Source: Amycolatopsis dendrobii | GTDB taxonomy: Bacteria; Actinomycetota; Actinomycetes; Mycobacteriales; Pseudonocardiaceae | Length of the DNA: 64,000 nucleotides | NCBI RefSeq assembly: GCF_014145675.1 | Contig: NZ_JACGZW010000005.1 | Location: forward strand, 496,001-560,000 | Direction of reading: 5' to 3' | Shown: in pieces, positions 1 through 64,000 of the stretch | Numbering within the stretch: position 1 is the stretch's first letter | Layout: every line of letters starts with the position of its first letter | Program-made: the position numbers and the translations under genes | Notes under the pieces: model-generated | Told to the model about the DNA's origin: nothing | The model's input: only the letters and a program-made list of their open reading frames with translations | The model's database searches: none

Positions 1-45
1 TCCCCCGCTCCACTCATCAAGTCCAACGAAAAGTGTTGGTCACAG

Positions 46-64
46 TTATCGGGATCCGCGATAA
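46..64. promoter_or_regulatory. Candidate LysR operator
   Basis: Inverted repeat TTATCG (46-51) and CGATAA (59-64), spaced 7 bases, just ahead of the LysR gene start at 72. The position suits autoregulation or control of a divergent gene lying outside the window. The function is inferred from position and symmetry only. Confidence 0.35.
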
Positions 65-71
65 TCAGAGC

Positions 72-977
72 ATGGAGACGCGGCAGCTGGAGTACTTCGT
101 GGCGGTCGCCGAGGAGCTGAGCTTCACGCGGGCGGCCCAGCGGCTGTTCGCCACGCAGTCCACGGTCTCGGCGACGATCCGCGCGCTGGAGACCGACCTC
201 GGCGCGACACTGTTCGACCGGTCTACCCGCCGGGTCGCACTGTCCACCGCGGGCGCGCTCTTCCTGCCCGAGGCGAAGGCGGCGCTGGACTCGGTGGAGC
301 GGGCCCGCGACGTAGTGCAGCAGGCGTCCGCCGGTCTGCGCGGGAGCCTCCGGATCGGCACGCTGACCAGCATGAACGCGTTCGATCTGCCGGTGCTGCT
401 CGGCGCGTTCCACCGCAGGCACCCGCTGGTCGACCTGCATCTGACGGTGTCCCTCACCGGTTCGTCCGGTCTCGCCGACGACGTCCGCCACGGCAGGCTC
501 GACGTCGCACTGCTCGGCCTTTCCCGGGCAGAGCTGGGCGGCCTCGACGCGACGCAGCTGGCCAGCGTGCCGTACTACGCCGTGCTGCCGGACAGCCATC
601 CGCTCGCCGCCCGCGAGTCGGTCCGGCTGCCGGAACTGGACGGCGAGCTGTTCGTCGACTGTCCGCGCGGCTTCGGGAACCGGCTGGCCGTCGACCGGGA
701 GTTCGCCTCGCTCGGGCTTTCGCGCCGGGTGGCCGCCGAGGTCGCCGACCTGCGGACGGTGCCGCGCTACGTTTCCGCCGGGCTCGGCGTCGCGGTCCTG
801 CCCGGCACCGCCCGGCTGGACCTCCCGGACGTCGTGTCGATCCCGCTCGCCGACACTTCGCTGACCTGGCCGCTCACCGTCGTCGTCTCCGCGAAGCGCC
901 CGCCGTCGCAGGCTCTGCGCACGCTGCTGGAGCTGTTCGTCTCGGCCGCGGCGGAGGGAGATATTACGGAGTTCTGA
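72..977 (+). CDS. LysR-family transcriptional regulator
   Basis: A 301-residue DNA-binding regulator. The N-terminal winged helix-turn-helix begins [19 protein letters not shown] and continues with the typical LysR scan helix ([13 protein letters not shown], about residues 35-50). A periplasmic-binding-protein-like effector domain follows from about residue 90. I prefer the ATG at 72 over an in-frame GTG/ATG at 33 because METRQLEYF is the normal family start and the extra 13 residues would overlap the palindrome at 46-64. Its target is probably the divergent gene beyond the left edge. The effector cannot be told from sequence. Confidence 0.9.
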
Positions 978-1056
978 CCGGGCCCCCGGCGACCGGAATA
1001 GCGACCGCCGCCGCGGCGTCATCCTGTACACGGATTCCCCGATGGGAGAGAAGGAA

Positions 1057-1554
1057 ATGACGGAAAAAGCGATCTTGGCCGGCGGGTGTTTCTGGGGCAT
1101 GGAGGAGCTGTTCCGCCACCAGCCCGGCGTGACCGCGACCCGCGTCGGCTACAGCGGCGGCGACGTTCCCCACGCCACCTACCGCAACCACGGCACCCAC
1201 GCCGAAACCATCGAGGTCACCTACGACCCGGAACAAACCGACTTCCGCACCCTCCTGGAGTTCTTCTTCCAGGTCCACGACCCCAGCACCAAAAACCGCC
1301 AAGGCAACGACATCGGCACCAGCTACCGCTCCGCCATCTTCTACACCACCGACGAGCAGAAGCAGATCGCCGAAGACACCATCGCCGACGTCGACGCCTC
1401 CGGCCTCTGGCCCGGCAAGGTCGTCACCGACGTCACCGCGGCGGGCGACTTCTGGGAGGCGGAGCCGGAGCACCAGGACTACCTCCAGCGCTACCCGCAC
1501 GGCTACACCTGCCACTTCCCGCGCCCCGGCTGGAAACTCCCGAAGCGCGGCTGA
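1057..1554 (+). CDS. msrA: Peptide-methionine (S)-S-oxide reductase
   Basis: Cytosolic repair enzyme that reduces methionine-S-sulfoxide in proteins using thioredoxin. The catalytic GGCFWG motif holds the nucleophilic Cys11. The family pattern continues with GYSGG, the HDPST stretch and a C-terminal [10 protein letters not shown] containing a possible resolving Cys. At 165 residues it has normal MsrA length. The ATG at 1057 is chosen because the purine-rich GGGAGAGAAGG sits right before it; an upstream ATG at 1042 would add five residues and swallow that site. It is 3 bases from the following DUF427 gene, so the two are probably co-transcribed. Confidence 0.95.
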
Positions 1555-1557
1555 CCG

Positions 1558-2289
1558 ATGACCGATTATCCAGCGGCAGCAGTCGAAACCGGACACGTCG
1601 AACCGGTCCCCCGGCGAGTGCGCGGAGTGCTCGCCGGGAAGACCATCGTGGACAGCACCCGGGCCAAATACGTCTGGGAACGGCCCTATTACCCGCAGTT
1701 CTACTTCCCGCTCGACGACGTTCTCCCCGGCACGCTGCTCACGGCAGACGACGGGCGCCTCTCGCTGCGCGTCGGCGAGGTCGAAAAGCCTGCTGCCGCT
1801 TGGGTAAACGACTCTGTCCTGCCTGGACATGTCCGGTTCGAATGGGAAGCGCTGGACGCCTGGTTCGAGGAAGACGAACAGATTTTCGTCCACCCGCGCA
1901 ACCCGTACACGCGGGTGGACGCTGCGCGCTCCACACGACACGTCCGAGTGCAGTTGAACGGCGCGACGCTGGCGGAGTCGTCGTCACCGGTGCTGCTGTT
2001 CGAAACCGGCCTCCCGACGCGGTATTACTTCAACCGCACCGAAGTCGACTTCACGCACCTCGTCGCCGAACCCGGCATGGTCACCGCCTGCCCGTACAAG
2101 GGCGAGACGTCCGGCTACTGGTCCGTCCGCGTCGGCGACGTCCGGCACGAACACCTCGCCTGGACGTACGCCTACCCGGCCGCGGCGGTCCAGCCCATCG
2201 CCGGCCTCGTGGCGTTCTACAACGAGATGGTGGACATCGAAGTAGACGGCGAACTTCTCCCCCGCCCCCGGACGCACTTCTCGCGGTAA
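1558..2289 (+). CDS. DUF427 domain protein
   Basis: A 243-residue soluble protein with two copies of the DUF427 fold: an N-terminal one around residues 25-115 (VLAGKTIVDSTRAKYVWE, then YYPQFYFPLDDV) and a C-terminal one around 130-225 (VQLNGATLAESSSPVLLFE, then RYYFNRTEVDF, CPYKGETSGYWSV). DUF427 proteins are small beta-rich proteins of unknown biochemical role, common in actinobacteria. The gene starts 3 bases after msrA. Its stop codon directly abuts the stop of the convergent glycosyltransferase gene, with no spacer. Function unknown. Confidence 0.8.
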   Translation: MTDYPAAAVETGHVEPVPRRVRGVLAGKTIVDSTRAKYVWERPYYPQFYFPLDDVLPGTLLTADDGRLSLRVGEVEKPAAAWVNDSVLPGHVRFEWEALDAWFEEDEQIFVHPRNPYTRVDAARSTRHVRVQLNGATLAESSSPVLLFETGLPTRYYFNRTEVDFTHLVAEPGMVTACPYKGETSGYWSVRVGDVRHEHLAWTYAYPAAAVQPIAGLVAFYNEMVDIEVDGELLPRPRTHFSR

Positions 2290-4884
2290 TCACACCCGCC
2301 CGAACGCCTCCACGACCGCGGCCGCCAGCCGGTCCCCGCGCTCCTCTTGCCCGGCGGGCACGGTGATGCAGACGGTGAACCGGTCCGCCCACGTCATGAT
2401 GCCGACCGCGACCGGGACGCCGGGAGCCAGCGACAAGACGGGGTACACCGTGCGGACGAGGGCCCCGTTGAGCACCACCGGCGACCGCGCGCCGGGAAGC
2501 ACCGAGGCGATGACGCTGAACCACGTGCCGCGGTAGACGAGCTTGGCCGCCCGGCGGTGCAGCGCCGGAGGCAGAACCCCGAGCACGCGCACGACAGCGT
2601 TGCCCGCCCGGGGCGCGCCGCGGCCGACTTGGGCGGACAGCATCCGGTCCGTCGCCCGTACCCGCTCCGACAGCGACATCGCGCCCGTCGGCAGATCCAC
2701 CGAAGCCGCGCCGGTGTGGTTGCCGAGCTGACGGAAGGTCCCGGTGTCGCGGACCGACATCGGGATCAACACCCGAAGCTGCTCCGGCGCGGCCCCGCCG
2801 AGTTCGCGATGCAACGCCTCGGCGACGAGCGCGAGGACGAGGTTGGTCGTCGGCACCCCGGTTCGCCGCGCGGCCTTCCGGACTTCGGGGGCGGAGAGGT
2901 GGGCCCGGGCGAAGTGCCGCCGTGGGCTGTCGATCCGCTTGTCCCAGCCGACCCGGGGTGCGGCACCGGCTCGGGCGAGAGTCCAGACCCCGCGCGCCAA
3001 CTCGGCGGCTTGATGGTGCGAGGCGGCCTTCGAACGCGCGGGCTCGGGCCGGGAGCCGCCGGGCGATCCCGCCGGTCGCTCGAGTCCGTGCCACACCGGC
3101 CCCGCCGCGCGCGCGAGCACCCCGCGGACCGGTGCCGTCAGGGCGGCAAGCCCGGCCCGCACCGCACCCCGCTCGGGGTGAGACTCGCTGCGCCCCAATG
3201 TGGCATTGGGTGCATCCGACGCACCCAAAGTGGCGTTCGGTGCGCCAGACGCACCCGATGTGGCATTGGGGCGGCCCCGCCGCCGAGGCACCGCCACCGG
3301 CGCCAACGGCTCCTTCCCGCGCGCCTGCCCCACCAGCGCGCTGATCACCGCGATCCCGTCGCTGGCCGCGTGGTGCAGCGCGATCAGCAACGCCCCCTGC
3401 TCCCCCTCGATCCCGGTCACCAGCCGCGCCCGCACCGGATGTTCCGGCGACACCGGCTCCGAGAAGAACGCGTCCATCTCCCGCGTCAACGCCTCGTCCA
3501 ACGGCGCGTCCGGGCCGACCCGCACGGAAGTCAGCACATCCGCCGACGTCCGCCCCGGATCCTCCTGCCATCGCGCGCGCCACAACCCGCTGCCCGGCAG
3601 CAATCGCGTCCGCAAGCCCGGCGTCGCGGAAAGCAGATGCTCAGCGTCCGCGCGGGTGACCGGCGTGCCGTCCGCCTTGGGATTGAACAGCAACACCGCC
3701 CCGACCTGCTGCGGCACCTCCGGCGTGGCCACGTGCACGAACAGCGCGTCCTCCGGCCGCAGCCGCTGCGTCGGCGGGTTCAACGGCGCGGAGACGAGCG
3801 ATTCCAGCGCCTCCACCAGCGGAGCAGCGGTTTCGCAATGCCGCGCGACCGCTTCCGCCATCTCCTTGAGCCGTTCCGGTTCCGCCAGCAGGCCCCGCAC
3901 CGTCTCGGCCAGCTCGCCGTCCTTTGCGGACACGAGGGCGAGCCCGGCCGCGGCCATCAACCGGGCATTCGCCTTGCCGTGCGCGGCGATCGGGTGATGC
4001 ATCAGCACCGGACGCCCGCACGCCAGCGCCTCCAGCGAGGTCGCCCCGCCGGCGTTCGTCACGACGACGTCGGCCGCCAGCGTGTACCGCTCCGGCTGGT
4101 CCGTCCACCCGACCACGTGCAACCGCGGTTCGCCCAGCGCGCGCAGCCGGGCGGCCGCCGCGTCGTTGCGGCCGCAGATCGCGATCGGCGCCACCGACGG
4201 ATCGGCCGCCAGCAGCTCCCGCACCGTCGTTTCGATCTCGCCGAAACCCAACGAGCCGCACGAAACCAGCGGGACGAACGCGTCGGGCGGCAAGCCCAGT
4301 TCCTGCCGCGCCGCCGTCTGGTCGCCAGGGCGGAACACCGCGCGCACCGGCGGCGCGGACACCCCGACGTGCGCCGACGGCGACGAGCGCAGCGCGGGCG
4401 CGACCGCGACGTCGTGCATCACCATGGTGAGATCCGCCGCGCCGTAAACCCAGAACGGATGCGGCGCGAAGTCCGAAACCCACGCACCGATCGGCACGGG
4501 CAGTTTTCCCTTGCGGCGCAGCCAGGCCAGTCCCGCGGTACCCATCGGATACGTCGACAGCACCAGGTCCGGCGCGAATTCGGCGACCGGTTTCGCGAGC
4601 CGCCTGCCGCACCACGACGCGGTGAACCAGCGCGACGCGGCGGCGAACCACGGAATCCGCCAGATCGCGGCGTAAAAGAACTCGTAAAGCCACGGTACGC
4701 TTTCCACGTTGGCGACGTAAATCCGCTGGAAAAGCCCTTCGAAACCGGGACCGAGCCGTTCCAGCGCGTTGACCCACCGCACGGTCGCGTCCGGCCAGCG
4801 CTGCCGGATCGCGTCCTCGAGCGCGCGTCCCGTGGCGTTGTGCCCCTGCCCCATGTTCGCGGACACGATCAGCACGCGCTCCAA
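2290..4884 (-). CDS. Fused diacylglycerol-type glycosyltransferase / WS-DGAT acyltransferase
   Basis: An 864-residue two-enzyme fusion. Residues 1-365 resemble MGDG-synthase/MurG-type glycosyltransferases: VLIVSANMGQGHN at the N terminus, an acceptor half up to about 180, and a nucleotide-sugar-binding half ending in TNAGGATSLEALACGRPVL (276-294). Residues 370-864 resemble wax ester synthase/diacylglycerol acyltransferase, with the catalytic HHAASDG at 504-510 and the C-terminal PMSVRD and GNHTG motifs. The acceptor is probably a lipid, so the protein may glycosylate and acylate the same molecule (inference). Residues about 538-565 (repeated APNATLGAS) are encoded by an 81-base repeat also found intergenically. 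Start is TTG after AAGGGGGCAG; GTG at 4875 is an alternative. The DMT transporter gene ends 17 bases upstream. Confidence 0.85.
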   Translation of the reverse strand: MERVLIVSANMGQGHNATGRALEDAIRQRWPDATVRWVNALERLGPGFEGLFQRIYVANVESVPWLYEFFYAAIWRIPWFAAASRWFTASWCGRRLAKPVAEFAPDLVLSTYPMGTAGLAWLRRKGKLPVPIGAWVSDFAPHPFWVYGAADLTMVMHDVAVAPALRSSPSAHVGVSAPPVRAVFRPGDQTAARQELGLPPDAFVPLVSCGSLGFGEIETTVRELLAADPSVAPIAICGRNDAAAARLRALGEPRLHVVGWTDQPERYTLAADVVVTNAGGATSLEALACGRPVLMHHPIAAHGKANARLMAAAGLALVSAKDGELAETVRGLLAEPERLKEMAEAVARHCETAAPLVEALESLVSAPLNPPTQRLRPEDALFVHVATPEVPQQVGAVLLFNPKADGTPVTRADAEHLLSATPGLRTRLLPGSGLWRARWQEDPGRTSADVLTSVRVGPDAPLDEALTREMDAFFSEPVSPEHPVRARLVTGIEGEQGALLIALHHAASDGIAVISALVGQARGKEPLAPVAVPRRRGRPNATSGASGAPNATLGASDAPNATLGRSESHPERGAVRAGLAALTAPVRGVLARAAGPVWHGLERPAGSPGGSRPEPARSKAASHHQAAELARGVWTLARAGAAPRVGWDKRIDSPRRHFARAHLSAPEVRKAARRTGVPTTNLVLALVAEALHRELGGAAPEQLRVLIPMSVRDTGTFRQLGNHTGAASVDLPTGAMSLSERVRATDRMLSAQVGRGAPRAGNAVVRVLGVLPPALHRRAAKLVYRGTWFSVIASVLPGARSPVVLNGALVRTVYPVLSLAPGVPVAVGIMTWADRFTVCITVPAGQEERGDRLAAAVVEAFGRV
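3192..3272. repeat. Triple-hairpin repeat element inserted in a coding sequence
   Basis: Three short inverted repeats in series, each with arms like CCCAATG / CATTGGG around TGG, joined by GACGCACC linkers. The same three-unit structure recurs at 31505-31584 in a non-coding spacer. Here it is 81 bases, an exact multiple of three, and keeps the reading frame of the glycosyltransferase/WS-DGAT gene, adding about 27 residues in the linker after the HHxxxDG half. Confidence 0.85.
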
Positions 4885-4901
4885 CGCTGCCCCCTTTTCG
4901 G

Positions 4902-5882
4902 CTAACAGGCGGTCCCGGCGAGGCCGTACCCGTCGTCCGGGTCCGAATCAGGCCGTTCGCCGGGTTCTTGCTCTTCCGGTGATTCAGCGGACGGCGTTTC
5001 CGATTCCGCCGACAAATGCGACGCGCGGGTGGACATCAGCGCGATCCCGACCACGATCACCAGCCCGGCCAGCGCCTCGCCGAACAGCGCGAGCGGCCGC
5101 CCGTCGGCCGATTCGCCCATCCACGACAGCCCGATCGCGACGCCGACCAGCGGGTCCAGCGCGGTGATGACGGCGAGCGCGGGCGTCAGGAACCGGCCCT
5201 GCTGGAACGTGTTCTGGCTCAACAGGAACCCCAGCGGCCCCACGACGCACACCAGATACAGCGTCCAGTGCCGGAACGGCTCGTCGATCCCGACGCGGAA
5301 CTGGCCCGCGACCACCTTCATCAGTCCGGCGGTGAGGCCGTACAGCACGCCCGTCGCGACGGCCAGCCCGAGCACCCGCCACGACCCCGAATTCGTTGAC
5401 GCGGCAACAACAAGCGAGACCAGGGTCAGCGCGGCGAGCGCGATGCCGAGCGGCAGCAGGTCGCCGCCGCTGACGAGCGTCTCGCCGTTGCCGCTCGGCC
5501 GCGCGATGACGAGGAACGCGGCGAGCCCGGCCACGCACAGCAAGCCGCCGGCACTCATCGTGCGGTCCGGGCGGCGGCGCTCCAGCCGCGCGGACGCGAG
5601 GCCCGCGAACATGAGCGACGTCACGAGCAGCGGCTGGACCAGCAGCAACGGCCCGAACGCGAGCGCGACGAGCTGCAGGACGAGACCCAGGATGGTCGCG
5701 GCGATCCCGATGAGCCACAATGGGCGTCCGACGAGCCGCTTGAAGAGCGTCAGGTCGAGCGGTTTGCCGGTTTCCACCTCTTTGGTCGCCCTGGCCTGCG
5801 CTGCGCTCGCGAGTCCCATGCACGCCGCGCCGGCGACGGCGGCGGGGACAGCCACGACCAGCGACATCCCCGTAACTGTCAC
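4902..5882 (-). CDS. DMT-superfamily (EamA/NIPA-like) membrane transporter
   Basis: A 326-residue inner-membrane protein with about nine or ten hydrophobic segments and an acidic, disordered C-terminal tail of some 40 residues (ESETPSAESPEEQEPGE). The hydrophobic repeat pattern and motifs such as LLLVQPLLVTSLMFAGL fit drug/metabolite transporters. The GTG start at 5882 follows GAGGTGAAG; ATG at 5867 is an alternative. It lies 17 bases ahead of the glycosyltransferase/WS-DGAT gene, so it may move a substrate or product of that enzyme. That link is inferred from gene order only. Confidence 0.8.
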   Translation of the reverse strand: MTVTGMSLVVAVPAAVAGAACMGLASAAQARATKEVETGKPLDLTLFKRLVGRPLWLIGIAATILGLVLQLVALAFGPLLLVQPLLVTSLMFAGLASARLERRRPDRTMSAGGLLCVAGLAAFLVIARPSGNGETLVSGGDLLPLGIALAALTLVSLVVAASTNSGSWRVLGLAVATGVLYGLTAGLMKVVAGQFRVGIDEPFRHWTLYLVCVVGPLGFLLSQNTFQQGRFLTPALAVITALDPLVGVAIGLSWMGESADGRPLALFGEALAGLVIVVGIALMSTRASHLSAESETPSAESPEEQEPGERPDSDPDDGYGLAGTAC

Positions 5883-5980
5883 GGACTCTTCACCTCACAC
5901 CGTCCCCATCCGCCGTGCTTATGCTCAAGCCTTGTCCGAGGCCGAGTCGCCCGGTTGGCACCGGAGGCAGCAGAACCCGC

Positions 5981-6646
5981 ATGCGACACCCCCACACGAT
6001 CGACCTCCCCTCGTTCCGCCGTCTCGTCGTGGACGGGGGCCGGCACCTGCTGGAGTCGACGCTGGTCCCGGCCGGCCTGTTCTATCTCCTGCTGACCCTG
6101 GTGAGCTTCGACAGCGGGGTCATCGCCGCGCTGTGCTGGTCGGTCGCCGTGGTGGGCGCCCGGCTGGCGCTGCGCAAGAAGATCCCCGCCGTGCTGCTGC
6201 TGACCACGGCTCTGCTGGTCGCGCGCACTGTGCTGGGCCTGGCCACCGGCAGCGCTTTCCTGTACTTCCTGCAGCCGACTCTACAGAATTTCCTCGTCGC
6301 CAGCCTGTTCCTGATCTCCGCGCCGTTCAACAAACCGCTGCTCGCGCGGCTGGCGGGCGATTTCTGCGCATTCCCCGAAACGCTCTCCGGACACCCCGGA
6401 ATGCGCCGGTTCTTCCAGCGCGTGTCGGTGCTGTGGGGACTCGTCTTCGCGGTGAACGGCGGCGTGACGCTGCTGATGCTCGCGCGGGAAACGGTCGGCA
6501 ACTTCCTCATGGTGAGCACCGCGGGCTCGTATTCGATCATCGGGCTGGCCATCGCCGGTTCGCTGTGGTGGTTCCGGCGCTCGCTGCGCTCGGCGGGCAT
6601 CACGCTGCGCATGGGCCACCGCCCGGCCGCGCTGCCCGCCGCCTGA
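5981..6646 (+). CDS. VC0807-like integral membrane protein
   Basis: A 221-residue protein with about six hydrophobic segments (for example TLVPAGLFYLLLTLVSF and FLYFLQPTLQNFLVASLFL). The conserved APFNKPLLARLAGDF stretch in the middle is typical of the VC0807/DUF3159-like membrane family, whose role is unknown. I choose the ATG at 5981, which follows GGAGGCAG at a normal distance; an earlier in-frame ATG at 5915 would give a low-complexity Arg/Pro extension. The stop codon overlaps the start of the following SDR gene (TGATG), so the two are translationally coupled. Confidence 0.75.
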   Translation: MRHPHTIDLPSFRRLVVDGGRHLLESTLVPAGLFYLLLTLVSFDSGVIAALCWSVAVVGARLALRKKIPAVLLLTTALLVARTVLGLATGSAFLYFLQPTLQNFLVASLFLISAPFNKPLLARLAGDFCAFPETLSGHPGMRRFFQRVSVLWGLVFAVNGGVTLLMLARETVGNFLMVSTAGSYSIIGLAIAGSLWWFRRSLRSAGITLRMGHRPAALPAA

Positions 6647-7395
6647 TGGCCCGCACCGCGCTGGTCACCGGCGCGTCCTCCGGCATCGGAGCCGCCACCG
6701 CGCGGCAGCTCGCCCGCTCCGGCGTCCACGTGCTGCTGCACGGCCGGAACGAGGACCGGCTCGCCGCGCTCGCCACGGAAACCGGCGGCACCGCGCTCGC
6801 CGCCGACCTCGCGGACCCCGGGTCCGCGGCGGATCTCGCCGACCGCGCGCTGGCGATCACCGGATCGGTGGATCTGCTGGTCAACAACGCCGGTCTCGGC
6901 TGGGCCGGCCCCCTGCCCGAGCTGTCCGGGGAACGGCTGCGGCACCTCGTCGCGGTGAACCTGACCGCGCCGCTCGACCTGACTCGCGCACTCCTGCCCG
7001 CGATGCTGGAACGCGACCGCGGGCAGATCGTTTTCGTGTCGTCGATCGCCGGACGCACCGGCGTCGCCGGGGAAGCGGTGTACGCCGCGGCAAAGTCCGG
7101 TGTAGACGCTTTCGCCGACAGCCTTCGATTCGAGTTGCACAGCACTGGAGTAACCGTCGGAACCGTAGTTCCCGGCGTGGTGCGCACGGAATTCTTCGAG
7201 CGTCGCGGCCGTCCGTACACCCGCAGCACGCCCCGTCCGGTGAGCGCCGAACGCGTGGCCGCCGCCGTGGTGCGCGCCGCCGCGCGGCCGGGCGACTACT
7301 ACGTGCCGCGCTGGCTGCGAATCCCCGTCGCGCTGCGCGGCGCGGCACCCGGCCTTTACCGCGCGCTCGCGGCGCGGTTCGGCGCCGAAAGCTGA
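6646..7395 (+). CDS. Short-chain dehydrogenase/reductase
   Basis: A 249-residue NAD(P)-dependent oxidoreductase with the classical SDR pattern: TGASSGIG cofactor loop near residue 8, NNAG, the catalytic Ser in FVSSIAG and the YAAAK catalytic pair around residue 150. The substrate cannot be predicted. The start ATG shares one base with the stop of the VC0807-like gene. It is followed by a 90-base convergent spacer to the PucR gene. Confidence 0.9.
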   Translation: MARTALVTGASSGIGAATARQLARSGVHVLLHGRNEDRLAALATETGGTALAADLADPGSAADLADRALAITGSVDLLVNNAGLGWAGPLPELSGERLRHLVAVNLTAPLDLTRALLPAMLERDRGQIVFVSSIAGRTGVAGEAVYAAAKSGVDAFADSLRFELHSTGVTVGTVVPGVVRTEFFERRGRPYTRSTPRPVSAERVAAAVVRAAARPGDYYVPRWLRIPVALRGAAPGLYRALAARFGAES

Positions 7396-7485
7396 CGGGT
7401 CCACGCACACCTCCTCCCCCGGGACGCCCCCGCTTCCGCGAGCCAAGCACGTCCACTGTGCTGCCGCATCAGGGAAATTCCCCGA

Positions 7486-8682
7486 TCAGGCGATTTCGTC
7501 CGCTTCCCCGGGCGGCCCCCAAGCGAGCGCCAGCACGAGCGTCGCGCGCACGGCCGGGTCGTCCAGCGACGGCCCGAACAGGTCGTGCAGGCGGCCGAGC
7601 CGGTAGGACACCGTCTGCGGATGGATGTGCAGGTCCTCCGCGACCGCCTTGCGGTCCCCCAGATGCAGCAGCCACGACGTGAGCGTGGTGGAGAGCCGTT
7701 CCCGCGCGGATTCGTTCAGCTCGTCAAGCGGGGCAAGGGCTTGTCTTCGCAGCACGTCGAGCAGCCGGTCGTCGCGGTGCACGATGATCGCGTCGAGATG
7801 CTCGTCGGCGAACACCGGATCGTCGCTGAGCAGGTGGTCCCGCCGCAGCCGGGCGGTCACCTCGGCGATGCGCAGGCTGGCCGGGAGCCGGTCGAGCGGC
7901 ACCGTCGCGCCGACCACCGCGCCGCCGCCGCGCAGCGCACGGGCCAGCCACGCGCGCCTGCCGGGACCGCCCGGGTCCGGCACGATCGCCACGACCACGC
8001 CGGGCCTGCGCAGCCGCAGGCAGCTGTCTTCGAGGCGGAACACCAATTCCCGGCCCAGCTCGTTGTCGTCCTCCACCAGCACGACCGCGGCGTGCTTCGG
8101 CAACCGCCAGTCCGCGCGCGCCGCCGCGGCGCGCACCGCGGCCTTGTCCGCGCGGTCGGACAGCAGCAGCGCGGTCAGTTCGTCGCGCAGCCGTTCCCGC
8201 GCGCGCACCGCGTCCGACTGCTCCTGCAAGTAACCGCGCAGCGACGATTCCGAAAGCTGGTCCACCAGAGCGAACACGGTGGTGGCGAGCGAGGCGAACA
8301 GTTCGGCGGGCACCTCGAGATCGAGCGCCGCTTCCGAAACGTGCCGCCACGCCACGCGCGCGCCGACCCGGTAAGCCGACAGCAGGCTCGTGACGCGCCT
8401 GCCCTGCTGGTATTGCGCCCGCCCGATTTCCTCGAACACCGTCTGCTCGACGCCGGACCCCAGTTCCGGCAGCCGCTCGTCGGGTTCGGCCGCCATGTCG
8501 ATCAGCCGCCGGACGAATCCCGCGCTGGCGGCGACGAGGTCGGCGAGTTCTTCGGTCAGGAACTCCGCGTAGTCGGGATGTTCGTCCGCGAGCTGGTCGC
8601 GGACCTCGTTGAGCATGGCGGGCAGCCGGCGGGCCACCACCGTCTCCAGTTCGTCAAGCCGGGTCACCTGATCTGGTCCCAT
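7486..8682 (-). CDS. PucR-family transcriptional regulator
   Basis: A 398-residue regulator. The N-terminal half resembles the RsbR/PucR-associated helical domain. The middle is a degenerate GGDEF-like PucR domain, and the C terminus is the PucR-type helix-turn-helix (LLHLGDRKAVAEDLHIHPQTVSYRLGRL region, residues about 345-375). The ATG at 8682 (MGPDQVTRLDEL) is preferred over longer in-frame extensions, which would run through the hopanoid genes. It is transcribed divergently from hpnC across 150 bases containing a perfect inverted repeat, so it is a candidate regulator of the hopanoid operon. Confidence 0.85.
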   Translation of the reverse strand: MGPDQVTRLDELETVVARRLPAMLNEVRDQLADEHPDYAEFLTEELADLVAASAGFVRRLIDMAAEPDERLPELGSGVEQTVFEEIGRAQYQQGRRVTSLLSAYRVGARVAWRHVSEAALDLEVPAELFASLATTVFALVDQLSESSLRGYLQEQSDAVRARERLRDELTALLLSDRADKAAVRAAAARADWRLPKHAAVVLVEDDNELGRELVFRLEDSCLRLRRPGVVVAIVPDPGGPGRRAWLARALRGGGAVVGATVPLDRLPASLRIAEVTARLRRDHLLSDDPVFADEHLDAIIVHRDDRLLDVLRRQALAPLDELNESARERLSTTLTSWLLHLGDRKAVAEDLHIHPQTVSYRLGRLHDLFGPSLDDPAVRATLVLALAWGPPGEADEIA

Positions 8683-8728
8683 GTGTCCGGGAGTCCTTCC
8701 GTCGCAGGCAGCGGTCTCGGGTCGCCTC

Positions 8729-8743
8729 GGGACATCCTGTCCC
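8729..8743. promoter_or_regulatory. Candidate operator between PucR gene and hopanoid operon
   Basis: Perfect inverted repeat GGGACA-TCC-TGTCCC in the 150-base divergent spacer. A second, imperfect repeat (ACTTTGGC, then GCCAAGT) follows at about 8745-8767. Either could bind the PucR regulator; no consensus is known to me for this subfamily. Confidence 0.4.
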
Positions 8744-8832
8744 CACTTTGGCCTCTCGTGCCAAGTCGAAGCCACCGAAATTCGCTTTCCGGCGGCAGAA
8801 GCCGCCCGTCCGGGGGCGCGACACTGGCGGGG

Positions 8833-9699
8833 ATGAGATCCACAGCGGGTGTCCGGCACGCCCCGGACGCGTCGGGGCTGCGAGAGAAACGGCGCGCGGA
8901 AAACTTCCCGGTGGCCCTGCGGGTGCTGCCGGAACAGGTGCGCGCCGACCTCGTCGCGGTCTATTCCGTCGCGCGCACTGTGGACGATCTGGGCGACGAG
9001 GCCGAGGGCGACCGGATCGCGCAGCTCGAGGCGTTCTCGGCGGACCTGTCCGCGGCGTTCGGCAACGGGGAACCGGAAGATCCCGCTGTCCGTGGACTTC
9101 TCCCCGCGATCCGCGCCGGACGGCTGACCGAGGAACCGTTCCAGCGGCTCGTCCAGGCGAACATCCAGGACCAGCGGGTGCACCGTTATCCGGTCTTCGC
9201 GGACCTGCTGGCGTACTGCCGGCTTTCCGCGGACCCGGTCGGGCGGATCGTGCTCGACCTGCTCGGCGTCCGCGATCCGCGCGCGGCGGAGCTGTCCGAC
9301 CGGATCTGCACCGGGCTGCAGCTCGTGGAGCACTGGCAGGACGTCGGCGAGGACTACCGCAACGGGCGGGTGTACCTCCCGCAGGAGGATCTCGCCGAGT
9401 TCGGCGTCGCCGAGGAGGAATTGGGCGCCGCGCACGCGTCGCCGGAGATGAAAGCGCTGATGCGGTGGGAAACCGACCGCGCCGCCGCCCTCCTTGGCGG
9501 CGGCGCGGATCTGCTGGGGCGCCTGTCGGGCTGGGGGCGGTTCGCGGTGAGCGGCTTCCTCGCCGGCGGGCTCGCGACGGTCGACGCGCTGCGCGCGAGC
9601 GGCGGCGACGTGCTGTCCGCACCGGTCCGGCCGAGCCGGGCCGGGCTGCTGAGTTGGCTGGGGTGGCTGCAAGTCGGCACGAGGAGGCGGTCCGGATGA
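8833..9699 (+). CDS. hpnC: Hydroxysqualene synthase
   Basis: A 288-residue squalene/phytoene-synthase fold enzyme. In the three-step HpnCDE route, HpnC converts presqualene diphosphate to hydroxysqualene. The first aspartate-rich motif is SVARTVDDLGDE and the second is EHWQDVGEDYRNGRVYLP. The order HpnC then HpnD is the usual hopanoid gene order. The ATG at 8833 follows GGCGGGG. The stop overlaps the hpnD start by four bases. The first aspartate motif is in a form typical of HpnC rather than true squalene synthase. Confidence 0.92.
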   Translation: MRSTAGVRHAPDASGLREKRRAENFPVALRVLPEQVRADLVAVYSVARTVDDLGDEAEGDRIAQLEAFSADLSAAFGNGEPEDPAVRGLLPAIRAGRLTEEPFQRLVQANIQDQRVHRYPVFADLLAYCRLSADPVGRIVLDLLGVRDPRAAELSDRICTGLQLVEHWQDVGEDYRNGRVYLPQEDLAEFGVAEEELGAAHASPEMKALMRWETDRAAALLGGGADLLGRLSGWGRFAVSGFLAGGLATVDALRASGGDVLSAPVRPSRAGLLSWLGWLQVGTRRRSG

Positions 9700-10565
9700 C
9701 GGCACTGGGCACAGTGGACGAGGCCTACGCGCACTGCGCGGAAGTCACCAGGAAACAAGCTCGTAACTTCTACTACGGAATCCGGTTGCTGCCGCCGGAC
9801 AAACGCGCGGCGCTGTGCGCGGTGTACGCGCTGGCCCGGATCATCGACGACATCGGCGACGACACCGAAGCCTCCGCCGAGGCGAAGCTGCAGGGGCTCG
9901 CCGGGGTCCGGAAATCGCTCGGCGACCTGTCCGCGACCGCCGATCCGGTGTACGTCGCGGTCGCCGACGCGGCGCGCCGGTACCCGATTCCGCTCGGCGC
10001 GTTCGAGGAATTGCTCGACGGCGTCGAGATGGACGTGACCGGCCGCGAGTACGTGCGGTTCGAGGAACTGGTCGAGTACTGCCGGTGCGTGGCGGGTTCG
10101 GTCGGGCGGCTGTGCCTCGGCGTGTTCGGCAGCCGTCCGGAGCCGAACGCGCCGGTGTACGCCGACGAGCTGGGGATTGCCTTGCAGCAGACCAATATTC
10201 TGCGCGACATCCGCGAGGACCTGCTGGGCGGCCGGGTGTATCTGCCCAAAGAGGACCTCGACCGGTTCGGCGTCGAACTGTCCGTCGGCCCCGACGGGAA
10301 GCTCGCCGATCCCGAAGGCGGGCTCACCGCGCTGATCCACGACAGCGCCGCGCGGGCCCGCGACTGGTACTCCCGCGGTCTCCGCCTGGTGCCCTCTTTG
10401 GACGGTCGCAGCGCCGCGTGCTGCACCGCGATGTCGGGCATCTACCGCACCCTGCTGGACCGGATCGACGAACAGCCCGCGCGCGTGTTCGACCGGCGGC
10501 TTTCGTTGTCCGGCCGGGAAAAGGCGGTGGTCGCGTTCCGGGCGCTGACCGGGATCGGGCGATGA
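9696..10565 (+). CDS. hpnD: Presqualene diphosphate synthase
   Basis: A 289-residue enzyme joining two farnesyl diphosphates to presqualene diphosphate, the first step of the HpnCDE squalene route. It has both aspartate-rich motifs intact: YALARIIDDIGDDTE near residue 50 and QQTNILRDIREDLLGGRVY near residue 165. The start ATG overlaps the hpnC stop (ATGA), and its own stop overlaps hpnE in the same way, indicating tight translational coupling. Confidence 0.94.
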   Translation: MTALGTVDEAYAHCAEVTRKQARNFYYGIRLLPPDKRAALCAVYALARIIDDIGDDTEASAEAKLQGLAGVRKSLGDLSATADPVYVAVADAARRYPIPLGAFEELLDGVEMDVTGREYVRFEELVEYCRCVAGSVGRLCLGVFGSRPEPNAPVYADELGIALQQTNILRDIREDLLGGRVYLPKEDLDRFGVELSVGPDGKLADPEGGLTALIHDSAARARDWYSRGLRLVPSLDGRSAACCTAMSGIYRTLLDRIDEQPARVFDRRLSLSGREKAVVAFRALTGIGR

Positions 10566-11899
10566 CCGCCCCGGTCGCGGTGGTCGGCGGCGGGCTCGCG
10601 GGCATCGCCGCCGCGCTCGCCTGCGCCGACGCCGGACGTGCGGTGACGCTCTTCGAGGCGCGGCCGTATCTGGGCGGGCTCACGCATTCGTTCACTCGCG
10701 GCGAGCTGCGGGTCGACAATGGACAGCACGTGTTTCTCCGCTGCTGCACCGCTTATCGCGCGCTGCTCGACCGGCTCGGCGTCGCCGATCGGGTGACTTT
10801 GCAGCCGCGGCTGGAAATCCCGATCCGTCTGCCGGGCGCGACGGAGCCGACCTGGCTGCGCCGCGACGACCTCCCCGCGCCGCTGCACCTGGCCACCTCG
10901 TTGCTGCGTTACGACCCGCTGCGCCCGCTCGACCGGGCCCGGTTCGCACTCGCCGCGCTCGCGTTGCGCCGGGTGGATCCGAAGGCCGACCGCACGGATC
11001 GTCAGTCCTTCGGGGAATGGCTGCGGCGGCACGGACAGAGCGCGGCGGCGATCGAAGCGTTGTGGGATTTGGTCGGCGTGGCAACGCTGAACGCGACGGC
11101 CGACGACGCGTCGCTCAGTCTCGCCGCGACGGTGTTTCAGGAGGGCCTGCTCACCGATCCGGCCGCCGCCGACATCGGATGGTCGCTGGTGCCGTTGCGG
11201 GAACTGCACGGCGACCCGGCGCGCGAACGGCTGCTCGAGGCCGGCGCGGACGTCCGGGCCGGCACGAAGGTGCGCGCGATCAGCGAAGGCTGGCGGGTCG
11301 TCACCGATCGCGGCGAGGAGGAGTTCAGCCAGGTCGTCCTCGCCACTCCCCCGCCGGTGACCGAACAGCTCGCGCCGCCCGGGGCGATCGGGCTGCCGCC
11401 GGGCTGGTCCGGCGGCCTCGGCAGCTCGCCGATCGTGAACGTGCACGTGGTGCTCGACCGGAAGGTCCTCGACGAACCGTTCGTCGCCGGCGTGCGCACG
11501 CCGGTGCAGTGGGTGTTCGACCGGACGCGGCAGTCCGGGTTGGACTCCGGGCAGTACCTCGCGATGTCGCTGTCCGCCGCGGACGCGCAAATCGACCTGC
11601 CCACCGCGAAACTCCGCGAACAGCTGCTGCCCGAACTGCTGGCGCTGCTGCCCGAAGCACGCGGCGCGCGGGTGCTCGACTTTTTCGTCACCCGCGAGCG
11701 GCACGCGACGTTCCGGCCCGGCCCCGGCACCGCCTCGCTGCGCCCGCCCGCGCGCACCGCGCTGCCCGGGCTGTACCTGGCGGGTGCGTGGACCGCGACC
11801 GGATGGCCCGCGACGATGGAGGGCGCCGCGCGCAGCGGCGCGGCCGCGGCCGTCGCCCTCCTTCAGCACAACGGTAAGAGGGAGGGAGTCGGAGCATGA
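10562..11899 (+). CDS. hpnE: Hydroxysqualene dehydroxylase
   Basis: A 445-residue FAD-dependent amine-oxidase-fold protein that reduces hydroxysqualene to squalene. The dinucleotide-binding motif VVGGGLAGIAAALACADAG opens the protein. The HpnE/phytoene-desaturase-like C-terminal LYLAGAWTATGWPATMEGA closes it. ATGA overlaps join it to hpnD upstream and to the polyprenyl synthase downstream. Together with HpnC and HpnD it completes squalene synthesis without a canonical squalene synthase. Confidence 0.93.
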   Translation: MTAPVAVVGGGLAGIAAALACADAGRAVTLFEARPYLGGLTHSFTRGELRVDNGQHVFLRCCTAYRALLDRLGVADRVTLQPRLEIPIRLPGATEPTWLRRDDLPAPLHLATSLLRYDPLRPLDRARFALAALALRRVDPKADRTDRQSFGEWLRRHGQSAAAIEALWDLVGVATLNATADDASLSLAATVFQEGLLTDPAAADIGWSLVPLRELHGDPARERLLEAGADVRAGTKVRAISEGWRVVTDRGEEEFSQVVLATPPPVTEQLAPPGAIGLPPGWSGGLGSSPIVNVHVVLDRKVLDEPFVAGVRTPVQWVFDRTRQSGLDSGQYLAMSLSAADAQIDLPTAKLREQLLPELLALLPEARGARVLDFFVTRERHATFRPGPGTASLRPPARTALPGLYLAGAWTATGWPATMEGAARSGAAAAVALLQHNGKREGVGA

Positions 11900-12927
11900 C
11901 CGCCAATCTGTTTTCTGCCGAAAAGACGCGTTCAGCGGTGCCGCCGGTGCTCGGCAGCGCCCGGGACGCCGTGCAGCCGGCGTTGCGCGCCGCCGTCGAC
12001 CGGCTGGACGACAGCAGCCGCGCGATCAGCGCCTACCACCTCGGCTGGACCGACCCGAACGGCGTGCCGGTGCGGGGCAACGGCGGCAAGGCCGTGCGGT
12101 CGGCGCTCGCCGTGGTGTCCGCGCAGGCCGCGGGCGCGCCGGTCGAGGTCGGCGTTCCCGGTGCGGTCGCGGTGGAACTGGTGCACAACTTCTCGCTCGT
12201 CCACGACGATCTGATGGACGGCGACACCGAACGCAGGCACCGGCCGACGGTGTGGGCGCTGTGGGGGTCCGCGAGCGCGATCCTGACCGGGGACGCGATG
12301 CTCGCGCTCGCCCAGGAAGTGGTGCTGGACAGCGGTTCCCCGCACGCGGTCGCGGCCGGGCGGCTGATCGCCCAGACCACGCGGCGGCTCATCCACGGCC
12401 AGTTCCTGGACGTCGCGTTCGAGCAGCGCGACGACGTCGTGCTCGCCGAATGCGTGACGATGGCCGCCGGGAAAACCGGTGCGCTGCTGTCCGCCAGCGC
12501 CGCGATCGGCGCGGTGCTGGCCGGTGCGCCCGCCGAGGTGGTCGACGCGCTGGCGGTGTTCGGCGAGGAGATCGGCCTCGCGTTCCAGCTCGTCGACGAC
12601 GTGCTCGGCATCTGGGGCGATCCGGCGGTCACCGGGAAATCGGTGTACTCCGACCTGCGGGCGCGCAAGAAGTCGCTGCCGATCACCTACGCGATCACTC
12701 ACGGCGGCGCGGCGGGCCGGCGGCTCGCGGAATGGCTCGCCGGAGACGACGACACGGACCTCGCGCGGATCGCCGCGCTGGTGGACGACGCGGGCGGCCG
12801 CGAGTGGGCCACCACGGAAGCGGCGCGGCACGTCGCCACCGCGGAACAAGCGCTGGCCGCCATCCCGCCGGGCCCGCGCGACGACCTCGTTTCGATCGCC
12901 CGATTCATCGCCGGAAGGGAAGCGTGA
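11896..12927 (+). CDS. Polyprenyl (farnesyl-type) diphosphate synthase
   Basis: A 343-residue trans-prenyltransferase. The first aspartate-rich motif is DDLMD at 104-108. The second is DDVLGIWGD at 234-242. Conserved GGKAVRS and HDD contexts are present. In this operon it most likely makes the C15 diphosphate used by HpnD, though chain length cannot be assigned with certainty. The start overlaps the hpnE stop, and the stop shares one base with the shc start. Confidence 0.92.
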   Translation: MTANLFSAEKTRSAVPPVLGSARDAVQPALRAAVDRLDDSSRAISAYHLGWTDPNGVPVRGNGGKAVRSALAVVSAQAAGAPVEVGVPGAVAVELVHNFSLVHDDLMDGDTERRHRPTVWALWGSASAILTGDAMLALAQEVVLDSGSPHAVAAGRLIAQTTRRLIHGQFLDVAFEQRDDVVLAECVTMAAGKTGALLSASAAIGAVLAGAPAEVVDALAVFGEEIGLAFQLVDDVLGIWGDPAVTGKSVYSDLRARKKSLPITYAITHGGAAGRRLAEWLAGDDDTDLARIAALVDDAGGREWATTEAARHVATAEQALAAIPPGPRDDLVSIARFIAGREA

Positions 12928-14837
12928 TGACCCAGACCGTCCCCCGGACCTCCGCCTCCGCGCCCGCCGCCCGCACCGCTGCCGAGACTGTCGGCGCGGC
13001 CGTCGAGTTCCTGCGCCGCGAGCAGGACCGCGCCGGATGGTGGAAGGGCGAACTCGCCACCAACGTCACGATGGACGCCGAAGACCTGCTGCTGCGGCAC
13101 TTCCTCGGCATCCTCACCCCGCAGATCGCCGAGGAGTCCGCGCGCTGGATCCGCTCGCAGCAGCGCTCCGACGGCACCTGGGCGAACTTCCCGGACGGCC
13201 CGGCGGACCTGTCCACGACGGTCGAGGCGTGGGTCGCGCTCCGGCTGGCCGGCGATCCGGCGGACGCCCCGTGGCTGGCCACGGCCGCCGACTGGATCCG
13301 CGAGCACGGCGGGATCGAGGCGACGCGCGTGTTCACCCGGATCTGGCTCGCGATGGTCGGCCAGTGGTCCTGGGACGACCTGCCGAGCCTGCCGCCCGAG
13401 CTGATCTTCCTGCCGTCGTGGTTCCCGCTCAACGTCTACGACTTCGCCTGCTGGGCGCGGCAGACCATCGTGCCGCTCACCATCGTCGGCACCCTGCGCC
13501 CGGTGCGGAAGCTCCCGTTCGATGTCTCCGAACTGCGCACCGGCAAGCGTCCGCCGAAGACGCGCGCGCCGTGGACGTGGGACGGCGTGTTCCAGAACCT
13601 CGACACCGCGCTGCACGCGTACGCGAAACTGCCGCTCAACCCGGTGCGGAAGCTCGCTGTCAAGCAGGCCGCGGAATGGATCCTCGCGCGGCAGGAGGCC
13701 GACGGTTCATGGGGCGGGATCCAGCCGCCGTGGGTGTACTCGATCCTCGCGCTGCACTTGCTCGGCTACTCGCTCGACCATCCCGCGCTCAAGGCCGGGA
13801 TCGCCGGGCTCGACGGGTTCACCATCCGGGAGAAGACCGACCAGGGCTGGGTGCGCCGGCTCGAAGCGTGCCAGTCGCCGGTGTGGGACACCGCGCTGGC
13901 GATGACCGCGCTGCTCGACGCTGGTGTCTCCCCCGGCGACGAAACCCTGGTCCGCGCCGCGGATTGGATGCTCGGCGAGGAAATCCGGGTGCCCGGCGAC
14001 TGGGCGGTGCGGCGGCCTTCGCTGCAACCGGGCGGGTTCGCGTTCGAGTTCGCCAACGACGGCTACCCGGACACCGACGACACCGCCGAGGTGGTGCTCG
14101 CGCTGCGGCGGATGGGCAAACCGGATCACCTGCGGATCCGGGAGGCGGTCGACCGGAGCGTCGCGTGGCTGGAGGGAATGCAGTCCAGCGACGGCGGATG
14201 GGGCGCGTTCGACGCGGACAACACGCAGGTGCTGACCACTCGCCTGCCGTTCTGCGATTTCGGCGCGGTGATCGATCCGCCGTCGGCGGACGTGACCGCG
14301 CACGTGGTCGAAATGCTGGCCGCCGAAGGGAAATCCGGCACTCGCGAATGCCGTCGCGGGATTCGGTGGCTGTGGGACAACCAGGAGGAGGACGGCTCGT
14401 GGTTCGGCCGCTGGGGCGCGAACTACGTGTACGGGACGGGCGCGGTGGTGCCCGCGCTGGTCGCGGCCGGGGTCCCCGGGAGCGACCCGCGGATCCGGCG
14501 TGCGGTGAAGTGGCTGGCCGAGCACCAGAACGACGACGGCGGGTGGGGCGAGGATCTGCGGTCCTACGACGACCGGGCGTGGGCCGGACGCGGCGATTCG
14601 ACGCCGTCGCAGACCGCTTGGGCGTTGCTGGCACTGCTCGCCGCCGGGGAACGGGAGTCCACTGCGGTCACCCGGGGCGTCGAGTGGCTGGTCGAACGGC
14701 AGCGGCCGGACGGCGGCTGGGACGAGGACAAGCACACCGGAACCGGTTTCCCGGGCGACTTTTACCTGTCGTACCACCTGTATCGCGTGGTGTTCCCGCT
14801 GTCCGCGCTCGGCCGGTATGCACGGGGCGGGTCATGA
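12927..14837 (+). CDS. shc: Squalene-hopene cyclase
   Basis: A 636-residue membrane-associated cyclase that converts squalene to hopene/hopanol in one cascade. The catalytic acid motif DTDDT is at residues 382-386. Several QW repeats are visible (for example QQRSDGTWANF, QSSDGGWGAF, QNDDGGWGED, QRPDGGWDED), which stabilise the alpha-alpha barrels. Length is normal for the family. The ATG shares one base with the preceding stop (TGATGA), and the gene overlaps the HpnG-IspH gene by four bases. Confidence 0.96.
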   Translation: MTQTVPRTSASAPAARTAAETVGAAVEFLRREQDRAGWWKGELATNVTMDAEDLLLRHFLGILTPQIAEESARWIRSQQRSDGTWANFPDGPADLSTTVEAWVALRLAGDPADAPWLATAADWIREHGGIEATRVFTRIWLAMVGQWSWDDLPSLPPELIFLPSWFPLNVYDFACWARQTIVPLTIVGTLRPVRKLPFDVSELRTGKRPPKTRAPWTWDGVFQNLDTALHAYAKLPLNPVRKLAVKQAAEWILARQEADGSWGGIQPPWVYSILALHLLGYSLDHPALKAGIAGLDGFTIREKTDQGWVRRLEACQSPVWDTALAMTALLDAGVSPGDETLVRAADWMLGEEIRVPGDWAVRRPSLQPGGFAFEFANDGYPDTDDTAEVVLALRRMGKPDHLRIREAVDRSVAWLEGMQSSDGGWGAFDADNTQVLTTRLPFCDFGAVIDPPSADVTAHVVEMLAAEGKSGTRECRRGIRWLWDNQEEDGSWFGRWGANYVYGTGAVVPALVAAGVPGSDPRIRRAVKWLAEHQNDDGGWGEDLRSYDDRAWAGRGDSTPSQTAWALLALLAAGERESTAVTRGVEWLVERQRPDGGWDEDKHTGTGFPGDFYLSYHLYRVVFPLSALGRYARGGS

Positions 14838-16303
14838 CCCCGATCGTCTGCACCCCGTTGCGGATCGAGCAGGCCGCGCTGCGCGGCCCCGGTCCGCGGA
14901 CGGTCCACACCGGACTCGGGCCTCGCCGGGCCGCCGCCGCTGCGGCCCGGCTCCCGTCCGGACCGCGGATCGTCGCGGGGGTCGGCGGCGGGCTCACCCC
15001 TGCCGTACGGCCGGGAGACGTGGTGGTCGCCACTGAGGTGCGCGGTCCTTCCGGCGTGGTGCCGGTGCCGTCCGCTCCGTTGCTGGCGGGTGCGTTGCGC
15101 GGGCTTGGCCTCACTGTCCATCTCGGGCCCGTGGCCGGCAGTTCGCACGTGGTGCGGGAACGGGAACGGGCTTCGCTGGCCGCCAGTGGTGCGCTGGCGG
15201 TCGACATGGAGTCTGCCTGGCTGGCGGCCGACGGTGAACCGTTCGCTGTGGTTCGAGCCATTGTGGACACTGCCGGAGCGCCGCTGTTCCATCCTTCGAC
15301 GGTCGCTAATGGCCTCACCGGGTTGCGGAGTCTGCGCCGGGCCGCTCCCGCGATCACTGCGTGGGCTGAAGCCATAGGACCGCGAAAGGTGCTGCTGGCC
15401 AGTCCGCGATCGTTCTGCGCTGGAGTGGAGCGGGCGATCGAGATCGTCGAACGCGCGCTCGAGAAGCACGGCGCGCCGGTGTACGTGCGTCGGCAGATCG
15501 TGCACAACACCCACGTCGTGCGCCAGTTGCAGGGGCGCGGCGCGGTGTTCGTGGACGAGGTGGAGGAAGTTCCGGAAGGCGCGACGCTCGTCTTCGCAGC
15601 CCACGGCGTCTCCCCGGCGGTTCGGCGAGCCGCAGCGGACCGCGGACTGTCCGTAGTGGACGCGACGTGTCCGTTGGTTACCAAGGTGCACAACGAAGTC
15701 CGCCGTTACACCGGTCGCGGCGAGACAGTGTTCCTCATTGGGCATGCCGAGCACGAGGAAGTGGAAGGCACCGTCGGAGAAGCGCCCGACAATGTGGTGG
15801 TCGTCGGCGATGTCGCGGCCGCTCGGACGGTCACCGTGCGCGACCCCTCGCGGACCGCCTACACCATGCAGACCACGCTGGCACTCGACGAGGCTGAAGA
15901 GATCGCTTCCGTGCTGCGCGAACGATTCCCCGGGCTTTCCGCGCCGCGCAAGGACGACATCTGTTACGCCACCACCAATCGGCAGCAGGCTTTGCGCGCG
16001 ATCGCCCGCGAAGTGGATCTGGTGCTGGTCGTGGGTTCCGGGAATTCGTCCAACTCGCGGCGGCTGGTGGAGGTCTCCGAACGCGAGGGAACCCCGGCGG
16101 TTCTGGTGGACGGCTGCGGCGACGTCGACCTGCGCCGGCTCGCCGGGATCGGCCGGATCGGGCTCACCGCGGGAGCTTCGGCTCCGCCGCGCCTGGTGTC
16201 CGAAACAGTCGGGGCCCTGCGCGGATTGGGGCCAGTCAGCGTCGCGGAAAACACGCTGACGGAGGAAGAAATGACGTTCACCCTACCTCGGGAGGTGCTC
16301 TGA
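14834..16303 (+). CDS. HpnG-like nucleosidase fused to IspH (HMBPP reductase)
   Basis: A 489-residue fusion. Residues 1-180 look like the hopanoid phosphorylase HpnG (MTP/SAH nucleosidase fold), with the purine-nucleosidase signature AVDMESAWLA at about 122-131. HpnG acts on adenosylhopane to release adenine. Residues 184-489 are a complete 4-hydroxy-3-methylbut-2-enyl diphosphate reductase. The three [4Fe-4S] cysteines are present (C195 in SFCAGVERAI, C279 in DATCPLVTK, C377 in DICYATTNRQ), as are HNTHVV, AAHGVSP and GSGNSSNS. So one polypeptide holds an early MEP-pathway enzyme and a late hopanoid enzyme. No stop or start signal is visible between them. It overlaps shc by four bases; hpnH starts 3 bases later. 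Confidence 0.93.
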   Translation: MTPIVCTPLRIEQAALRGPGPRTVHTGLGPRRAAAAAARLPSGPRIVAGVGGGLTPAVRPGDVVVATEVRGPSGVVPVPSAPLLAGALRGLGLTVHLGPVAGSSHVVRERERASLAASGALAVDMESAWLAADGEPFAVVRAIVDTAGAPLFHPSTVANGLTGLRSLRRAAPAITAWAEAIGPRKVLLASPRSFCAGVERAIEIVERALEKHGAPVYVRRQIVHNTHVVRQLQGRGAVFVDEVEEVPEGATLVFAAHGVSPAVRRAAADRGLSVVDATCPLVTKVHNEVRRYTGRGETVFLIGHAEHEEVEGTVGEAPDNVVVVGDVAAARTVTVRDPSRTAYTMQTTLALDEAEEIASVLRERFPGLSAPRKDDICYATTNRQQALRAIAREVDLVLVVGSGNSSNSRRLVEVSEREGTPAVLVDGCGDVDLRRLAGIGRIGLTAGASAPPRLVSETVGALRGLGPVSVAENTLTEEEMTFTLPREVL

Positions 16304-16306
16304 GCG

Positions 16307-17308
16307 ATGGCCATGCCGTTGCGCCAGTCTCTTCGGCTGGGCGGTTATCTGATGAAGCAGAAGCTGCTGCGCAAGGAGAAGTTCCCGCTCCTGGTCGAGC
16401 TGGAACCGCTCTTCGCGTGCAATCTCAAATGCGGCGGATGCGGCAAGATCGCGCAGCCGCACACCCTGCTGAAACAGCGGATGCCGGTGGAGCAGGCGGT
16501 CGGGGCGATCGAGGAGAGCGGCGCGCCGATGGTGTCGATCGCGGGCGGCGAACCGCTGATGCACCCGCAGATCGACGAGATCACCCGGCAGCTGCTCGCC
16601 CGCAACAAGATCATTTTTCTCTGCACCAACGCGCTGCTGCTGCCCAAGCACATCCACAAGTTCAAGCCGCACCGCAATTTCGCGTGGATGGTGCACATCG
16701 ACGGCCTCGAAGAACGGCACGACGCGTCGGTGCGCAAGGAGGGCGGTTTCCAGGCGGCGGTCGACGCGATCAAGCTCGCCAAGGAAAAGGGCTTCCGCGT
16801 CATGACGAACACGACGTTCTTCACCGGGGACACCCCGCAGGACGTCATCGACGTGCTCGACTACCTCAACGACCTCGGCGTCGACAACATGCAGATCTCG
16901 CCGGGATACGCGTACGAGAAGGCGCCGGACCAGGACCACTGGCTCGGCGTGCAGCAGACCCGCGAACTGTTCGCCAAGGCCTTCGGCGGCGGCAACCGGA
17001 AACGCTGGCGGCTCAACCATTCGCCGGTGTTCCTCGATTTCCTCGAGGGCAAACGCGACCTGGAATGCACGCCGTGGGGCATCCCGTCGTATTCGCTGCT
17101 CGGCTGGCAGCGCCCGTGCTACCTGCTGGACGACGGCTACGCGAAGACCTACCGGGAGCTCATCGAAACCACCGAATGGGAGAACTTCGGCCGCGGCAAG
17201 GACCCGCGCTGCTCGAACTGCATGGCGCACTGCGGCTACGAACCCACCGCGGTGATCGCCACTCTCGGCTCGCTCAAGGAGTCCGTCCGGGCCGCCGTCG
17301 GCCACTGA
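16307..17308 (+). CDS. hpnH: Adenosyl-hopene transferase (radical SAM)
   Basis: A 333-residue radical SAM enzyme that attaches the 5'-deoxyadenosyl group to the hopene side chain, the first step to C35 hopanoids. The [4Fe-4S] motif is CNLKCGGC (C38, C42, C45). The C-terminal part carries the family's DUF3463-type region with cysteines around CSNCMAHCGYEP. A strong GGGAGGTG lies upstream, inside the end of the preceding gene. It is the last gene of the operon and is followed by a 15-bp hairpin. Confidence 0.95.
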   Translation: MAMPLRQSLRLGGYLMKQKLLRKEKFPLLVELEPLFACNLKCGGCGKIAQPHTLLKQRMPVEQAVGAIEESGAPMVSIAGGEPLMHPQIDEITRQLLARNKIIFLCTNALLLPKHIHKFKPHRNFAWMVHIDGLEERHDASVRKEGGFQAAVDAIKLAKEKGFRVMTNTTFFTGDTPQDVIDVLDYLNDLGVDNMQISPGYAYEKAPDQDHWLGVQQTRELFAKAFGGGNRKRWRLNHSPVFLDFLEGKRDLECTPWGIPSYSLLGWQRPCYLLDDGYAKTYRELIETTEWENFGRGKDPRCSNCMAHCGYEPTAVIATLGSLKESVRAAVGH

Positions 17309-17317
17309 CCCGCCTGC

Positions 17318-17366
17318 CGTGCGGGGAACCCTGCGGGACTCTGATTCCCTGAGGGTTCCCCGCACG
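17318..17366 (+). terminator. Terminator-like hairpin after hpnH
   Basis: Perfect 15-bp inverted repeat (arms 17318-17332 and 17352-17366, left arm CGTGCGGGGAACCCT) with a 19-base loop and no T-tract, 10 bases after the hpnH stop. Its right-hand 16 bases recur at 31244-31259, so it may also be part of a dispersed repeat family. Confidence 0.65.
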
Positions 17367-17380
17367 TCCGCACAACGGGT

Positions 17381-17410
17381 TTGCTCAGCGCGAGCGGGGC
17401 GTGCCATGAT
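17381..17410 (+). promoter_or_regulatory. Candidate promoter of the pheS leader
   Basis: TTGCTC (17381-17386), 18 bases, CATGAT (17405-17410). The predicted start site is about 6-7 bases downstream, at or next to the ATG of a 24-codon ORF at 17417, which would make that ORF leaderless. Confidence 0.35.
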
Positions 17411-17416
17411 GGGCGC

Positions 17417-17491
17417 ATGCGTGCGCAGCGATTTCTTCGCCCCCGGGGAGTGCCCGGGGGCTGCGCGTGCGCGCCGGGTTCCGCCCGCTGA
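17417..17491 (+). CDS. Possible 24-residue leader peptide ahead of pheS
   Basis: ATG-to-TGA ORF starting MRAQRFLRPRGVPGG and ending ACAPGSAR. It has one Phe, encoded by TTT, which is a rare codon in this genome and is flanked by other uncommon codons (CGA, CTT). A 9-bp GC hairpin (17439-17447 with 17453-17461) lies inside the ORF. The position before an aminoacyl-tRNA synthetase suggests attenuation, but a single Phe codon is weak support. It could equally be chance. Confidence 0.3.
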   Translation: MRAQRFLRPRGVPGGCACAPGSAR

Positions 17492-17519
17492 CGTCCGCGT
17501 GTTCCCGCACTGCCCGGGG

Positions 17520-17538
17520 GTGAAGTCCAGCACTTCAC
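17520..17538. promoter_or_regulatory. Inverted repeat just ahead of the pheS ribosome-binding site
   Basis: GTGAAGT-CCAGC-ACTTCAC, perfect 7-base arms, ending 10 bases before the GAGGAA Shine-Dalgarno of pheS. It could be an operator or a small leader hairpin affecting translation. Confidence 0.35.
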
Positions 17539-17557
17539 GACCCGAAGCGAGGAACCC

Positions 17558-18583
17558 GTGGACCCTCTCGAACCCGCCTCGGCGCTGCGCCGGATCGCCG
17601 CGCTGACCGAGGCCGCACTCGCCGATCTCGCCCAGGCCAGCACGCCCGCCGCTGTCGCTGACGTGCGCCGTTCCGTGCTCGGCAAGTCCAGCCCGCTCGC
17701 CGCCGTCCGCCGCGACCTCGGCCGCTGCGACCCGGCCTGCCGAAAACAGCTCGGCCTCGCGCTTTCCAAGGCACACCAGCGCATTACCGCCGCGCTGGAG
17801 GAAAAACGCGCCGCGGAAACCGCACTGGACCGCCCGCTCGACCCGACCGTGCCCGGCCTTCCGCCGCCGACCGCCGGACTGCACCCGGTCACCCAGCTGA
17901 GATACGACCTCGACGACGCCTTCCGCGCGCTCAACTTCGCGGTCGTCGAGAGCCCGGAAATCAGCTCCGCGGAAATGGAATTCGACCGGCTGAACTTCCC
18001 GGCCGACCATCCGGCGCGGACGAGCATGGACACCTACTGGCTGGCCGACGGCCGCTGCCTGCGTCCGCACCTGACCGGCACGAGCGTCCGGTACCTGAGC
18101 ACGCACGAACCACCGATCCGGATCGCCTACCCGGGACGCGTTTACCGCAACGAAAGCACCGACGCCCGGCACGAACGCGCGTTCTTCCAGTACGAGGTGC
18201 TGGTGGTCGACGAGAACATCCCGCTCGCCAGCGCCCGGTTCCTCGTCGACACCATCCTCGGCACGGTGTTCGGCGAACCGGTGCGAACGCGGATGCGCGC
18301 CGGGTACTTCCCCTTCGTAGAACCAGGTTTCGAGATCGACATGGTCTGCCAGGTGTGCTCGGGCCGCGGCTGCCGCATCTGCGGACGGACCGGCTGGCTC
18401 GAGGTGATGCCCGGCGGCAGCCCGCATCCGCACGTGCTGAGCGCCGCCGGACTCGACCCGGCGCGATGGTCCGGCTGCTACCTGAACGCCGGCCTGGACC
18501 GGCTGGCGATGATGCGCTACGGCATCGACGACGTCCGGCTGATGCACAGCGCCGACCTGCGCTTCCTCTCCCAATTCTCCTGA
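17558..18583 (+). CDS. pheS: Atypical phenylalanyl-tRNA synthetase alpha-like subunit
   Basis: A 341-residue class II synthetase catalytic subunit: N-terminal coiled-coil-like arm (1-90), then a catalytic core with motif 2 region GRVYRNESTDARHERAFFQYE (Q211 and E213 kept) and the Cys-rich MVCQVCSGRGCRICGRTGWLEV. Motif 3 differs: the usual GFAFGMGxER reads GCYLNAGLDR, placing Tyr308 where a small Ala lines the phenyl pocket (Ala294 in E. coli). The RTHTSP segment reads RPHLTG. It is therefore a divergent PheS, likely a paralogue rather than the housekeeping enzyme (inference). GTG start after GAGGAA. Followed 13 bases later by the beta subunit gene. Confidence 0.8.
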   Translation: MDPLEPASALRRIAALTEAALADLAQASTPAAVADVRRSVLGKSSPLAAVRRDLGRCDPACRKQLGLALSKAHQRITAALEEKRAAETALDRPLDPTVPGLPPPTAGLHPVTQLRYDLDDAFRALNFAVVESPEISSAEMEFDRLNFPADHPARTSMDTYWLADGRCLRPHLTGTSVRYLSTHEPPIRIAYPGRVYRNESTDARHERAFFQYEVLVVDENIPLASARFLVDTILGTVFGEPVRTRMRAGYFPFVEPGFEIDMVCQVCSGRGCRICGRTGWLEVMPGGSPHPHVLSAAGLDPARWSGCYLNAGLDRLAMMRYGIDDVRLMHSADLRFLSQFS

Positions 18584-18596
18584 AAGGCCCGCTGCC

Positions 18597-20378
18597 GTGA
18601 AGATTTCCCGGGACTGGCTCGCCGACTACGTGCCCCTGCCCCGCTGTCCGCCGGACCAGCTGGCGCACGAGCTGACCTTGAAGACCGTCGAAGTCGAGGG
18701 GTACGACCTCGTCGACGACGACGTTGTCTTCGAGGTCGACAACAAATCGCTCACCAATCGCCCCGATCTGTGGGGACACTACGGAATCGCGCGCGAGCTG
18801 TCCGTCCTCTATGGACTCCCGCTGGCTCCGCTTCCCCGTATCGCGCGGCCGCCGGGCACTACCGGCCTCGCACTGGCCGACCCCGCTCGGCATCAGCGGA
18901 TGCTGGCTCTGCAGTGCACAGTGGACAGTTCCGTGCCGGCACCGGCCTTCATCCGCGACCGGCTCCGGCGAATCGGCCAACCGGTCCAGGACTTGTGCGC
19001 CGACCTGAGCGCTTACGTGATGTTCGCCGTCGGACAACCAAGCGACGTCCGTGCCTCGGGCGACTCGCTCGTGCTGGAGATACCGACGCTGATCCCCAGC
19101 CACGCCCGGCGCAGCGCCCGGACCGAAGCTTCAGTGCGCCAAGAAAAAGGCTTGGACACTCAACGCGCCGACGAAGCCGCCGGCCTGTTCCTCCGCCTCC
19201 TGACCGAGGCGGATCCCTCAGCCGCGGCGCTCGGAGCGGAAGACATCGTCCTCGCCGCCACCCAACGCGCCGAGATCGAGATCACCCTCGGGGAAATCGA
19301 ACGCCGGATCGGCCTCCCGCTGCCCCCGGACGAAATCCTGCGCATCCTCCGCGCCCTCGGCTGCACCGCCGAGGTCGTCGGAGAGCTGCTGCGGGTCGTC
19401 GCTCCGTCGTGGCGTTCCACCGGTGATCTCTCGCTGCCCGTGGACATCGTCGAGGAGCTGGCCCGCATCCACGGCTTCGACGCACTGCCCGCGCCGCGGC
19501 CCGTCGTGCGACTGGCCCCGCCCCCTCGGCTCCCCTTGAGCCGCCAGGTCCGGGAGGTGCTGGCGGCGCGCGGCGGGGCAACGGAAGTGCTGACCTACCC
19601 GTGGTCCGCCGACCATCTGCTCGCCGCGTGCGGCCTCGACCCCGCTCTCGCCATCGCCCGTCCGCCGGCCCCGGATCGCGCCCGGCTGCGCCCGTCGCTG
19701 ATCCCGAACCTGCTCGAAGCCGCGGCCGCCAACCTGCGCTGCCACGACGAGTTCAGCCTCTTCGAGGTCGGCACCGTCTTCGCCGCGGGCGAGCGGACGT
19801 CCGCCGGGATCCTGCTCGCCGGACCGGACGGGGCCGGCCTGTTCCGCCGGGCCAAGGGGCTGGTCGACGTGCTCCGCCGGTACTGCCGTCTCACCGCACT
19901 GGACCTGTCCGGTGTCCCCGGCCTGGCCTGGACCGACCCGTCGGCCCGGCTCGCGATCCGCCCGGCCGGGGCACTGGCGCTGGTCCGGCCGCCGGTGCTC
20001 CGGGCGGCGGGCATCGAGCGGGGCGCGATCGCCTGCGTCGAACTGGACCTCGACGCGCTGCGGACGCACCCGTCCCGCCAGAACCGCTACACCCCCGTCG
20101 GCGACCTGCCCGAATCGGACTTCGACCTGTCCGTCCTCGCGGCCGACACCGTGCCGTGGTCGCTGGTCGCCGACACCGCGACCCAGGCCCACGCCTTGGT
20201 GCAGCGGGTGGCGTACGTCGGCGAGTACCGCGGTTCGAGAATTCCGCCAGGCCACCGTTCGCTCACCTTGCGAGTCACCCTCCGCCCGAGGTCCGCGACG
20301 CTGACCGCGGGCGAAATCGCCACAGCCCGCTCCGAAGTGCTGACTGCGCTAGAGCGGGCGGGGGCGCGGTTGCGGTGA
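18597..20378 (+). CDS. pheT: Short phenylalanyl-tRNA synthetase beta-like subunit
   Basis: A 593-residue PheT, about 200 residues shorter than usual bacterial PheT (near 800). The N-terminal SWL-like stretch (ISRDWLADYVPLP) passes straight into FEVDNKSLTNRPDLWGHYGIARE, so the EMAP/OB-type tRNA-binding insert is absent. A shortened B3/B4 region, the B5 domain (about 220-300), the catalytic-like core and a C-terminal FDX-ACB anticodon-binding domain (about 500-593) remain. The NKSLTNRPDLWGHYG wording is unlike the common TPNRPDCLS form. GTG start. It ends 3 bases from the convergent PPOX gene. Confidence 0.8.
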   Translation: MKISRDWLADYVPLPRCPPDQLAHELTLKTVEVEGYDLVDDDVVFEVDNKSLTNRPDLWGHYGIARELSVLYGLPLAPLPRIARPPGTTGLALADPARHQRMLALQCTVDSSVPAPAFIRDRLRRIGQPVQDLCADLSAYVMFAVGQPSDVRASGDSLVLEIPTLIPSHARRSARTEASVRQEKGLDTQRADEAAGLFLRLLTEADPSAAALGAEDIVLAATQRAEIEITLGEIERRIGLPLPPDEILRILRALGCTAEVVGELLRVVAPSWRSTGDLSLPVDIVEELARIHGFDALPAPRPVVRLAPPPRLPLSRQVREVLAARGGATEVLTYPWSADHLLAACGLDPALAIARPPAPDRARLRPSLIPNLLEAAAANLRCHDEFSLFEVGTVFAAGERTSAGILLAGPDGAGLFRRAKGLVDVLRRYCRLTALDLSGVPGLAWTDPSARLAIRPAGALALVRPPVLRAAGIERGAIACVELDLDALRTHPSRQNRYTPVGDLPESDFDLSVLAADTVPWSLVADTATQAHALVQRVAYVGEYRGSRIPPGHRSLTLRVTLRPRSATLTAGEIATARSEVLTALERAGARLR

Positions 20379-20381
20379 GGC

Positions 20382-20804
20382 TCAGCCGAGACCAGATTGG
20401 GCGATGACGTGCGCGATGCTGATCCGCACCGCGGCGAATCCGCCGTGGACGAACGATTCCGCGAGGTCCGCTGCGGACTGACCGGGGTAGTAACGATCGG
20501 CGATCCCCGCCGCGACCCTCCTGATCTGGTCCGGCTCGGCGGAAATCCGGGCCCGTCCTTCGACGGTCACGAAGCTGTACGGCTGCCGCTCGTCACTGAT
20601 GCAAACCGCGACACGTCCGTCCCGGGCAAGGCTTTTGCCTTTGACGCTTCGCGGCGACAGCGCGAAGGCAAGTTCATCACCGTCGAGAACGAAACAGATC
20701 GGCGTGACGTGCGGACGCCCGTCGGCGCGAGTGAGAGCCAAGTGGGCAAGCCTCGTTCCCTCGGCAAGGAAAGCGCGCCATTCGTTGTTGGTCATGGTGG
20801 TCAT
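20382..20804 (-). CDS. PPOX-class (F420/FMN-binding) pyridoxamine-phosphate-oxidase-fold protein
   Basis: A 140-residue split-barrel protein of the pyridoxamine 5'-phosphate oxidase-like family: LAHLALTRADGRPHVTPICFVLDGDELAF, then LARDGRVAVCISDERQPYSFVTVEGRARI. Many actinobacterial members use F420 or FMN as redox cofactor, but the reaction is not predictable here. The start overlaps the stop of the upstream MFS gene by four bases (ATGA), so the two are co-translated. Confidence 0.8.
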   Translation of the reverse strand: MTTMTNNEWRAFLAEGTRLAHLALTRADGRPHVTPICFVLDGDELAFALSPRSVKGKSLARDGRVAVCISDERQPYSFVTVEGRARISAEPDQIRRVAAGIADRYYPGQSAADLAESFVHGGFAAVRISIAHVIAQSGLG

Positions 20805-22012
20805 TGGTTGATCCCCTTCTCGGTGTATTGGCCGTCCTGCCGCTCACGAAGACGTCCAGCGACGGCTTGCTGTGCAAGGAAAAGCAGAATTCCTGCGGCG
20901 AAAGCCACTAGGCCAAGCCAAGTTCGGCCAGCGCGCTCCAGCAACGCCGTACCGAGCACCGGGCCGAGGACCGCGCCGAGACTCCACGCACTCGACGCCA
21001 CGCCCAGGTACCCGCTGCGCAGATCAGGCGGCGCGAGAGCAGCGAACGTCGCACCGAACTGGACCGCCAACCCGATCTGTCCGAGGCTGAGAACGAGAAC
21101 CGCGACGGCATAACCGACAATGCCCTGTGACACGGCGGCGAGACCGCCGCCAACGCCAGCCAGCAACATCGAGGCAGCAAGCACCGTCGCCCGGTCGCGA
21201 TTCGCCAACACTGCGACAGCCAACGGTTGCAGGACAACGATGGCGAACCCGTTGAGCGCAAGCACGCCACCGTACGTTGCGGAACTGAACTGCTGCGCAG
21301 TCATCAACAACGGCAGCGTGGCGAACGCCTGCATCAGCAACGTGAAGCAACCGGCGTGGATCAGCGTCATAGTGCGCATCAAACGATCTGCTCGCAACGC
21401 TGGCAGCAGCGCGCGTCGCTGGCGGCTCGTTCCTGGATGGGTCTCCGGCACCGCGGCCACCACGATCAACGCCGCGAGCAGCATCGCGACCGCGTTCAAC
21501 CAGAACAGCAGCCCGTAGCCGCGACTTGCCAACACTCCGGAAACCGTTGCCGCAACGGCATATCCGAGATTCGCCGCCCAATAGAGCAGGCTGTACGCCC
21601 GCACTCGCTCGTCCGGCGGAAGATCCGCCACCGCCGCCGATCCCGCCGGCCGGAAGAGCCCCGCAGCGAGACCGTAACCCACTGCCGTTGCCCAGATGAC
21701 CGGCGTCACCGCAGCGGATCCCAACGCGGCCAACGCGATCGCCGTCCCAAGGAACCCGAGCAGCATCGTCTTCCGCCGCCCGATCCGGTCCCCGAACCAG
21801 CCTCCGAGCAGTTGCGACCCGAAGTCGCCGATGCCCACCGCCGCCACCACTGCCCCCGCCGCCGTCGGGTACATCTGTTGTTCCTGCGTCAGGTACAGCA
21901 CCAGCATCGGCTGCACGAACGCGCCGCCGCGAGCGACGAGGTGACATGCCCCGAGCGCCCACGGCAGCCTGCGAGCGGGAGTTCTCCCGGCGGTGATCGT
22001 CGCGACTGTCAT
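20801..22012 (-). CDS. MFS-family transporter
   Basis: A 403-residue membrane protein with about twelve hydrophobic segments and the MFS A-motif-like GGWFGDRIGRRKTMLLG after segment 2. It probably exports a small molecule or drug. It is divergent from a LysR gene with an 84-base AT-richer spacer containing inverted repeats, so LysR control is likely. It is followed by the overlapping PPOX gene. The substrate is unknown. Confidence 0.88.
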   Translation of the reverse strand: MTVATITAGRTPARRLPWALGACHLVARGGAFVQPMLVLYLTQEQQMYPTAAGAVVAAVGIGDFGSQLLGGWFGDRIGRRKTMLLGFLGTAIALAALGSAAVTPVIWATAVGYGLAAGLFRPAGSAAVADLPPDERVRAYSLLYWAANLGYAVAATVSGVLASRGYGLLFWLNAVAMLLAALIVVAAVPETHPGTSRQRRALLPALRADRLMRTMTLIHAGCFTLLMQAFATLPLLMTAQQFSSATYGGVLALNGFAIVVLQPLAVAVLANRDRATVLAASMLLAGVGGGLAAVSQGIVGYAVAVLVLSLGQIGLAVQFGATFAALAPPDLRSGYLGVASSAWSLGAVLGPVLGTALLERAGRTWLGLVAFAAGILLFLAQQAVAGRLRERQDGQYTEKGINQ

Positions 22013-22061
22013 GGCAATGACGCTAAGAGCGCCGCGAGATTAAGAAAAGCGATTGTTTACG

Positions 22062-22088
22062 ATCGAATCCATCGCGATCAGTAATATA
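22062..22088. promoter_or_regulatory. Divergent LysR operator and promoter region
   Basis: GATCG (22062-22066) and CGATC (22076-22080) form an inverted repeat, followed by TAATATACT (22083-22091), a likely -10 for the rightward LysR gene. The start site would fall close to the ATG at 22097, which has no visible Shine-Dalgarno, so its mRNA may be leaderless. Confidence 0.4.
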
Positions 22089-22096
22089 CTGCGCTC

Positions 22097-23029
22097 ATGG
22101 CCGACCTCGACCTGCGGCAGCTGACGACGATGCTCGCGATCGCCGAAGAAGGAACGTTCTCCCGGGCAGCGACGAGGCTGGGCTACACGCAATCGAGCGT
22201 GAGCCAGCACATCGCGGCCTTGGAACGCTCCGTCGGCGGCGCGGTCTTCGACCGGCCGGGCGGCCCGCGCCCCGTGCGGATCACTCCCCTCGGTGCCGTC
22301 GTGCTCGAACACGGCCGGGAGGTACTGGCGAAAGCCGAAGCGCTGGGCCAGGCAGTCGACCGGTTCAAAGCCGGTGAAGGCCGCATCGACGTCGGCACCC
22401 TGCAAAGCGTCTCGCACGCGATCCTGCCGACCGTGCTGCGTCTGCTCCGCGAGGAACACCCCCGCTGCGAGATCCGGCTCTCCGAACCCGACGAGCCTCG
22501 GCTGGGCGAACTCGACCTGCTGTTCCACGACGGCCTGATCAGCGACGACACGGAGCATGTCCGGCTGATGCAAGACCCCTACCTGGCCGTCGCCCCGCCC
22601 GGCGCCCTGCCGGCGGGCCCGGTGCCCGCCCGCGAACTGGACGGCAAGGCGATGGTGGCCTGGCCGTCAACCTTCGACCAGCCCCGCCTCGAACAATCCC
22701 TCGCGGACGCCGGAGCCCGCCCGCGCATCGTGTTCCGCTCCGCGGGCAGCGAAACGATCCTGTCGATGGTGCGCGCCGGAATGGGCCTCGCGGTCCTGCC
22801 CTGGCTGGCGATCCACCAGGTCGTCTGCCGCGACTGCGGCGCGATCCACGGACCGGAGGGATGGCCGGATCTGCAGGTCCACGACCTCGACCCGGCCCCG
22901 GCGCGCTCGATCTGCCTCCACTGGCCGCGCGGCCGGGCCGCCGAGTCCCCTCTCGTGGCGCGGACCGTCGAGGTGGCTGTCGAAGTGGCGCGGGAACTGG
23001 CGCAGCAGGCCCCGCCCGCTCTGCCCTGA
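22097..23029 (+). CDS. LysR-family transcriptional regulator
   Basis: A 310-residue regulator: winged helix-turn-helix from MADLDLRQLTTMLAIAEEGTFS to about residue 65 (GYTQSSVSQHIAALE), then a substrate-binding-fold effector domain. Divergent from the MFS/PPOX gene pair, its probable target. No ribosome-binding site is visible before the ATG. A likely -10 lies 8 bases upstream, consistent with a leaderless transcript. Confidence 0.9.
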   Translation: MADLDLRQLTTMLAIAEEGTFSRAATRLGYTQSSVSQHIAALERSVGGAVFDRPGGPRPVRITPLGAVVLEHGREVLAKAEALGQAVDRFKAGEGRIDVGTLQSVSHAILPTVLRLLREEHPRCEIRLSEPDEPRLGELDLLFHDGLISDDTEHVRLMQDPYLAVAPPGALPAGPVPARELDGKAMVAWPSTFDQPRLEQSLADAGARPRIVFRSAGSETILSMVRAGMGLAVLPWLAIHQVVCRDCGAIHGPEGWPDLQVHDLDPAPARSICLHWPRGRAAESPLVARTVEVAVEVARELAQQAPPALP

Positions 23030-23146
23030 CCAGCGCACCAGCCGCCCGCCGACCCGGCCGTGGCCCGCGGCGGCGGGCAGCACCGAAATCCCGCGCGATC
23101 CTGCCGGGTCGAGGGCACCCATCACCCCCTCGACCACCCGATCGGA

Positions 23147-23572
23147 TCAGGCGACCGTCGCGTCCACCGTGACCTCGATGCTCCCGCCGAGCGCCTTCGA
23201 ATACGGGCAGGTCTGGTGCGCGGCCGCGGCCAGGGCGTCCGCGGTCTCCTGATCGATCCCCGTCAACTCCAGGTGCAGCGCGGCGCTGAGCCAGAAGTTC
23301 GCCTCGTCGTGGTGCAGCGTCACATCCGCGACCACCGCCAGGTCGGCCAGTTTCACCTTCCGCTGCGCCGCCGCGATCCGCACCGCGCCCATGAAACACG
23401 ACGACCACCCGGCCGCGAGCAACTGCTCCGGGTTCGTCGCCCCGCCGTTGCCGCCCAGTTCCTTCGGGATGGCGAAGTTCAGGTCGAGCGCACCGTCGGA
23501 CGAAACCGCGCGTCCCCCGTTGCGGCCTTCGCCGGTAGTGGTGACGACGGCGGTGTAAGTGGTTTCAGACAT
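23147..23572 (-). CDS. Organic hydroperoxide resistance protein (Ohr/OsmC family)
   Basis: A 141-residue thiol peroxidase that reduces organic hydroperoxides. Both catalytic cysteines are present: Cys59 in SSCFMGAV and Cys122 in TCPYSKA, with the Ohr-type ELGGNGGATNPEQL stretch. GGAAAGGAAA precedes the ATG. A 26-codon micro-ORF on the same strand ends 21 bases upstream, so the two are probably co-transcribed. Confidence 0.93.
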   Translation of the reverse strand: MSETTYTAVVTTTGEGRNGGRAVSSDGALDLNFAIPKELGGNGGATNPEQLLAAGWSSCFMGAVRIAAAQRKVKLADLAVVADVTLHHDEANFWLSAALHLELTGIDQETADALAAAAHQTCPYSKALGGSIEVTVDATVA

Positions 23573-23593
23573 GACTTTCCTTTCCGGAAATTT

Positions 23594-23674
23594 TCAGAAT
23601 CCGCTGAGGACGGTGCCGGTCAGCGCCGCCAGTGCGCCGAGAACATCGCGGAACACCATCGTGATCGCGTCCAT
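23594..23674 (-). CDS. 26-residue micro-ORF upstream of ohr
   Basis: ATG-to-TGA ORF encoding a short, largely hydrophobic and amphipathic peptide, beginning MDAITMVFRDVLGALAAL and ending in SGF. Third codon positions are almost all G or C, like true genes here. A GAAAGG lies about 10 bases upstream. The stop is 21 bases before the Ohr start. It is a candidate small membrane peptide or translational leader for Ohr. I do not recognise it as a named family. Confidence 0.5.
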   Translation of the reverse strand: MDAITMVFRDVLGALAALTGTVLSGF

Positions 23675-23766
23675 GGGACTTGGCCTTTCGGCAGGCGACC
23701 GGGCCGCTGTCCTCCGGTCTCGGCGACGAGAGAACCTTCGCACGCACATTCGTCACCGGTCAAGGG

Positions 23767-23786
23767 GGTTACGTATTTATGTGACC
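23767..23786. promoter_or_regulatory. Imperfect palindrome in the ohr / CGNR divergent spacer
   Basis: Twenty-base element whose arms GGTTACGTA and TATGTGACC match at 7 of 9 positions, in an AT-rich patch between the micro-ORF/ohr genes and the CGNR gene. Possible shared operator for a peroxide- or CGNR-type regulator. Confidence 0.3.
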
Positions 23787-23828
23787 CGCTACTCATAACC
23801 TGCTAGGCCGGTTAGAGTTCCTTGCGTT

Positions 23829-23840
23829 GTGATTCATCAC
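23829..23840. promoter_or_regulatory. Inverted repeat ahead of the CGNR gene
   Basis: GTGAT-TC-ATCAC, 17 bases before the ATG at 23858. The position fits autoregulation by the CGNR protein or another repressor. Confidence 0.3.
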
Positions 23841-23857
23841 CTGTCAGACTGGTGCGC

Positions 23858-24427
23858 ATGGAGCACGCCTTCCCTTGCGGAAACCCGGCGCTGGACTTCG
23901 TCGGCACGCTGCGGGCCCGCCGCAACGACGAGCCGGCCGAGATGCTGGGGTCGCCGCGCAGCCTGGACGCCTGGTTCCGCGAGTCGGGGGTCACCGGCGC
24001 CGATCCGGCGAGCACGGCAGCGGACCTGGCGGGGGCGATCGCGGTCCGGGAGGCGATCTACGCCCTGGTCGCGGCCCGGCTCGTCGGCCACGAGTACGAC
24101 CCGGAGGCATTGACGCTGCTCAACGAGGCAGCCGCGCAGCCGGACGCGGTCCCGCAGCTGACCCGCACCGGACGGCAAGTCCGGGCGACCGCGGCACAGG
24201 CGTTGTCCACCGTGGCCCGGGCCGCGATCACGATCCTGGGCGGACCGGACGCCGATCTGCTGAAGGAATGCGGACGGCCGGAATGCACGCAGGTTTACCT
24301 GGACCATTCGCGAGGATCACGACGCGAATGGTGCGCGATGGCCACCTGCGGAAACAAAATGAAGGCAGCGGCTTACCGGGCACGACGGCGAGGAAATCCG
24401 CCGCTGACCCCTTCCCGGCAATCCTGA
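23858..24427 (+). CDS. CGNR zinc-finger (ABATE-domain) regulator
   Basis: A 189-residue putative transcription factor. The N-terminal ABATE domain starts MEHAFPCGNPALDFVGTLR. The C-terminal zinc finger shows CGRPECTQVYLDHSRG followed by REWCAMATCGNKMKAAAYRAR, with the defining CGN-type motif. Such proteins often sit beside the redox gene they control. The next gene is a broken aldo/keto reductase, which may have been the partner. Start chosen at the ATG at 23858 because the preceding 12 codons lie in the operator-like region. Confidence 0.88.
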   Translation: MEHAFPCGNPALDFVGTLRARRNDEPAEMLGSPRSLDAWFRESGVTGADPASTAADLAGAIAVREAIYALVAARLVGHEYDPEALTLLNEAAAQPDAVPQLTRTGRQVRATAAQALSTVARAAITILGGPDADLLKECGRPECTQVYLDHSRGSRREWCAMATCGNKMKAAAYRARRRGNPPLTPSRQS

Positions 24428-24459
24428 GCGTTCAGCGAGCGAACAAGCGGTTCAGCGCC

Positions 24460-25369
24460 GTCCGGCTGTCGTCGGCGGCGGCAACTTCGCGGACACCGCG
24501 CCGGCCTGCGCCGACGGCACCGCCGAGCGTCTGCTCGGCAAGGTCGCCCGCCCCGCCGCGAAAGCCTTGTCCTGGCGTCGAAATACACAAACCTGCGCCG
24601 CCCCGGCGACCCGAACTCCGGCGGGCCGCACCGCGAAAGGCTGTTCGCCTCGGCGGACGCCAGCCTGCGGGCCGCTGAACACGGACTATCTCGACCTGCG
24701 CGTCTGGGATTTCACGACGCCGGTCGAGGAGATCCCGCGCGGGATGGACAACCTCGTCCGGCAGGGCGAAATCCACTACGTCGCGATGTCCAGCGCCCCG
24801 GCCTGGCAGATCTCGTGCATGCAAGCCATCGCCGACCTGTGCGGATGGGCGCCGCTGACCGCGTTGCAGGCCGAGCACGACCTCGTCGAGTGCACCGGCG
24901 AACGCGATCCGCCCCCGATCGGCCGCGAGATGGGCCTCGGCATGGTCCCCCCGCTCTCCGCTGACTGGCGGCGTCCTGACCGGCAAGTACACCCGAGCCG
25001 ACCTGACCGCGGCCGGGCCCGCCCCCGGCAAGAGCGCCCGCAAGTGCTTCAACCTCGCCCTCGGCGCGGTCACCGAACGCAATCCCGGCATCGCCGAGAT
25101 TCTGGCCGACGTCGCCAGGGAAATCGGCTGCACTCCTGCCCAGGCCGGGCTCGCCCGGGCGCCGCGAAACCCCGCCGATCGTCGGGGCCCGCACGCCGGA
25201 GCAACTGGAAGACGATCTGGCCGCGCTGAGCGTCGAGTTCGCCGAGCCGCACCTGGCCCGGCTCGCCGCGGCCAGCACGATCCAGCTCGGCGTCCCGCAC
25301 GACCTGCTCGCCAGCGACCGCATCCGCACGGCGGCCCGGGGCGATCCAGCCATCGAGGACCGCCGCTGA
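24460..25369 (+). pseudogene. Frameshifted aldo/keto reductase remnant
   Basis: Pieces of one aldo/keto reductase occur in order but in different frames: GGGNFADTAPACADGTAERLLG, then LASKYTNLRRPGDPNSGGPH, then LNTDYLDLRVWDFTTPVEEIPRG through WAPLTALQAEHDLVE, then LTGKYTRADL through ARKCFNLALGAVTERN and EIGCTPAQAGLA, then IVGARTPEQLEDDLAALSVEFAEPHL to the stop at 25367-25369. At least four frame changes and a missing N terminus (about 60 residues) show the gene is dead. It directly follows the CGNR regulator. Confidence 0.85.
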
Positions 25370-25737
25370 CCGTCCGGCCGCTGCCGGCTGCGCGAAATAG
25401 CGCGGCCGGCACTGCGAAAGCGCGAACACCCGAACCGTCCAGTTCAGCATTTCCGATCGAATCCGTTCAACCCTCCGGAAGTCGGGGATTTCGGAGACCG
25501 GGCAGAATCGCTGCACCAGACCACCCGGACCGGCCGCATTCCGTGCGCCCGCGCAGCTTCTCACCGTCCACTATAGACAGTCCAGAGCAGACGAAATCAC
25601 GCTGGGCGATCATGATCCGCGCCGGACCACCCGTCCGGCGCAATCCAAGGAAGCTGTCCGGCAAGCACCACAAGCGACAGTGGTCTTGTGTGACAACGTT
25701 GACGGATAACCCCGCCCCCGCCTTTCTTTGCCAGCTG
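25370..25737. other. Non-coding spacer before the LPMO promoter
   Basis: No convincing gene. It holds the perfect 8-bp palindrome CAACGTTG at 25694-25701 and an AT-rich TCCACTATAGACAG patch near 25563-25577; neither can be assigned. Confidence 0.4.
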
Positions 25738-25775
25738 TTGACCTTTCCCGAATCTCGGGCGTATGGTCTAGACCA
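25738..25775 (+). promoter_or_regulatory. LPMO promoter overlapped by a DasR-type operator
   Basis: TTGACC (25738-25743), 18 bases, TATGGT (25762-25767). The -10 overlaps TGGTCTAGACCA (25764-25775), an exact match to the core DasR responsive element known from Streptomyces chitin and GlcNAc regulons. A second repeat, CCCGA-ATC-TCGGG, lies in the spacer at 25747-25759. Repression by steric blocking is inferred. Confidence 0.75.
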
Positions 25776-25885
25776 AGAAGCCCACCCCCTTCGCTCACCC
25801 CCCGTGCGGGCCGGCTCCCGGAAAGCCGGTGCGTCGCTTTGTCGTACCCGCACCGGGAAACGAGCATTCCCCGAAGGAGCTGTCC

Positions 25886-26404
25886 ATGAAAGCGAACCGG
25901 AAACTCGTCGCGGCCGCGGTCGGCACGGCGATCGCCCCGGTGCTCGTGCTGATCAGCCCGGCAGGCATCGCCAGCGCGCACGGGTACGTCAACGCGCCGG
26001 CGAGCCGGCAGGCCCAATGCGCGCAGGGAGTCGTTCCCTGCGGGCAGATCAAGTGGGAACCGCAGAGCGTCGAAGGACCGAAGGGGCTGCACAGCTGCAG
26101 CGGCGGCAACGCCCAGTTCGCCGAGCTGAACGACAACAACAAGGGCTGGAAGGCGACCTCGGTCGGCTCTTCGGTGGCCTTCACCTGGAAGTTCACCGCC
26201 CGGCACCGCACGTCCAACTACGAGTACTGGATCGGCAACGACAAGATCGCCACCGTGGACGGCGGCGGCCAGCAGCCCCCGGCGACGGTCACCCACAACG
26301 TGAACCTCAAGGGGCACACCGGAAGGCAGACGGTGCTCGCCGTCTGGAACATCGCGGACACCGCGAACGCCTTCTACGCCTGCATCGACCTGCAAGTGAG
26401 CTGA
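25886..26404 (+). CDS. Secreted AA10 lytic polysaccharide monooxygenase
   Basis: A 172-residue precursor. The signal peptide (residues 1-31, hydrophobic run to ASA) ends just before His32, which becomes the N-terminal copper ligand of the histidine brace. The second ligand is His107 in TARHRTSNYEYW, and Phe163 in NAFYACID sits at the axial position. HGYVNAPASRQAQC is typical of chitin-active AA10 enzymes. It oxidatively cleaves crystalline chitin (cellulose less likely) outside the cell. There is no carbohydrate-binding module. GAAGGAGC precedes the ATG. A DasR-type site in the promoter supports a chitin role, and a perfect 13-bp hairpin follows. Confidence 0.93.
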   Translation: MKANRKLVAAAVGTAIAPVLVLISPAGIASAHGYVNAPASRQAQCAQGVVPCGQIKWEPQSVEGPKGLHSCSGGNAQFAELNDNNKGWKATSVGSSVAFTWKFTARHRTSNYEYWIGNDKIATVDGGGQQPPATVTHNVNLKGHTGRQTVLAVWNIADTANAFYACIDLQVS

Positions 26405-26427
26405 CCCGGGAAGTCCGCACCAGACAC

Positions 26428-26461
26428 TGAGGCACGGGCCGTGGCGGCGGCCCGTGCCTCA
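26428..26461 (+). terminator. Terminator after the LPMO gene
   Basis: Perfect 13-bp hairpin (left arm TGAGGCACGGGCC) with an 8-base loop, 23 bases after the stop; no T-run, as is common in actinobacteria. Confidence 0.75.
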
Positions 26462-26519
26462 GCGCGCGTCCAGGGCATCAGCCGGAAATGACAAAACCAG
26501 CCAATTTCCCCCGCATTCG

Positions 26520-26549
26520 TTGACCCGCTTTCCCGGCCGTGACTAGCGT
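26520..26549 (+). promoter_or_regulatory. Promoter of the GH64 gene
   Basis: TTGACC (26520-26525), 18 bases, TAGCGT (26544-26549), about 44 bases before the TTG start. Confidence 0.5.
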
Positions 26550-26592
26550 GCCGGTCACCGGAAAAGGGCACGACTCCAGGAGGCGGTTTTCC

Positions 26593-27765
26593 TTGATTTC
26601 CCGGCGGGCATTCCTCGGCGCATCCGCGGCAGCCGCGACATTTCCACTCTGGAACTCCGCGTTCGCCTCCGCGACCACCCCCGATACCGCGAAGGTCGCT
26701 TTCGACGACAAGTCCGGGGCAGGCCAGACCTACGCGTACATCACCGGAACGACGCTGGACAACCGGCTCGTCATCCTGAAAGCCGACGGCACGCCTTACT
26801 ATCCGCCGTCCCCCGGCAGCGACCACACGCCGCTCGGCGAGGACTGCGCGATCCCGCTGAAGTCGCTTTCCCAGGTCACCGTCCCGAAAATGTACGCGGC
26901 CCGGATCTATGTCGCGCTCGACAGCAAACTGGACTTTTTCGTCAACAAGGGCCCGGCGCTGGTGCACCCGAGCTTCCTCGCCGCCGACGACCCGAACTAC
27001 AACCGGAACTGGTCGTTCTGCGAATTCACCTTCAACAACGACGTGCTCTTCGCCAACATCAGCTACGTCGACTTCGTCGCGATCCCGATCGGCCTGCACC
27101 TCACCACGACCGGCTCCGGCGACCAGACCGTGCCAGGACTGCCCGCGCGCTCGCTGGACCCGATCTGCGACGCCCTCAACGCCCAGGGCGGCAAATGGGG
27201 CACGCTCATCGAAACCGGGGGCGACGGAAAGCCGCTGCGCGCACTGTCCGCGCATTACCGCGCCGACCAATTCGGCGGATACCTCGACGGCTACATCGAC
27301 GAGGTGTGGAAGAAATACGCCGGCGAGACACTCACCGTCGACACCCAGGTGCCCGGCCTCGGCGCGTTCACCGGCCAGGTCGGCGCGGACGGCGTGCTCG
27401 CCTTCAACAACGGCGAACGCTTCGGCAAGCCCGCCACACCGGACGTATGGAGCTGCGACAGCGGACCGTTCGCCATCAAACAAGGCGACAGCGACGCCCG
27501 CAAGGCGATCATCCCCCGGCTGGCAGCGGCATTGAACCGCACCACCCTGCGCGACAATCCGAAACAGCCGACCGGCGAGGACCCGGCGAAGTTCTACCAG
27601 AACCCGGAAACCAACCACTACGCGCGAATCGTGCACAGCAAACTGCCGGACAACCGCGGATACGCCTTCCCGTACGACGACGTCTCCCCCGGCCCCGATT
27701 TCAGCGGCGCGGTCCAGGCAGGCGACCCGGACACGCTCACCATCACGGTAAACGCCTTGCGCTGA
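26593..27765 (+). CDS. Tat-exported GH64 endo-beta-1,3-glucanase
   Basis: A 390-residue precursor. I choose the TTG at 26593, 9 bases after AGGAGG, because it gives a clean Tat signal peptide (ISRRAFLGASAAAATFPLW, cleavage near FASA). The mature part matches glycoside hydrolase family 64, a two-domain, thaumatin-like laminaripentaose-producing glucanase: RIYVALDSKLDFFVN, SFCEFTFNN, VDFVAIPIGLHL, DGYIDEVWKKYAG, NRTTL. It likely hydrolyses fungal beta-1,3-glucan. It sits between the LPMO gene and a perfect 12-bp terminator, with its own promoter. Confidence 0.88.
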   Translation: MISRRAFLGASAAAATFPLWNSAFASATTPDTAKVAFDDKSGAGQTYAYITGTTLDNRLVILKADGTPYYPPSPGSDHTPLGEDCAIPLKSLSQVTVPKMYAARIYVALDSKLDFFVNKGPALVHPSFLAADDPNYNRNWSFCEFTFNNDVLFANISYVDFVAIPIGLHLTTTGSGDQTVPGLPARSLDPICDALNAQGGKWGTLIETGGDGKPLRALSAHYRADQFGGYLDGYIDEVWKKYAGETLTVDTQVPGLGAFTGQVGADGVLAFNNGERFGKPATPDVWSCDSGPFAIKQGDSDARKAIIPRLAAALNRTTLRDNPKQPTGEDPAKFYQNPETNHYARIVHSKLPDNRGYAFPYDDVSPGPDFSGAVQAGDPDTLTITVNALR

Positions 27766-27774
27766 GCCAACGAC

Positions 27775-27803
27775 GTGCCGCGGTCCATTTCGGACCGCGG
27801 CAC
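27775..27803 (+). terminator. Terminator after the GH64 gene
   Basis: Perfect 12-bp hairpin GTGCCGCGGTCC with complementary arm and ATTTC loop, 9 bases after the stop. Confidence 0.75.
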
Positions 27804-27844
27804 TGTCATGCGGTGAGATCGCCTTCCCGTTCGTTCTTCGCCGC

Positions 27845-27985
27845 CTAGAAAGCCAGCTTCTCCTCGTCCGCTTCCACCCCAAGTCCCGGCCCGGCCGGCA
27901 CCGACGACGCGGCATTGGGATCGACCCGCAACCCGACCTTCGGCAACGCGCTCCCCAGCTCCCGCGCGATCTTCATGCCCGCGGC
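27845..27985 (-). pseudogene. Enolase-superfamily (mandelate racemase type) C-terminal remnant
   Basis: Reading leftward, a stop at 27845 closes a short open stretch with GMKIARELGSALPKVGLRVD joined directly to SVPAGPGLGVEADEEKLAF. The last part is the usual C-terminal tail of mandelate-racemase/muconate-lactonizing enzymes. The first resembles their mid-protein KIxxG and LRVDxN segments. The barrel between them is missing, so this is an internally deleted relic. It runs into the 3' end of the TetR gene on the same strand. Confidence 0.55.
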
Positions 27986-28623
27986 CGCAACGCCGCCGAA
28001 ACAACCAGCCGAATCGGTTCCAGGTCAACGTTTTCCACCACCGCGTCAGCCCCCGGCATTTCCTCGATCGCCGGTTCAGCGTTCAGCAACACCCGAAACA
28101 CCCGCGGCAACACCGTCCGCCCGACGAGATCCTCCGCGAGCGCAGCCGCCTCCGAATTGTCCATTGTGTACTGCGCGGCCAGATACCCGGCGAGCCGCGT
28201 GTACATCACCGCGAACATCGCGTCGTAGTACGCCTTCGCGCTGTCCGGCAACCGTTCGGCAGCCGAGATGCAGAGCCGGCACGTCCGCGCCTGCGACTCC
28301 CAGGTCAGCAACTGCTGGAACCGCCCGCAGTACAGCGCGACCGCCTCGACCGGGTCGTCCGCGTACGCGTCCGGGGTCATCAGCTTGCCGAGGTACAGCT
28401 CGCGGACCAGGTCGAGCACCGCGAGGAACAGCTTGTCCTTGCTCTCGAAGTGCGCGTACAGCGACCGCTTGGACGTCCCCGCGCTGGCCGCGACCGCATC
28501 CATCGACGCCCGCTCGAAGCCGGTTTCGAGGAACACGTTCTTCGCCGCCAGCAGGATGTGGTTGCGCAGCTCCGCACCCCTCAGCTGCGAACCGCCTTCA
28601 CGCGCCATCCTTGCCTCCGCCAA
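27973..28623 (-). CDS. TetR-family repressor
   Basis: A 216-residue repressor with helix-turn-helix ASMDAVAASAGTSKRSLYAHFESKDKLF (about residues 40-68) and a ligand-binding C-terminal domain of the TetR_C_7-like kind (CRLCISAAERLPDSAKAYYDA). An in-frame ATG at 28608 is an alternative start. Divergent from an NmrA-like gene with an 8-bp-arm palindrome between them, so it probably represses that gene and itself. Its 3' end overlaps an enolase-superfamily relic, suggesting past deletion downstream. Confidence 0.9.
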   Translation of the reverse strand: MAEARMAREGGSQLRGAELRNHILLAAKNVFLETGFERASMDAVAASAGTSKRSLYAHFESKDKLFLAVLDLVRELYLGKLMTPDAYADDPVEAVALYCGRFQQLLTWESQARTCRLCISAAERLPDSAKAYYDAMFAVMYTRLAGYLAAQYTMDNSEAAALAEDLVGRTVLPRVFRVLLNAEPAIEEMPGADAVVENVDLEPIRLVVSAALRPRA

Positions 28624-28650
28624 AAGTAAACGGTACGGTGGAGTTTACTT
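28624..28650. promoter_or_regulatory. TetR operator
   Basis: Perfect 8-base arms AAGTAAAC (28624-28631) and GTTTACTT (28643-28650), spaced 11, immediately upstream of the TetR start and 39 bases before the NmrA-like start. Confidence 0.65.
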
Positions 28651-28688
28651 CCTGCTCCACCTCTGCGACAGTCTCCTGGAGTGCCCGC

Positions 28689-29582
28689 ATGATCGTCGTC
28701 ACCGCCCCCACCGGGAACATCGGCAGCCGCGTCCTCGCCGAGATCTCCGACGGTGCGCGCCCCGTCCGCGCGATCGTCCGCGACCCCGCGAAAATACCCG
28801 CTGACCTGCGTGAACGCATCGACATCCACGTTGGTTCACACAGCGATCCCGAAGTACTAGCCCGCGCCTTCGACGGCGCCGACACCGTCTTCTGGCTAGT
28901 CCCGCCCGACCGGCGAGCCGCGAGCGTCGACGAGGCCTACTCCGGTTTCGCCCGCCCCGCCGTCGACGCAATCCGCACCCACGGCGTCCGCCGGGTGGTG
29001 TCAGTCAGCGCCCTCGGCCGCGGCACCGCGTCCGCGGAACGAGCCGGACACGTGACCGCCACCCTGGCGATGGACGACCTCATCGCCGACACCGGCGTCG
29101 CCTTCCGCGCACTGGCGAATCCGACCTTTATGGACAATCTGCTGCGCCAAACCTCGGCGATCAAAGAACAAGGCACTTTCTACGACGTCCTGCCCCCCGA
29201 TTACGCCGCCCCGACCGCCTGCACGCGCGACATCGCCGCGGTCGCTTCCCGGCTGCTGCTCGATCCATTGTGGACCGGCCGGGAGGAGGTCCCCGTGCTC
29301 GGACCGGAAGATCTGTCGCCCGACCAGGAAGCTGAGATGCTGAGCGAGGTGCTGGGGATTTCGGTCAAGTATCAGCAAATCCCGGTCTCCGCACTCGGCG
29401 AACAGGTGCTCGCACACGGCCACTCCGAGGCGATGGCACAGTCCATGATGGACATGGCGACCGCGAAGCTGAACCATCTGGACGAGGGCGTGGTCCGCAC
29501 TCCGCAGAATGCCGTGGAAACGCCGACGACTTTCCGGCAGTGGTGCGAAGAAGTCCTCAAGCCCGCGGTGGACAAGGCCTGA
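28689..29582 (+). CDS. NmrA/NAD(P)-binding Rossmann protein
   Basis: A 297-residue cytosolic protein with N-terminal dinucleotide-binding motif VTAPTGNIGSRVLAEI and the atypical-SDR/NmrA pattern (DTVFWLVPPD, VRRVVSVSALG, ALANPTFMDNLL). Members act as NADPH-dependent reductases or redox sensors. ATG at 28689. It lies under the palindrome shared with the TetR gene, so it is likely induced when TetR is released. Substrate unknown. Confidence 0.85.
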   Translation: MIVVTAPTGNIGSRVLAEISDGARPVRAIVRDPAKIPADLRERIDIHVGSHSDPEVLARAFDGADTVFWLVPPDRRAASVDEAYSGFARPAVDAIRTHGVRRVVSVSALGRGTASAERAGHVTATLAMDDLIADTGVAFRALANPTFMDNLLRQTSAIKEQGTFYDVLPPDYAAPTACTRDIAAVASRLLLDPLWTGREEVPVLGPEDLSPDQEAEMLSEVLGISVKYQQIPVSALGEQVLAHGHSEAMAQSMMDMATAKLNHLDEGVVRTPQNAVETPTTFRQWCEEVLKPAVDKA

Positions 29583-29827
29583 TTCTCCTATCGCTCGCTG
29601 CGCGCCAGCCCGGCCAGGACGCGGTCCCAGCCCAGATCGGGGTCAGCACGCCCCCGTGCGATGCTTCGTCGACCGTGGTCGGCAACGCAGGCGCAGTACG
29701 GCGATTTGATCATCGACAGCGGCGGCCATCCGCATCTGAGCGCCGGTGCGAGCCTGACTCGAATCGCGCCACTGGCGGTCGGCAACGCGCCTCCCCCGCG
29801 CCCGCCGCACTTCACCTTCAATGGCAC
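29583..29827. other. Spacer with an unresolved short reading frame
   Basis: A leftward frame from a GTG at 29827 to a stop at 29588 (79 codons) ends in DPDLGWDRVLAGLARSER, which looks protein-like, but the first half is Arg/Gly-rich and I recognise no family. It may be a gene remnant. A near-copy of the neighbouring TetR operator core lies at 29823-29835. Confidence 0.3.
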
Positions 29828-29835
29828 TCAGTGCA
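29823..29835. promoter_or_regulatory. Second, partial TetR operator-like site
   Basis: GGCACTCAGTGCA is almost the same as the 13-base core GGCACTGAGTGCC upstream of the TetR gene at 30629-30641. It lies 26 bases beyond the 3' end of that TetR gene. Confidence 0.4.
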
Positions 29836-29860
29836 CTTCACTTGCCGACCGGCAAGCATC

Positions 29861-30598
29861 TCACCGGGGATCGGCGTCGCGCAGCGCGGCGCCGATCCGG
29901 GTCACCACCTCGTGCAACGGTGTCGCGGTGCTGAGCACCGCCACCACCGTGCCCGGCTCCGCTTCGGCGGGGGACTTCCCGCCGGACGTCCGGAAAGCGT
30001 CCGCGACCAGGGTGAACGCCTCCGTCGCCGCAGCCTCGATGTCGTCCCGGCCGCCGCTGCGCAGCCAGCGCCGCAGGACATGGTTGTTGGCCGCCGCGAT
30101 CGCCGCCGCGGCCACCGCGGCCCGGAGCGTCGCGGACTCGTCCCCAGCGGCGGCGAAGCGGTCCTGGAGGTAGCGGGCGAGGACGCGCTGGTAACGGTCG
30201 ACCGTCGCGACTTCCTTGTCCCGCAACGACGGCACCGTGCGAGTGAGGGTGAACCGCTTGAGCGAGACGTCCAGCTCCGCGGCATAGGACTCCAGCACGA
30301 GCGACACCGCCGCGGTCGCCACCTCGATCGGGTCGCGCGCCGGGTCGGCGGTCTCGAAGACCTGCTCCATCTCGGCGACGATCTCGTCGTGATTGGCGAA
30401 GAGGACGTCGTCCTTGCTGTCGAAATACCGGAAGAACGTGCGCCGCCCGACGCCCGCCGCCGCGGCGATGTCGTCGATGGTCGTCGCCTCGTACCCGTTG
30501 GCGGCGAAGAGATCCACGGCCGCCGTGGCGAGCGCGCGACGCAACTGCCGCCGCCCGGCCGGCGTGGCCCCGACCCGGGTGCGCGGCGTCTCCGTCAT
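29861..30598 (-). CDS. TetR-family repressor (MftR-like)
   Basis: A 245-residue repressor. The helix-turn-helix is [29 protein letters not shown] (about residues 40-68), a form common in MftR-like TetR proteins. I chose the ATG at 30598 (MTETPRTRVG); a longer frame from 30664 would run through the palindrome. It is divergent from a small gene at 30685. A 27-base near-perfect palindrome lies between. No mycofactocin genes are visible nearby. Confidence 0.88.
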   Translation of the reverse strand: MTETPRTRVGATPAGRRQLRRALATAAVDLFAANGYEATTIDDIAAAAGVGRRTFFRYFDSKDDVLFANHDEIVAEMEQVFETADPARDPIEVATAAVSLVLESYAAELDVSLKRFTLTRTVPSLRDKEVATVDRYQRVLARYLQDRFAAAGDESATLRAAVAAAAIAAANNHVLRRWLRSGGRDDIEAAATEAFTLVADAFRTSGGKSPAEAEPGTVVAVLSTATPLHEVVTRIGAALRDADPR

Positions 30599-30621
30599 TC
30601 CCGAACGGTAGCAGCCCGGGT

Positions 30622-30648
30622 TGCTAGTGGCACTGAGTGCCGTTAGCA
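30622..30648. promoter_or_regulatory. TetR operator between divergent genes
   Basis: Twenty-seven-base palindrome with 11 of 13 arm positions matching. The outer arms are TGCTA and TAGCA, and the core GGCACT-G-AGTGCC (30629-30641) is perfect. It lies 23 bases upstream of the TetR start. Confidence 0.65.
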
Positions 30649-30684
30649 TCGGCGGGCACCCCATGCGAGCGGAAGGCGTCGACG

Positions 30685-31140
30685 ATGACTCTCGACCAGC
30701 AACTGCGGCCCGACCACCACACCGGCCCAGACCCGGCAGACGCGTATTACGGCGGGGTGTTCGGCTGGTCAGTCCGGCGGCAGGGCGCGCGCCTGTTCCT
30801 GGCCTTGGAAAACGGCCTGTGCGCAGTCACCCTGCCGAAACTCACCTCAGGCCCGGTGCGCAACCACCTGTCCGCCCTGGGCTGCGAAGGCCCGTCCCTG
30901 ATCCTCCCCACCCAACACGGTCCGCGCCTGGCCATTCTCGCCGAGACCGACGGCGAACTGCTCCTGCGAGGCAGCCTGCCGGCAGACGTGACCGTCCTGG
31001 ACAGCGGCGCGCTTCTCCCCCTGCCGACCGGTCAGCAAGCACCCGGCATGGGCCCGGAATGGCTGACCGCGCCGGACCCTAGGCACCGCTGGCTGCCCAG
31101 TGTGAGCGCGGTGCTGGCCGGAGTGCGCCAACGCCCCTGA
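30685..31140 (+). CDS. Small protein, possibly Prim-Pol N-terminal-like
   Basis: A 151-residue soluble protein. The layout (YYGGVFGWSVRRQGARLFLALENGLCAVTLP, then GPSLILP, LPADVTVLDSGALLPLPTG, RHRWLPSVSAVLAG) resembles small actinobacterial proteins annotated as bifunctional primase/polymerase N-terminal domain, but I see no catalytic aspartates and am not certain. ATG at 30685. Divergent from the TetR gene with the operator between, so it is probably its target. Confidence 0.5.
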   Translation: MTLDQQLRPDHHTGPDPADAYYGGVFGWSVRRQGARLFLALENGLCAVTLPKLTSGPVRNHLSALGCEGPSLILPTQHGPRLAILAETDGELLLRGSLPADVTVLDSGALLPLPTGQQAPGMGPEWLTAPDPRHRWLPSVSAVLAGVRQRP

Positions 31141-31243
31141 CCCGTCCCCGCTCGCATGGATTCTCGTGAGCCACAGAGTCCCCGCCCGTGACGCCTTCCG
31201 ACACCGATTCCGCGAGGCAGCTGCGCCCCCGGCTGGAGTCCGT

Positions 31244-31399
31244 GAGGGTTCCCCGCACGGACCCTGACTCCCACACGCCCCGTCCCGCCGCCGCGCTGCG
31301 TTGGGTGCGCGGGGTGCAACCAATACCGCATTGGGTGCGTTGCGGCGGTCTGTGAAGGGCTCCTTGAGGGAATCTAAGTCCGTGAAGGGCCCTTCACGG
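31244..31399. repeat. Dispersed palindromic repeat cluster
   Basis: Contains GAGGGTTCCCCGCACG (31244-31259, identical to 17351-17366), a CCAAT-ACCGC-ATTGG unit near 31319-31334, a GTGAAGGGC half-site near 31352, and a perfect 20-bp palindrome at 31380-31399 (CCGTGAAGGG plus its complement). No coding potential seen. Confidence 0.65.
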
Positions 31400-31504
31400 C
31401 GTGCGAGAGGGCGTGAGGGATTCCTCAAAGGTGGCCCTCGCGGACGTCGGCGTCGCGCGCCGGGCCTTTCGGCAGAGGCGAGACTCCCGCGCACTGCTAA
31501 GAAA

Positions 31505-31584
31505 GCCCAATGCCACATTGGGCGCATGCGACGCACCCAATGTGGCGTTCGGTGCATCTGACGCACCCAATGCCACATTGGGGC
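31505..31584. repeat. Triple-hairpin repeat element, intergenic copy
   Basis: Same three-unit arrangement as 3192-3272: CCCAATG-CCA-CATTGGG, a GCATGCGACG linker, CACCCAATGTGGCGTTCGG, then another CCCAATG-CCA-CATTGGG. It lies in a 700-base non-coding spacer. Shared linker sequence GACGCACCCAA shows common origin with the copy inside the glycosyltransferase gene. Confidence 0.85.
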
Positions 31585-31715
31585 GCTAAACCGCCACCCG
31601 CGAACCCCACAGCAACCGGCCACCCAAGCCGCGCCCCACCAACCAAACCGCAGCCGACGCCCCCAACCCCTCAAGGCACCCACACCTCCCCCACCCCCGA
31701 TACGAAGCCAAAAAC

Positions 31716-31774
31716 ACGGCGCGGGGGTGCTTGCCAAGGCATCCTTCCCGCCTTGACAAGCACCCCCGCGCCGT
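31716..31774 (-). terminator. Very strong nested hairpin, leftward terminator
   Basis: Perfect 18-bp outer stem (31716-31733 with 31757-31774) and a perfect 6-bp inner stem CAAGGC/GCCTTG around a 9-base loop. Read leftward it is followed by GTTTTTGG, so it terminates the leftward genes ending at 31860. It may also stop rightward transcripts. Confidence 0.8.
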
Positions 31775-31859
31775 AGTCACACTAAAAAATCGGGGTGCCC
31801 GCGAACCCACTCACGAAGCAATGCCGCCGCCAGGCGACGAGCCGACCGCGGCCAAGCGA

Positions 31860-32225
31860 TCAAACACAGACCCCGCCCAGCACGCCCGAAGCCGCCACGA
31901 CCATCCCGTCCACCTCGCCCGCCAACCGCTCAATCTCGCCCCACCGCCGCAGATCCCGCCCCGGATCCGGAATCAGCGAAGTCCCCACCAGCAGCAGCAA
32001 CGTATCCACCTCGTAAGCCCGATCCGCCAGCCGCAACAACGGCACCGGATCCCCGCTCGCATCCCCGGCCGCGAACCGGCAAGCCGCATGCCCGAGCTCC
32101 CGGCACACCGTCCGCAGCCGCTCCCGCACCGCGTCCGCCCGCGGATCCGCCCGAGGACCGCCGGTCCGGATATTCCACGCCACCGAAAGCAGACAGCGCC
32201 CGGCATCGTCCATCGCCGTGTTCAT
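31860..32225 (-). CDS. Hypothetical 121-residue protein
   Basis: Unrecognised. Starts MNTAMDDAGRCLLSVAWNIR at the ATG at 32225; longer in-frame starts give Arg/Cys-rich sequence that overlaps the upstream gene. Mostly helical with no signal peptide. It lies 55 bases after the end of another unknown gene on the same strand and before the nested terminator, so the two probably form a small operon. Confidence 0.55.
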   Translation of the reverse strand: MNTAMDDAGRCLLSVAWNIRTGGPRADPRADAVRERLRTVCRELGHAACRFAAGDASGDPVPLLRLADRAYEVDTLLLLVGTSLIPDPGRDLRRWGEIERLAGEVDGMVVAASGVLGGVCV

Positions 32226-32280
32226 CACCGGGCGAGTCTGGAAGCACCCTCCCCGCCGCGGGTGACCCGACACGCGCAGC

Positions 32281-33198
32281 TCACCGCATCGAGTGAAGCA
32301 ACCGCACAGTCGCGTCAAGCGGCAGCCGGTCGTCCGCCGCACGTGCGAGGAAATCCTTGATCCGCTGCCCGTCCGGCGTCAGCGAATCCACGTCGTTGAC
32401 TTCCGCGCTCGCCGCTTCCAACGTCCCGAGCCCGGCATTGTGGTGCGCGTCGCGAACCGCGTTTCGCAGCACCGCCAATTCCGCCGCCGACGGCCCCCGC
32501 TTCTCCGCCCGCAACCGCTCGACAATCCGGAGCACCTGCGGCGAATGCGCGGCCAACGACTGCCGTCCAGCGAACGAAGCCACCATTCGCGGCGTTGCGC
32601 CCGCCGAGGCCGGCGGCGGCGGCACCTCGACCGCCTCGCCGACCACCCGCAGGCTCTCCAACGCCGCCGCACGCCGACGTTCGCTCTCGCGCACGCGCGC
32701 GAGCGGATCCTTCCGCCGGGACGCCGCGATCGTGCGGGCCTCGGCCCGGGCCCGCTCCCCCGCGTCGGTCAGCCGCGAACGCCGTTGATACGTGCCCTCG
32801 TCAGCCGCCTGCTTGCGCCGGTTCGCGAGCCAAGCCTCGAAGGTCTGCCCGCGCCGAGGCGGTTCGCGCACCTCGGTCAGGTCTGCGGCGGCGGACTCGT
32901 CGACGAACCAGCCCTTCATCCGCGACCGCAGGAAGTCGCCCGGCTTTTCGCTGGCGCGGCGCGGCCGCTGGCGCGTCCCGTCCGGCAGCGCGCTCATCGC
33001 GATCAGCAGCGCGTCCGGGCAGTATCCGTTGGAGTACCAGAATTCCAGCTGCCGCTCGACGTCGTCGCGTTCCTCCCGGGTCAGCCGCTCGGACACCCAG
33101 CCCATGCGGCGGACCAGCACGCCCGTCGACTGGGCGCGTTCGCGCGCGTCGGCGGGCACGACCGTCGACGGCCACTCCTGATCAGCGATCCGCACCAT
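32281..33198 (-). CDS. Hypothetical 305-residue protein
   Basis: Unrecognised soluble, highly charged protein. The N-terminal third is folded-looking (LVRRMGWVSERLTREERDDVERQLEFWYSNGYCPDALLIAMSALPDG). The middle is a long Arg/Ala/Glu-rich, probably helical region. The end is DSLTPDGQRIKDFLARAADDRLPL. The organisation recalls small actinobacterial DNA-replication or plasmid-type helical proteins, but there is no catalytic motif. GGGAGGTGTGGC precedes the ATG. First gene of a two-gene leftward unit. Confidence 0.6.
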   Translation of the reverse strand: MVRIADQEWPSTVVPADARERAQSTGVLVRRMGWVSERLTREERDDVERQLEFWYSNGYCPDALLIAMSALPDGTRQRPRRASEKPGDFLRSRMKGWFVDESAAADLTEVREPPRRGQTFEAWLANRRKQAADEGTYQRRSRLTDAGERARAEARTIAASRRKDPLARVRESERRRAAALESLRVVGEAVEVPPPPASAGATPRMVASFAGRQSLAAHSPQVLRIVERLRAEKRGPSAAELAVLRNAVRDAHHNAGLGTLEAASAEVNDVDSLTPDGQRIKDFLARAADDRLPLDATVRLLHSMR

Positions 33199-33248
33199 GC
33201 CACACCTCCCTTGCCGACGACGCCTACGTTATCCCGCCGCACCGACAA

Positions 33249-34127
33249 TTACCCGGCCCGCCGCAGCACCGCCACCGTGTTCGCCGCCACGATGACCCCG
33301 ATCGCCGCCCACGCGACCGCGTCGAGCCGCTGGTCCAGCAGCACAAGTCCGACCAGCGCGGCCATCACCGGGTTGACGCTCATGAACGCGCCGAAGAACT
33401 GCGTCGGCACCCGGCGCAACGCCACCAGATCGACGAGGAACGGCAGCGCCGACGAAAGCAGTCCGGCGGTGAGCGCCGCCGCGAGAGCGCCCGAAGTCGG
33501 CGGGTGGTGCAGCATCGCGAACAGCCCGATCGGCACGTACAGCAGACCGGACACCCCGGCGGCGGCAGCCGAGCCCGCAGCCCCGGGCAGGCGACGGCCT
33601 ACGGTCCGGTTCAGCAGGATGTAGCAGGCCCAGCACGACGCGGCGACCAGCGCGAGCCCCATCCCGAGATAGTCGGTGCTCGGCCGCGGCCGCATCAGCG
33701 CGCCGACCGCGACCGCGGCGGCCACCGCGCACGCGAGGTCCGTCCGGCGCCGGGAGCCGGCGAGAGCGATCGACAGCGGGCCGAGGAATTCCAGCGTCAC
33801 GGCCAGTCCGAGACCGATCCGGTCGACCGCGGTGTAGAGCGAGAGGTTCATCGTCGCGAACACCGCGGCCAGAGCGAGTACCGGCCACCACTGCCGTGCG
33901 GTGAAGGTCCGCAGCCGCGGGCGTCCGACCGCCAGCAGCACCACCGCCGCCACCCATTGGCGGACCGCCACCACGCCCGGCGGGCCGAGCACCGGGAACG
34001 CGAGCGCCGCGGTCGCCCCGCCGACCTGGTTCGACAGCGCGCTTCCGAGCAGCATCGCGGCACCGGCCGCCCGTGCGTCGCCACGTGTTCGCGGAGCGAG
34101 TTCCGTAGTCGCCATGCGGTCGAGCAT
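33249..34127 (-). CDS. EamA/RhtA-type DMT exporter
   Basis: A 292-residue inner-membrane protein with ten hydrophobic segments in two EamA repeats; RhtA-like wording such as LYTAVDRIGLGLAVTLEFLGPLSIAL. It probably exports amino acids or related metabolites. Starts at 34127 (MLDRMATTE) or 34115 are both possible; neither has a clear ribosome-binding site. Divergent from a LysR gene with a T-N11-A box between, so it is likely LysR-controlled. Confidence 0.88.
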   Translation of the reverse strand: MLDRMATTELAPRTRGDARAAGAAMLLGSALSNQVGGATAALAFPVLGPPGVVAVRQWVAAVVLLAVGRPRLRTFTARQWWPVLALAAVFATMNLSLYTAVDRIGLGLAVTLEFLGPLSIALAGSRRRTDLACAVAAAVAVGALMRPRPSTDYLGMGLALVAASCWACYILLNRTVGRRLPGAAGSAAAAGVSGLLYVPIGLFAMLHHPPTSGALAAALTAGLLSSALPFLVDLVALRRVPTQFFGAFMSVNPVMAALVGLVLLDQRLDAVAWAAIGVIVAANTVAVLRRAG

Positions 34128-34142
34128 GCAGTCGGCCGATCC

Positions 34143-34157
34143 ATGCGCAAAATGCAT
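34143..34157. promoter_or_regulatory. LysR box between eamA-like and lysR-like genes
   Basis: ATGC-GCAAAAT-GCAT, an inverted repeat containing a T-N11-A LysR signature, 28 bases before the LysR start at 34185 and 16 bases from the EamA start. Confidence 0.5.
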
Positions 34158-34184
34158 TGACCGCATCAGCGATACGCTGGACGC

Positions 34185-35066
34185 ATGGATCTGGAGCTGC
34201 GTCAGCTGCGCTGCCTCGTGACGATCGTGGACGCGGGCACCTTCACCGACGCCGCGGCCGAACTCGGCGTCTCGCAGGCGGCGGTATCCCGGAATCTGGC
34301 CTCGCTGGAACGGGTTCTGGGCGTGCAGCTGCTGCATCGCACCAGCCGGAGCCTCGAGCCGACGACCGCGGGCGTCCAGGTGCTCGCCCGCGCCCGGCAT
34401 CTGCTCGCCGAGGCCGACGAGCTCGTGCGCGAGGCGACCACCGGGCACACGCGGCTGCGCATCGGCCACGCGTGGTCGGCGATGGGCAGGCACACCGCGG
34501 AGTTCCAGCGTCGCTGGGCAGCGCGGTACCCGGACGTCGAACTGCTGCTCGTGCGCGCCAACACCGCGACCGCCGGGCTGGCGGAAGGGCTCGCCGATCT
34601 CGCCGTGGTGCGCCATCAGGTGCCGCCGGGCAAGTACGCGCACGCGACGGTCGGCCGCGAGGACCGCTACTGCGCCATGGCCGCCGACGACCCGCTCGCC
34701 GGACGCCGCACCGTCACGCTCGCCGATCTCGCGTCGCGGCTGCTGGTGATCGATCCGCGCACCGGCACCACTTCCGCCGAGTTGTGGCCGCCGGAATCGC
34801 GCCCGCGGATCGAGTACACGCACGACGTCGACGACTGGCTCGCCGCCATCACCACCGGGCGCTGCGTCGGCGTCACCCCGCATTCCACGATGACGCAGTA
34901 TCGCCGCGACGGCATTGTGTACCGGCGGGTCCGCGACGCCCCGCAGGTGCCGGTCCGGCTCGCCTGGCGCGCCCGCGATCCGCATCCGGCCACGCACGCC
35001 GCGGTGGCGTTGCTGGGCGAGTTGTACCGGACGCCGCCGAAAACCGCTTCCGCGCGCACGCGATAG
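34185..35066 (+). CDS. LysR-family transcriptional regulator
   Basis: A 293-residue regulator with N-terminal helix-turn-helix (MDLELRQLRCLVTIVDAGTFT, GVSQAAVSRNLASLE) and a C-terminal effector-binding domain. Divergent from the EamA exporter. The short spacer holds a LysR box, so it likely activates that exporter in response to its substrate. Confidence 0.9.
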   Translation: MDLELRQLRCLVTIVDAGTFTDAAAELGVSQAAVSRNLASLERVLGVQLLHRTSRSLEPTTAGVQVLARARHLLAEADELVREATTGHTRLRIGHAWSAMGRHTAEFQRRWAARYPDVELLLVRANTATAGLAEGLADLAVVRHQVPPGKYAHATVGREDRYCAMAADDPLAGRRTVTLADLASRLLVIDPRTGTTSAELWPPESRPRIEYTHDVDDWLAAITTGRCVGVTPHSTMTQYRRDGIVYRRVRDAPQVPVRLAWRARDPHPATHAAVALLGELYRTPPKTASARTR

Positions 35067-35104
35067 TCCACTGTGGATCTTGAAGCGGGGGCGATCATTT
35101 TCCG

Positions 35105-35133
35105 TTGACGCGGCGGCGCGGGGCGGCAATGAT
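35105..35133 (+). promoter_or_regulatory. Promoter ahead of the HNH leader
   Basis: TTGACG (35105-35110), 17 bases, AATGAT (35128-35133). It would drive an 18-codon ORF, a hairpin and the HNH gene. Confidence 0.45.
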
Positions 35134-35166
35134 GAAGTCGTCCACAGCCACGAAAGGATCCACGGA

Positions 35167-35223
35167 ATGCCGCGTCGCGACGAACGCATGCACCTGTCGG
35201 GCATTCCCGGCTCCGCGCCATGA
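35167..35223 (+). CDS. 18-residue micro-ORF in the HNH leader
   Basis: ATG-to-TGA ORF encoding MPRRDERMHLSGIPGSAP, preceded by a weak AAAGGATCC. It lies between a promoter and an intrinsic-terminator-like hairpin, the arrangement of a leader peptide. No run of a regulatory amino acid is evident. Confidence 0.35.
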   Translation: MPRRDERMHLSGIPGSAP

Positions 35224-35249
35224 CGTGGCCTGCCACGCCGTGAGCGAGG

Positions 35250-35284
35250 AGCCGCCCGCCGGAACGCCGGCCGGGCGGCTTTTG
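35250..35284 (+). terminator. Intrinsic terminator or attenuator before the HNH gene
   Basis: AGCCGCCCG (35250-35258) pairs with CGGGCGGCT (35272-35280), with an inner CCGG/CCGG stem, an AACG loop and a one-base bulge, followed by TTTT. It sits 44 bases upstream of the HNH start, so it would stop or attenuate transcription into that gene. Confidence 0.65.
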
Positions 35285-35327
35285 CGTTCGCGGCCCGTTC
35301 AGCCCCGGAAAGGAGGTGCCCGTCGCC

Positions 35328-35795
35328 ATGGGAGTCCTGGTTCTCAACGCCGGCTACGAGCCCCTGCACACCGTCTCGCTCCCCCATGCCATCCGGATGC
35401 TGGTCCGCCAGGTCGCGGTCGTCCACGAAAGCGACGGGCCCGACCTCGGCGTCTTCCCGCGGCCGAAGGTGGTGCGGCTGCTGCGCTACGTCGTCATGAA
35501 ATGGCGTTATTCCGGGCCGCCGCGCTGGTCGCGTTCCGGCGTGCTGCGACGCGATCGGCACACGTGCGCCTACTGCGGGCGCCGGGCCACCACGGTCGAC
35601 CACATCACGCCGGTTTCGCGCGGCGGTGCGCGCACGAGCTGGCTCAACACCGTCGCGGCTTGCGGCGGGTCGGCGCGCAGCTGCAACGCGCGCAAGGCCG
35701 ACCGCACGCCCGCGGAAGCCGGGCTGACGCTGCGCTTCCCGCCGCGCGTCCCGCGGTGGGAGGAACTGCACCCGCTGGCCGGACTGTCCACATGA
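35328..35795 (+). CDS. HNH endonuclease-domain protein
   Basis: A 155-residue protein of a widespread actinobacterial HNH family. The N terminus is MGVLVLNAGYEPLHTVSLPHAIRML. The HNH core is CAYCGRRATTVDHITPVSRGG (about residues 80-100) with WLN and a later Cys pair completing the metal site. The ATG at 35328 is preferred because the strong AAAGGAGGTG lies 10 bases before it. The family is presumed to cut DNA, role unknown. It follows a leader with a terminator-like hairpin, hinting at conditional expression. Confidence 0.85.
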   Translation: MGVLVLNAGYEPLHTVSLPHAIRMLVRQVAVVHESDGPDLGVFPRPKVVRLLRYVVMKWRYSGPPRWSRSGVLRRDRHTCAYCGRRATTVDHITPVSRGGARTSWLNTVAACGGSARSCNARKADRTPAEAGLTLRFPPRVPRWEELHPLAGLST

Positions 35796-35817
35796 GACTC
35801 GCGCTAGGCTGGCACTC

Positions 35818-36921
35818 GTGAAGGGCTTGCTGCTGCGGTTGTCCGCGGTCGATTCCGGCGCGGAAACGGCGGTGCGCGTCATCGCGTATTTCGACGAGCT
35901 GATCGCCCGCCGGGCGACGCTGCCGGATTTGCTGCGCGCGACGGCTTTTCTTGCGGAATGCGTCGCCGGGATTCGCTGTGCCGACGGAACCGTGCTCCGG
36001 TACCGGCCGACCGGCGAACCCGGCGGCGACGGCCCGGCGCCGCCCGGCGCGGTCGTCGCGGACCTCGAGGGCGCCGGGCGCGTCTGGCTGGAACGGGCGG
36101 GCGAGCCGGGTCCGCTCGACGACCTGGTGCTCGAACGGCTCGCGATCTCGGCGAAGGTGCTCAACCCGGTCGAACCGCCGCCCGCCGCGCCGCATCTCGC
36201 CGACCCGGCGCTGGTCGAGCTGGTGCTGGGCGAGCAGGCGGCGGACGAGGACCGGGCGCGGGCGCTGACCCTGCTCGGCCTGGACACCGCGCGCCCGCTG
36301 CGAGTGGTGGCGGTCGCTTCGGGCGCCGGTCGCGATGCCGGCGCGGACGCGGTCGCGCTCGTCGCCCGCGGCAAACCGCTCGGTGCGCGGGTGGCCGTGG
36401 TCGGCGGGGTCGCCGCGGTGCTGTTGCAGCCGCGCGAGGGCCCGGATTCGGTCGTGCCGGCGCTGAATGAGACGTTGGCCTTGCGGGCCAAGGACCGTAC
36501 GCTCCCGGATTCCGTCCGGGTAGGGGTCGGCGACGCGGTCGACGGCCTCGAAGCACGGCGCTCGTGGCTGCAAGCCCGCCTGGCCCAACGATTCGCGGCG
36601 ACGGCGCGGCCGCTGATCGTGCACGAGGATCTCGGCGCGGTGACGCTGCTGGCGGAGATCCCGGTCGAGCAGTTGCGCGCGCAGCCGGACGTGCGGGCGT
36701 TGAACGCGCTCGCCGGGAGCGGCGATCTGGAAACCCTGGAAGCCTTCTGCCGCACGGGTTCCCTCCGCCAGGCCGCGATCGCGCTGCACCGGCACCACAG
36801 TTCGGTGGCGGCGCGGCTGGCGCATGTGGAGGACGCGCTGGGATGGTCGCTGGACGACCCGGCGGGGCGGTTCCGGGCGCGGCTCGCGTTGGTGGCGCGG
36901 AGGCTGGCGGAGTCTGCGTGA
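35818..36921 (+). CDS. PucR-type helix-turn-helix regulator
   Basis: A 367-residue protein. The C-terminal region LEAFCRTGSLRQAAIALHRHHSSVAARLAHVEDALGW (about residues 305-345) is the PucR-type DNA-binding domain. The upstream part shows a GAF-like or diguanylate-cyclase-remnant organisation typical of such regulators. GTG start at 35818, 22 bases after the HNH gene, so possibly co-transcribed. Effector and targets unknown. Confidence 0.78.
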   Translation: MKGLLLRLSAVDSGAETAVRVIAYFDELIARRATLPDLLRATAFLAECVAGIRCADGTVLRYRPTGEPGGDGPAPPGAVVADLEGAGRVWLERAGEPGPLDDLVLERLAISAKVLNPVEPPPAAPHLADPALVELVLGEQAADEDRARALTLLGLDTARPLRVVAVASGAGRDAGADAVALVARGKPLGARVAVVGGVAAVLLQPREGPDSVVPALNETLALRAKDRTLPDSVRVGVGDAVDGLEARRSWLQARLAQRFAATARPLIVHEDLGAVTLLAEIPVEQLRAQPDVRALNALAGSGDLETLEAFCRTGSLRQAAIALHRHHSSVAARLAHVEDALGWSLDDPAGRFRARLALVARRLAESA

Positions 36922-37091
36922 GGGGCGCGGGGGCACCCCCGGTTTCCACTCTATCGTCCTCCACCGGCAAACCCCGCCGCCTTCGGCCGAACTGTCCACA
37001 GCGGACGCGAGTTGTGGAAGCGCGCCGGAATCGGCCCAGCACAAGCGATTCCGGCCGCCCCGGCAAGCCGCGACGACCCGACCGCCCAGCC

Positions 37092-38045
37092 TCAGTCCGC
37101 CTCGACCCCGAGCACCCGGGACAGCACAGCCCGTCGTTCCACGGCTTCCCGGCGGCTCACCGTCGCGTGCTGGATCACCCCGGAACCGTGGAAAGTGCCA
37201 GGGAACAAGTGCAGTTCCGCAGGCACCCCCGCCGCCAAAAGTCCTTGTGCGTAGGCGATTCCCTCGTCGCGCAGCGGATCGAACTCCATCACCGACACAT
37301 AAGCCGGCGGCAGTCCCGAGAGGTCGGTCGCCCGGGCCGGCGCCGCATAGACCGGGACGTCCGCGCCGCCGCGCTTGCCCGCGCCGCCGAGGTAGTAGTC
37401 CCAGCTCAACTCGGCCGCACCCCGGTGCCAGATCGGCGTGTCCGAGAACTGGCGCATGCTGCCGCTCTCGAGGCGGTCGTCCAGTTCGGGCACGGCGAGG
37501 AACTGGAACGCGACCGCGGGGCCGCCCCGGTCGCGGGCCAGCAGGGCGAGCGCCGCGGCCAGCCCGCCGCCCGCGCTCACTCCGTACAGCACCACCTTTT
37601 CCGGATCGACGCCCAGTTCGTCCGCGTGCTTGACCGACCATTCGAGCGCCGCGTAGCAGTCCTCCAGCCCGGCGGGATACGGATTCTCCGGCGCGAGCCG
37701 GTACTCGACCGACACGATCACGACGCCGAGATCGCGGGCCAGTTCGACGTTGGACGCGTGGTCGACCTCCAGGTCGCCCAGCGCGAAACCGCCCCCGTGG
37801 ATGTCGAACACCAAGGCATTCGTCGCGACGCGATCGGGCGTGTAAATACGGACCGGGACGTCCGGCGCGCCTTCGGGACCGGGCACGGACTCGTCGCGCG
37901 TGCTGACGCCGTTGTCGTCGAAGTCTCCTCGCATCGAGGCGATCAGTTCGGCCATGCCCGCCCGCGCGGCCGCGACGTCGACGAGGTCGACCTCGGGCAG
38001 CATCGGGACCGCGGCGGCGATTTCGGGATCGAACGGATAACTCAT
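37092..38045 (-). CDS. Alpha/beta-hydrolase of the hormone-sensitive-lipase family
   Basis: A 317-residue esterase/lipase. The oxyanion-hole motif is DIHGGGFALGD, the nucleophile elbow is GVSAGGG (Ser about 168), and the family acid and histidine fall in the MEFDPLRDEGIAYAQ and FPGTFHGSG segments. It hydrolyses short-chain esters; natural substrate unknown. The ATG at 38045 follows ACGGAGG; an upstream ATG at 38078 lacks such a site. Confidence 0.92.
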   Translation of the reverse strand: MSYPFDPEIAAAVPMLPEVDLVDVAAARAGMAELIASMRGDFDDNGVSTRDESVPGPEGAPDVPVRIYTPDRVATNALVFDIHGGGFALGDLEVDHASNVELARDLGVVIVSVEYRLAPENPYPAGLEDCYAALEWSVKHADELGVDPEKVVLYGVSAGGGLAAALALLARDRGGPAVAFQFLAVPELDDRLESGSMRQFSDTPIWHRGAAELSWDYYLGGAGKRGGADVPVYAAPARATDLSGLPPAYVSVMEFDPLRDEGIAYAQGLLAAGVPAELHLFPGTFHGSGVIQHATVSRREAVERRAVLSRVLGVEAD

Positions 38046-38203
38046 CGACGGCCTCCGTGTTCCAGGGGAAGACTCCATCGTGCCGAAATCCCGGCCCCGG
38101 CAGGCACCGCCACATGGCGCGTACCGCGCGCGGTTGTCCCGCCGACCGGCGCGGCGTCCCCGCGCCCGTGCCCGGAAGGCGCCCGGCGCTGCCTCCCGAC
38201 CCC

Positions 38204-38344
38204 TCAGCGCCCCACTTTCTTCCAGATCACCACGATCCCGACGACCGCCACCAGCACCGCCCCCAGCACGATCAGCCCCTTCACGAAGAGATCGTGCGCG
38301 AGGTGCTGCAGCATCTCGTCCCCGTCGGCCAGCACCGCGTTCAC
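38204..38344 (-). CDS. Small single-TM protein (46 residues)
   Basis: A GTG start at 38344 overlaps the stop of the upstream small gene by four bases (GTGA). The product has a polar start (NAVLADGDEMLQHLAHDLFVK) and one transmembrane segment (GLIVLGAVLVAVVGIVVIW) ending KKVGR. It is too short to classify. Coupling to the 92-residue membrane protein and proximity to the TetR gene suggest a two-component small membrane unit. Confidence 0.6.
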   Translation of the reverse strand: MNAVLADGDEMLQHLAHDLFVKGLIVLGAVLVAVVGIVVIWKKVGR

Positions 38345-38619
38345 CGGCCGGACCGCTTCCGGCCCGGGTCCTCGTCCAGCCACCGCGCGGCCTGGCGCAC
38401 GACCTCGCCGCCGACCCGCCCGCGCACGCCCCGCGCGCCGCGCCGGTCCATCGCCCTTGCCGCGGATTTCGCCAGCACCGCCGCGCCTTCCCGCACGCGC
38501 TCCCCCTTGCCGCGCCGCCGCAGCGAAACGATCAGCGCGAACGCGCCCAGCCCGACGACCACCACGATCCCGGCGATGATGCCGAACCGGATCAGCAGGA
38601 TGTTCAGCACCGTCTCCAC
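38341..38619 (-). CDS. Small membrane protein (92 residues)
   Basis: GTG start at 38619 after AAAGGGG. One N-terminal transmembrane segment (FGIIAGIVVVVGLGAFALIVSL), then a basic cytosolic tail (RRRGKGERVREGAAVLAKSAARAMDRRGARG). No family recognised. Divergent from a TetR gene with two copies of its operator in between, so probably repressed by it. Overlaps the 46-residue gene by four bases. Confidence 0.65.
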   Translation of the reverse strand: METVLNILLIRFGIIAGIVVVVGLGAFALIVSLRRRGKGERVREGAAVLAKSAARAMDRRGARGVRGRVGGEVVRQAARWLDEDPGRKRSGR

Positions 38620-38633
38620 AGCGCACCCCTTTC

Positions 38634-38649
38634 TGTCACACCTGTGATA
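38634..38649. promoter_or_regulatory. TetR operator copy 1
   Basis: TGTCAC-ACCT-GTGATA, one mismatch between arms, upstream of the small membrane-protein genes. Confidence 0.6.
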
Positions 38650-38660
38650 CAAACTGTTTC

Positions 38661-38676
38661 TATCACGTCTGTGATA
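38661..38676. promoter_or_regulatory. TetR operator copy 2
   Basis: TATCAC-GTCT-GTGATA, perfect 6-base arms, 27 bases centre to centre from copy 1 and 10 bases before the GTG of the TetR gene. Confidence 0.7.
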
Positions 38677-38686
38677 TAAAAGTCCA

Positions 38687-39322
38687 GTGCCTAGAGTGGT
38701 GGACGGGGAAGAGCGGCGCGCGCACATCGCGGACGCGGTGCTGCGGCTGGCCGCGAAGGACGGGCTGCACGCGGTCTCGCTGCGCGCGGTGGCCGCGGAA
38801 TCGGGCCTGAACATCGGCTCGGTGCGGCATTACTTCGACAGCCAGCACGCGCTGATGCGGTTCGCGATGCGCACCACCATCGACCGGACGACCGCGCGGC
38901 TCGTCGAACGCCGCGAGAAGATCGGTTCGCTGTCGGAACTGCCGCCGGACGAGGCCGTAGACCAGCTCGCCGAGTTCCTGTGCGAACTGCTGCCGCTGGA
39001 CGAGCGCCGGCGCACCGAGGTGACCGTGCTGGTCGAATTCCTGATGGCCGCGCGCGCCGACCCGGGTCTGGACGACCTGGCCCGCGAGGCGGTTCAGGGC
39101 ACCGTGACACTGGCCCGCCGCATCCTCGACGCCCAGGCCCGCAGCGGCCGGTTCGAGCCGAAGGACCCCGAGGTCGAAGCGCCCCGGCTGGCCGCGCTGC
39201 TGGACGGGATCGCTTTCCGGGCCGTGCTGCAGCCGGAACTCACCTCGCCGGAGGAGTGCGTCGCCGTCCTCCGGGCGCATCTCGCCGAACTCGTCCGACC
39301 GGCGGGTGACACCCAGGTGTGA
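38687..39322 (+). CDS. TetR-family repressor
   Basis: A 211-residue repressor; helix-turn-helix [30 protein letters not shown] (about residues 28-57), C-terminal TetR_C_6-like ligand domain. GTG start 10 bases after a perfect operator half-pair. Divergent from two small membrane-protein genes that share the operators. The C terminus ends 62 bases before the fur-type gene, which has its own palindrome. Confidence 0.9.
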
Positions 39323-39347
39323 GCCGCGCGGAGACCGGGTAACCGGC

Positions 39348-39366
39348 GGAACTGGAGCGGTTCCAG
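39348..39366. promoter_or_regulatory. Candidate operator ahead of the fur-katA operon
   Basis: Nested inverted repeats GGAAC/GTTCC and CTGGA/TCCAG share one centre, directly upstream of GGGGAGGA and the furA ATG. Autoregulation by the Fur-type repressor is inferred from the arrangement. Confidence 0.4.
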
Positions 39367-39384
39367 ATCCCGGGGAGGACTCCG

Positions 39385-39825
39385 ATGCCGGACTCGGCGG
39401 CGACGCTGCGAGCGGCGGGCCTGCGCGTCACCAAGCCGCGGCAAGCCGTGCTCGGCTGGCTCGGCGAGCACCCGCACGCCACTGTCGAGGCGATCGCCGC
39501 GGGCGTGCGCGAAAGCCTGGGCAGCGTGTCGATCCAAGCGGTCTACGACGTGCTCGCCGCGTGCGGCGACGCGGGTCTCGTCCGCCGGATCGAGCTGTCC
39601 GGGCATCCGGCACGGTTCGAACGGCGGACCGGCGACAACCACCATCACGTGGTGTGCCGGCGCTGCGGCAGGGCCGAGGACGTCGACTGCGTCCGCGGCG
39701 AGGCCCCCTGCCTCACGCCGCACGACCGGCACGGGTTCGCCGTCGACGAGGCCGAGATCGTCTTCTGGGGTCTGTGCCCCGGCTGCTCCGGCGTTTCCGA
39801 ACACCACGAGGAGCTCGCGAGATGA
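39385..39825 (+). CDS. furA: Fur-family peroxide-type repressor
   Basis: A 146-residue metalloregulator: N-terminal winged helix ([25 protein letters not shown]), the conserved metal site [17 protein letters not shown] and the C-terminal CPGC. Fused to the downstream catalase gene by an ATGA overlap, the arrangement of the furA/catR peroxide-responsive operons of actinobacteria. It probably represses itself and katA until oxidised by peroxide. Confidence 0.93.
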
Positions 39826-41348
39826 CCGAAGAACCGAAACCCCCGGCGACCACCACGGACTCCGGGATCCCGGCCGAGAGCGACGAGCATTCGCTCACCC
39901 TCGGCCCGGACGGCCCGATCCTGCTGCAGGACCACTACCTGATCGAGCAGATGGCGCAGTTCAACCGGGAACGGGTGCCGGAGCGGCAGCCGCACGCCAA
40001 GGGCAGCGGCGCGTTCGGGCGCTTCGAAGTGACGAACGACGTCAGCCGCTTCACCAAGGCGGCGGTGTTCCAGCCCGGCGCGAAAACCGAGATGGCCGCC
40101 CGGTTCTCCACGGTGGCCGGGGAACGCGGCAGCCCGGACACCTGGCGCGACCCGCGCGGGTTCGCGCTGAAGTTCTACACCACCGAGGGCAACTACGACC
40201 TCGTCGGCAACAACACCCCGGTGTTCTTCATCAAGGACCCGCTGAAGTTCCAGCACTTCATCCGGTCGCAGAAGCGCCGCGCGGACAGCAACCTGCGCGA
40301 CCACGACATGCAGTGGGACTTCTGGACGCTGTCCCCGGAGTCCGCGCACCAGGTCACCTGGCTGATGGGCGACCGGGGGATCCCGCGCACGTGGCGGCAC
40401 ATGAACGGCTACAGCTCGCACACCTACATGTGGGTCAACGCCGCGGGCGAGAAGTTCTGGGTCAAGTACCACTTCAAGACCGACCAGGGCATCGAGTTCT
40501 TCACCCAGCACGAGGCCGACCAGATGGCGTCGGCGGACACCGACTACCACACCCGCGACCTGTTCGAGGCCATCGCGCGCGGCGACCACCCGAGCTGGAC
40601 CCTGCACGTCCAGGTGATGCCGTTCGAGGACGCGAAGACCTACCGGTTCAACCCGTTCGACCTGACGAAGGTGTGGCCGCACGGCGACTACCCGCTGATC
40701 GAGGTCGGGAAGATGACGCTGGACCGCAACCCGACCGACCACCACGCCGAGATCGAGCAGGCCGCGTTCGAGCCGAACAACCTGGTGCCCGGCATCGGCC
40801 CGAGCCCGGACCGGATGCTGCTGGGCAGGATCTTCGCCTACGCCGACGCACACCGGTACCGGATCGGCGCGAACTACAAGCAGCTGCCGGTGAACGCGCC
40901 GGTCGCGCCGGTGCACAGCTACAGCAAGGACGGCGCGATGCGCTACGCCAAGGTCTCCGACCCGGTGTACGCGCCGAACTCCAAGGGCGGCCCGCGCGCG
41001 GACACCGAACGCTACGGCACGCCCGCGGGCTGGCACGCCGACGGCGAGATGGTCCGCTCGGCCTACGTCGACCACGCCGAGGACGACGACTGGGGCCAGG
41101 CGGGCACCATGGTGCGCGAGGTGCTGGACGACGCCGCGCGCGAACGGCTGGTCGACAACATCGTCGGCCACCTGCTGAACGGCGTGACCGAACCGGTGCT
41201 GAAGCGGGCGTTCGAGTACTGGCACAACGTGGACAAGGACCTCGGCGACCGCGTCGAGTCCGGTGTGCGCGCGAAGCAGAACGAGAAGGACCCGAAGGCG
41301 GGCGAGCAGGCCAACCCGGCACGGGAGAGCATGCAGCGGAAGGCATAA
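39822..41348 (+). CDS. katA: Monofunctional haem catalase
   Basis: A 508-residue clade-3-type catalase. Distal His58 in [13 protein letters not shown], the Asn in [13 protein letters not shown], and the proximal haem Tyr in [14 protein letters not shown] are all present. It degrades hydrogen peroxide in the cytosol. The overlap with furA points to peroxide induction. A strong 14-bp hairpin follows. Confidence 0.96.
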
Positions 41349-41361
41349 GGCGATCCGCACG

Positions 41362-41395
41362 AGCGGCGGCGCCGGCGCAGACCGGCGCCGCCGCT
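41362..41395 (+). terminator. Terminator after katA
   Basis: Perfect 14-bp GC hairpin (left arm AGCGGCGGCGCCGG) with a 6-base loop, 13 bases after the stop, before the ABC-F gene. Confidence 0.8.
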
Positions 41396-41463
41396 TCGTG
41401 TCCTCTGTGGACAGCCGAAAAACCGTGCGGCGATTCGCGGCTGCCTGGGTAGAGTGCGCGGGC

Positions 41464-43083
41464 ATGGGGCATTTGGAGGCCGCGCATCTGCGCTACGTGC
41501 TGCCCGACGGGCGTCCGCTGCTCGGCGACGTCTCGTTCCGGGTCGGCGAGGGCGCGGTCGTCGCACTGGTCGGCCCTAACGGCGCGGGCAAGAGCACGCT
41601 GCTGCGGATGCTGTCGGGAGAGCTGAAGCCGGACGAGGGCTCGGTCACCGTCTCCGGCGGGCTGGGCGCGATGGCGCAGTTCGTCGGATCGGTGCGCGAC
41701 GAGCGCACGGTGCGCGATCTGCTGGTTTCGGTTGCCCCACAACGGGTTCGCGACGCCGCACTGGCGGTGGACGCGGCCGAGGAACGGCTGCTTGAGGTCG
41801 ACGACGAGGCCGCGCAAATGCAGTACGCGCAGGCACTCAGCGACTGGGCCGAGGCGCGCGGATACGAGTTCGAGACGACGTGGGACATGTGCACGACCGA
41901 GGCCCTCGGCGTGCCGTTCGACCGCGCGCGCCGGCGGCTCGTGCGCACGCTCAGCGGCGGCGAGCAGAAACGGCTCGTGCTGGAAGCGTTGCTGCGCGGG
42001 CCGGACGAGGTCCTGCTGCTGGACGAGCCGGACAACTACCTCGACGTCCCCGGCAAACGCTGGCTCGAAGCCCGGCTGAAGGAAACCCGCAAAACCGTCC
42101 TGTTCGTCTCGCACGACCGCGAATTGCTCGCGCGCGCGGCGGACAAGATCGTGAGCGTCGAGCCCGGCGGCGACGGCGCGGACGCCTGGGTGCACGGCGG
42201 CGGTTTCGCCACGTATCACGCAGCGCGCCAGGAACGGTTCGCCCGCTACGACGAACTGCGCCGCCGCTGGGACGAGAAGCACGCCCAGCTCAAACGCCTG
42301 GTCCGGGACATGCAGCAGTACGCCGCGCGCAGCGACGAGATGGCGTCGCGGTACAAGGCGGCGCAGACCCGGCTGCGGAAGTTCGAGGAGGCCGGTCCCC
42401 CGCCGGAACCGCCGCGTCCCCAGGACATCCGGATGCGGCTGCGCGGCGGCCGCACCGGCGTGCGCGCGGTGACCTGCAAGAACCTGGAACTGACCGGGTT
42501 GATGAAGCCGTTCTCGCTGGAGATCTTCTTCGGCGAGCGCGTCGCGGTGCTCGGTTCGAACGGCTCCGGGAAGTCGCATTTCCTGCGGCTGCTCGCGGGC
42601 GGCGACGTCGCGCACACCGGCGAGTGGAAGACCGGCGCACGCGTCGTGCCCGGCCATTTCGCGCAGACGCACGCGCGCCCGGAACTGACCGGCCGCACGC
42701 TGGTCGACGTGCTGTGGACGGAGCACGCGGCCGATCGCGGCGCGGCGATGGCCGCGCTGCGCCGATACGAGCTGCATCGCCAGGGCGAGCAGGCATTCGA
42801 CCGGTTGTCCGGCGGACAGCAGGCGCGGTTCCAGATCTTGTTGCTGGAACTGGCCGGAACCACCGCGCTGCTGCTCGACGAGCCGACCGACAACCTCGAC
42901 CTGGAATCGGCCGAGGCGCTGCAGGACGGGCTGGAGTCGTACGAGGGCACGGTGCTCGCGGTCACCCACGACCGCTGGTTCGCGCGCTCGTTCGACCGCT
43001 ACCTGGTCTTCGGCTCGGACGGCGCGGTCCGCGAAACCCCGGAACCGGTCTGGGACGAGCGGCGGGTGGAACGGGTTCGCTAA
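41464..43083 (+). CDS. ABC-F family ATPase
   Basis: A 539-residue soluble protein with two nucleotide-binding domains and no membrane segments. Walker A motifs are GPNGAGKST (about 36-44) and GSNGSGKSH (second domain); signature motifs LSGGEQKR and LSGGQQAR; Walker B VLLLDEPDNYLD and LLLDEPTDNLD. The linker between the domains (about 245-330) is a helical coiled coil, as in ribosome-acting ABC-F proteins. Members protect ribosomes from antibiotics or tune translation. The final Walker A residue of domain 2 is His rather than Ser/Thr. ATG at 41464. Confidence 0.9.
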   Translation: MGHLEAAHLRYVLPDGRPLLGDVSFRVGEGAVVALVGPNGAGKSTLLRMLSGELKPDEGSVTVSGGLGAMAQFVGSVRDERTVRDLLVSVAPQRVRDAALAVDAAEERLLEVDDEAAQMQYAQALSDWAEARGYEFETTWDMCTTEALGVPFDRARRRLVRTLSGGEQKRLVLEALLRGPDEVLLLDEPDNYLDVPGKRWLEARLKETRKTVLFVSHDRELLARAADKIVSVEPGGDGADAWVHGGGFATYHAARQERFARYDELRRRWDEKHAQLKRLVRDMQQYAARSDEMASRYKAAQTRLRKFEEAGPPPEPPRPQDIRMRLRGGRTGVRAVTCKNLELTGLMKPFSLEIFFGERVAVLGSNGSGKSHFLRLLAGGDVAHTGEWKTGARVVPGHFAQTHARPELTGRTLVDVLWTEHAADRGAAMAALRRYELHRQGEQAFDRLSGGQQARFQILLLELAGTTALLLDEPTDNLDLESAEALQDGLESYEGTVLAVTHDRWFARSFDRYLVFGSDGAVRETPEPVWDERRVERVR

Positions 43084-43586
43084 CCCTTGCGCAGCAAGGC
43101 ATCCAGCTCGCGCACCCACTCCCCCGCCCGGCCCCGGCCGCCCGGAGCCGCCGGATACCGCGACAGCACCCGGACCACCACCGGATCAGCCGCCGGGTGC
43201 TGAACCGTCAATCCGGCCAACTCGAACGCATACGCCGCGTGCCCGGCCGGACCGAGGATGTGCCACACCTGAGTCGCCTTCGCGAGCGGATGCAGAAACG
43301 CCGCGCCAGCAGCGGCGACAGCGGCCCGCGCGGCCTCGCTCGCCGCGGCCTGACCGGCATCGCGCGTTTCCTGATACGCCCGCTGCGCCGCCCACGCGCC
43401 GTCGCGAATCGCCTTGCTGCGCTTGGCTCCCTGAGCAAACGCCCGGGCCGACTCGATCGCGTCGTGCGGACGGCGGTCGCCTGGACGGGCTTGTTCGAAG
43501 ATCGGCAGCGCGGGCTCCGCACAAGCCACCGCGTAGGCCGTGACGGCGCGAAGCTCGGACAGGTCGAGTTCGATCTTCTCGGTCAT
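43080..43586 (-). CDS. Imm-5-like putative immunity protein
   Basis: A 168-residue alpha-helical protein beginning MTEKIELDLSELRAVTAYAVACAEPALPIFEQARPGDRRPHDAIE and containing AGAAFLHPLAKATQVWHILGPAGHAAYAFEL. This matches the actinobacterial Imm-5-like family, often labelled exonuclease SbcC or putative immunity protein. No toxin gene lies nearby, so an immunity role is not supported by context. The stop overlaps the stop of the convergent ABC-F gene by four bases. ATG at 43586. Confidence 0.7.
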   Translation of the reverse strand: MTEKIELDLSELRAVTAYAVACAEPALPIFEQARPGDRRPHDAIESARAFAQGAKRSKAIRDGAWAAQRAYQETRDAGQAAASEAARAAVAAAGAAFLHPLAKATQVWHILGPAGHAAYAFELAGLTVQHPAADPVVVRVLSRYPAAPGGRGRAGEWVRELDALLRKG

Positions 43587-43602
43587 GTGCTTGAACTGTA
43601 TC

Positions 43603-43628
43603 GTTGAACCGCCGGTTGGCAGTTCAAC
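43603..43628. promoter_or_regulatory. Inverted repeat between divergent genes
   Basis: GTTGAAC (43603-43609) and GTTCAAC (43622-43628), spaced 12; a further TTGAAC at 43591-43596. Possible shared operator for the Imm-5-like and J-domain-like genes. Confidence 0.35.
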
Positions 43629-43680
43629 GCGACTTCCGGCAGGAACCTCCAGTGAAACCTTCAACCGGGGAAGGACGGCG

Positions 43681-43953
43681 GTGGACGAGCGGACGGAATG
43701 GTCCGAGGCCGACAAGGCGGCCTACCGCCGGTTCGTGCGCACCCATCACCCGGACGTCGGCGGCGACCCGGACGAGTTCGCCGCCGGGCTCCGCGAGTTC
43801 CGGCGCGGACGGCGCGACGAAAACGCCGCGGGGACCGAACCGGCCCCACGCGGCGAATCCTTGGTGTTCGTGCGCCGGAGCCGAGGAGTGCCCCGGCTGC
43901 TGGCGGCTTTTGCCGAGCGCAGGCGGCGGAAACGGAATCCGCGCGTGCGCTAG
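43681..43953 (+). CDS. Small J-domain-like protein
   Basis: A 90-residue protein with the J-domain HPD motif in AAYRRFVRTHHPDVGGDPDEFAAGLREFRRG (about residues 12-42), then a basic tail. Only the part around helices II-III of a J-domain is evident, so binding to DnaK is possible but not certain. GTG start after GGGGAAGG. It ends 5 bases from the convergent YeiH-type gene. Confidence 0.6.
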   Translation: MDERTEWSEADKAAYRRFVRTHHPDVGGDPDEFAAGLREFRRGRRDENAAGTEPAPRGESLVFVRRSRGVPRLLAAFAERRRRKRNPRVR

Positions 43954-43957
43954 CGCG

Positions 43958-45010
43958 TCACATCCCGCCGGTCAGCGCCTGCAGCCCGAGACTCGACGCG
44001 GCGACCGCGACCCACAGGATGGCCCCCATCAGCAGCGGCTTGTGCCCTGCCTTGCGCAGGTCGGACGGCTTGAGCGCGAGACCGATCCCGGCGAGCGCCA
44101 TCGTGATCAGGAAGGTGCCGAGCGTCGACAGCGGCGCGTGCCACGACTGCGGGATCCAGCCCGCGCTTTCCACCGTGGCGGCGGCGAGGAAGCCGATCAG
44201 GAACGGCGGGACCAGCCGGTGCCAAGGCATGGCGCGCAAGGAAACCCGGCCGCCGGACTGCTTGCGTGCGACGAGCACGGCGAGGAAGAGCACGATCGGG
44301 ATCAGCGTGAGCGTGCGGGTGAGCTTCACGACGAGGCCGTACGAGCCGGCGTCGCCGCCGTACGCGTAGGAAGCCGCGACGACGGAAGACGTGTCGTTCA
44401 CCGCGGTTCCGGCCCACAGGCCGAACGCGTGCGGCGACATCCCGAGCGCGTGTCCGAGCGGCGGGAACAGGAGGACGGCGGCGACGTTGAAGGTGAAGAT
44501 CGTGCCGAGCGCGTAAGCGATATTGGCTTCCTTCGGCTTCAGCACCGCACTGGTCGCCGCGATCGCGGACGCACCGCAGATGCCGGTGCCGACGCCGATC
44601 AGCGTCTGCGTGTCCCCGCGGACGCCGAGCAGCCTGCCGAGCACCCAGGCGCCGCCGAGCGCGACCGCGAGCGTGCCGAGCATCACCGGCAGCGACTGCC
44701 CGCCGACGTGCACCACCTGCTGGATCGAGAGCCCCGTGCCCAGCACGACGATCGACAGCTGGAGCACCGGCCGCGACGCGATCGCGTAGCCCGGGCTGAA
44801 CCGCCAGCCGCGCAGCCCCGGCACGACCGCGCCGGCGACCGCGCCGAGCAGGATCGCGAGCACCGGCCCGCCGACCACCGGAACGAGCTTGCCGCCCGCC
44901 GTCGCCACCGCCGCGACCAGCAGCGCGACCGCGAGCCCCGGCACCGGACGGGCGAGCTTCGCCCGCCACTGCACCGTCGCGCGCGCCGCTCCCAGCGTCG
45001 CGCCGGTCAC
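43958..45010 (-). CDS. YeiH/UPF0324 family putative sulfate exporter
   Basis: A 350-residue inner-membrane protein with about ten hydrophobic segments. The conserved GTGICGASAIAATSAVL and WAGTAVNDTSSVVAASYAYG motifs define the YeiH family, linked to sulfate or sulfonate efflux. GTG at 45010 follows AGGAG. A longer in-frame start at 45058 would cross the GntR palindrome. Divergent from a GntR/HutC gene, its likely regulator. Confidence 0.88.
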   Translation of the reverse strand: MTGATLGAARATVQWRAKLARPVPGLAVALLVAAVATAGGKLVPVVGGPVLAILLGAVAGAVVPGLRGWRFSPGYAIASRPVLQLSIVVLGTGLSIQQVVHVGGQSLPVMLGTLAVALGGAWVLGRLLGVRGDTQTLIGVGTGICGASAIAATSAVLKPKEANIAYALGTIFTFNVAAVLLFPPLGHALGMSPHAFGLWAGTAVNDTSSVVAASYAYGGDAGSYGLVVKLTRTLTLIPIVLFLAVLVARKQSGGRVSLRAMPWHRLVPPFLIGFLAAATVESAGWIPQSWHAPLSTLGTFLITMALAGIGLALKPSDLRKAGHKPLLMGAILWVAVAASSLGLQALTGGM

Positions 45011-45045
45011 CGGTTCACTCCTGTGCGCACTCTGGCCTCCTCGGT

Positions 45046-45059
45046 AATGTACGTACATT
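45046..45059. promoter_or_regulatory. GntR/HutC operator
   Basis: Perfect 14-bp palindrome AATGTACGTACATT, with a related half GTCCGTACATTT at 45073-45084, between the YeiH-type and GntR genes. It fits the GT-N-AC-type sites of the HutC/GntR class. Confidence 0.65.
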
Positions 45060-45106
45060 TAATCTAAGAGCTGTCCGTACATTTGGCAAGCGGTAGTGTT
45101 CCCGGC

Positions 45107-45883
45107 ATGGGCGAGGCAGAGCTGGTCCGCACCGGCGGGCAGCCCCTGTGGCGGCAGTTGCAGCAGCGGCTGCTGGTGCGCATCCGCGCCGGGGAATTCG
45201 ACAGCGCGTTCCCCGGGGAGCTCGCGCTCGCCGACGAATACAGCGTCAGCAGGCAGACCGTCCGGCAGGCGCTGCGGGAACTGCGCGCGGACGGCACGCT
45301 CATCGCCGAACGCGGCCGCCAGCCCCGCGTCGCGGCGGCCGCGGAGATCCAGCAGCCGCTCGGCGCGCTCTACAGCCTCTTCGCCGCGGTCGAGGAGGCC
45401 GGTCTCGACCAGCACAGCGTCGTGCGCAGGCTCGACATCCGCGCGGACGCGGTGGTCGCCGAACGCTTGTCGCTGGAGGGCTCCACTCCCCTGCTGTACC
45501 TCGAACGCGTGCGGCTGGCCGGGAACGACCCGCTGGCCGTCGACCGGGTGTGGCTGCCCGCCGAACTCGCCCGGCCGCTGCTGGACGCGGATTTCCAGCA
45601 CACCAGCCTGTACGGCGAACTCCATCGCCGCACCGGCGTCCGGCTCGACCACGGCGAGGAGCAGATCCGCGCCGTCGTGCCGACCCGCGCCGAGCGCACC
45701 CTGCTGGGCTGCGGCGAAACGGTCGGCGCGTTCTCCATCGGACGCCTCGGCACCAGCGCGGGCAAACGCATCGAATGGCGGCACACGCTGGTGCGCGGCG
45801 ACCGGTTCGCGCTGACGGCCGAGTTTTCCGGGCGCACCGGGTACCGGTTGGTCACGACGGGGGCACTTGCCGGAACCCGCTGA
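45107..45883 (+). CDS. GntR-family (HutC/UTRA) regulator
   Basis: A 258-residue repressor: N-terminal winged helix (PLWRQLQQRLLVRIRAGEF to RGRQPRV) and a C-terminal UTRA effector domain (LYLERVRLAGNDPLAVDRVWLPAE, EWRHTLVRGDRFALTAEF). Divergent from the YeiH-type exporter with a perfect palindrome in between. Effector unknown, possibly a sulfur compound by association. Confidence 0.92.
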   Translation: MGEAELVRTGGQPLWRQLQQRLLVRIRAGEFDSAFPGELALADEYSVSRQTVRQALRELRADGTLIAERGRQPRVAAAAEIQQPLGALYSLFAAVEEAGLDQHSVVRRLDIRADAVVAERLSLEGSTPLLYLERVRLAGNDPLAVDRVWLPAELARPLLDADFQHTSLYGELHRRTGVRLDHGEEQIRAVVPTRAERTLLGCGETVGAFSIGRLGTSAGKRIEWRHTLVRGDRFALTAEFSGRTGYRLVTTGALAGTR

Positions 45884-45915
45884 CCCGGCGGGCATTGGGT
45901 CGCTACGCTCCGCGC

Positions 45916-46290
45916 ATGTCGATCTTCGCGCGGATTCTGCAGGTCTTCTTCATGGTCCTTGGGCTGGCCAGCATCGGGGTTGGGCTGATCATGGTGCTGA
46001 TCGCCAAGCCGCACTGGTACTGCGAGGTTTCGCGGAACGGGGAGGCGACCACGTGGTGCTACGAGCACGACCTCGAGGCGCTGACCAGCTACCACCTGTT
46101 CTGGTTCGTGCTCGGCCTCGCGCTCGAGATCATGGCTGTCGCGGTCGTCGCGGGCGCGCGCCGCAGGACCGTCGAAAACCTGCTGATGTCGATGAACTCG
46201 CCAGCGGCCGCGCCGACGTTCTCCGGCTCGCTGCCGCCCGCCCCGTACCCCGGCTACCCGCAGCAGCAGCCGCCGTACCCGGGGCAGTAG
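45916..46290 (+). CDS. Small membrane protein with Pro/Tyr/Gln tail
   Basis: A 124-residue protein with two transmembrane segments (FMVLGLASIGVGLIMVLIA and LFWFVLGLALEIMAVAVVAG) and a loop with two cysteines (WYCEVSRNGEATTWCYEHD), perhaps a disulfide outside the membrane. It ends in a PYPGYPQQQPPYPGQ tail. No family recognised. It lies 32 bases after the GntR gene. Confidence 0.7.
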   Translation: MSIFARILQVFFMVLGLASIGVGLIMVLIAKPHWYCEVSRNGEATTWCYEHDLEALTSYHLFWFVLGLALEIMAVAVVAGARRRTVENLLMSMNSPAAAPTFSGSLPPAPYPGYPQQQPPYPGQ

Positions 46291-46299
46291 CTCAGGAAC

Positions 46300-47091
46300 T
46301 CAGCCGATCCGGATCCCGGCCAGCTGCGTGCCCTGCGCGACCAGCGTCCCGGCGCTGTCCCACACGTGGCAGGACTCGTCGACCCGCCCGTCGCCGATCA
46401 GGTGGGCGCGGTGCAGCACGCGCACCGGGCCGGGAGCCGGATGCGCCCGCACGTAGGCGGTCAGTTCGAGCGTCGGGACCCAGCCGGACGGCGCGACGTC
46501 GAGGGTCGCCGGCGGCAGGGCGTCGACCGCGAACAGCAGGCTGACCGGGTCGAACGGCTCGTCGCCGGGCAGCGCGAGCAGGGCGCGCAGTTCGCCGCGG
46601 CCGCTGGGCCCGTCGGCGAGCGGACGGTCGAAGTACACGTCGATCTCGTCGCGGATCGTGATCGGGATGCCGGACGTCAGCACGGCCGGGCCCCACGGCT
46701 CCTCCGGGAACGGGCCGAATTCCGGCCGCGGCACGCCGTCCTGCCAGAACGGTTCGGCCTCGCCGAGCACGCCCAGCGTCAGCAGAGCCTCGACCTGCGG
46801 CACGCCGTCCTTGAGCAGCCGTCCGCGCAGCTGGGTCGCAGTCCGGCCGGTGCGCAGCACCTCGACCTCGATCTCCGCCGGGCCCGGTTCGGGCGAGCGC
46901 AGGTAGTGCGCGCTGGCCGCGAGCACGTCCGGATGCCCCGAAACGACAGTCGCCGCGCGGGCGATCGTGGCCAGCAGGTAGCCGCCGTTCGGGCGGCCGC
47001 CGATGGTCCACGCCGGGCTGAGGTCGACGCTGAACCCGGTGTCCGAATGCTGCTTGACCGCGGACACCGCGGCGAAGGTCGTCGTGCTCAC
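46300..47091 (-). CDS. Acyl-CoA thioesterase family protein
   Basis: A 263-residue double-hotdog protein: FSVDLSPAWTIGGRPNGGYLLATIARAA, then the C-terminal hotdog ending CHVWDSAGTLVAQGTQLAGIRI. Related to TesB-like/actinobacterial thioesterase superfamily proteins, which hydrolyse acyl-CoA. GTG at 47091 follows GGAGGG. The chain-length preference cannot be predicted. Confidence 0.85.
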   Translation of the reverse strand: MSTTTFAAVSAVKQHSDTGFSVDLSPAWTIGGRPNGGYLLATIARAATVVSGHPDVLAASAHYLRSPEPGPAEIEVEVLRTGRTATQLRGRLLKDGVPQVEALLTLGVLGEAEPFWQDGVPRPEFGPFPEEPWGPAVLTSGIPITIRDEIDVYFDRPLADGPSGRGELRALLALPGDEPFDPVSLLFAVDALPPATLDVAPSGWVPTLELTAYVRAHPAPGPVRVLHRAHLIGDGRVDESCHVWDSAGTLVAQGTQLAGIRIG

Positions 47092-47220
47092 GGTTCCCTC
47101 CAGGTGAGTTGCTTCCCGCAACCTACCTGCTAGGCCATTCGGACGTCCCGGGCACTGAGACCCACGCCACCTGTTCCGCCCCGCGCTCGCCGATATTCCC
47201 GGCAAGATGTCCGCGATGCG

Positions 47221-47247
47221 TGTCGAGGACGGTGCGCGGGTTCCGTT
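47221..47247 (+). promoter_or_regulatory. Candidate ECF42-type promoter
   Basis: TGTCGA (47221-47226) followed 16-17 bases later by CCGTTC (47243-47248), 73 bases upstream of the YCII gene. TGTCGA is the -35 reported for ECF42 targets in Streptomyces; the -10 here is only a partial match. It implies autoregulation. Confidence 0.5.
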
Positions 47248-47298
47248 CCCTTGGTGAGCCCGCCCGGAAGCGGCGAGCCGGACACTGGAGGAAACGCT

Positions 47299-47697
47299 AT
47301 GCCGAAGTACATGCTGCTGCAGACCTACGCCCAGGGCGAGGACTGCGACGTGCCGCTGCCGGAATGGGCCCCCGAGGACATTCGCGCGCACATCCAGTTC
47401 CAGCACGTGCTCAACGCCGAACTGACCGAGGCCGGGGAACTCGTCGAAGCGGAGGGCCTGGCCGGGCCGGAGGCGGCGAAGACCGTGGTGGCGGACGGCA
47501 AGGGCGGCGCGGTCGTCACCGACGGGCCGTTCCCGGAGGGCAAGGAACTGCTGGCCGGATACCGGGTGGTGGACGTCGAATCGGAGGCGCGGGCGCTGGA
47601 GATCGCCACCCGGGTCTCGGCCGCGCCCGGGCCCGAAGGCGCGCCGCTGCGGGTGCCGATCGAGGTGCGCCAGGTGATGAGCGCGCCGGAGGTGTGA
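47299..47697 (+). CDS. YCII/DGPF-domain protein
   Basis: A 132-residue YCII-related protein (PKYMLLQTYAQGEDC at the start) with the signature DGPFPEGKELLAGYRVVDVES. DGPF proteins accompany ECF42 sigma factors and are their usual target genes; their biochemical role is unclear. The stop shares a base with the sigma-factor start, so the pair is one operon. Confidence 0.92.
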   Translation: MPKYMLLQTYAQGEDCDVPLPEWAPEDIRAHIQFQHVLNAELTEAGELVEAEGLAGPEAAKTVVADGKGGAVVTDGPFPEGKELLAGYRVVDVESEARALEIATRVSAAPGPEGAPLRVPIEVRQVMSAPEV

Positions 47698-48938
47698 TGT
47701 CGCAGCCCGAGGTCGAGGACCTGGTGCGCGCGCTCGCGCCCCAGGTCCTCGCCGTCCTCGCGCGCCGGTCCGGCGATTTCGGCGCGGCCGAGGACGCGAC
47801 GCAGGAGGCTCTCCTCGCCGCGGTGCAGCACTGGCCCGCCGAGGGGATCCCGGAGAATCCCCGCGGCTGGCTGCTGCAGACCGCCAGCCGCCGGGTCATC
47901 GACAGCTTCCGCAGCGACCAGGCCCGGCGGCGGCGCGAGGACACCGTCGCCGCCGAGCCGCCGGGCGCCGAGGTGCCGGATCGCGACGACACGCTGACGC
48001 TGTTGTTCCTGTGCGCGCATCCGTCGCTGACGTCGGCGTCGGCGATCGCACTGACGTTGCGAGCGGTCGGCGGCCTGACGACCGCGGAGATCGCCAGCGC
48101 GTTCCTCGTGCCGGAAACCACGATGGCGCAACGGATCAGCCGGGCGAAGGCGAAAATCAAGAAGTCCGGCCTGCCGTTCCGGATGCCCGCCGCGGACGAG
48201 CGGCAGGCGCGGCTGCGGTCCGTGCTGCACGTGCTGTACCTCGTGTTCAACGAGGGCTACACCAGCAGCGGCGGCCGCCGTCTGCACCGGACCGAACTGT
48301 CCGCGGAGGCGATCCGGCTGGCGCGGCTGCTGCACGCCGCGCTGCCGGACGACGGCGAAGCGGCGGGGTTGCTCGCACTGATGCTGCTCACCGACGCCCG
48401 CCGTCCGGCTCGCACCGGACCGGACGGCGACCTCATTCCGCTCGCCGAGCAGGACCGGGCGAGATGGGACCGTTCGCTGATCCGGGAAGGCGTCGCGCTC
48501 ATCACCGCCGCGCTGGCCCGCGACGGCATCGGCGAATACCGCTTGCAAGCCGCGATCGCCGCGACGCACGACATCGCGTTGCGGGCCGAGGACACCGATT
48601 GGCCGCGCGTGCTCACGCTGTACACGCGGCTCGAAGCCCTGACCGGCAACCCGGTCGTAACGCTCAACCGCGCGATCGCGACTGCGATGGTGCACGGGCC
48701 GGACGCCGGGCTCACGATGCTCGCCGAACTCGACGACCGGCTTCCCGACCACCACCGCCTCGCCGCCGCCCGGGCGCACCTGCTGGAGCTGGCCGGCGAA
48801 CGAGAGGAAGCCATCCGCCACTACACCGCGGCCGCCGCCCGCACCGGAAACACCGCCGAACAGCGCTATCTGACGCTGCGCGCGGCCCGGCTGCGCGCCA
48901 GCCATTCCACAAGTCGCTCGCCGATCGGCACCGAGTAG
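47697..48938 (+). CDS. ECF42-type sigma factor with C-terminal extension
   Basis: A 413-residue sigma factor. Region 2 is DFGAAEDATQEALLAAVQHWP to NPRGWLLQTASRRVIDSFRSD (about 25-78). Region 4 is AIALTLRAVGGLTTAEIASAFLVPETTMAQRISRAKAKI (about 118-158). After that a 230-residue extension (DUF6596 and TPR-like; LLTDARRPAR, NPVVTLNRAIA) is diagnostic of group ECF42, which works without a dedicated anti-sigma factor. Coupled to the YCII gene (TGATG). Confidence 0.92.
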   Translation: MSQPEVEDLVRALAPQVLAVLARRSGDFGAAEDATQEALLAAVQHWPAEGIPENPRGWLLQTASRRVIDSFRSDQARRRREDTVAAEPPGAEVPDRDDTLTLLFLCAHPSLTSASAIALTLRAVGGLTTAEIASAFLVPETTMAQRISRAKAKIKKSGLPFRMPAADERQARLRSVLHVLYLVFNEGYTSSGGRRLHRTELSAEAIRLARLLHAALPDDGEAAGLLALMLLTDARRPARTGPDGDLIPLAEQDRARWDRSLIREGVALITAALARDGIGEYRLQAAIAATHDIALRAEDTDWPRVLTLYTRLEALTGNPVVTLNRAIATAMVHGPDAGLTMLAELDDRLPDHHRLAAARAHLLELAGEREEAIRHYTAAAARTGNTAEQRYLTLRAARLRASHSTSRSPIGTE

Positions 48939-48968
48939 TATCAGGACACTTCACGAGCGGAGCGCACC

Positions 48969-49361
48969 ATGGCGAGCATCGAAGACGCCCGTCGCCGGAC
49001 CGGGTACGACGTCACCGAGGCGACTGTCGACGACGTGCTCTCCGCCCTGCGCTCCGCCGAACCGCCCACGCCGGACGCCGGGATCGTCTGGTGGCTGTAC
49101 GCGGGCCGGAAGCCGCGGACGCCGTACCTGGTCGCCGGTTTGCGCGGTGCGCGCGGAAGCCTGACGTGGCACGAAAACGGCGAGACTTTCCTGCCCGCGA
49201 ACGGCGTCGGCGAGGAACCGGTCGACTACTGCAGCCTTCAGGGAGCGCACTTCCCGCAGCCCTCCGGGAGCGAGGTTTCCGCCGAGGAAGTGCTGCGCGC
49301 GGTGCGGGAATTGTGCGAATCCCAGACGCGACCCGCGTGCGTTTCCTGGAAGACCGCGTAG
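48969..49361 (+). CDS. Imm1-family putative immunity protein
   Basis: A 130-residue protein resembling Imm1 (deaminase-toxin immunity) proteins: WWLYAGRKPRTPYLVAGLRGARGSLTW, then ANGVGEEPVDYCSLQGAHFPQPSGSEVSAEEVLRAVREL and TRPACVSW. No toxin with a polymorphic C-terminal domain is visible in the window, so it is an orphan. Short spacer after the sigma-factor gene. Confidence 0.65.
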   Translation: MASIEDARRRTGYDVTEATVDDVLSALRSAEPPTPDAGIVWWLYAGRKPRTPYLVAGLRGARGSLTWHENGETFLPANGVGEEPVDYCSLQGAHFPQPSGSEVSAEEVLRAVRELCESQTRPACVSWKTA

Positions 49362-49382
49362 CCACTGTCCACAGTGGACTTT

Positions 49383-50219
49383 CTATGGGCGCTGGGCGAA
49401 ATCGTCCTTGTGCGCCCGCGCCCACTCGCGGAATGACGTCGCTCGTCCCGCGAACCGCTCCACCGTGTTGTTCACCGGCGCGAGGCGGCCCACTGCTGCC
49501 TCCTCCACGTCCATCAGGTGCTCCAGGACCGCCGCGGGCATCCACTCCGGACGCCGTTCCAGCGCTTCGCTGCGAGTTTCGGTCACCACTTCGATCGAGC
49601 GACCCAATTCCTCCGCCAGGGTCTCGACGATCGCACGCTGCGTCATCGACTCCGGCCCGGTCACCGTGAGCATTCGCCCCGGATAGCTACGCTCCGCAAG
49701 CAACCTCGCGGCTACCGCGGCCACGTCCGCCTCGGCCGTCGGCGTGAACTGCGACTCCGGAGAGAAGAGCCGCACTGGCTCACCGGCCCGGATCGCCGCA
49801 CCCCAGTCGCGCCGGGTATTGCCCATCAGCCAGCCGGGGTACAGCACCGTGAACGGCAGTCCGGACTCCGCCACCGCCGCCTCCGCGGGCAGATGCCCCC
49901 GCCGGATCGGATTGTCCGCCGACCCCTCGTAGACGTCCGGCGAGGACAGCAGCACAACGTACGAAACCCCGGCTTTCTTCGCTGCGGCAAGGAAATCCGC
50001 CGCACCGTTCGGCCGAGCCGGATACAGGAAGATCGCGTCTGCGCCGCACAGCGCGTCCTCGAACCCGCCCTCCGCGGCGAGATCCACCGACACCGCGTCC
50101 GGCAGGTTGAGCGCGGTCGCGTCACGCGCCGACCCACGCACCTCGTGTCCGCCCTCGCGGAGCACCCGGACGACCTCGCTCCCGACATTCCCGCGCGCCC
50201 CTGTCACCAGGATGGTCAT
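49383..50219 (-). CDS. NAD(P)-binding NmrA-like oxidoreductase
   Basis: A 278-residue Rossmann protein beginning MTILVTGARGNVGSEVVRVLREGGHEVRG, with VVLLSSPDVYEG and LYPGWLMGN segments of the atypical SDR/NmrA family. ATG at 50219. Preceded by an AT-rich promoter with the inverted repeat CTTTG-TTTG-CAAAG, suggesting regulated expression. It is a distant cousin of the NmrA gene at 28689. Substrate unknown. Confidence 0.85.
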   Translation of the reverse strand: MTILVTGARGNVGSEVVRVLREGGHEVRGSARDATALNLPDAVSVDLAAEGGFEDALCGADAIFLYPARPNGAADFLAAAKKAGVSYVVLLSSPDVYEGSADNPIRRGHLPAEAAVAESGLPFTVLYPGWLMGNTRRDWGAAIRAGEPVRLFSPESQFTPTAEADVAAVAARLLAERSYPGRMLTVTGPESMTQRAIVETLAEELGRSIEVVTETRSEALERRPEWMPAAVLEHLMDVEEAAVGRLAPVNNTVERFAGRATSFREWARAHKDDFAQRP

Positions 50220-50246
50220 CCCATACTTCCTTTGCTCTTAAATTAA

Positions 50247-50260
50247 CTTTGTTTGCAAAG
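50247..50260. promoter_or_regulatory. Palindrome in the NmrA-like promoter
   Basis: CTTTG (50247-50251), 4 bases, CAAAG (50256-50260), in an unusually AT-rich stretch (50228-50272) upstream of the leftward gene. Regulator not identified. Confidence 0.35.
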
Positions 50261-50392
50261 CTATAGCTCATTACTCCCCGCTGTCAACCTCCCGCGTCCG
50301 GTACACGACCGGGCGAGATCGTTGTATGGATCGTGTACGGATCCCTCCGACACTCCGGCAGTTCGATTCGGACGAGTGAAGGGAGATCCGTC

Positions 50393-51604
50393 GTGGTCGG
50401 GAATGTGACGGTCCGGCGCACGGTCGCCGCACTGCTCGCCGCGGGGGCGGTCGCCGCAGTCGCGACGCCCGCGAGCGCTGCCGAGGCGTCGGGAACCTGG
50501 CGAGCCGATCTGTCCTCGGTGGACAGCGACGACGTCAACGTCGCCGCGGCCAGCGGCACGCTCACGCTGCGAGACGCCGCGTGGAGACCCGCCGACCGGG
50601 CCGCGGGCAGCGAGGGCTACCTGCTCTCCGCCGAACGGCGCCTGCCCGCGCCGGTGAACCGGGTAGCCGCCGAGATCTCCGCCGACGCGCCGCAGGGCAC
50701 CTCGGTCGACGTCGACGTCCGCGGCCGATCCGGCGCCGGCGACTGGACCGAATGGACCCCTGCCGGCACCGCGCTCCCGCGTGCGGTGAGCATCGTGCAG
50801 ACCAGGATCACGCTGTCCGGCACGACCGCCGCCCGCCCCACCGTGCGCGACGTCGAACTGACCGGCTCCCTGTCCCCGCAGGCGAACGCCATCACCGCGG
50901 CCACCCCGCTGACCTACACCGTCTACGCCACCCGCGAAGGCCTCGCCGGCCACACCACCGCGAACGGCCACGTCATCGCGAGCAACGACCACTTCGTCGC
51001 GCTGCCGTCCGGAAAAGCCTTGTCGCCCAAGGGAACCGGCAACTACACCGTGCGAGTGTGCAAGACGGACAACAGCCGCTGCGAATACGCGCCGGTCTGG
51101 GACGTCGGCCCGTGGAACACCAAGGACGACTACTGGAACCCGCCCTCGGTGCGCGCCGAGTACAAAGACCTGCCGCAAGGCCAGCCCGAGGCGTACGCCG
51201 CCTACCACAACGGCTACAACGGCGGCCGCGACGATCTCGGGTACAAGGTGGGCAACCCGGCGGGCATCGACCTGGCCGACGGCACCTTCAGCTCGGGTGT
51301 CGGCCTCGGGGACAACGGAAACGTGAAGGTCGCCTACCTGTGGACCGGCTCCGCCGCGGCGACCGGCCTCGTCCAAACGGCAGGCGACCCGGTGAACGTC
51401 CGGTCGGGCGCGCACACGTCCTCGTCGGTGAAGGGCCTGGCGGCCAACTACGCCAAGGTGAACATCGAGTGCTACGTCAACGGGGACACGGTGACCGGGA
51501 AGTTCGGGACGAGCAAGATCTGGGACCGGATCGGGCCCGGCCACTACATCTCGGACACGTACGTGAAGACCGGCTCGGACGGGCCGGTGGCTCCGCTCTG
51601 CTGA
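50393..51604 (+). CDS. Secreted protein with C-terminal SH3b domain
   Basis: A 403-residue secreted protein. The GTG at 50393 follows GAAGGGAGA and gives a Sec signal peptide (VRRTVAALLAAGAVAAVATPASA). Residues about 30-170 look like a beta-sandwich (discoidin-like) region with WRADLSSVDSDDVNVAAASGTLTLRDAAWRP. The middle has a Tyr/Asn-rich fold with HNGYNGGRDDLGYKVGNPAGIDLADG (a transglycosylase- or 3D-like wording). The end is a bacterial SH3 domain (GDPVNVRSGAHTSSSVKGLA). Possibly a cell-wall-binding protein. Terminator-like hairpin follows. Confidence 0.75.
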   Translation: MVGNVTVRRTVAALLAAGAVAAVATPASAAEASGTWRADLSSVDSDDVNVAAASGTLTLRDAAWRPADRAAGSEGYLLSAERRLPAPVNRVAAEISADAPQGTSVDVDVRGRSGAGDWTEWTPAGTALPRAVSIVQTRITLSGTTAARPTVRDVELTGSLSPQANAITAATPLTYTVYATREGLAGHTTANGHVIASNDHFVALPSGKALSPKGTGNYTVRVCKTDNSRCEYAPVWDVGPWNTKDDYWNPPSVRAEYKDLPQGQPEAYAAYHNGYNGGRDDLGYKVGNPAGIDLADGTFSSGVGLGDNGNVKVAYLWTGSAAATGLVQTAGDPVNVRSGAHTSSSVKGLAANYAKVNIECYVNGDTVTGKFGTSKIWDRIGPGHYISDTYVKTGSDGPVAPLC

Positions 51605-51611
51605 AGTGCCC

Positions 51612-51660
51612 GGGGGTTGCCGGTGCGAGGCCTGGGGCCGGCTTCGCACCGGTGGCCCCC
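51612..51660 (+). terminator. Terminator after the SH3 gene
   Basis: Stem CCGGTGCGA (51620-51628) with TCGCACCGG (51644-51652), a possible inner GGCC/GGCC pair, and flanking G5 and C5 runs, 8 bases after the stop. Confidence 0.6.
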
Positions 51661-52107
51661 GTTCGGTCTGCCGAGTTGATCGCGGCTTTCCGGCACTCGG
51701 TCCTCGGGCCGGCTCCCCTCGCCTTGTCCGCCGAAGCGAACGGACCCGACACTGAGTTCGGGATGGTTCCGCACCGCTGTTTCTCAACGCGCTCCCGCTG
51801 AAGCAGCCAGGTCTCGGAGCAGTGCTTGCGGCCGACTCCGCGCCGGCGGCTCCGGCCAGGCCGCCGTTCGAGTATTCGACTGCTGGGCAGTTCCTTGCCG
51901 ACGACGCCGCCGTCGCCAGGTTTCACTCCGAGAACCTCGCTTCCCTGCCACTGCCCTCGCTTCCCCCGCGTTCCCGAAACCCGTTTCCTCAGCCGTTCTT
52001 CGCCCTGGCCCCATCGGTCAGCCTCCTTCACCGCAAGCCTTCCCCCGCACTCTGCCCGCGATTCCTTTGCCCGAGCCGAATTTCGCAAGCGATCCCGCCT
52101 CACCCGC
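51661..52107. other. Unassigned spacer
   Basis: No gene I can support. Possible frames are Pro/Arg-rich and lack codon bias. It ends at a 30-bp palindrome. Confidence 0.4.
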
Positions 52108-52137
52108 CGCGGGAGCCCGGATCCGGGCTCCCGCGGT
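52108..52137. repeat. Perfect 30-bp palindrome
   Basis: Two 15-base arms (first arm CCGCGGGAGCCCGGA) with no spacer, followed by TTT. It could be a terminator for an unrecognised rightward transcript or a cruciform, and lies 83 bases before the trypsin gene. Confidence 0.7.
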
Positions 52138-52220
52138 TTCCACCCGGTTCAGCGACGGTTTTCCGCTCAACCGCCGGTTAAAGTGGTTCTCGTGCGCTGC
52201 CGCAGCCGAGGGGGTCCGCT

Positions 52221-52979
52221 ATGCCACGCCGATTGGCTTTCATCGTCGCCGTCGTCTTGTCCGTCATCAGCCTGAGCCTGTCCGCCGCAAGTGCCGCTCC
52301 GACCGTCATCGGCGGAGAAAAGGCTTCACTGACACAACATCCGTACGCTGTGTACTTAGTGGACAGTCACGGAACCCAGTTCTGCGGTGGCGTCATCGTC
52401 AGCCGCACCGCGGTCGCGACCGCCGCGCACTGCGCCGCCACCGTCCCGATCGGCGAACTCAGCGTAGTAGCCGGAAGAGAAGACAAACGCAGCCAGGACG
52501 GCGTCGTCCGCGCCGTGTCCGCCGCGTGGCAACACCCGGATTTCCAGACGCCGCAACAAGGTGCGGATGTCGCAGTCCTGACCGTCCGCGGCTCGCTCCC
52601 CTACCGCCCCGCCGGCCTGGCCCGCGATCCGAGCCGCTACCCCGCCGGAACCAATGCCACCGTCCTGGGCTGGGGCCGGCTCGCCGACGGCGGCGACCGG
52701 TCGGACTACCTGCGCCAAGCCACCGTCCCCATAGCCGGCGACTCCGCCTGCCGCACCGGATACCCGGAGTACTCCGCGGCGAGCATGCTGTGCGCCGGCT
52801 ACCCGAACGGCGGTATCGACGCCTGCAAAGGAGATTCCGGAGGCCCGCTGGTAGTCGGCGACACGGTGGTCGGCATCGTCTCGTACGGCGACGGATGCGG
52901 AAAGCCCGGCAAACCCGGGATGTACACCAGGGTGACATCGTTCGCCGACGATATCGCCGCCCACGCCGGACTCAACTGA
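52221..52979 (+). CDS. Secreted trypsin-like serine protease
   Basis: A 252-residue precursor: signal peptide (MPRRLAFIVAVVLSVISLSLSAASA), propeptide-less start VIGGEKASLTQHPYAVYL, His in VATAAHC, Asp in GADVAVLTV and catalytic Ser in GDSGGPLVVG; the SYGDGCG ending is typical of S1 proteases. GACACKGDSGGP-type specificity suggests trypsin-like cleavage (Asp upstream in GGIDACKGDSGGP). Extracellular. ATG at 52221. Confidence 0.95.
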   Translation: MPRRLAFIVAVVLSVISLSLSAASAAPTVIGGEKASLTQHPYAVYLVDSHGTQFCGGVIVSRTAVATAAHCAATVPIGELSVVAGREDKRSQDGVVRAVSAAWQHPDFQTPQQGADVAVLTVRGSLPYRPAGLARDPSRYPAGTNATVLGWGRLADGGDRSDYLRQATVPIAGDSACRTGYPEYSAASMLCAGYPNGGIDACKGDSGGPLVVGDTVVGIVSYGDGCGKPGKPGMYTRVTSFADDIAAHAGLN

Positions 52980-53334
52980 ACCCGCGAGACCAACCGGTGC
53001 CGCGCTGTCCGGATCGGCGCTCCTCGTTCGCCCCGCACGGGATCCGAACGCGAACTCCGGCTGTCGACGACGGCCGCGCCCCGGCGACCCCACGATGCGC
53101 GGCCTGGCCGGATTTCCGTTCCCCACGGGAGGAACAGGGGAATGCGCGCGACTCCCTGAGCACGGCAAGGTAAAGTCCAGGGCATGACGTCGCCGGAGGC
53201 CAGCAGACGGTAGCCGCCCAGCCGCAACCTGGGCGGCGGAGTGACGGGTGCCGGGGTTCATTCCCGCGCCGGGCTGACCGGCGGAAGTTTCACCGCGGAT
53301 ACCCTGCGGTTGAGCTGTGCTCTGAACAGGTTCT
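52980..53334. other. Non-coding spacer after the trypsin gene
   Basis: No supported gene. Reading frames here are Arg/Pro-rich without bias. It leads into the structured element at 53335. Confidence 0.4.
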
Positions 53335-53406
53335 CGTGCGTGGTGTATGCCGGTTCTCACCGGCGTGACCACGCACGGCGGCCAGGCATAGCGCCGGGCC
53401 GCCGTG
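53335..53406 (+). ncRNA. Structured RNA element with alternative hairpins
   Basis: Hairpin A: CGTGCGTGGT (53335-53344) pairs with ACCACGCACG (53368-53377), with an inner GCCGG/CCGGC stem. Hairpin B: CACGGCGGCC (53374-53383) pairs with GGCCGCCGTG (53397-53406). The two share bases 53374-53377, so they compete. This looks like a riboswitch or attenuator-like fold, but no known aptamer is evident and the strand is not certain. Confidence 0.4.
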
Positions 53407-53600
53407 TGCGAACGAATCGCGCCGACGGCAAGGTTGGCCAGCCAGCGCCAAGACTGCGCACGGTGGCCACTTCGCGGTGAAGTCTGACGCCACGGGCAAA
53501 GCTTGCCGTTCGATATGTGTGCTGGCGAAGCCTGCGCACAGAGAGCCACCGGCAGAGCGTGCTTGGCACCACGGCATCGCGGGCAAATCATGCTCGGCGC

Positions 53601-53881
53601 TACAGCACCGCAGGCAAAGCCGGTGCACGCAAGGCAACCGGCAAAGCATGCTCAGCACCGCTGGCGAAAGCAGCGCTCGGCACCGCGTACCGCAGGCAAG
53701 GCGCCCTCGGCACTACAGCACTGCGGGCAAAGCCGGTGCACGCAAGGCAACCGGCAAAGCGCGCTCAGCACCGCTGGCGAAGCATGCCCCGCGTTACAGC
53801 ACCGCGGGCACAGCATGCTTAGCACCGCTGGCAAAGCCTGCACACGGCGGAGCCTCCGGCAGCGCATGCTCGGCAGCACAG
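53601..53881. repeat. Degenerate tandem repeat array
   Basis: A 68-base block at 53601-53668 recurs at 53714-53781 with 4 mismatches, offset 113. A shorter third copy starts at about 53795 lacking an internal 36-base segment. The core AGCACCGCTGGCAAAGC or close variants occur at least six times. It is flanked by related fragments from about 53495. Not CRISPR: no regular spacers. Confidence 0.75.
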
Positions 53882-54093
53882 CAGACCTGGCAACCCATTC
53901 CCGGCACCGCAGTATCCGGACGAGGCCTGCTCGCGGCCATCACGCCGCGGCAAAGCTCCGACCGGCCCAACTGCGGCCTGGACCCAGGCCAACGGCCTGC
54001 CGCACGCGAACCCGAGCCACCCCACTCCGCAAGCGAACCGTCCACAGCCCCCAGGCGTCCCCGGACGCCGACAGCTCATCGGAGTCGATTCCC
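53882..54093. other. Spacer between repeat array and MFS gene
   Basis: No supported gene. An open frame continues into the MFS gene but is low-complexity and repeat-derived. CGGAG at 54080-54084 serves the TTG start. Confidence 0.4.
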
Positions 54094-55191
54094 TTGCCAC
54101 CCCTCATCTTCCTGCTAGCCGCCGCGGTCTTCGCCCAAGGCACGTCCGAGTTCGTCCTCTCCGGGCTTCTCCCCCAGATCGCCGCGGGCACCGGTGTCTC
54201 CATCGGTACCGCCGGGCTGCTCACGTCGCTCTTCGCGGCGGGAATGGTCGTCGGCGCACCAGTTCTCGCGATGCTCGGCAGCAAACTGCCGCGCAAAATG
54301 GCGCTCCTCACCTTCCTCGGCCTCTTCTCCGCAGTGCACATCGTCGGTGCCCTCACCACCGACTTCCCGCTCCTCCTCGCCACCCGCGCCCTCGCGGCGT
54401 TCGCCAACGCGGGGTTTCTCGCGGTGGCGCTCGCGGCGCTGCCAGCGCTCGTCCCGGAGGACGCCGTCGGGCGGGCGGCTTCCGTGCTGTTGTCCGGTGT
54501 CACGCTCGCGTGCATCGTCGGCGTTCCGGCCGGGACACTGCTCGGTCAGCACGCCGGATGGCAGGCCGCGTTCTGGGCTATCGCGGCGATCACGGCAGCG
54601 GCCGCCATCGCGCTGACAACAGCAAAGTTCGACAATCCGCCGGCCACAAGCCCGGTGTATCGCGAGTGGCGGGTCCTGACGCGACCGCGCGTCAGGGCGA
54701 CCGTGGTCAAGGGCGTGCTGGTCAACGGCGGGACGTTCGCGGCGTTCACCTACCTCGGCACGATGACCGCCCCGCCGGGATGGGTTCCGGTCGTGCTGGC
54801 GGTGTTCGGAGTGGGATCGTTCGTCGGCGTCACCGTCGCGGGCAAGGCAGGGCCGAGGATCGTCAAAGCGGGCACGGCAGTGCTGACCGCCGTGTGGGTG
54901 GCGGCGTTCTTCGCGGCGCAGAGTCTTCCGGGGCTCGTCGCATCAGCGTTGGTCACCGGGGCGATGGCGTTCGGGGCCGGGTCCGCGTTGATCGCTGCGA
55001 TTGTCACGTCTGCCAGCGAGGATGCGCCGCGGGTGGCCGGGGCGATCGCGACTACGGCGTTCAATCTCGGGGCGGTGGCCGGGCCTGCGGTGGCGGGGGC
55101 CGTCGTCCTTGATGCGGCGCACGCGCGTGCGGCGTTCTGGGTCAGCGCGGCCTTCACCGCGGCGGCGATGTTCCTGCGGGTGAAGAAATAG
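54094..55191 (+). CDS. Cmx/CmrA-like MFS drug exporter
   Basis: A 365-residue inner-membrane transporter of about twelve segments. The start PPLIFLLAAAVFAQGTSEFVLSGLLPQIA is diagnostic of the Cmx/CmrA chloramphenicol-efflux family. It is slightly short (family about 390). I choose the TTG at 54094, 9 bases after CGGAG, because the frame upstream is made of tandem repeats. The substrate could be chloramphenicol or a self-made compound. The 1.1 kb upstream holds the structured RNA and repeats, so expression may be unusual. Confidence 0.85.
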   Translation: MPPLIFLLAAAVFAQGTSEFVLSGLLPQIAAGTGVSIGTAGLLTSLFAAGMVVGAPVLAMLGSKLPRKMALLTFLGLFSAVHIVGALTTDFPLLLATRALAAFANAGFLAVALAALPALVPEDAVGRAASVLLSGVTLACIVGVPAGTLLGQHAGWQAAFWAIAAITAAAAIALTTAKFDNPPATSPVYREWRVLTRPRVRATVVKGVLVNGGTFAAFTYLGTMTAPPGWVPVVLAVFGVGSFVGVTVAGKAGPRIVKAGTAVLTAVWVAAFFAAQSLPGLVASALVTGAMAFGAGSALIAAIVTSASEDAPRVAGAIATTAFNLGAVAGPAVAGAVVLDAAHARAAFWVSAAFTAAAMFLRVKK

Positions 55192-55196
55192 AAAGT

Positions 55197-55225
55197 GGCG
55201 GCCCGGGCGGGAAACCCGGGCCGCC
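55197..55225. terminator. Bidirectional terminator between MFS and eno
   Basis: GGCGGCCCGGG (55197-55207) and CCCGGGCCGCC (55215-55225) with a 7-base loop, between two convergent genes whose stops are 40 bases apart. Confidence 0.75.
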
Positions 55226-55231
55226 GCACAA

Positions 55232-56536
<1,305 letters not shown>

Positions 56537-56665
56537 TCAGCGCACGCTCCGTGGAGCGCCCCGGCGGCAACGCGGCACCACGGCGAGCCGCACGTCACCC
56601 CGGAGGCTAGCAGAACCGTTCTGAATCGATCCGGCACCGCCCGGACCCTCCACTTCGGACAGTCT

Positions 56666-56678
56666 GGAAACCGTTTCC
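56666..56678. promoter_or_regulatory. LacI-type palindrome between eno and phosphatase
   Basis: GGAAAC-C-GTTTCC, in the 295-base divergent spacer. LacI-family operators often look like this; no such gene is adjacent. Confidence 0.35.
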
Positions 56679-56801
56679 CGGCAAAGGGAACGAACCGGAA
56701 CCCGCCCGGACGACACTTCACGCGCCGGACAGCAGGCGTTCATCGGCGGGCCGCGCGGCCAGCATAACTTCGCTTTCGCCTGGGAGCCGGAGGAGGCCGC
56801 C

Positions 56802-58337
56802 ATGTCCAACGCCGTCAGCCGTCGAGGAGCATTAGGCCTAATGGGCGCAAGCGCTGCCGTACCACTGCTCGGAACTGGTACGGCCGCCGCCGCTCCGCTC
56901 GCGCCGGCACCGGGCGGCGGCGCGACGCCAGTGCAGGGTTTGCACCTCACGTTCGGCCGCGATCCCGCCCGGCAGATGGTGGTTTCGTGGCTCACCGACG
57001 GCCCGGTCCGCCGCCCCCGCGTCCTCTACGGCACGCTCGACGACGGCTTCGGCTCGTACGCGCCCGCGGTCACCCGCACCTACCTCGACGGCGCCTCCAA
57101 CCGCACGGTCTGGGTGCACCACGCCGAGATCAACCGCCTCTGCCCGGACACCGAGTACCTCTACGTCGCCCAGCACGACGGCGCGACGCCCGACGCCGGC
57201 ACGTTCCGCACCGCGCCCGGCGGCCGGTCCGCGTTCACCTTCACCAGCTTCGGCGACCAGTCCGCGCCGCAGGTCACCTGGGACCTCAAGGGCGCGCCCG
57301 CGCTCGACTTCTTCTCCACCCCGGCGACGAAGGACATCGTCACCGGCATCGAGACCGTCGCGCCGCTGTTCCACCTGCTCAACGGCGACCTCTGCTACGC
57401 CAACCTCGACGTCGACCGCGTGCGCACCTGGAACAACTTCTTCACCAACAACACCCGCTCGGCGCGGTACCGGCCGTGGATGCCCGCCGCGGGCAACCAC
57501 GAGATCGAGAAGCAGAACGGCGCGCTCGGGATGGACGCCTACCAGGCGTATTTCCAGCTGCCGTCCACCGAAACCGACCCCGAACTGGCCGGGCTCTGGT
57601 ACGGCTTCACCGTCGGCTCGGTCCGGGTGATCGTGCTGCAGAACGACGACAACTGCCTGCAAGACGGCGGCGACCTCTACGTCAGCGGCTACTCCGGCGG
57701 GCGGCAGCTCGCCTGGCTGGAGAAAGAACTCGCCGCGGCACGGGCGTCGCGGGACGTGGACTGGATCGTCGTCGCGATGCACCAGGTCATGATCAGCACG
57801 TCCGACGCGAACGGCGCCGACCTCGGCCTGCGCGAGAAGTACGGCCCGCTGTTCGACCGCTACGGCGTAGACCTGGTGCTTTGCGGGCACGAGCACGACT
57901 ACGAACGCTCCCTGGCCGTGCACGGCGTCGTCGCGGAAAGCGAAACGCTCACGCCGAACCCGGTGTCCGACGCGACCGACAACATCGACGCGACGCACGG
58001 CACTGTGCACATGATTCTCGGCGGAGGAGGCGTCTCCGGCACCACCAACGGCAGTTTCTTCAAGGACGGCACCGGAAAAGTGCTGACTGCCGTCGCGGAC
58101 AAGCGGGATCCGGCCACGGGCAAGCGGAAGCCGACCTATGTGCGCGAAAAAGCGGTGTGGAGCGCGGTGCGCGACCTCGACCACCCCTACGGCTTCGCCG
58201 CGTTCACCGTGGATCCCGGGCGCCGTCCGGGCGGCACGACGACCATGCACGTGACCTACTACAACGTCACCAAGCCGACCGGCGAACTGTCGGTGTTCGA
58301 GCGGTTCTCGCTGCACCGCAAGCGCGCCGACGGCTGA
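56802..58337 (+). CDS. Tat-exported purple-acid-phosphatase-like metallophosphoesterase
   Basis: A 511-residue precursor with a Tat-like signal ([22 protein letters not shown] cleavage). After an N-terminal fibronectin-like region the calcineurin fold carries the metal ligands in [21 protein letters not shown] and GHEHDYERS. It probably hydrolyses phosphomonoesters outside the cell. ATG at 56802 follows GGAGGAGG. Divergent from eno. Confidence 0.9.
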
Positions 58338-58489
58338 CGTCAACCCCTTCTCCGGCCTGGTCCGGACCACCCCTCAAGCCGGACAGAGCGATCCTTAGCC
58401 GCGCTACGCTTGTCGCGGACCCGGTGGCCGCAACGGACACCTCCCCCATCGTCAGTCCATTGTGGACCATCGGGCCGCGAGGAGCGCCC

Positions 58490-59713
58490 ATGGACCACGC
58501 CGTCACCCCCTTCGTGCTGGACCCGGCCGCGCCGGACGTGCACGGCGAGGGCGCCCGGCTTCGCGCCCGCGGACCGCTGACCGTGGTCGAACTGCCGGGC
58601 GGCGTGCTCGCCTGGTCGGTCACCAGCCTGCCGCTGCTGCGCGCCCTGCTCGCCGACCCGCGGGTGTCGAAGGACGCCCGGCGGCACTGGCCCGCCTACC
58701 GGGACGGCAGGATCTCCTCCGACTGGTCGCTGCACATCTGGGTTTCGGTGCAGAACATGTTCACCGCCTACGGTGACGAGCACCGGCGGCTGCGGTCGCT
58801 GGTGTCCAAGGCTTTCGCGCCCGGCCGGATCGCCGCGCTGCGCCCGGCGGTCGCCGAAATCGTCGACGGCCTGCTCGCCGAACTCGACGCCGGGCCATCC
58901 GAAACCGACCTGCGCGAACAGTACTGCTACCGGTTGCCGATCGAGGTGATCTGCCGGCTGGTGGGAGTCCCCGAACAGACGCGGCCGGGCCTGCGCACCG
59001 CGGTGGCCGGGATCTTCGCGACGTCGGCGACCGCGGAGGAAGCGACCGCGAACGTCGAGCTGCTGTACGGAATTCTCGCCGGCCTCGTCTCCCAGCGGCG
59101 CTCCGAGCCCGGCGACGACCTCGCCACCGCCCTCATCAGCGCCCGCGACTCCGACGGCTCCCGGCTGAGCGAAGCGGAACTGGTCGACACGCTGATCCTG
59201 GTGATCACCGCGGGTCACGAGACGACGGTCAACCTGCTCGACCAGGCCGTGACCGCGCTGCTGACCCATCCCGGCCAGCTGCGGCAGGTGCTCGGCGGAA
59301 AGCGCACCTGGTCGGACGTCGTGGACGAGACTTTGCGCTGGCAGGCCCCGCTTTCGCACCTGCCGTTGCGGTTCGCGCGAGAGGACATCGAGGTCGAGGG
59401 CACGGTCATCCACGCGGGCGACCCGATTCTCCCGTCCTTCGGTCCCGCCGGACGCGACGAGAGCCACCACGGCCCGGACGCGCACGAGTTCGACTTGACC
59501 CGCAAGGACAAATCAGCGCTCGCGTTCGGCCACGGCGTGCACTATTGCCTCGGCGCGCAGCTCGCCCGGATGGAGGCGGAGCTGGGGTTGCCGGCGTTGT
59601 TCGAGCGGTTCCCGGATCTGGCGCTGGCGGTGGCCGAGGAGGAGCTGGAGCCGGTGCCGTCGTTCATCACCAACGGCCACGTGACGTTGCCGGTGCGGTT
59701 GCGGTCCTCGTGA
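58490..59713 (+). CDS. Cytochrome P450
   Basis: A 407-residue soluble bacterial P450. The I-helix oxygen-binding motif is TAGHETTVN, the ExxR motif is DETLRW, and the haem loop is [15 protein letters not shown] (Cys about 356). Such enzymes hydroxylate small molecules and need ferredoxin partners; none is adjacent. ATG at 58490 follows GAGGAGCG. The stop codon lies inside a nested hairpin that serves two convergent genes. Confidence 0.93.
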
Positions 59714-59752
59714 GTGCTGCTGCCGGTTAGAACCGGCGCCAACACTCACGAG
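59707..59752. terminator. Nested hairpin between P450 and CoA-transferase genes
   Basis: Outer arms CTCGTGAGTG and CACTCACGAG (10 bp) enclose an inner perfect stem GCCGGTT/AACCGGC with a 2-base AG turn. It contains the P450 stop codon and lies 15 bases before the leftward stop, so it is a bidirectional terminator and may also be a dispersed repeat. Confidence 0.7.
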
Positions 59753-59767
59753 CGCCCAGCCGCGTGC

Positions 59768-60862
59768 TCATGCCTTCCAGTCGGCGAGGACGTCCTCGGT
59801 GTCCGCGCCCGGCACTGGCGGCGGCGACGGCAAATCCGTTGTGCTGCGCGAAAACCGCGGCGCCGGAGCGGGCTGGACGATCCCGTCGAGCGTGACCAGG
59901 CCGGACCGCGCGGCGATGTGCGGATGCCGGGGAGCCTCGTCGGGCGAGAGGACCGGCGTGACGCACGCGTCGGTGCCGTCGAAGACCTCGGCCCATTCGT
60001 CGCGGGTGCGGCTGAGGAAGGCCCGGGTGAAGGTGGCGCGGAGCGCGGGCCAGCCGTCGCGGTCCAGTTGCGGCGGGAGGTCTTCCGCGGCGAGGCCGAG
60101 GCCGTCCAGGAGAGCCGCGTAGAACTGCGGTTCGAGAGAACCGACTGCGACGTACCGGCCGTCCGCGCACACGTACGTGTCGTAGAACGGCGCGCCGCCG
60201 TCGAGGAGGTTCGTGCCGCGTTCGTCGGACCAGGAACCCAGGCCGCGCAACGCCCACATCATCTGGGACAGCACGTTCGCGCCGTCGACCATCGCCGCGT
60301 CCACGACCTGGCCGCGTCCGGTCCGGCCGCATTCCCACAACGCCGCGAGCACGCCCGCGATCAGGAACATCGATCCGCCGCCGAAGTCGCCGACCAGGTT
60401 GAGCGGCGGCACCGGACGCTCGCCCGCGCGGCCGATCGCGTGCAGCACGCCGGTGAGGCCGAGGTAGTTGATGTCGTGCCCGGCGCGCTGGGCGAGCGGC
60501 CCGTCCTGGCCCCAGCCGGTCATCCGGCCGTAAACCAGGCGGGGATTGCCTGCGAAGCAGTCGTCCGGGCCGACGCCGAGCCGTTCGGCGACGCCCGGGC
60601 GCAGGCCTTCGACCAGCACGTCCGCTTTCGCGGCGAGCCGCAGGACGAGCTCGCGGCCCTCGGGAGTCTTGAGGTTCGCGGCGACCGAGCGGCGCCCGCG
60701 CAGCAGCGGGTCCGGCTTGCCGCCGCTGAGGTCGAGCGATCCGGAAGGCCGTTCCACCCGGACGACGTCCGCGCCCAGGTCGGCGAGCACCATGCACGCG
60801 TGCGGCCCCGGCCCGATCCCGGCCAGCTCGACGACCTTCAGCCCGCTCAACGGTCCCGCCAC
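59768..60862 (-). CDS. CaiB/BaiF CoA-transferase family, alpha-methylacyl-CoA racemase-like
   Basis: A 364-residue protein of the family III CoA-transferases: [65 protein letters not shown] and [10 protein letters not shown] closely match alpha-methylacyl-CoA racemases, which epimerise branched acyl-CoA for beta-oxidation. GTG at 60862 follows GAGGAGGAC; a longer frame upstream is Arg/Gly-rich. Convergent with the P450. Confidence 0.92.
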
Positions 60863-61071
60863 ACGTCCTCCTCGGCTCCGGCGCCCCTGCCGCGGCGACC
60901 CTACCGGCCCGCCGCGGCCGGACCCGGGCGTGTGGGGTAACCCACCCGTGGCCCGACCCGGGCAGAACCGGCGCCGGGCCTCACCCGAACCGGGGACTGG
61001 CGTCTCGCGGCCGCGCCCTTCGGGTACCCGGCTGGTATCCATGGGTCACGAATAGATCAAGGAGGATTTCA

Positions 61072-61518
61072 ATGAGCTTTTTCGACCAGGCCAAGGACAA
61101 GATCCAGGAATTCGCGGGCAACAACCAGGACAAGGTCGGCGAGGGCATCGACAAGGCCGCCGAATTCGCCGACGAGAAAACCGGCGGCAAGCACGGCGAC
61201 CAGATCCGCCAGGGCGCGGACAAACTGAAGGAGAACTTCGGCGGCGGCCAGCAAGGCGGCGGCCAGGAACAGGGCGGCGGACAGCAGCAGGGCGGTTTCG
61301 ACCAGGGCGGACAGCAGGGTCAGCAGGGCGGTTTCGGCCAGGGCGACCAAGGCGGCCAGGGCGGTTTCGACCAAGGCGGCCAGGGCGGCTTCCAGCAGGG
61401 CGGCCAGCAGCAGGGCTTCGAGCAGGGCGGCGAACGAGGCGGTTACGAGCAAGGCGGCCAGCAGGGCGGCTACGACCAGGGCGGCCAGCAGGGCGAGCAG
61501 CAGTGGGGCAACCAGTAG
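61072..61518 (+). CDS. MT0933/CsbD-like small protein with Gly/Gln-rich tail
   Basis: A 148-residue protein. The first 55 residues (SFFDQAKDKIQEFAGNNQDK, DEKTGGKHGDQI) match the MT0933-type antitoxin/CsbD-like helical family. From about residue 56 a long, repetitive Gly/Gln-rich tail (units like GGQQGG, GGFDQGGQ, GGYDQGGQ) follows, low complexity and prion-like, with periodic Phe/Tyr. Family members are usually about 60 residues. AAGGAGG precedes the ATG. No toxin partner is adjacent. Divergent from the CoA-transferase gene. Confidence 0.78.
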   Translation: MSFFDQAKDKIQEFAGNNQDKVGEGIDKAAEFADEKTGGKHGDQIRQGADKLKENFGGGQQGGGQEQGGGQQQGGFDQGGQQGQQGGFGQGDQGGQGGFDQGGQGGFQQGGQQQGFEQGGERGGYEQGGQQGGYDQGGQQGEQQWGNQ

Positions 61519-62214
61519 CAGCGAGCCTGTTCCGGCCTGAGTTCCCGTGCCGATCGCTTCCGCGATCGGCCTCGCTCATCGCCCGCGGTATGCGGAGCAA
61601 ACCGTTGGCGGCAAAAGAACTTCGCGAGTCAGGAGACTCAGGAGACAGCCACCGCAAGCGATCCTGCCGCAGGAAGTCCTCCACTCGTCTGCGGTGAGCC
61701 AAACGCGAGCCGACTGCCGCAGGAAGTCCGCGGGTCGGCTGCGGCGGGCGAACCGAGCGAATCAACTGCCGCAGGTCGAGCGCGGCGAGCGAACCGCGCA
61801 CGTCAGGAGCCTCGGCAACCAGCCGCGGCGAGCGAGCGAGCGTGTCGGCGGTCGCAGCCGGCTGCGGGATTCGGGTGCGGCGGGCAGGCTCAGCGGAGAA
61901 CGAGCAGCGCAAGCCAGGAGCCGCGGCCAGCCGATGTGCGCGAGCGGGCACAAAACGAATCGGCTGCGGTGAGCGGTCAGTGGCGAGGCGGCAGCAAACC
62001 TCGCGAACCGGTCGCCGTGAGCGAACCGCGGTGATCCGGCAATCACCCGGTCTCGGCGGGGATTCATTCGATCGGCCGGAAAACCGGCCGCGACGAGCGG
62101 GCGGGGCGGCGTTTCCGCGCAGTTTCCGGCGTGTTCACCCGGCAGCGCGGAAATGCCGCCCCGCTTTCCCGCAGCACTGAATTTGTTTCACCATTTCGTG
62201 CTTTCCGGAGCCGC
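61519..62214. other. Non-coding spacer with short tandem repeats
   Basis: No supported gene. CTGCCGCAGGAAGTCC occurs at 61664-61679 and 61714-61729, with a diverged third start at 61766, giving a period of about 50 bases. Related GCGAGCGAACCGCG pieces continue to about 62040. Confidence 0.5.
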
Positions 62215-62847
62215 TCAGCCGGGTTTGCGGGCCGAGATCAGCAGGTGCTCCTCCGGCTCCGCCCCGGGCTTGTCCGGCGCGAAGGTCTCCGCCCGGGTCC
62301 CGGTCACTTCCAGCCCGGCCGCGCGCACCCGCTCGACCAGCGCGTCCGCCGGGAAGCTCGTGACCCGGATCGAGTGGCCGAGGAAGTCGACCGGGACGTT
62401 CTCGACGTCGGAGGGCACCGTGATCAGCGCGAACCTTCCTCCCGGGACCAGCCAGCCGGCGATCCGGCCGAGCGCGCGCTCCGTTTCGGCCCGCGCCAGC
62501 TGCAGGAACGGGAAGAACGCGCACACCGCGTCCCAAGACTCCGGTTCCGACTCCCATTCCCGCACGTCGGCCTGCACGAACTCGGCCCCGGGCACCTGCT
62601 CGCGGGCGATCCGCACCATCTCCGCGGACACGTCGATCCCGGTCACCCGATGCCCGGCGGCGACGAGATCCGCCGCCACGGGGCGGCCGGTCCCGCTGCC
62701 GACGTCGAGCACCCGCGCCGAGGGCGGCAGCACCGCGAGCAACTCCCGCACCGCCGCGTCCACCACCGGCGGGCGGCCGAACGCCTCCTCGTACCCGGCT
62801 CCGATCGCGTCGAACAGTTCCGCCGCGGTAGTCAGTTCCTCGGACAT
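62215..62847 (-). CDS. Class I SAM-dependent methyltransferase
   Basis: A 210-residue methyltransferase: SAM-binding motif I VLDVGSGTGRPVAADLVAAGHRVTGID (about residues 45-72), acidic loop and motif VQADVREWE, then WLVPGGRFALIT. Small-molecule class; substrate unknown. ATG at 62847, 33 bases after the stop of the upstream membrane-protein gene on the same strand, so probably co-transcribed. Confidence 0.88.
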   Translation of the reverse strand: MSEELTTAAELFDAIGAGYEEAFGRPPVVDAAVRELLAVLPPSARVLDVGSGTGRPVAADLVAAGHRVTGIDVSAEMVRIAREQVPGAEFVQADVREWESEPESWDAVCAFFPFLQLARAETERALGRIAGWLVPGGRFALITVPSDVENVPVDFLGHSIRVTSFPADALVERVRAAGLEVTGTRAETFAPDKPGAEPEEHLLISARKPG

Positions 62848-62880
62848 CCCAGATTCCCCTCGCCGTCGAAGGAACCCAGG

Positions 62881-63993
62881 CTATCCGCCGCGGGAAGGCA
62901 GTTCGACGACGCCGAACCCGGCCAGCGCGGCGAAAGCCGCGAGTGCCCCGAGGATCGCCCAGCTGATCGGGTTGCCGAGGTTGAGCGTCCAGGAGACGCC
63001 CGAGCGCCGGTGCACGAGAAGGGCCGGGTCGCCGCGGTTGACGTAGACCATGCCTGCGAGGCGCCAGTACCGGTCGTCGTCGCGCTGCACGCGGCCGGAG
63101 TCTTCTTCGTCCGCGGGCAGCCGGTGCCCCGCGTCGCCGGCCCGGAACGCGAACGCCACCCACGCGATTGCCGCGGCGGCAAGAGGCAGGTAGCTGACGA
63201 CGGTCGCGCCTGTCGTGGCCGGGACGATCTCCCACACCTCCAGCGACGCCACCAGCAAGCTCGCGGCCGCACATCCGGCGGTGCCGAACAGCAGCCGCAG
63301 CACCCCGGCGAGGTAGCCGCGGTATCGGGCGGCCGAGGCGGCAGGCTGTGCCGCGTCGAGTTCCGGCCGGGCACGAGGGAGGGCGAAGCCCAGCAGACCG
63401 ACGAGGACGATGATCAGCAGCTGCGCGGTGACGGTCGCGAAGGCGTGGCCGACTGTCGTCTCGCTGCGCCGAGCGGGGTCGACGATCATTCCGTTCGGCG
63501 TCGGCAGTGTCGCGGGCAGAGCGCCGTAGCGCCAGGCCCCGATCGCCGCGGTGATCGCGAACAGCGCTGCCGCCGGAGCCAGAAGAATCCACTGTGGACG
63601 GACGGGGTCGGTGCGCAGGGAGGTGTCGGCCGCGACTGCCTGACGGGTGCCGGAATACCAGTCGCCGTCCCGTTTCGCGGCGGCTACTCTGCGGTGCTCC
63701 CGGTAGCCGAGCCCGCAGCAAGCGGCCGCGAGAACCGGTGCGACGAACGCGGCCGCCGATTCCCAGCGCAGTCCGGCTGAAGCGAAAGCGACCAAGACGA
63801 ACGCGAGAGTGCCGACCACCAGCACTCCGCGCGCGTACCGATGGTGCGCGCGGATGATCTCCGGTTCGGCCATGCGCGCGGCCGGGACGCGGACACCGAA
63901 CGGAAGCGTCGGCCGGGCCAGCGCGGGAGCCGCCCAGAACGCGGCGGCCAGCAGCGCGACCAGCGCGAGATCCAGGCAGACCGACGACGTCAC
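62881..63993 (-). CDS. DUF5808/DUF1648-type membrane protein
   Basis: A 370-residue membrane protein with about eight hydrophobic segments. The C-terminal DDDRYWRLAGMVYVNRGDPALLVHRRSGVSWTLNLGNPISWAIL is a typical DUF5808 module. A central DUF1648-like region (RYGALPATLPTPNG) is also visible. Role unknown; such proteins often sit with GntR regulators. GTG at 63993 is the only start seen, but the true start may lie past the right edge of the window. Confidence 0.75.
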   Translation of the reverse strand: MTSSVCLDLALVALLAAAFWAAPALARPTLPFGVRVPAARMAEPEIIRAHHRYARGVLVVGTLAFVLVAFASAGLRWESAAAFVAPVLAAACCGLGYREHRRVAAAKRDGDWYSGTRQAVAADTSLRTDPVRPQWILLAPAAALFAITAAIGAWRYGALPATLPTPNGMIVDPARRSETTVGHAFATVTAQLLIIVLVGLLGFALPRARPELDAAQPAASAARYRGYLAGVLRLLFGTAGCAAASLLVASLEVWEIVPATTGATVVSYLPLAAAAIAWVAFAFRAGDAGHRLPADEEDSGRVQRDDDRYWRLAGMVYVNRGDPALLVHRRSGVSWTLNLGNPISWAILGALAAFAALAGFGVVELPSRGG

Positions 63994-64000
63994 GACGGAG

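What the first reader, a model, noticed from the sequence alone, without database searches (positions are those of the whole stretch)
17558..20378. PheRS-like pair with altered amino-acid pocket and no tRNA-binding insert
PheS has Tyr308 where family members have a small Ala controlling para-substituted Phe entry, plus other motif changes (GCYLNAGLDR, RPHLTG). PheT, at 593 residues, lacks the EMAP-like insert but keeps B5 and FDX-ACB. It could be a resistance paralogue to a PheRS inhibitor, a synthetase for a different amino acid, or a supplier of aminoacyl-tRNA to biosynthesis.
Basis: partly seen in the sequence, partly recalled or inferred. Interest (0 to 1): 0.75.

Follow-up and report, generated by a model that had tools for sequence, protein, structure and literature searches.

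The report
Auxiliary phenylalanyl-tRNA synthetase, proofreading domain lost
An Amycolatopsis-type soil bacterium carries, beside its normal enzyme for loading phenylalanine onto tRNA, a second one of a different lineage that many anaerobic gut bacteria appear to use as their only one; here it has lost its proofreading part and is probably a spare that keeps working when the normal enzyme is poisoned.

Summary
PheS (17558-18583) has Tyr308 where 38 of 38 canonical rows have Ala, and the 593-aa PheT lacks the EMAP insert. A normal pheST lies elsewhere in the genome. The odd pocket is not unique: all 80 relatives kept from a capped genome scan have Tyr, and the 39 clade rows put in a tree form one clade (100/100). 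In 13 of 14 mostly Clostridial or Synergistota genomes tested this type is the only strong PheS. Nine T-box leaders found before it read UUC, a Phe codon, by eye. So the type is an alternative PheRS, not a synthetase for another amino acid. In four of four actinomycete genomes tested it is a second copy. In Amycolatopsis it follows hpnH behind a conserved leader predicted to hide its start codon, is under purifying selection, and is decayed in 3 of 8 loci. Best reading: a horizontally acquired auxiliary PheRS, probably insensitive to an inhibitor or toxic Phe analogue, whose Tyr-closed pocket makes editing dispensable. Resistance is inferred, not shown.

The parts
17558..18583 (+). pheS2: alpha subunit of the auxiliary PheRS (341 aa, GTG start)
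   Evidence: PF01409 223 bits; TIGR00468 200 bits, below its 237-bit equivalog cut-off
18062..18079 (+). RPHLTG, replaces canonical RTHTSP (PheS 169-174)
18407..18430 (+). MPGGSPHP, replaces the canonical GCGMVxP-type loop (PheS 284-291)
18473..18502 (+). GCYLNAGLDR, replaces canonical GFAFGMGxER; Tyr308 codon at 18479-18481
18597..20378 (+). pheT2: beta subunit (593 aa, GTG start) without EMAP domain and without the B3/4 core
18711..18722 (+). junction where the EMAP-like insert of other PheT is missing (PheT about 39-42)
   Evidence: alignment
19032..19070 (+). junction of the B3/4 deletion (GQPS/DVRAS, PheT about 146-158); editing His absent
   Evidence: alignment
19275..19478 (+). B5 domain
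   Evidence: PF03484
19518..20051 (+). catalytic-like module (CLM) of PheT
   Evidence: PF17759
20106..20375 (+). FDX-ACB anticodon-binding domain
   Evidence: PF03147
17417..17491 (+). short leader ORF M-R-A-Q-R-F-L-R-P-R-G-V-P-G-G-C-A-C-A-P-G-S-A-R-stop, conserved in six Amycolatopsis-genus loci
17438..17461 (+). strong hairpin inside the leader ORF, just after its TTT-CTT codons
17493..17563 (+). predicted hairpin that pairs part of the ribosome-binding site and the GTG start of pheS2 (includes inner hairpin 17520-17538)
16307..17308 (+). hpnH-like radical SAM gene, last gene of the hopanoid operon; left neighbour of the leader in the eight loci examined

Best explanation
pheS2-pheT2 encode an auxiliary phenylalanyl-tRNA synthetase. 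It belongs to an alternative bacterial PheRS type (here 'FYxN type', after the GFYxN motif in its pocket) that is the only strong PheS found in most of the Clostridial and Synergistota genomes tested, and it came into actinomycetes by horizontal transfer. It still activates Phe with the PheS core and charges tRNA-Phe. A Tyr fills the site where canonical enzymes have the Ala that helps separate Phe from Tyr, and the facing loop has changed to smaller or stiffer residues. With the para end of the pocket closed, Tyr is probably rejected at activation, so the editing parts (EMAP insert, B3/4 core) could be lost. The gene pair is kept as a spare under a leader that hides its start codon, and is made when the normal PheRS is blocked by an inhibitor or a toxic Phe analogue. 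Shown by sequence: second copy, clade, T-box logic of the clade, domain losses, purifying selection, conserved leader, decay in some relatives. Inferred: Phe activity of this copy, tight pocket, inducibility, resistance.
For: Canonical pheST elsewhere in the genome. Tyr308 in 80 of 80 clade rows against Ala in 38 of 38 canonical rows. Clade 100/100 with pocket columns masked; ten actinomycete copies form one group 100/99. Only strong PF01409 hit in 13 of 14 mostly Clostridial or Synergistota genomes, second copy in 4 of 4 actinomycete genomes. Only the own genome reached E 1e-95 among 397 genomes of the order and 394 of the class: patchy spread. T-box leaders in 7 of 17 short loci plus L069 and L070, 9 of 9 specifiers read by eye as UUC; tRNA-Phe (GAA) between T-box and pheS in L144. 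Conserved residues H171, R197, Q211, E213, F251, F253, R315 kept. dN/dS 0.18-0.22 (pheS2) and 0.19-0.28 (pheT2), 6 pairs each. Leader ORF 96-99% identical to four other species where pheS2 is 88-92%; the leader folds 3.3 sd below shuffles and pairs the start codon. Six-gene cassette beside pheST2 in Catenulispora and Pilimelia, same order. Conserved Ala and Tyr rejection, editing-free PheRS in mitochondria, dead editing domain in Mycoplasma: PMC7373986 (passages).
Against: No inhibitor, assay or expression data. The Amycolatopsis locus lies between a hopanoid operon and a PNPOx/MFS pair, not in a biosynthetic cluster. Context in L056 and L058 is not clearly biosynthetic (only 3 L058 proteins scanned). 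Clostridial members keep B3/4 although they have the same Tyr, so the pocket alone does not make editing needless there. The Amycolatopsis branch is long (0.78) and has extra pocket changes (Cys307, Leu309) that could shift specificity. No T-box passed E 0.001 in 10 of 17 loci, and 5 of the 9 found are below Rfam's gathering score. Among 50 loci scanned with ARAGORN none had a tRNA-Phe (the one case, L144, was not in that set). The leader has one Phe codon only, and its base pairs show almost no covariation. hpnH beside it is as conserved as the leader region.
Confidence: 0.5

Rival explanations
1. Stress or backup PheRS: a second enzyme that serves translation in a growth phase or stress (low Phe, oxidative stress, metal lack), with no drug involved; missing editing is tolerated, or supplied in trans by canonical PheT.
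For: Purifying selection, regulated-looking leader. Precedent: an editing-poor second ThrRS induced under zinc lack that borrows editing from the first (PMC4787780, passages).
Against: Present full-length with its leader in 5 of 80 genus genomes and decayed in 3 more, so no general need. About 35% identity to the own PheS makes mixed tetramers unlikely.
Confidence: 0.2
2. Biosynthetic synthetase: it charges tRNA-Phe for a tRNA-dependent ligase or cyclodipeptide-type pathway.
For: Beside a six-gene cassette in Catenulispora and Pilimelia and beside an NRPS gene in a Kutzneria MAG.
Against: No tRNA-dependent ligase family was named by Pfam among the neighbours scanned. Neighbours differ between taxa while pheST2 stays.
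Confidence: 0.1
3. Synthetase for a different amino acid or Phe analogue, arisen inside the Amycolatopsis branch from the FYxN PheRS.
For: Long branch (0.78); Cys307 and Leu309 not seen in the 79 clade rows outside the genus; both editing parts lost.
Against: Clade motifs RPHLTG, FPF, Y308, N310 unchanged; no tRNA gene in the window; one tRNA-Phe found in the own genome by similarity (not exhaustive).
Confidence: 0.1
4. Relic: a gene pair on its way out, no longer a synthetase.
For: Three of eight syntenic loci are decayed; EMAP and B3/4 core lost.
Against: Stop-free full-length frames in five genomes, dN/dS 0.18-0.28 in four of them, leader ORF more conserved than the genes, catalytic residues intact.
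Confidence: 0.1

Closest known systems
Auxiliary indolmycin-resistant TrpRS of Streptomyces (S. griseus SGR_3809; one of two TrpRS of S. coelicolor)
   Same: Actinomycete with a second, divergent synthetase for the same amino acid; a candidate attenuator precedes trpS2 of S. avermitilis (PMC6804068, PMC4787780 reference list and PMC1262725, passages).
   Different: There the inhibitor is known; here the enzyme is PheRS and no inhibitor is known. The trpS2 attenuator is described as classical; here the leader is predicted to fold over the start codon.
Canonical bacterial PheRS (TIGR00468 / TIGR00472)
   Same: Alpha/beta gene pair, class II core, B5, CLM and FDX-ACB domains.
   Different: Pocket motifs exchanged, EMAP and B3/4 core missing, scores below both equivalog cut-offs.
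FYxN-type PheRS of Lachnospiraceae and other Clostridia, Synergistota, Acidobacteria
   Same: Same clade, same pocket motifs (80 of 80 rows with Tyr308).
   Different: There mostly the only strong PheS, with full B3/4 in the rows aligned and a T-box in some; here an extra copy with a shortened PheT.
Mycoplasma and mitochondrial PheRS without working editing
   Same: PheRS that lives without editing (PMC7373986, passages).
   Different: Mycoplasma has a degenerate, inactive domain and the mitochondrial enzyme is the alpha subunit alone; here most of the B3/4 core is cut out of a separate beta subunit.
Second ThrRS (T2) of the prokaryote studied in PMC4787780
   Same: Duplicated synthetase with impaired editing, induced under stress (passages).
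   Different: Different amino acid, dimeric family; no evidence of mixed oligomers here.

Membership tests
Bacterial PheRS, alpha subunit (PheS) | tRNA-synt_2d core with motif 2 and 3 arginines | tested here: met
   PF01409 E 4e-66; R197 and R315 invariant
Bacterial PheRS, alpha subunit (PheS) | NCBIfam equivalog cut-off TIGR00468 (237 bits) | tested here: not met
   200 bits
Bacterial PheRS, alpha subunit (PheS) | conserved Ala (GFAFG) in the side-chain pocket | tested here: not met
   Tyr308
Bacterial PheRS, beta subunit (PheT) | B5, CLM and FDX-ACB domains | tested here: met
Bacterial PheRS, beta subunit (PheT) | EMAP-like tRNA-binding domain | tested here: not met
   also missing in L055, L058, L064, L099
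Bacterial PheRS, beta subunit (PheT) | B3/4 editing domain with its His | tested here: not met
   below cut-off, core deleted
FYxN-type PheRS clade | groups with Clostridial PheS when pocket columns are masked | tested here: met
   100/100
FYxN-type PheRS clade | specificity for Phe and tRNA-Phe | tested here: inconclusive
   T-box UUC and one adjoining tRNA-Phe for Clostridial members; nothing direct for the Amycolatopsis copy
Auxiliary antibiotic-resistant aminoacyl-tRNA synthetase | second divergent copy beside a housekeeping one | tested here: met
Auxiliary antibiotic-resistant aminoacyl-tRNA synthetase | insensitive to a defined inhibitor | not testable with these tools
   needs an assay
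Auxiliary antibiotic-resistant aminoacyl-tRNA synthetase | induced by the inhibitor | not testable with these tools
   leader structure only
SrmL (PheS-related mystery ligase, NF051887) | score over 300 bits | tested here: not met
   120 bits; L052 and L053 score 501 and 503

The most novel reading that the evidence does not exclude
Actinomycetes make a still unknown natural product that kills by blocking the canonical Phe pocket of PheRS. FYxN-type PheRS pairs are the matching self- or cross-resistance genes, marked by the six-gene cassette in Catenulispora and Pilimelia. In Amycolatopsis the resistance enzyme has been pared down to an editing-free bacterial heteromeric PheRS, replacing editing by a Tyr-gated pocket and kept silent by a start-codon-hiding leader that senses failure of Phe-tRNA supply.
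Probability: 0.25. Interest if true: 0.75.

Novelty: new variant of a known kind. Interest (0 to 1): 0.5.

Why it matters
PheRS is a drug target, yet the listings of my paper searches showed no resistance paralogue of it. If this copy is inhibitor-proof, its relatives point to gene clusters that may make PheRS-targeting antibiotics. The clade also shows that the 'conserved' pocket Ala is Tyr in many Clostridia, which bears on PheRS inhibitor spectrum and on pheS counter-selection. The Amycolatopsis PheT is a natural test of whether pocket tightness can replace editing.

Tried and rejected
Rejected: 'unique pocket at this locus' (the same motifs in 80 of 80 fetched relatives). 'No other pheST'. 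'SrmL family'. Anti-phage system (no PADLOC hit for the two proteins). T-box or other Rfam element before the actinomycete copies: for the window only two hits far below gathering, for L155-L158, L056 and L057 none at E 0.01 apart from a cobalamin riboswitch in L156; L058 was not scanned. Leader as a dispersed repeat: 42 of 80 genus genomes had some match at E 0.01, but besides the 8 strong loci all had E above 1e-4; a pattern for its first codons found 1 exact site and 2 with one mismatch in the own genome. Plasmid carriage: 49 plasmid records matched, all under 60% identity. A search for the first cassette protein in 296 genomes of the phylum gave 0; it had no positive control, so it shows rarity at most.

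Led nowhere: structure prediction of both subunits (jobs failed, then tool switched off), so the pocket could not be modelled. A leader alignment with mixed strands was replaced.

Completeness of the genomes was not told, and many are MAGs. The 20 genomes were chosen by me out of the 80 loci. Specifier codons were read by eye, and Rfam's own consensus carries uuc at that place. The tree tool flagged L163, L051, L164 (Azospirillum) and L040 as long rows whose place is unsure. G1159 is taken to be A. circi from contig length and position. Roles of the His, Gln, Glu, Arg and Phe residues, the His of the B3/4 site, the mapping to Ala294 of E. coli, and the role of the EMAP (B2) domain in editing are recalled; the Ala-to-Tyr discrimination point is in PMC7373986. 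Papers: only search listings and the passages were seen.
Full report
What is there. The window lies in an Amycolatopsis-type genome (nearest named relative Amycolatopsis circi, 88% in PheS; G000, 9.69 Mb). PheS is GTG 17558-18583 and PheT is GTG 18597-20378. The own genome has two PF01409 hits over the cut-off, 323 bits at C6 and 224 bits at the window, and two PheT hits. In addition the B3/4 domain of PheT is cut down: Pfam sees it only below its cut-off over 41 of 174 positions, and the alignment shows one gap of 59 columns in the four Amycolatopsis PheT and in none of the other 19. EMAP is absent in 8 of 23 PheT: the four Amycolatopsis, L055, L058, L064, L099. So EMAP loss came before B3/4 loss in the actinomycete line, or happened more than once.

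The pocket belongs to a clade. A scan of genome contigs with the window PheS kept 80 loci, the cap, out of more. All 80 have Tyr at 308 and R-P-H-L-T-G; 79 of 80 have Asn310; 38 of 38 canonical rows have Ala308 and T, T, S at 170, 172, 173. R197, Q211, E213, F251, F253 and R315 are the same in all clade and canonical rows counted; H171 is the same but for six canonical rows. With the pocket columns masked, a tree of 61 rows puts the 39 clade rows together at 100/100, next to a PheS on plasmid pAB510a of Azospirillum sp. B510 that has the canonical pocket (the tool flags that row's long branch). The ten actinomycete rows group at 100/99; the four Amycolatopsis rows sit on a 0.78-long branch.

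The clade is a working PheRS type. I picked 20 genomes from the 80 loci. Fourteen are Bacillota or Synergistota, counting one unplaced bacterium (1XD8-76) that sits among Lachnospiraceae in the tree: 13 of these have the clade PheS as their only strong PF01409 hit (weak hits near 20 bits aside), and that unplaced one, G470, has both types. The Acidobacteria and the gamma-proteobacterial MAG have only the clade type. All four actinomycetes (Catenulispora rubra, Pilimelia terevasa, A. circi, a Kutzneria MAG) have a canonical PheS as well, and the Kutzneria MAG a third hit of 117 bits. T-box leaders lie before the clade pheS in 7 of 17 short loci (L066 and L141 over Rfam's gathering score of 93, the other five at 63.5-92.5) and in L069 and L070 (both over it). 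Read by eye, the nine specifiers are UUC. In L144 a tRNA with anticodon loop CUGAAAA (tRNA-Phe, GAA) lies between the T-box and pheS. None of 50 other loci scanned with ARAGORN had a tRNA-Phe. A synthetase that is the sole candidate for Phe and is switched by uncharged tRNA-Phe is a PheRS. This is strong for the clade and only inherited by inference for the Amycolatopsis copy.

In Amycolatopsis. Among 36 genus genomes in one search, 3 have an intact clade PheS and one a fragment. Only the own genome reached E 1e-95 among 397 genomes of the order and 394 of the class; in 396 of the phylum the next best hit after the own one was E 1e-80, 41% identity. Searching the leader in 80 genus genomes gave 8 strong loci (E at most 2.4e-41), all beside hpnH. 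G000, G010, G026, G1159 (taken to be A. circi) and G1170 carry full-length, stop-free pheST2. G1178 has a damaged pheS and no pheT match, G012 only the first 96 codons of pheS directly before PNPOx, with an IS110-type transposase between PNPOx and MFS, and G034 no pheS2 or pheT2 match. So the pair most simply entered once at this place and has decayed since, in three different states. Where kept it is under purifying selection: dN/dS 0.184-0.219 for pheS2 and 0.189-0.281 for pheT2 in 6 pairs each, against 0.023-0.063 for hpnH.

The leader. Between hpnH and pheS2 lies a 24-codon ORF, MR[A/T]QRFLRPR[G/A]VPGGCACAPGSAR, in six loci aligned (G1178, with one extra base, and G034 left out); 5 of 7 variable codons change without changing the residue. 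Against the window the ORF is 96.0-98.7% identical in four species, pheS2 88.3-92.2%, pheT2 84.8-90.0%; hpnH, in three of them, is 96.6-97.7%. The region folds at -84.2 kcal/mol against -69.8 (sd 4.4) for shuffles, z -3.28, 1 of 200 shuffles as good. The consensus has a strong hairpin just after the TTT-CTT codons and a second long hairpin that pairs the GTG start. Covariation is almost nil because the block hardly varies (covariation term +0.36, 1 of 50 pairs with both sides changed), so the structure rests on energy and conservation. A leader peptide that couples ribosome position to opening of the start site would fit an inducible synthetase. Which state opens it I cannot say.

Neighbours elsewhere. 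In Catenulispora rubra (L055, divergent) and Pilimelia terevasa (L059, same direction), of different families, pheST2 lies beside the same six genes in the same order: a protein without Pfam match, PhyH, an LCM-type methyltransferase, a GT9-like protein (below cut-off), DUF4254 and PhyH (43-67% identity). In the Kutzneria MAG it lies beside an NRPS gene, an ATP-grasp-like protein (below cut-off) and a class IV aminotransferase on one side and ribonucleotide reductase on the other. L056 and L058 show no clear cluster (three L058 proteins scanned). In the window the flanks are a hopanoid operon and PNPOx/MFS genes; these right-hand genes also occur in G012, where pheST2 is decayed. This mixed picture fits a mobile resistance gene near biosynthetic genes in some hosts and alone in others. 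It does not prove it.

Mechanism. A 2020 review states that PheRS has a conserved Ala that helps separate Phe from Tyr, that mitochondrial PheRS of human and yeast lacks this residue and relies on higher specificity, and that Mycoplasma PheRS has a dead editing domain (PMC7373986, passages). Putting Tyr there, with the V to P and C/A to G changes in the other loop, should close the para end of the pocket while leaving room for Phe; that would reject Tyr early and explain why editing parts could go. This is my inference; no model could be made. Closest functional precedent: Streptomyces strains with a second, indolmycin-resistant TrpRS (PMC6804068, passages; a cited title in PMC4787780), and a candidate attenuator before trpS2 of S. 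avermitilis (PMC1262725, passages). One Phe analogue from nature named as a PheRS inhibitor is ochratoxin A (PMC7916415, passages; its natural origin is recalled).

Verdict. Ordinary in kind (duplicated synthetases are common: 25,913 cases in 26,837 genomes, PMC4787780), unusual in detail: a second PheRS type with a swapped pocket, an editing-free beta subunit, a conserved leader, and a possible road to PheRS-directed natural products. Small PheT as such is not new: spirochaetes carry an archaeal-type PheT of 514-573 residues (PMC3191353, passages).

Noticed in passing
L144 1105-1177: tRNA-Phe (GAA) gene between a T-box leader and the clade pheS in an Erysipelotrichaceae MAG.
   Followed up: partly
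L164 9611-13093: Plasmid pAB510a of Azospirillum sp. B510 carries a PheST pair placed next to the FYxN clade but with the canonical FAFG pocket.
   Followed up: partly
L052 7568-8761; L053 7107-8219: SrmL-type PheS-related ligases of unknown function (501 and 503 bits, cut-off 300) in an Amycolatopsis-genus genome (L052) and a genome of another family of the order (L053).
   Followed up: no
L051 5506-8699: Another second PheS-like protein in genus genome G008, over the TIGR00468 cut-off, with its own pocket variant (GLAFGWGLTR) and a PheT-like frame beside it.
   Followed up: no
window 7585-17308: Hopanoid-type operon: two squalene/phytoene-synthase-type genes, an amine-oxidoreductase, squalene-hopene cyclase, a phosphorylase-type plus LytB reading frame, and hpnH-like radical SAM.
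   Followed up: partly
L055 4670-9127 and L059 3716-8366: Six-gene cassette with two PhyH oxygenases, in the same order in two actinomycete families beside pheST2; its first protein gave 0 hits in 296 phylum genomes, without a positive control.
   Followed up: partly
L050 8961-10211: IS110-type transposase between the PNPOx and MFS genes in G012, near the pheS2 remnant.
   Followed up: no
L134 and L154 (genome G470): Bacterium 1XD8-76 has both a canonical PheS and a clade PheS; possibly a natural side-by-side case in a Clostridial host.
   Followed up: no
L156 2742-2949: Cobalamin riboswitch near the Kutzneria MAG pheST2 locus, perhaps for the ribonucleotide reductase beside it.
   Followed up: no
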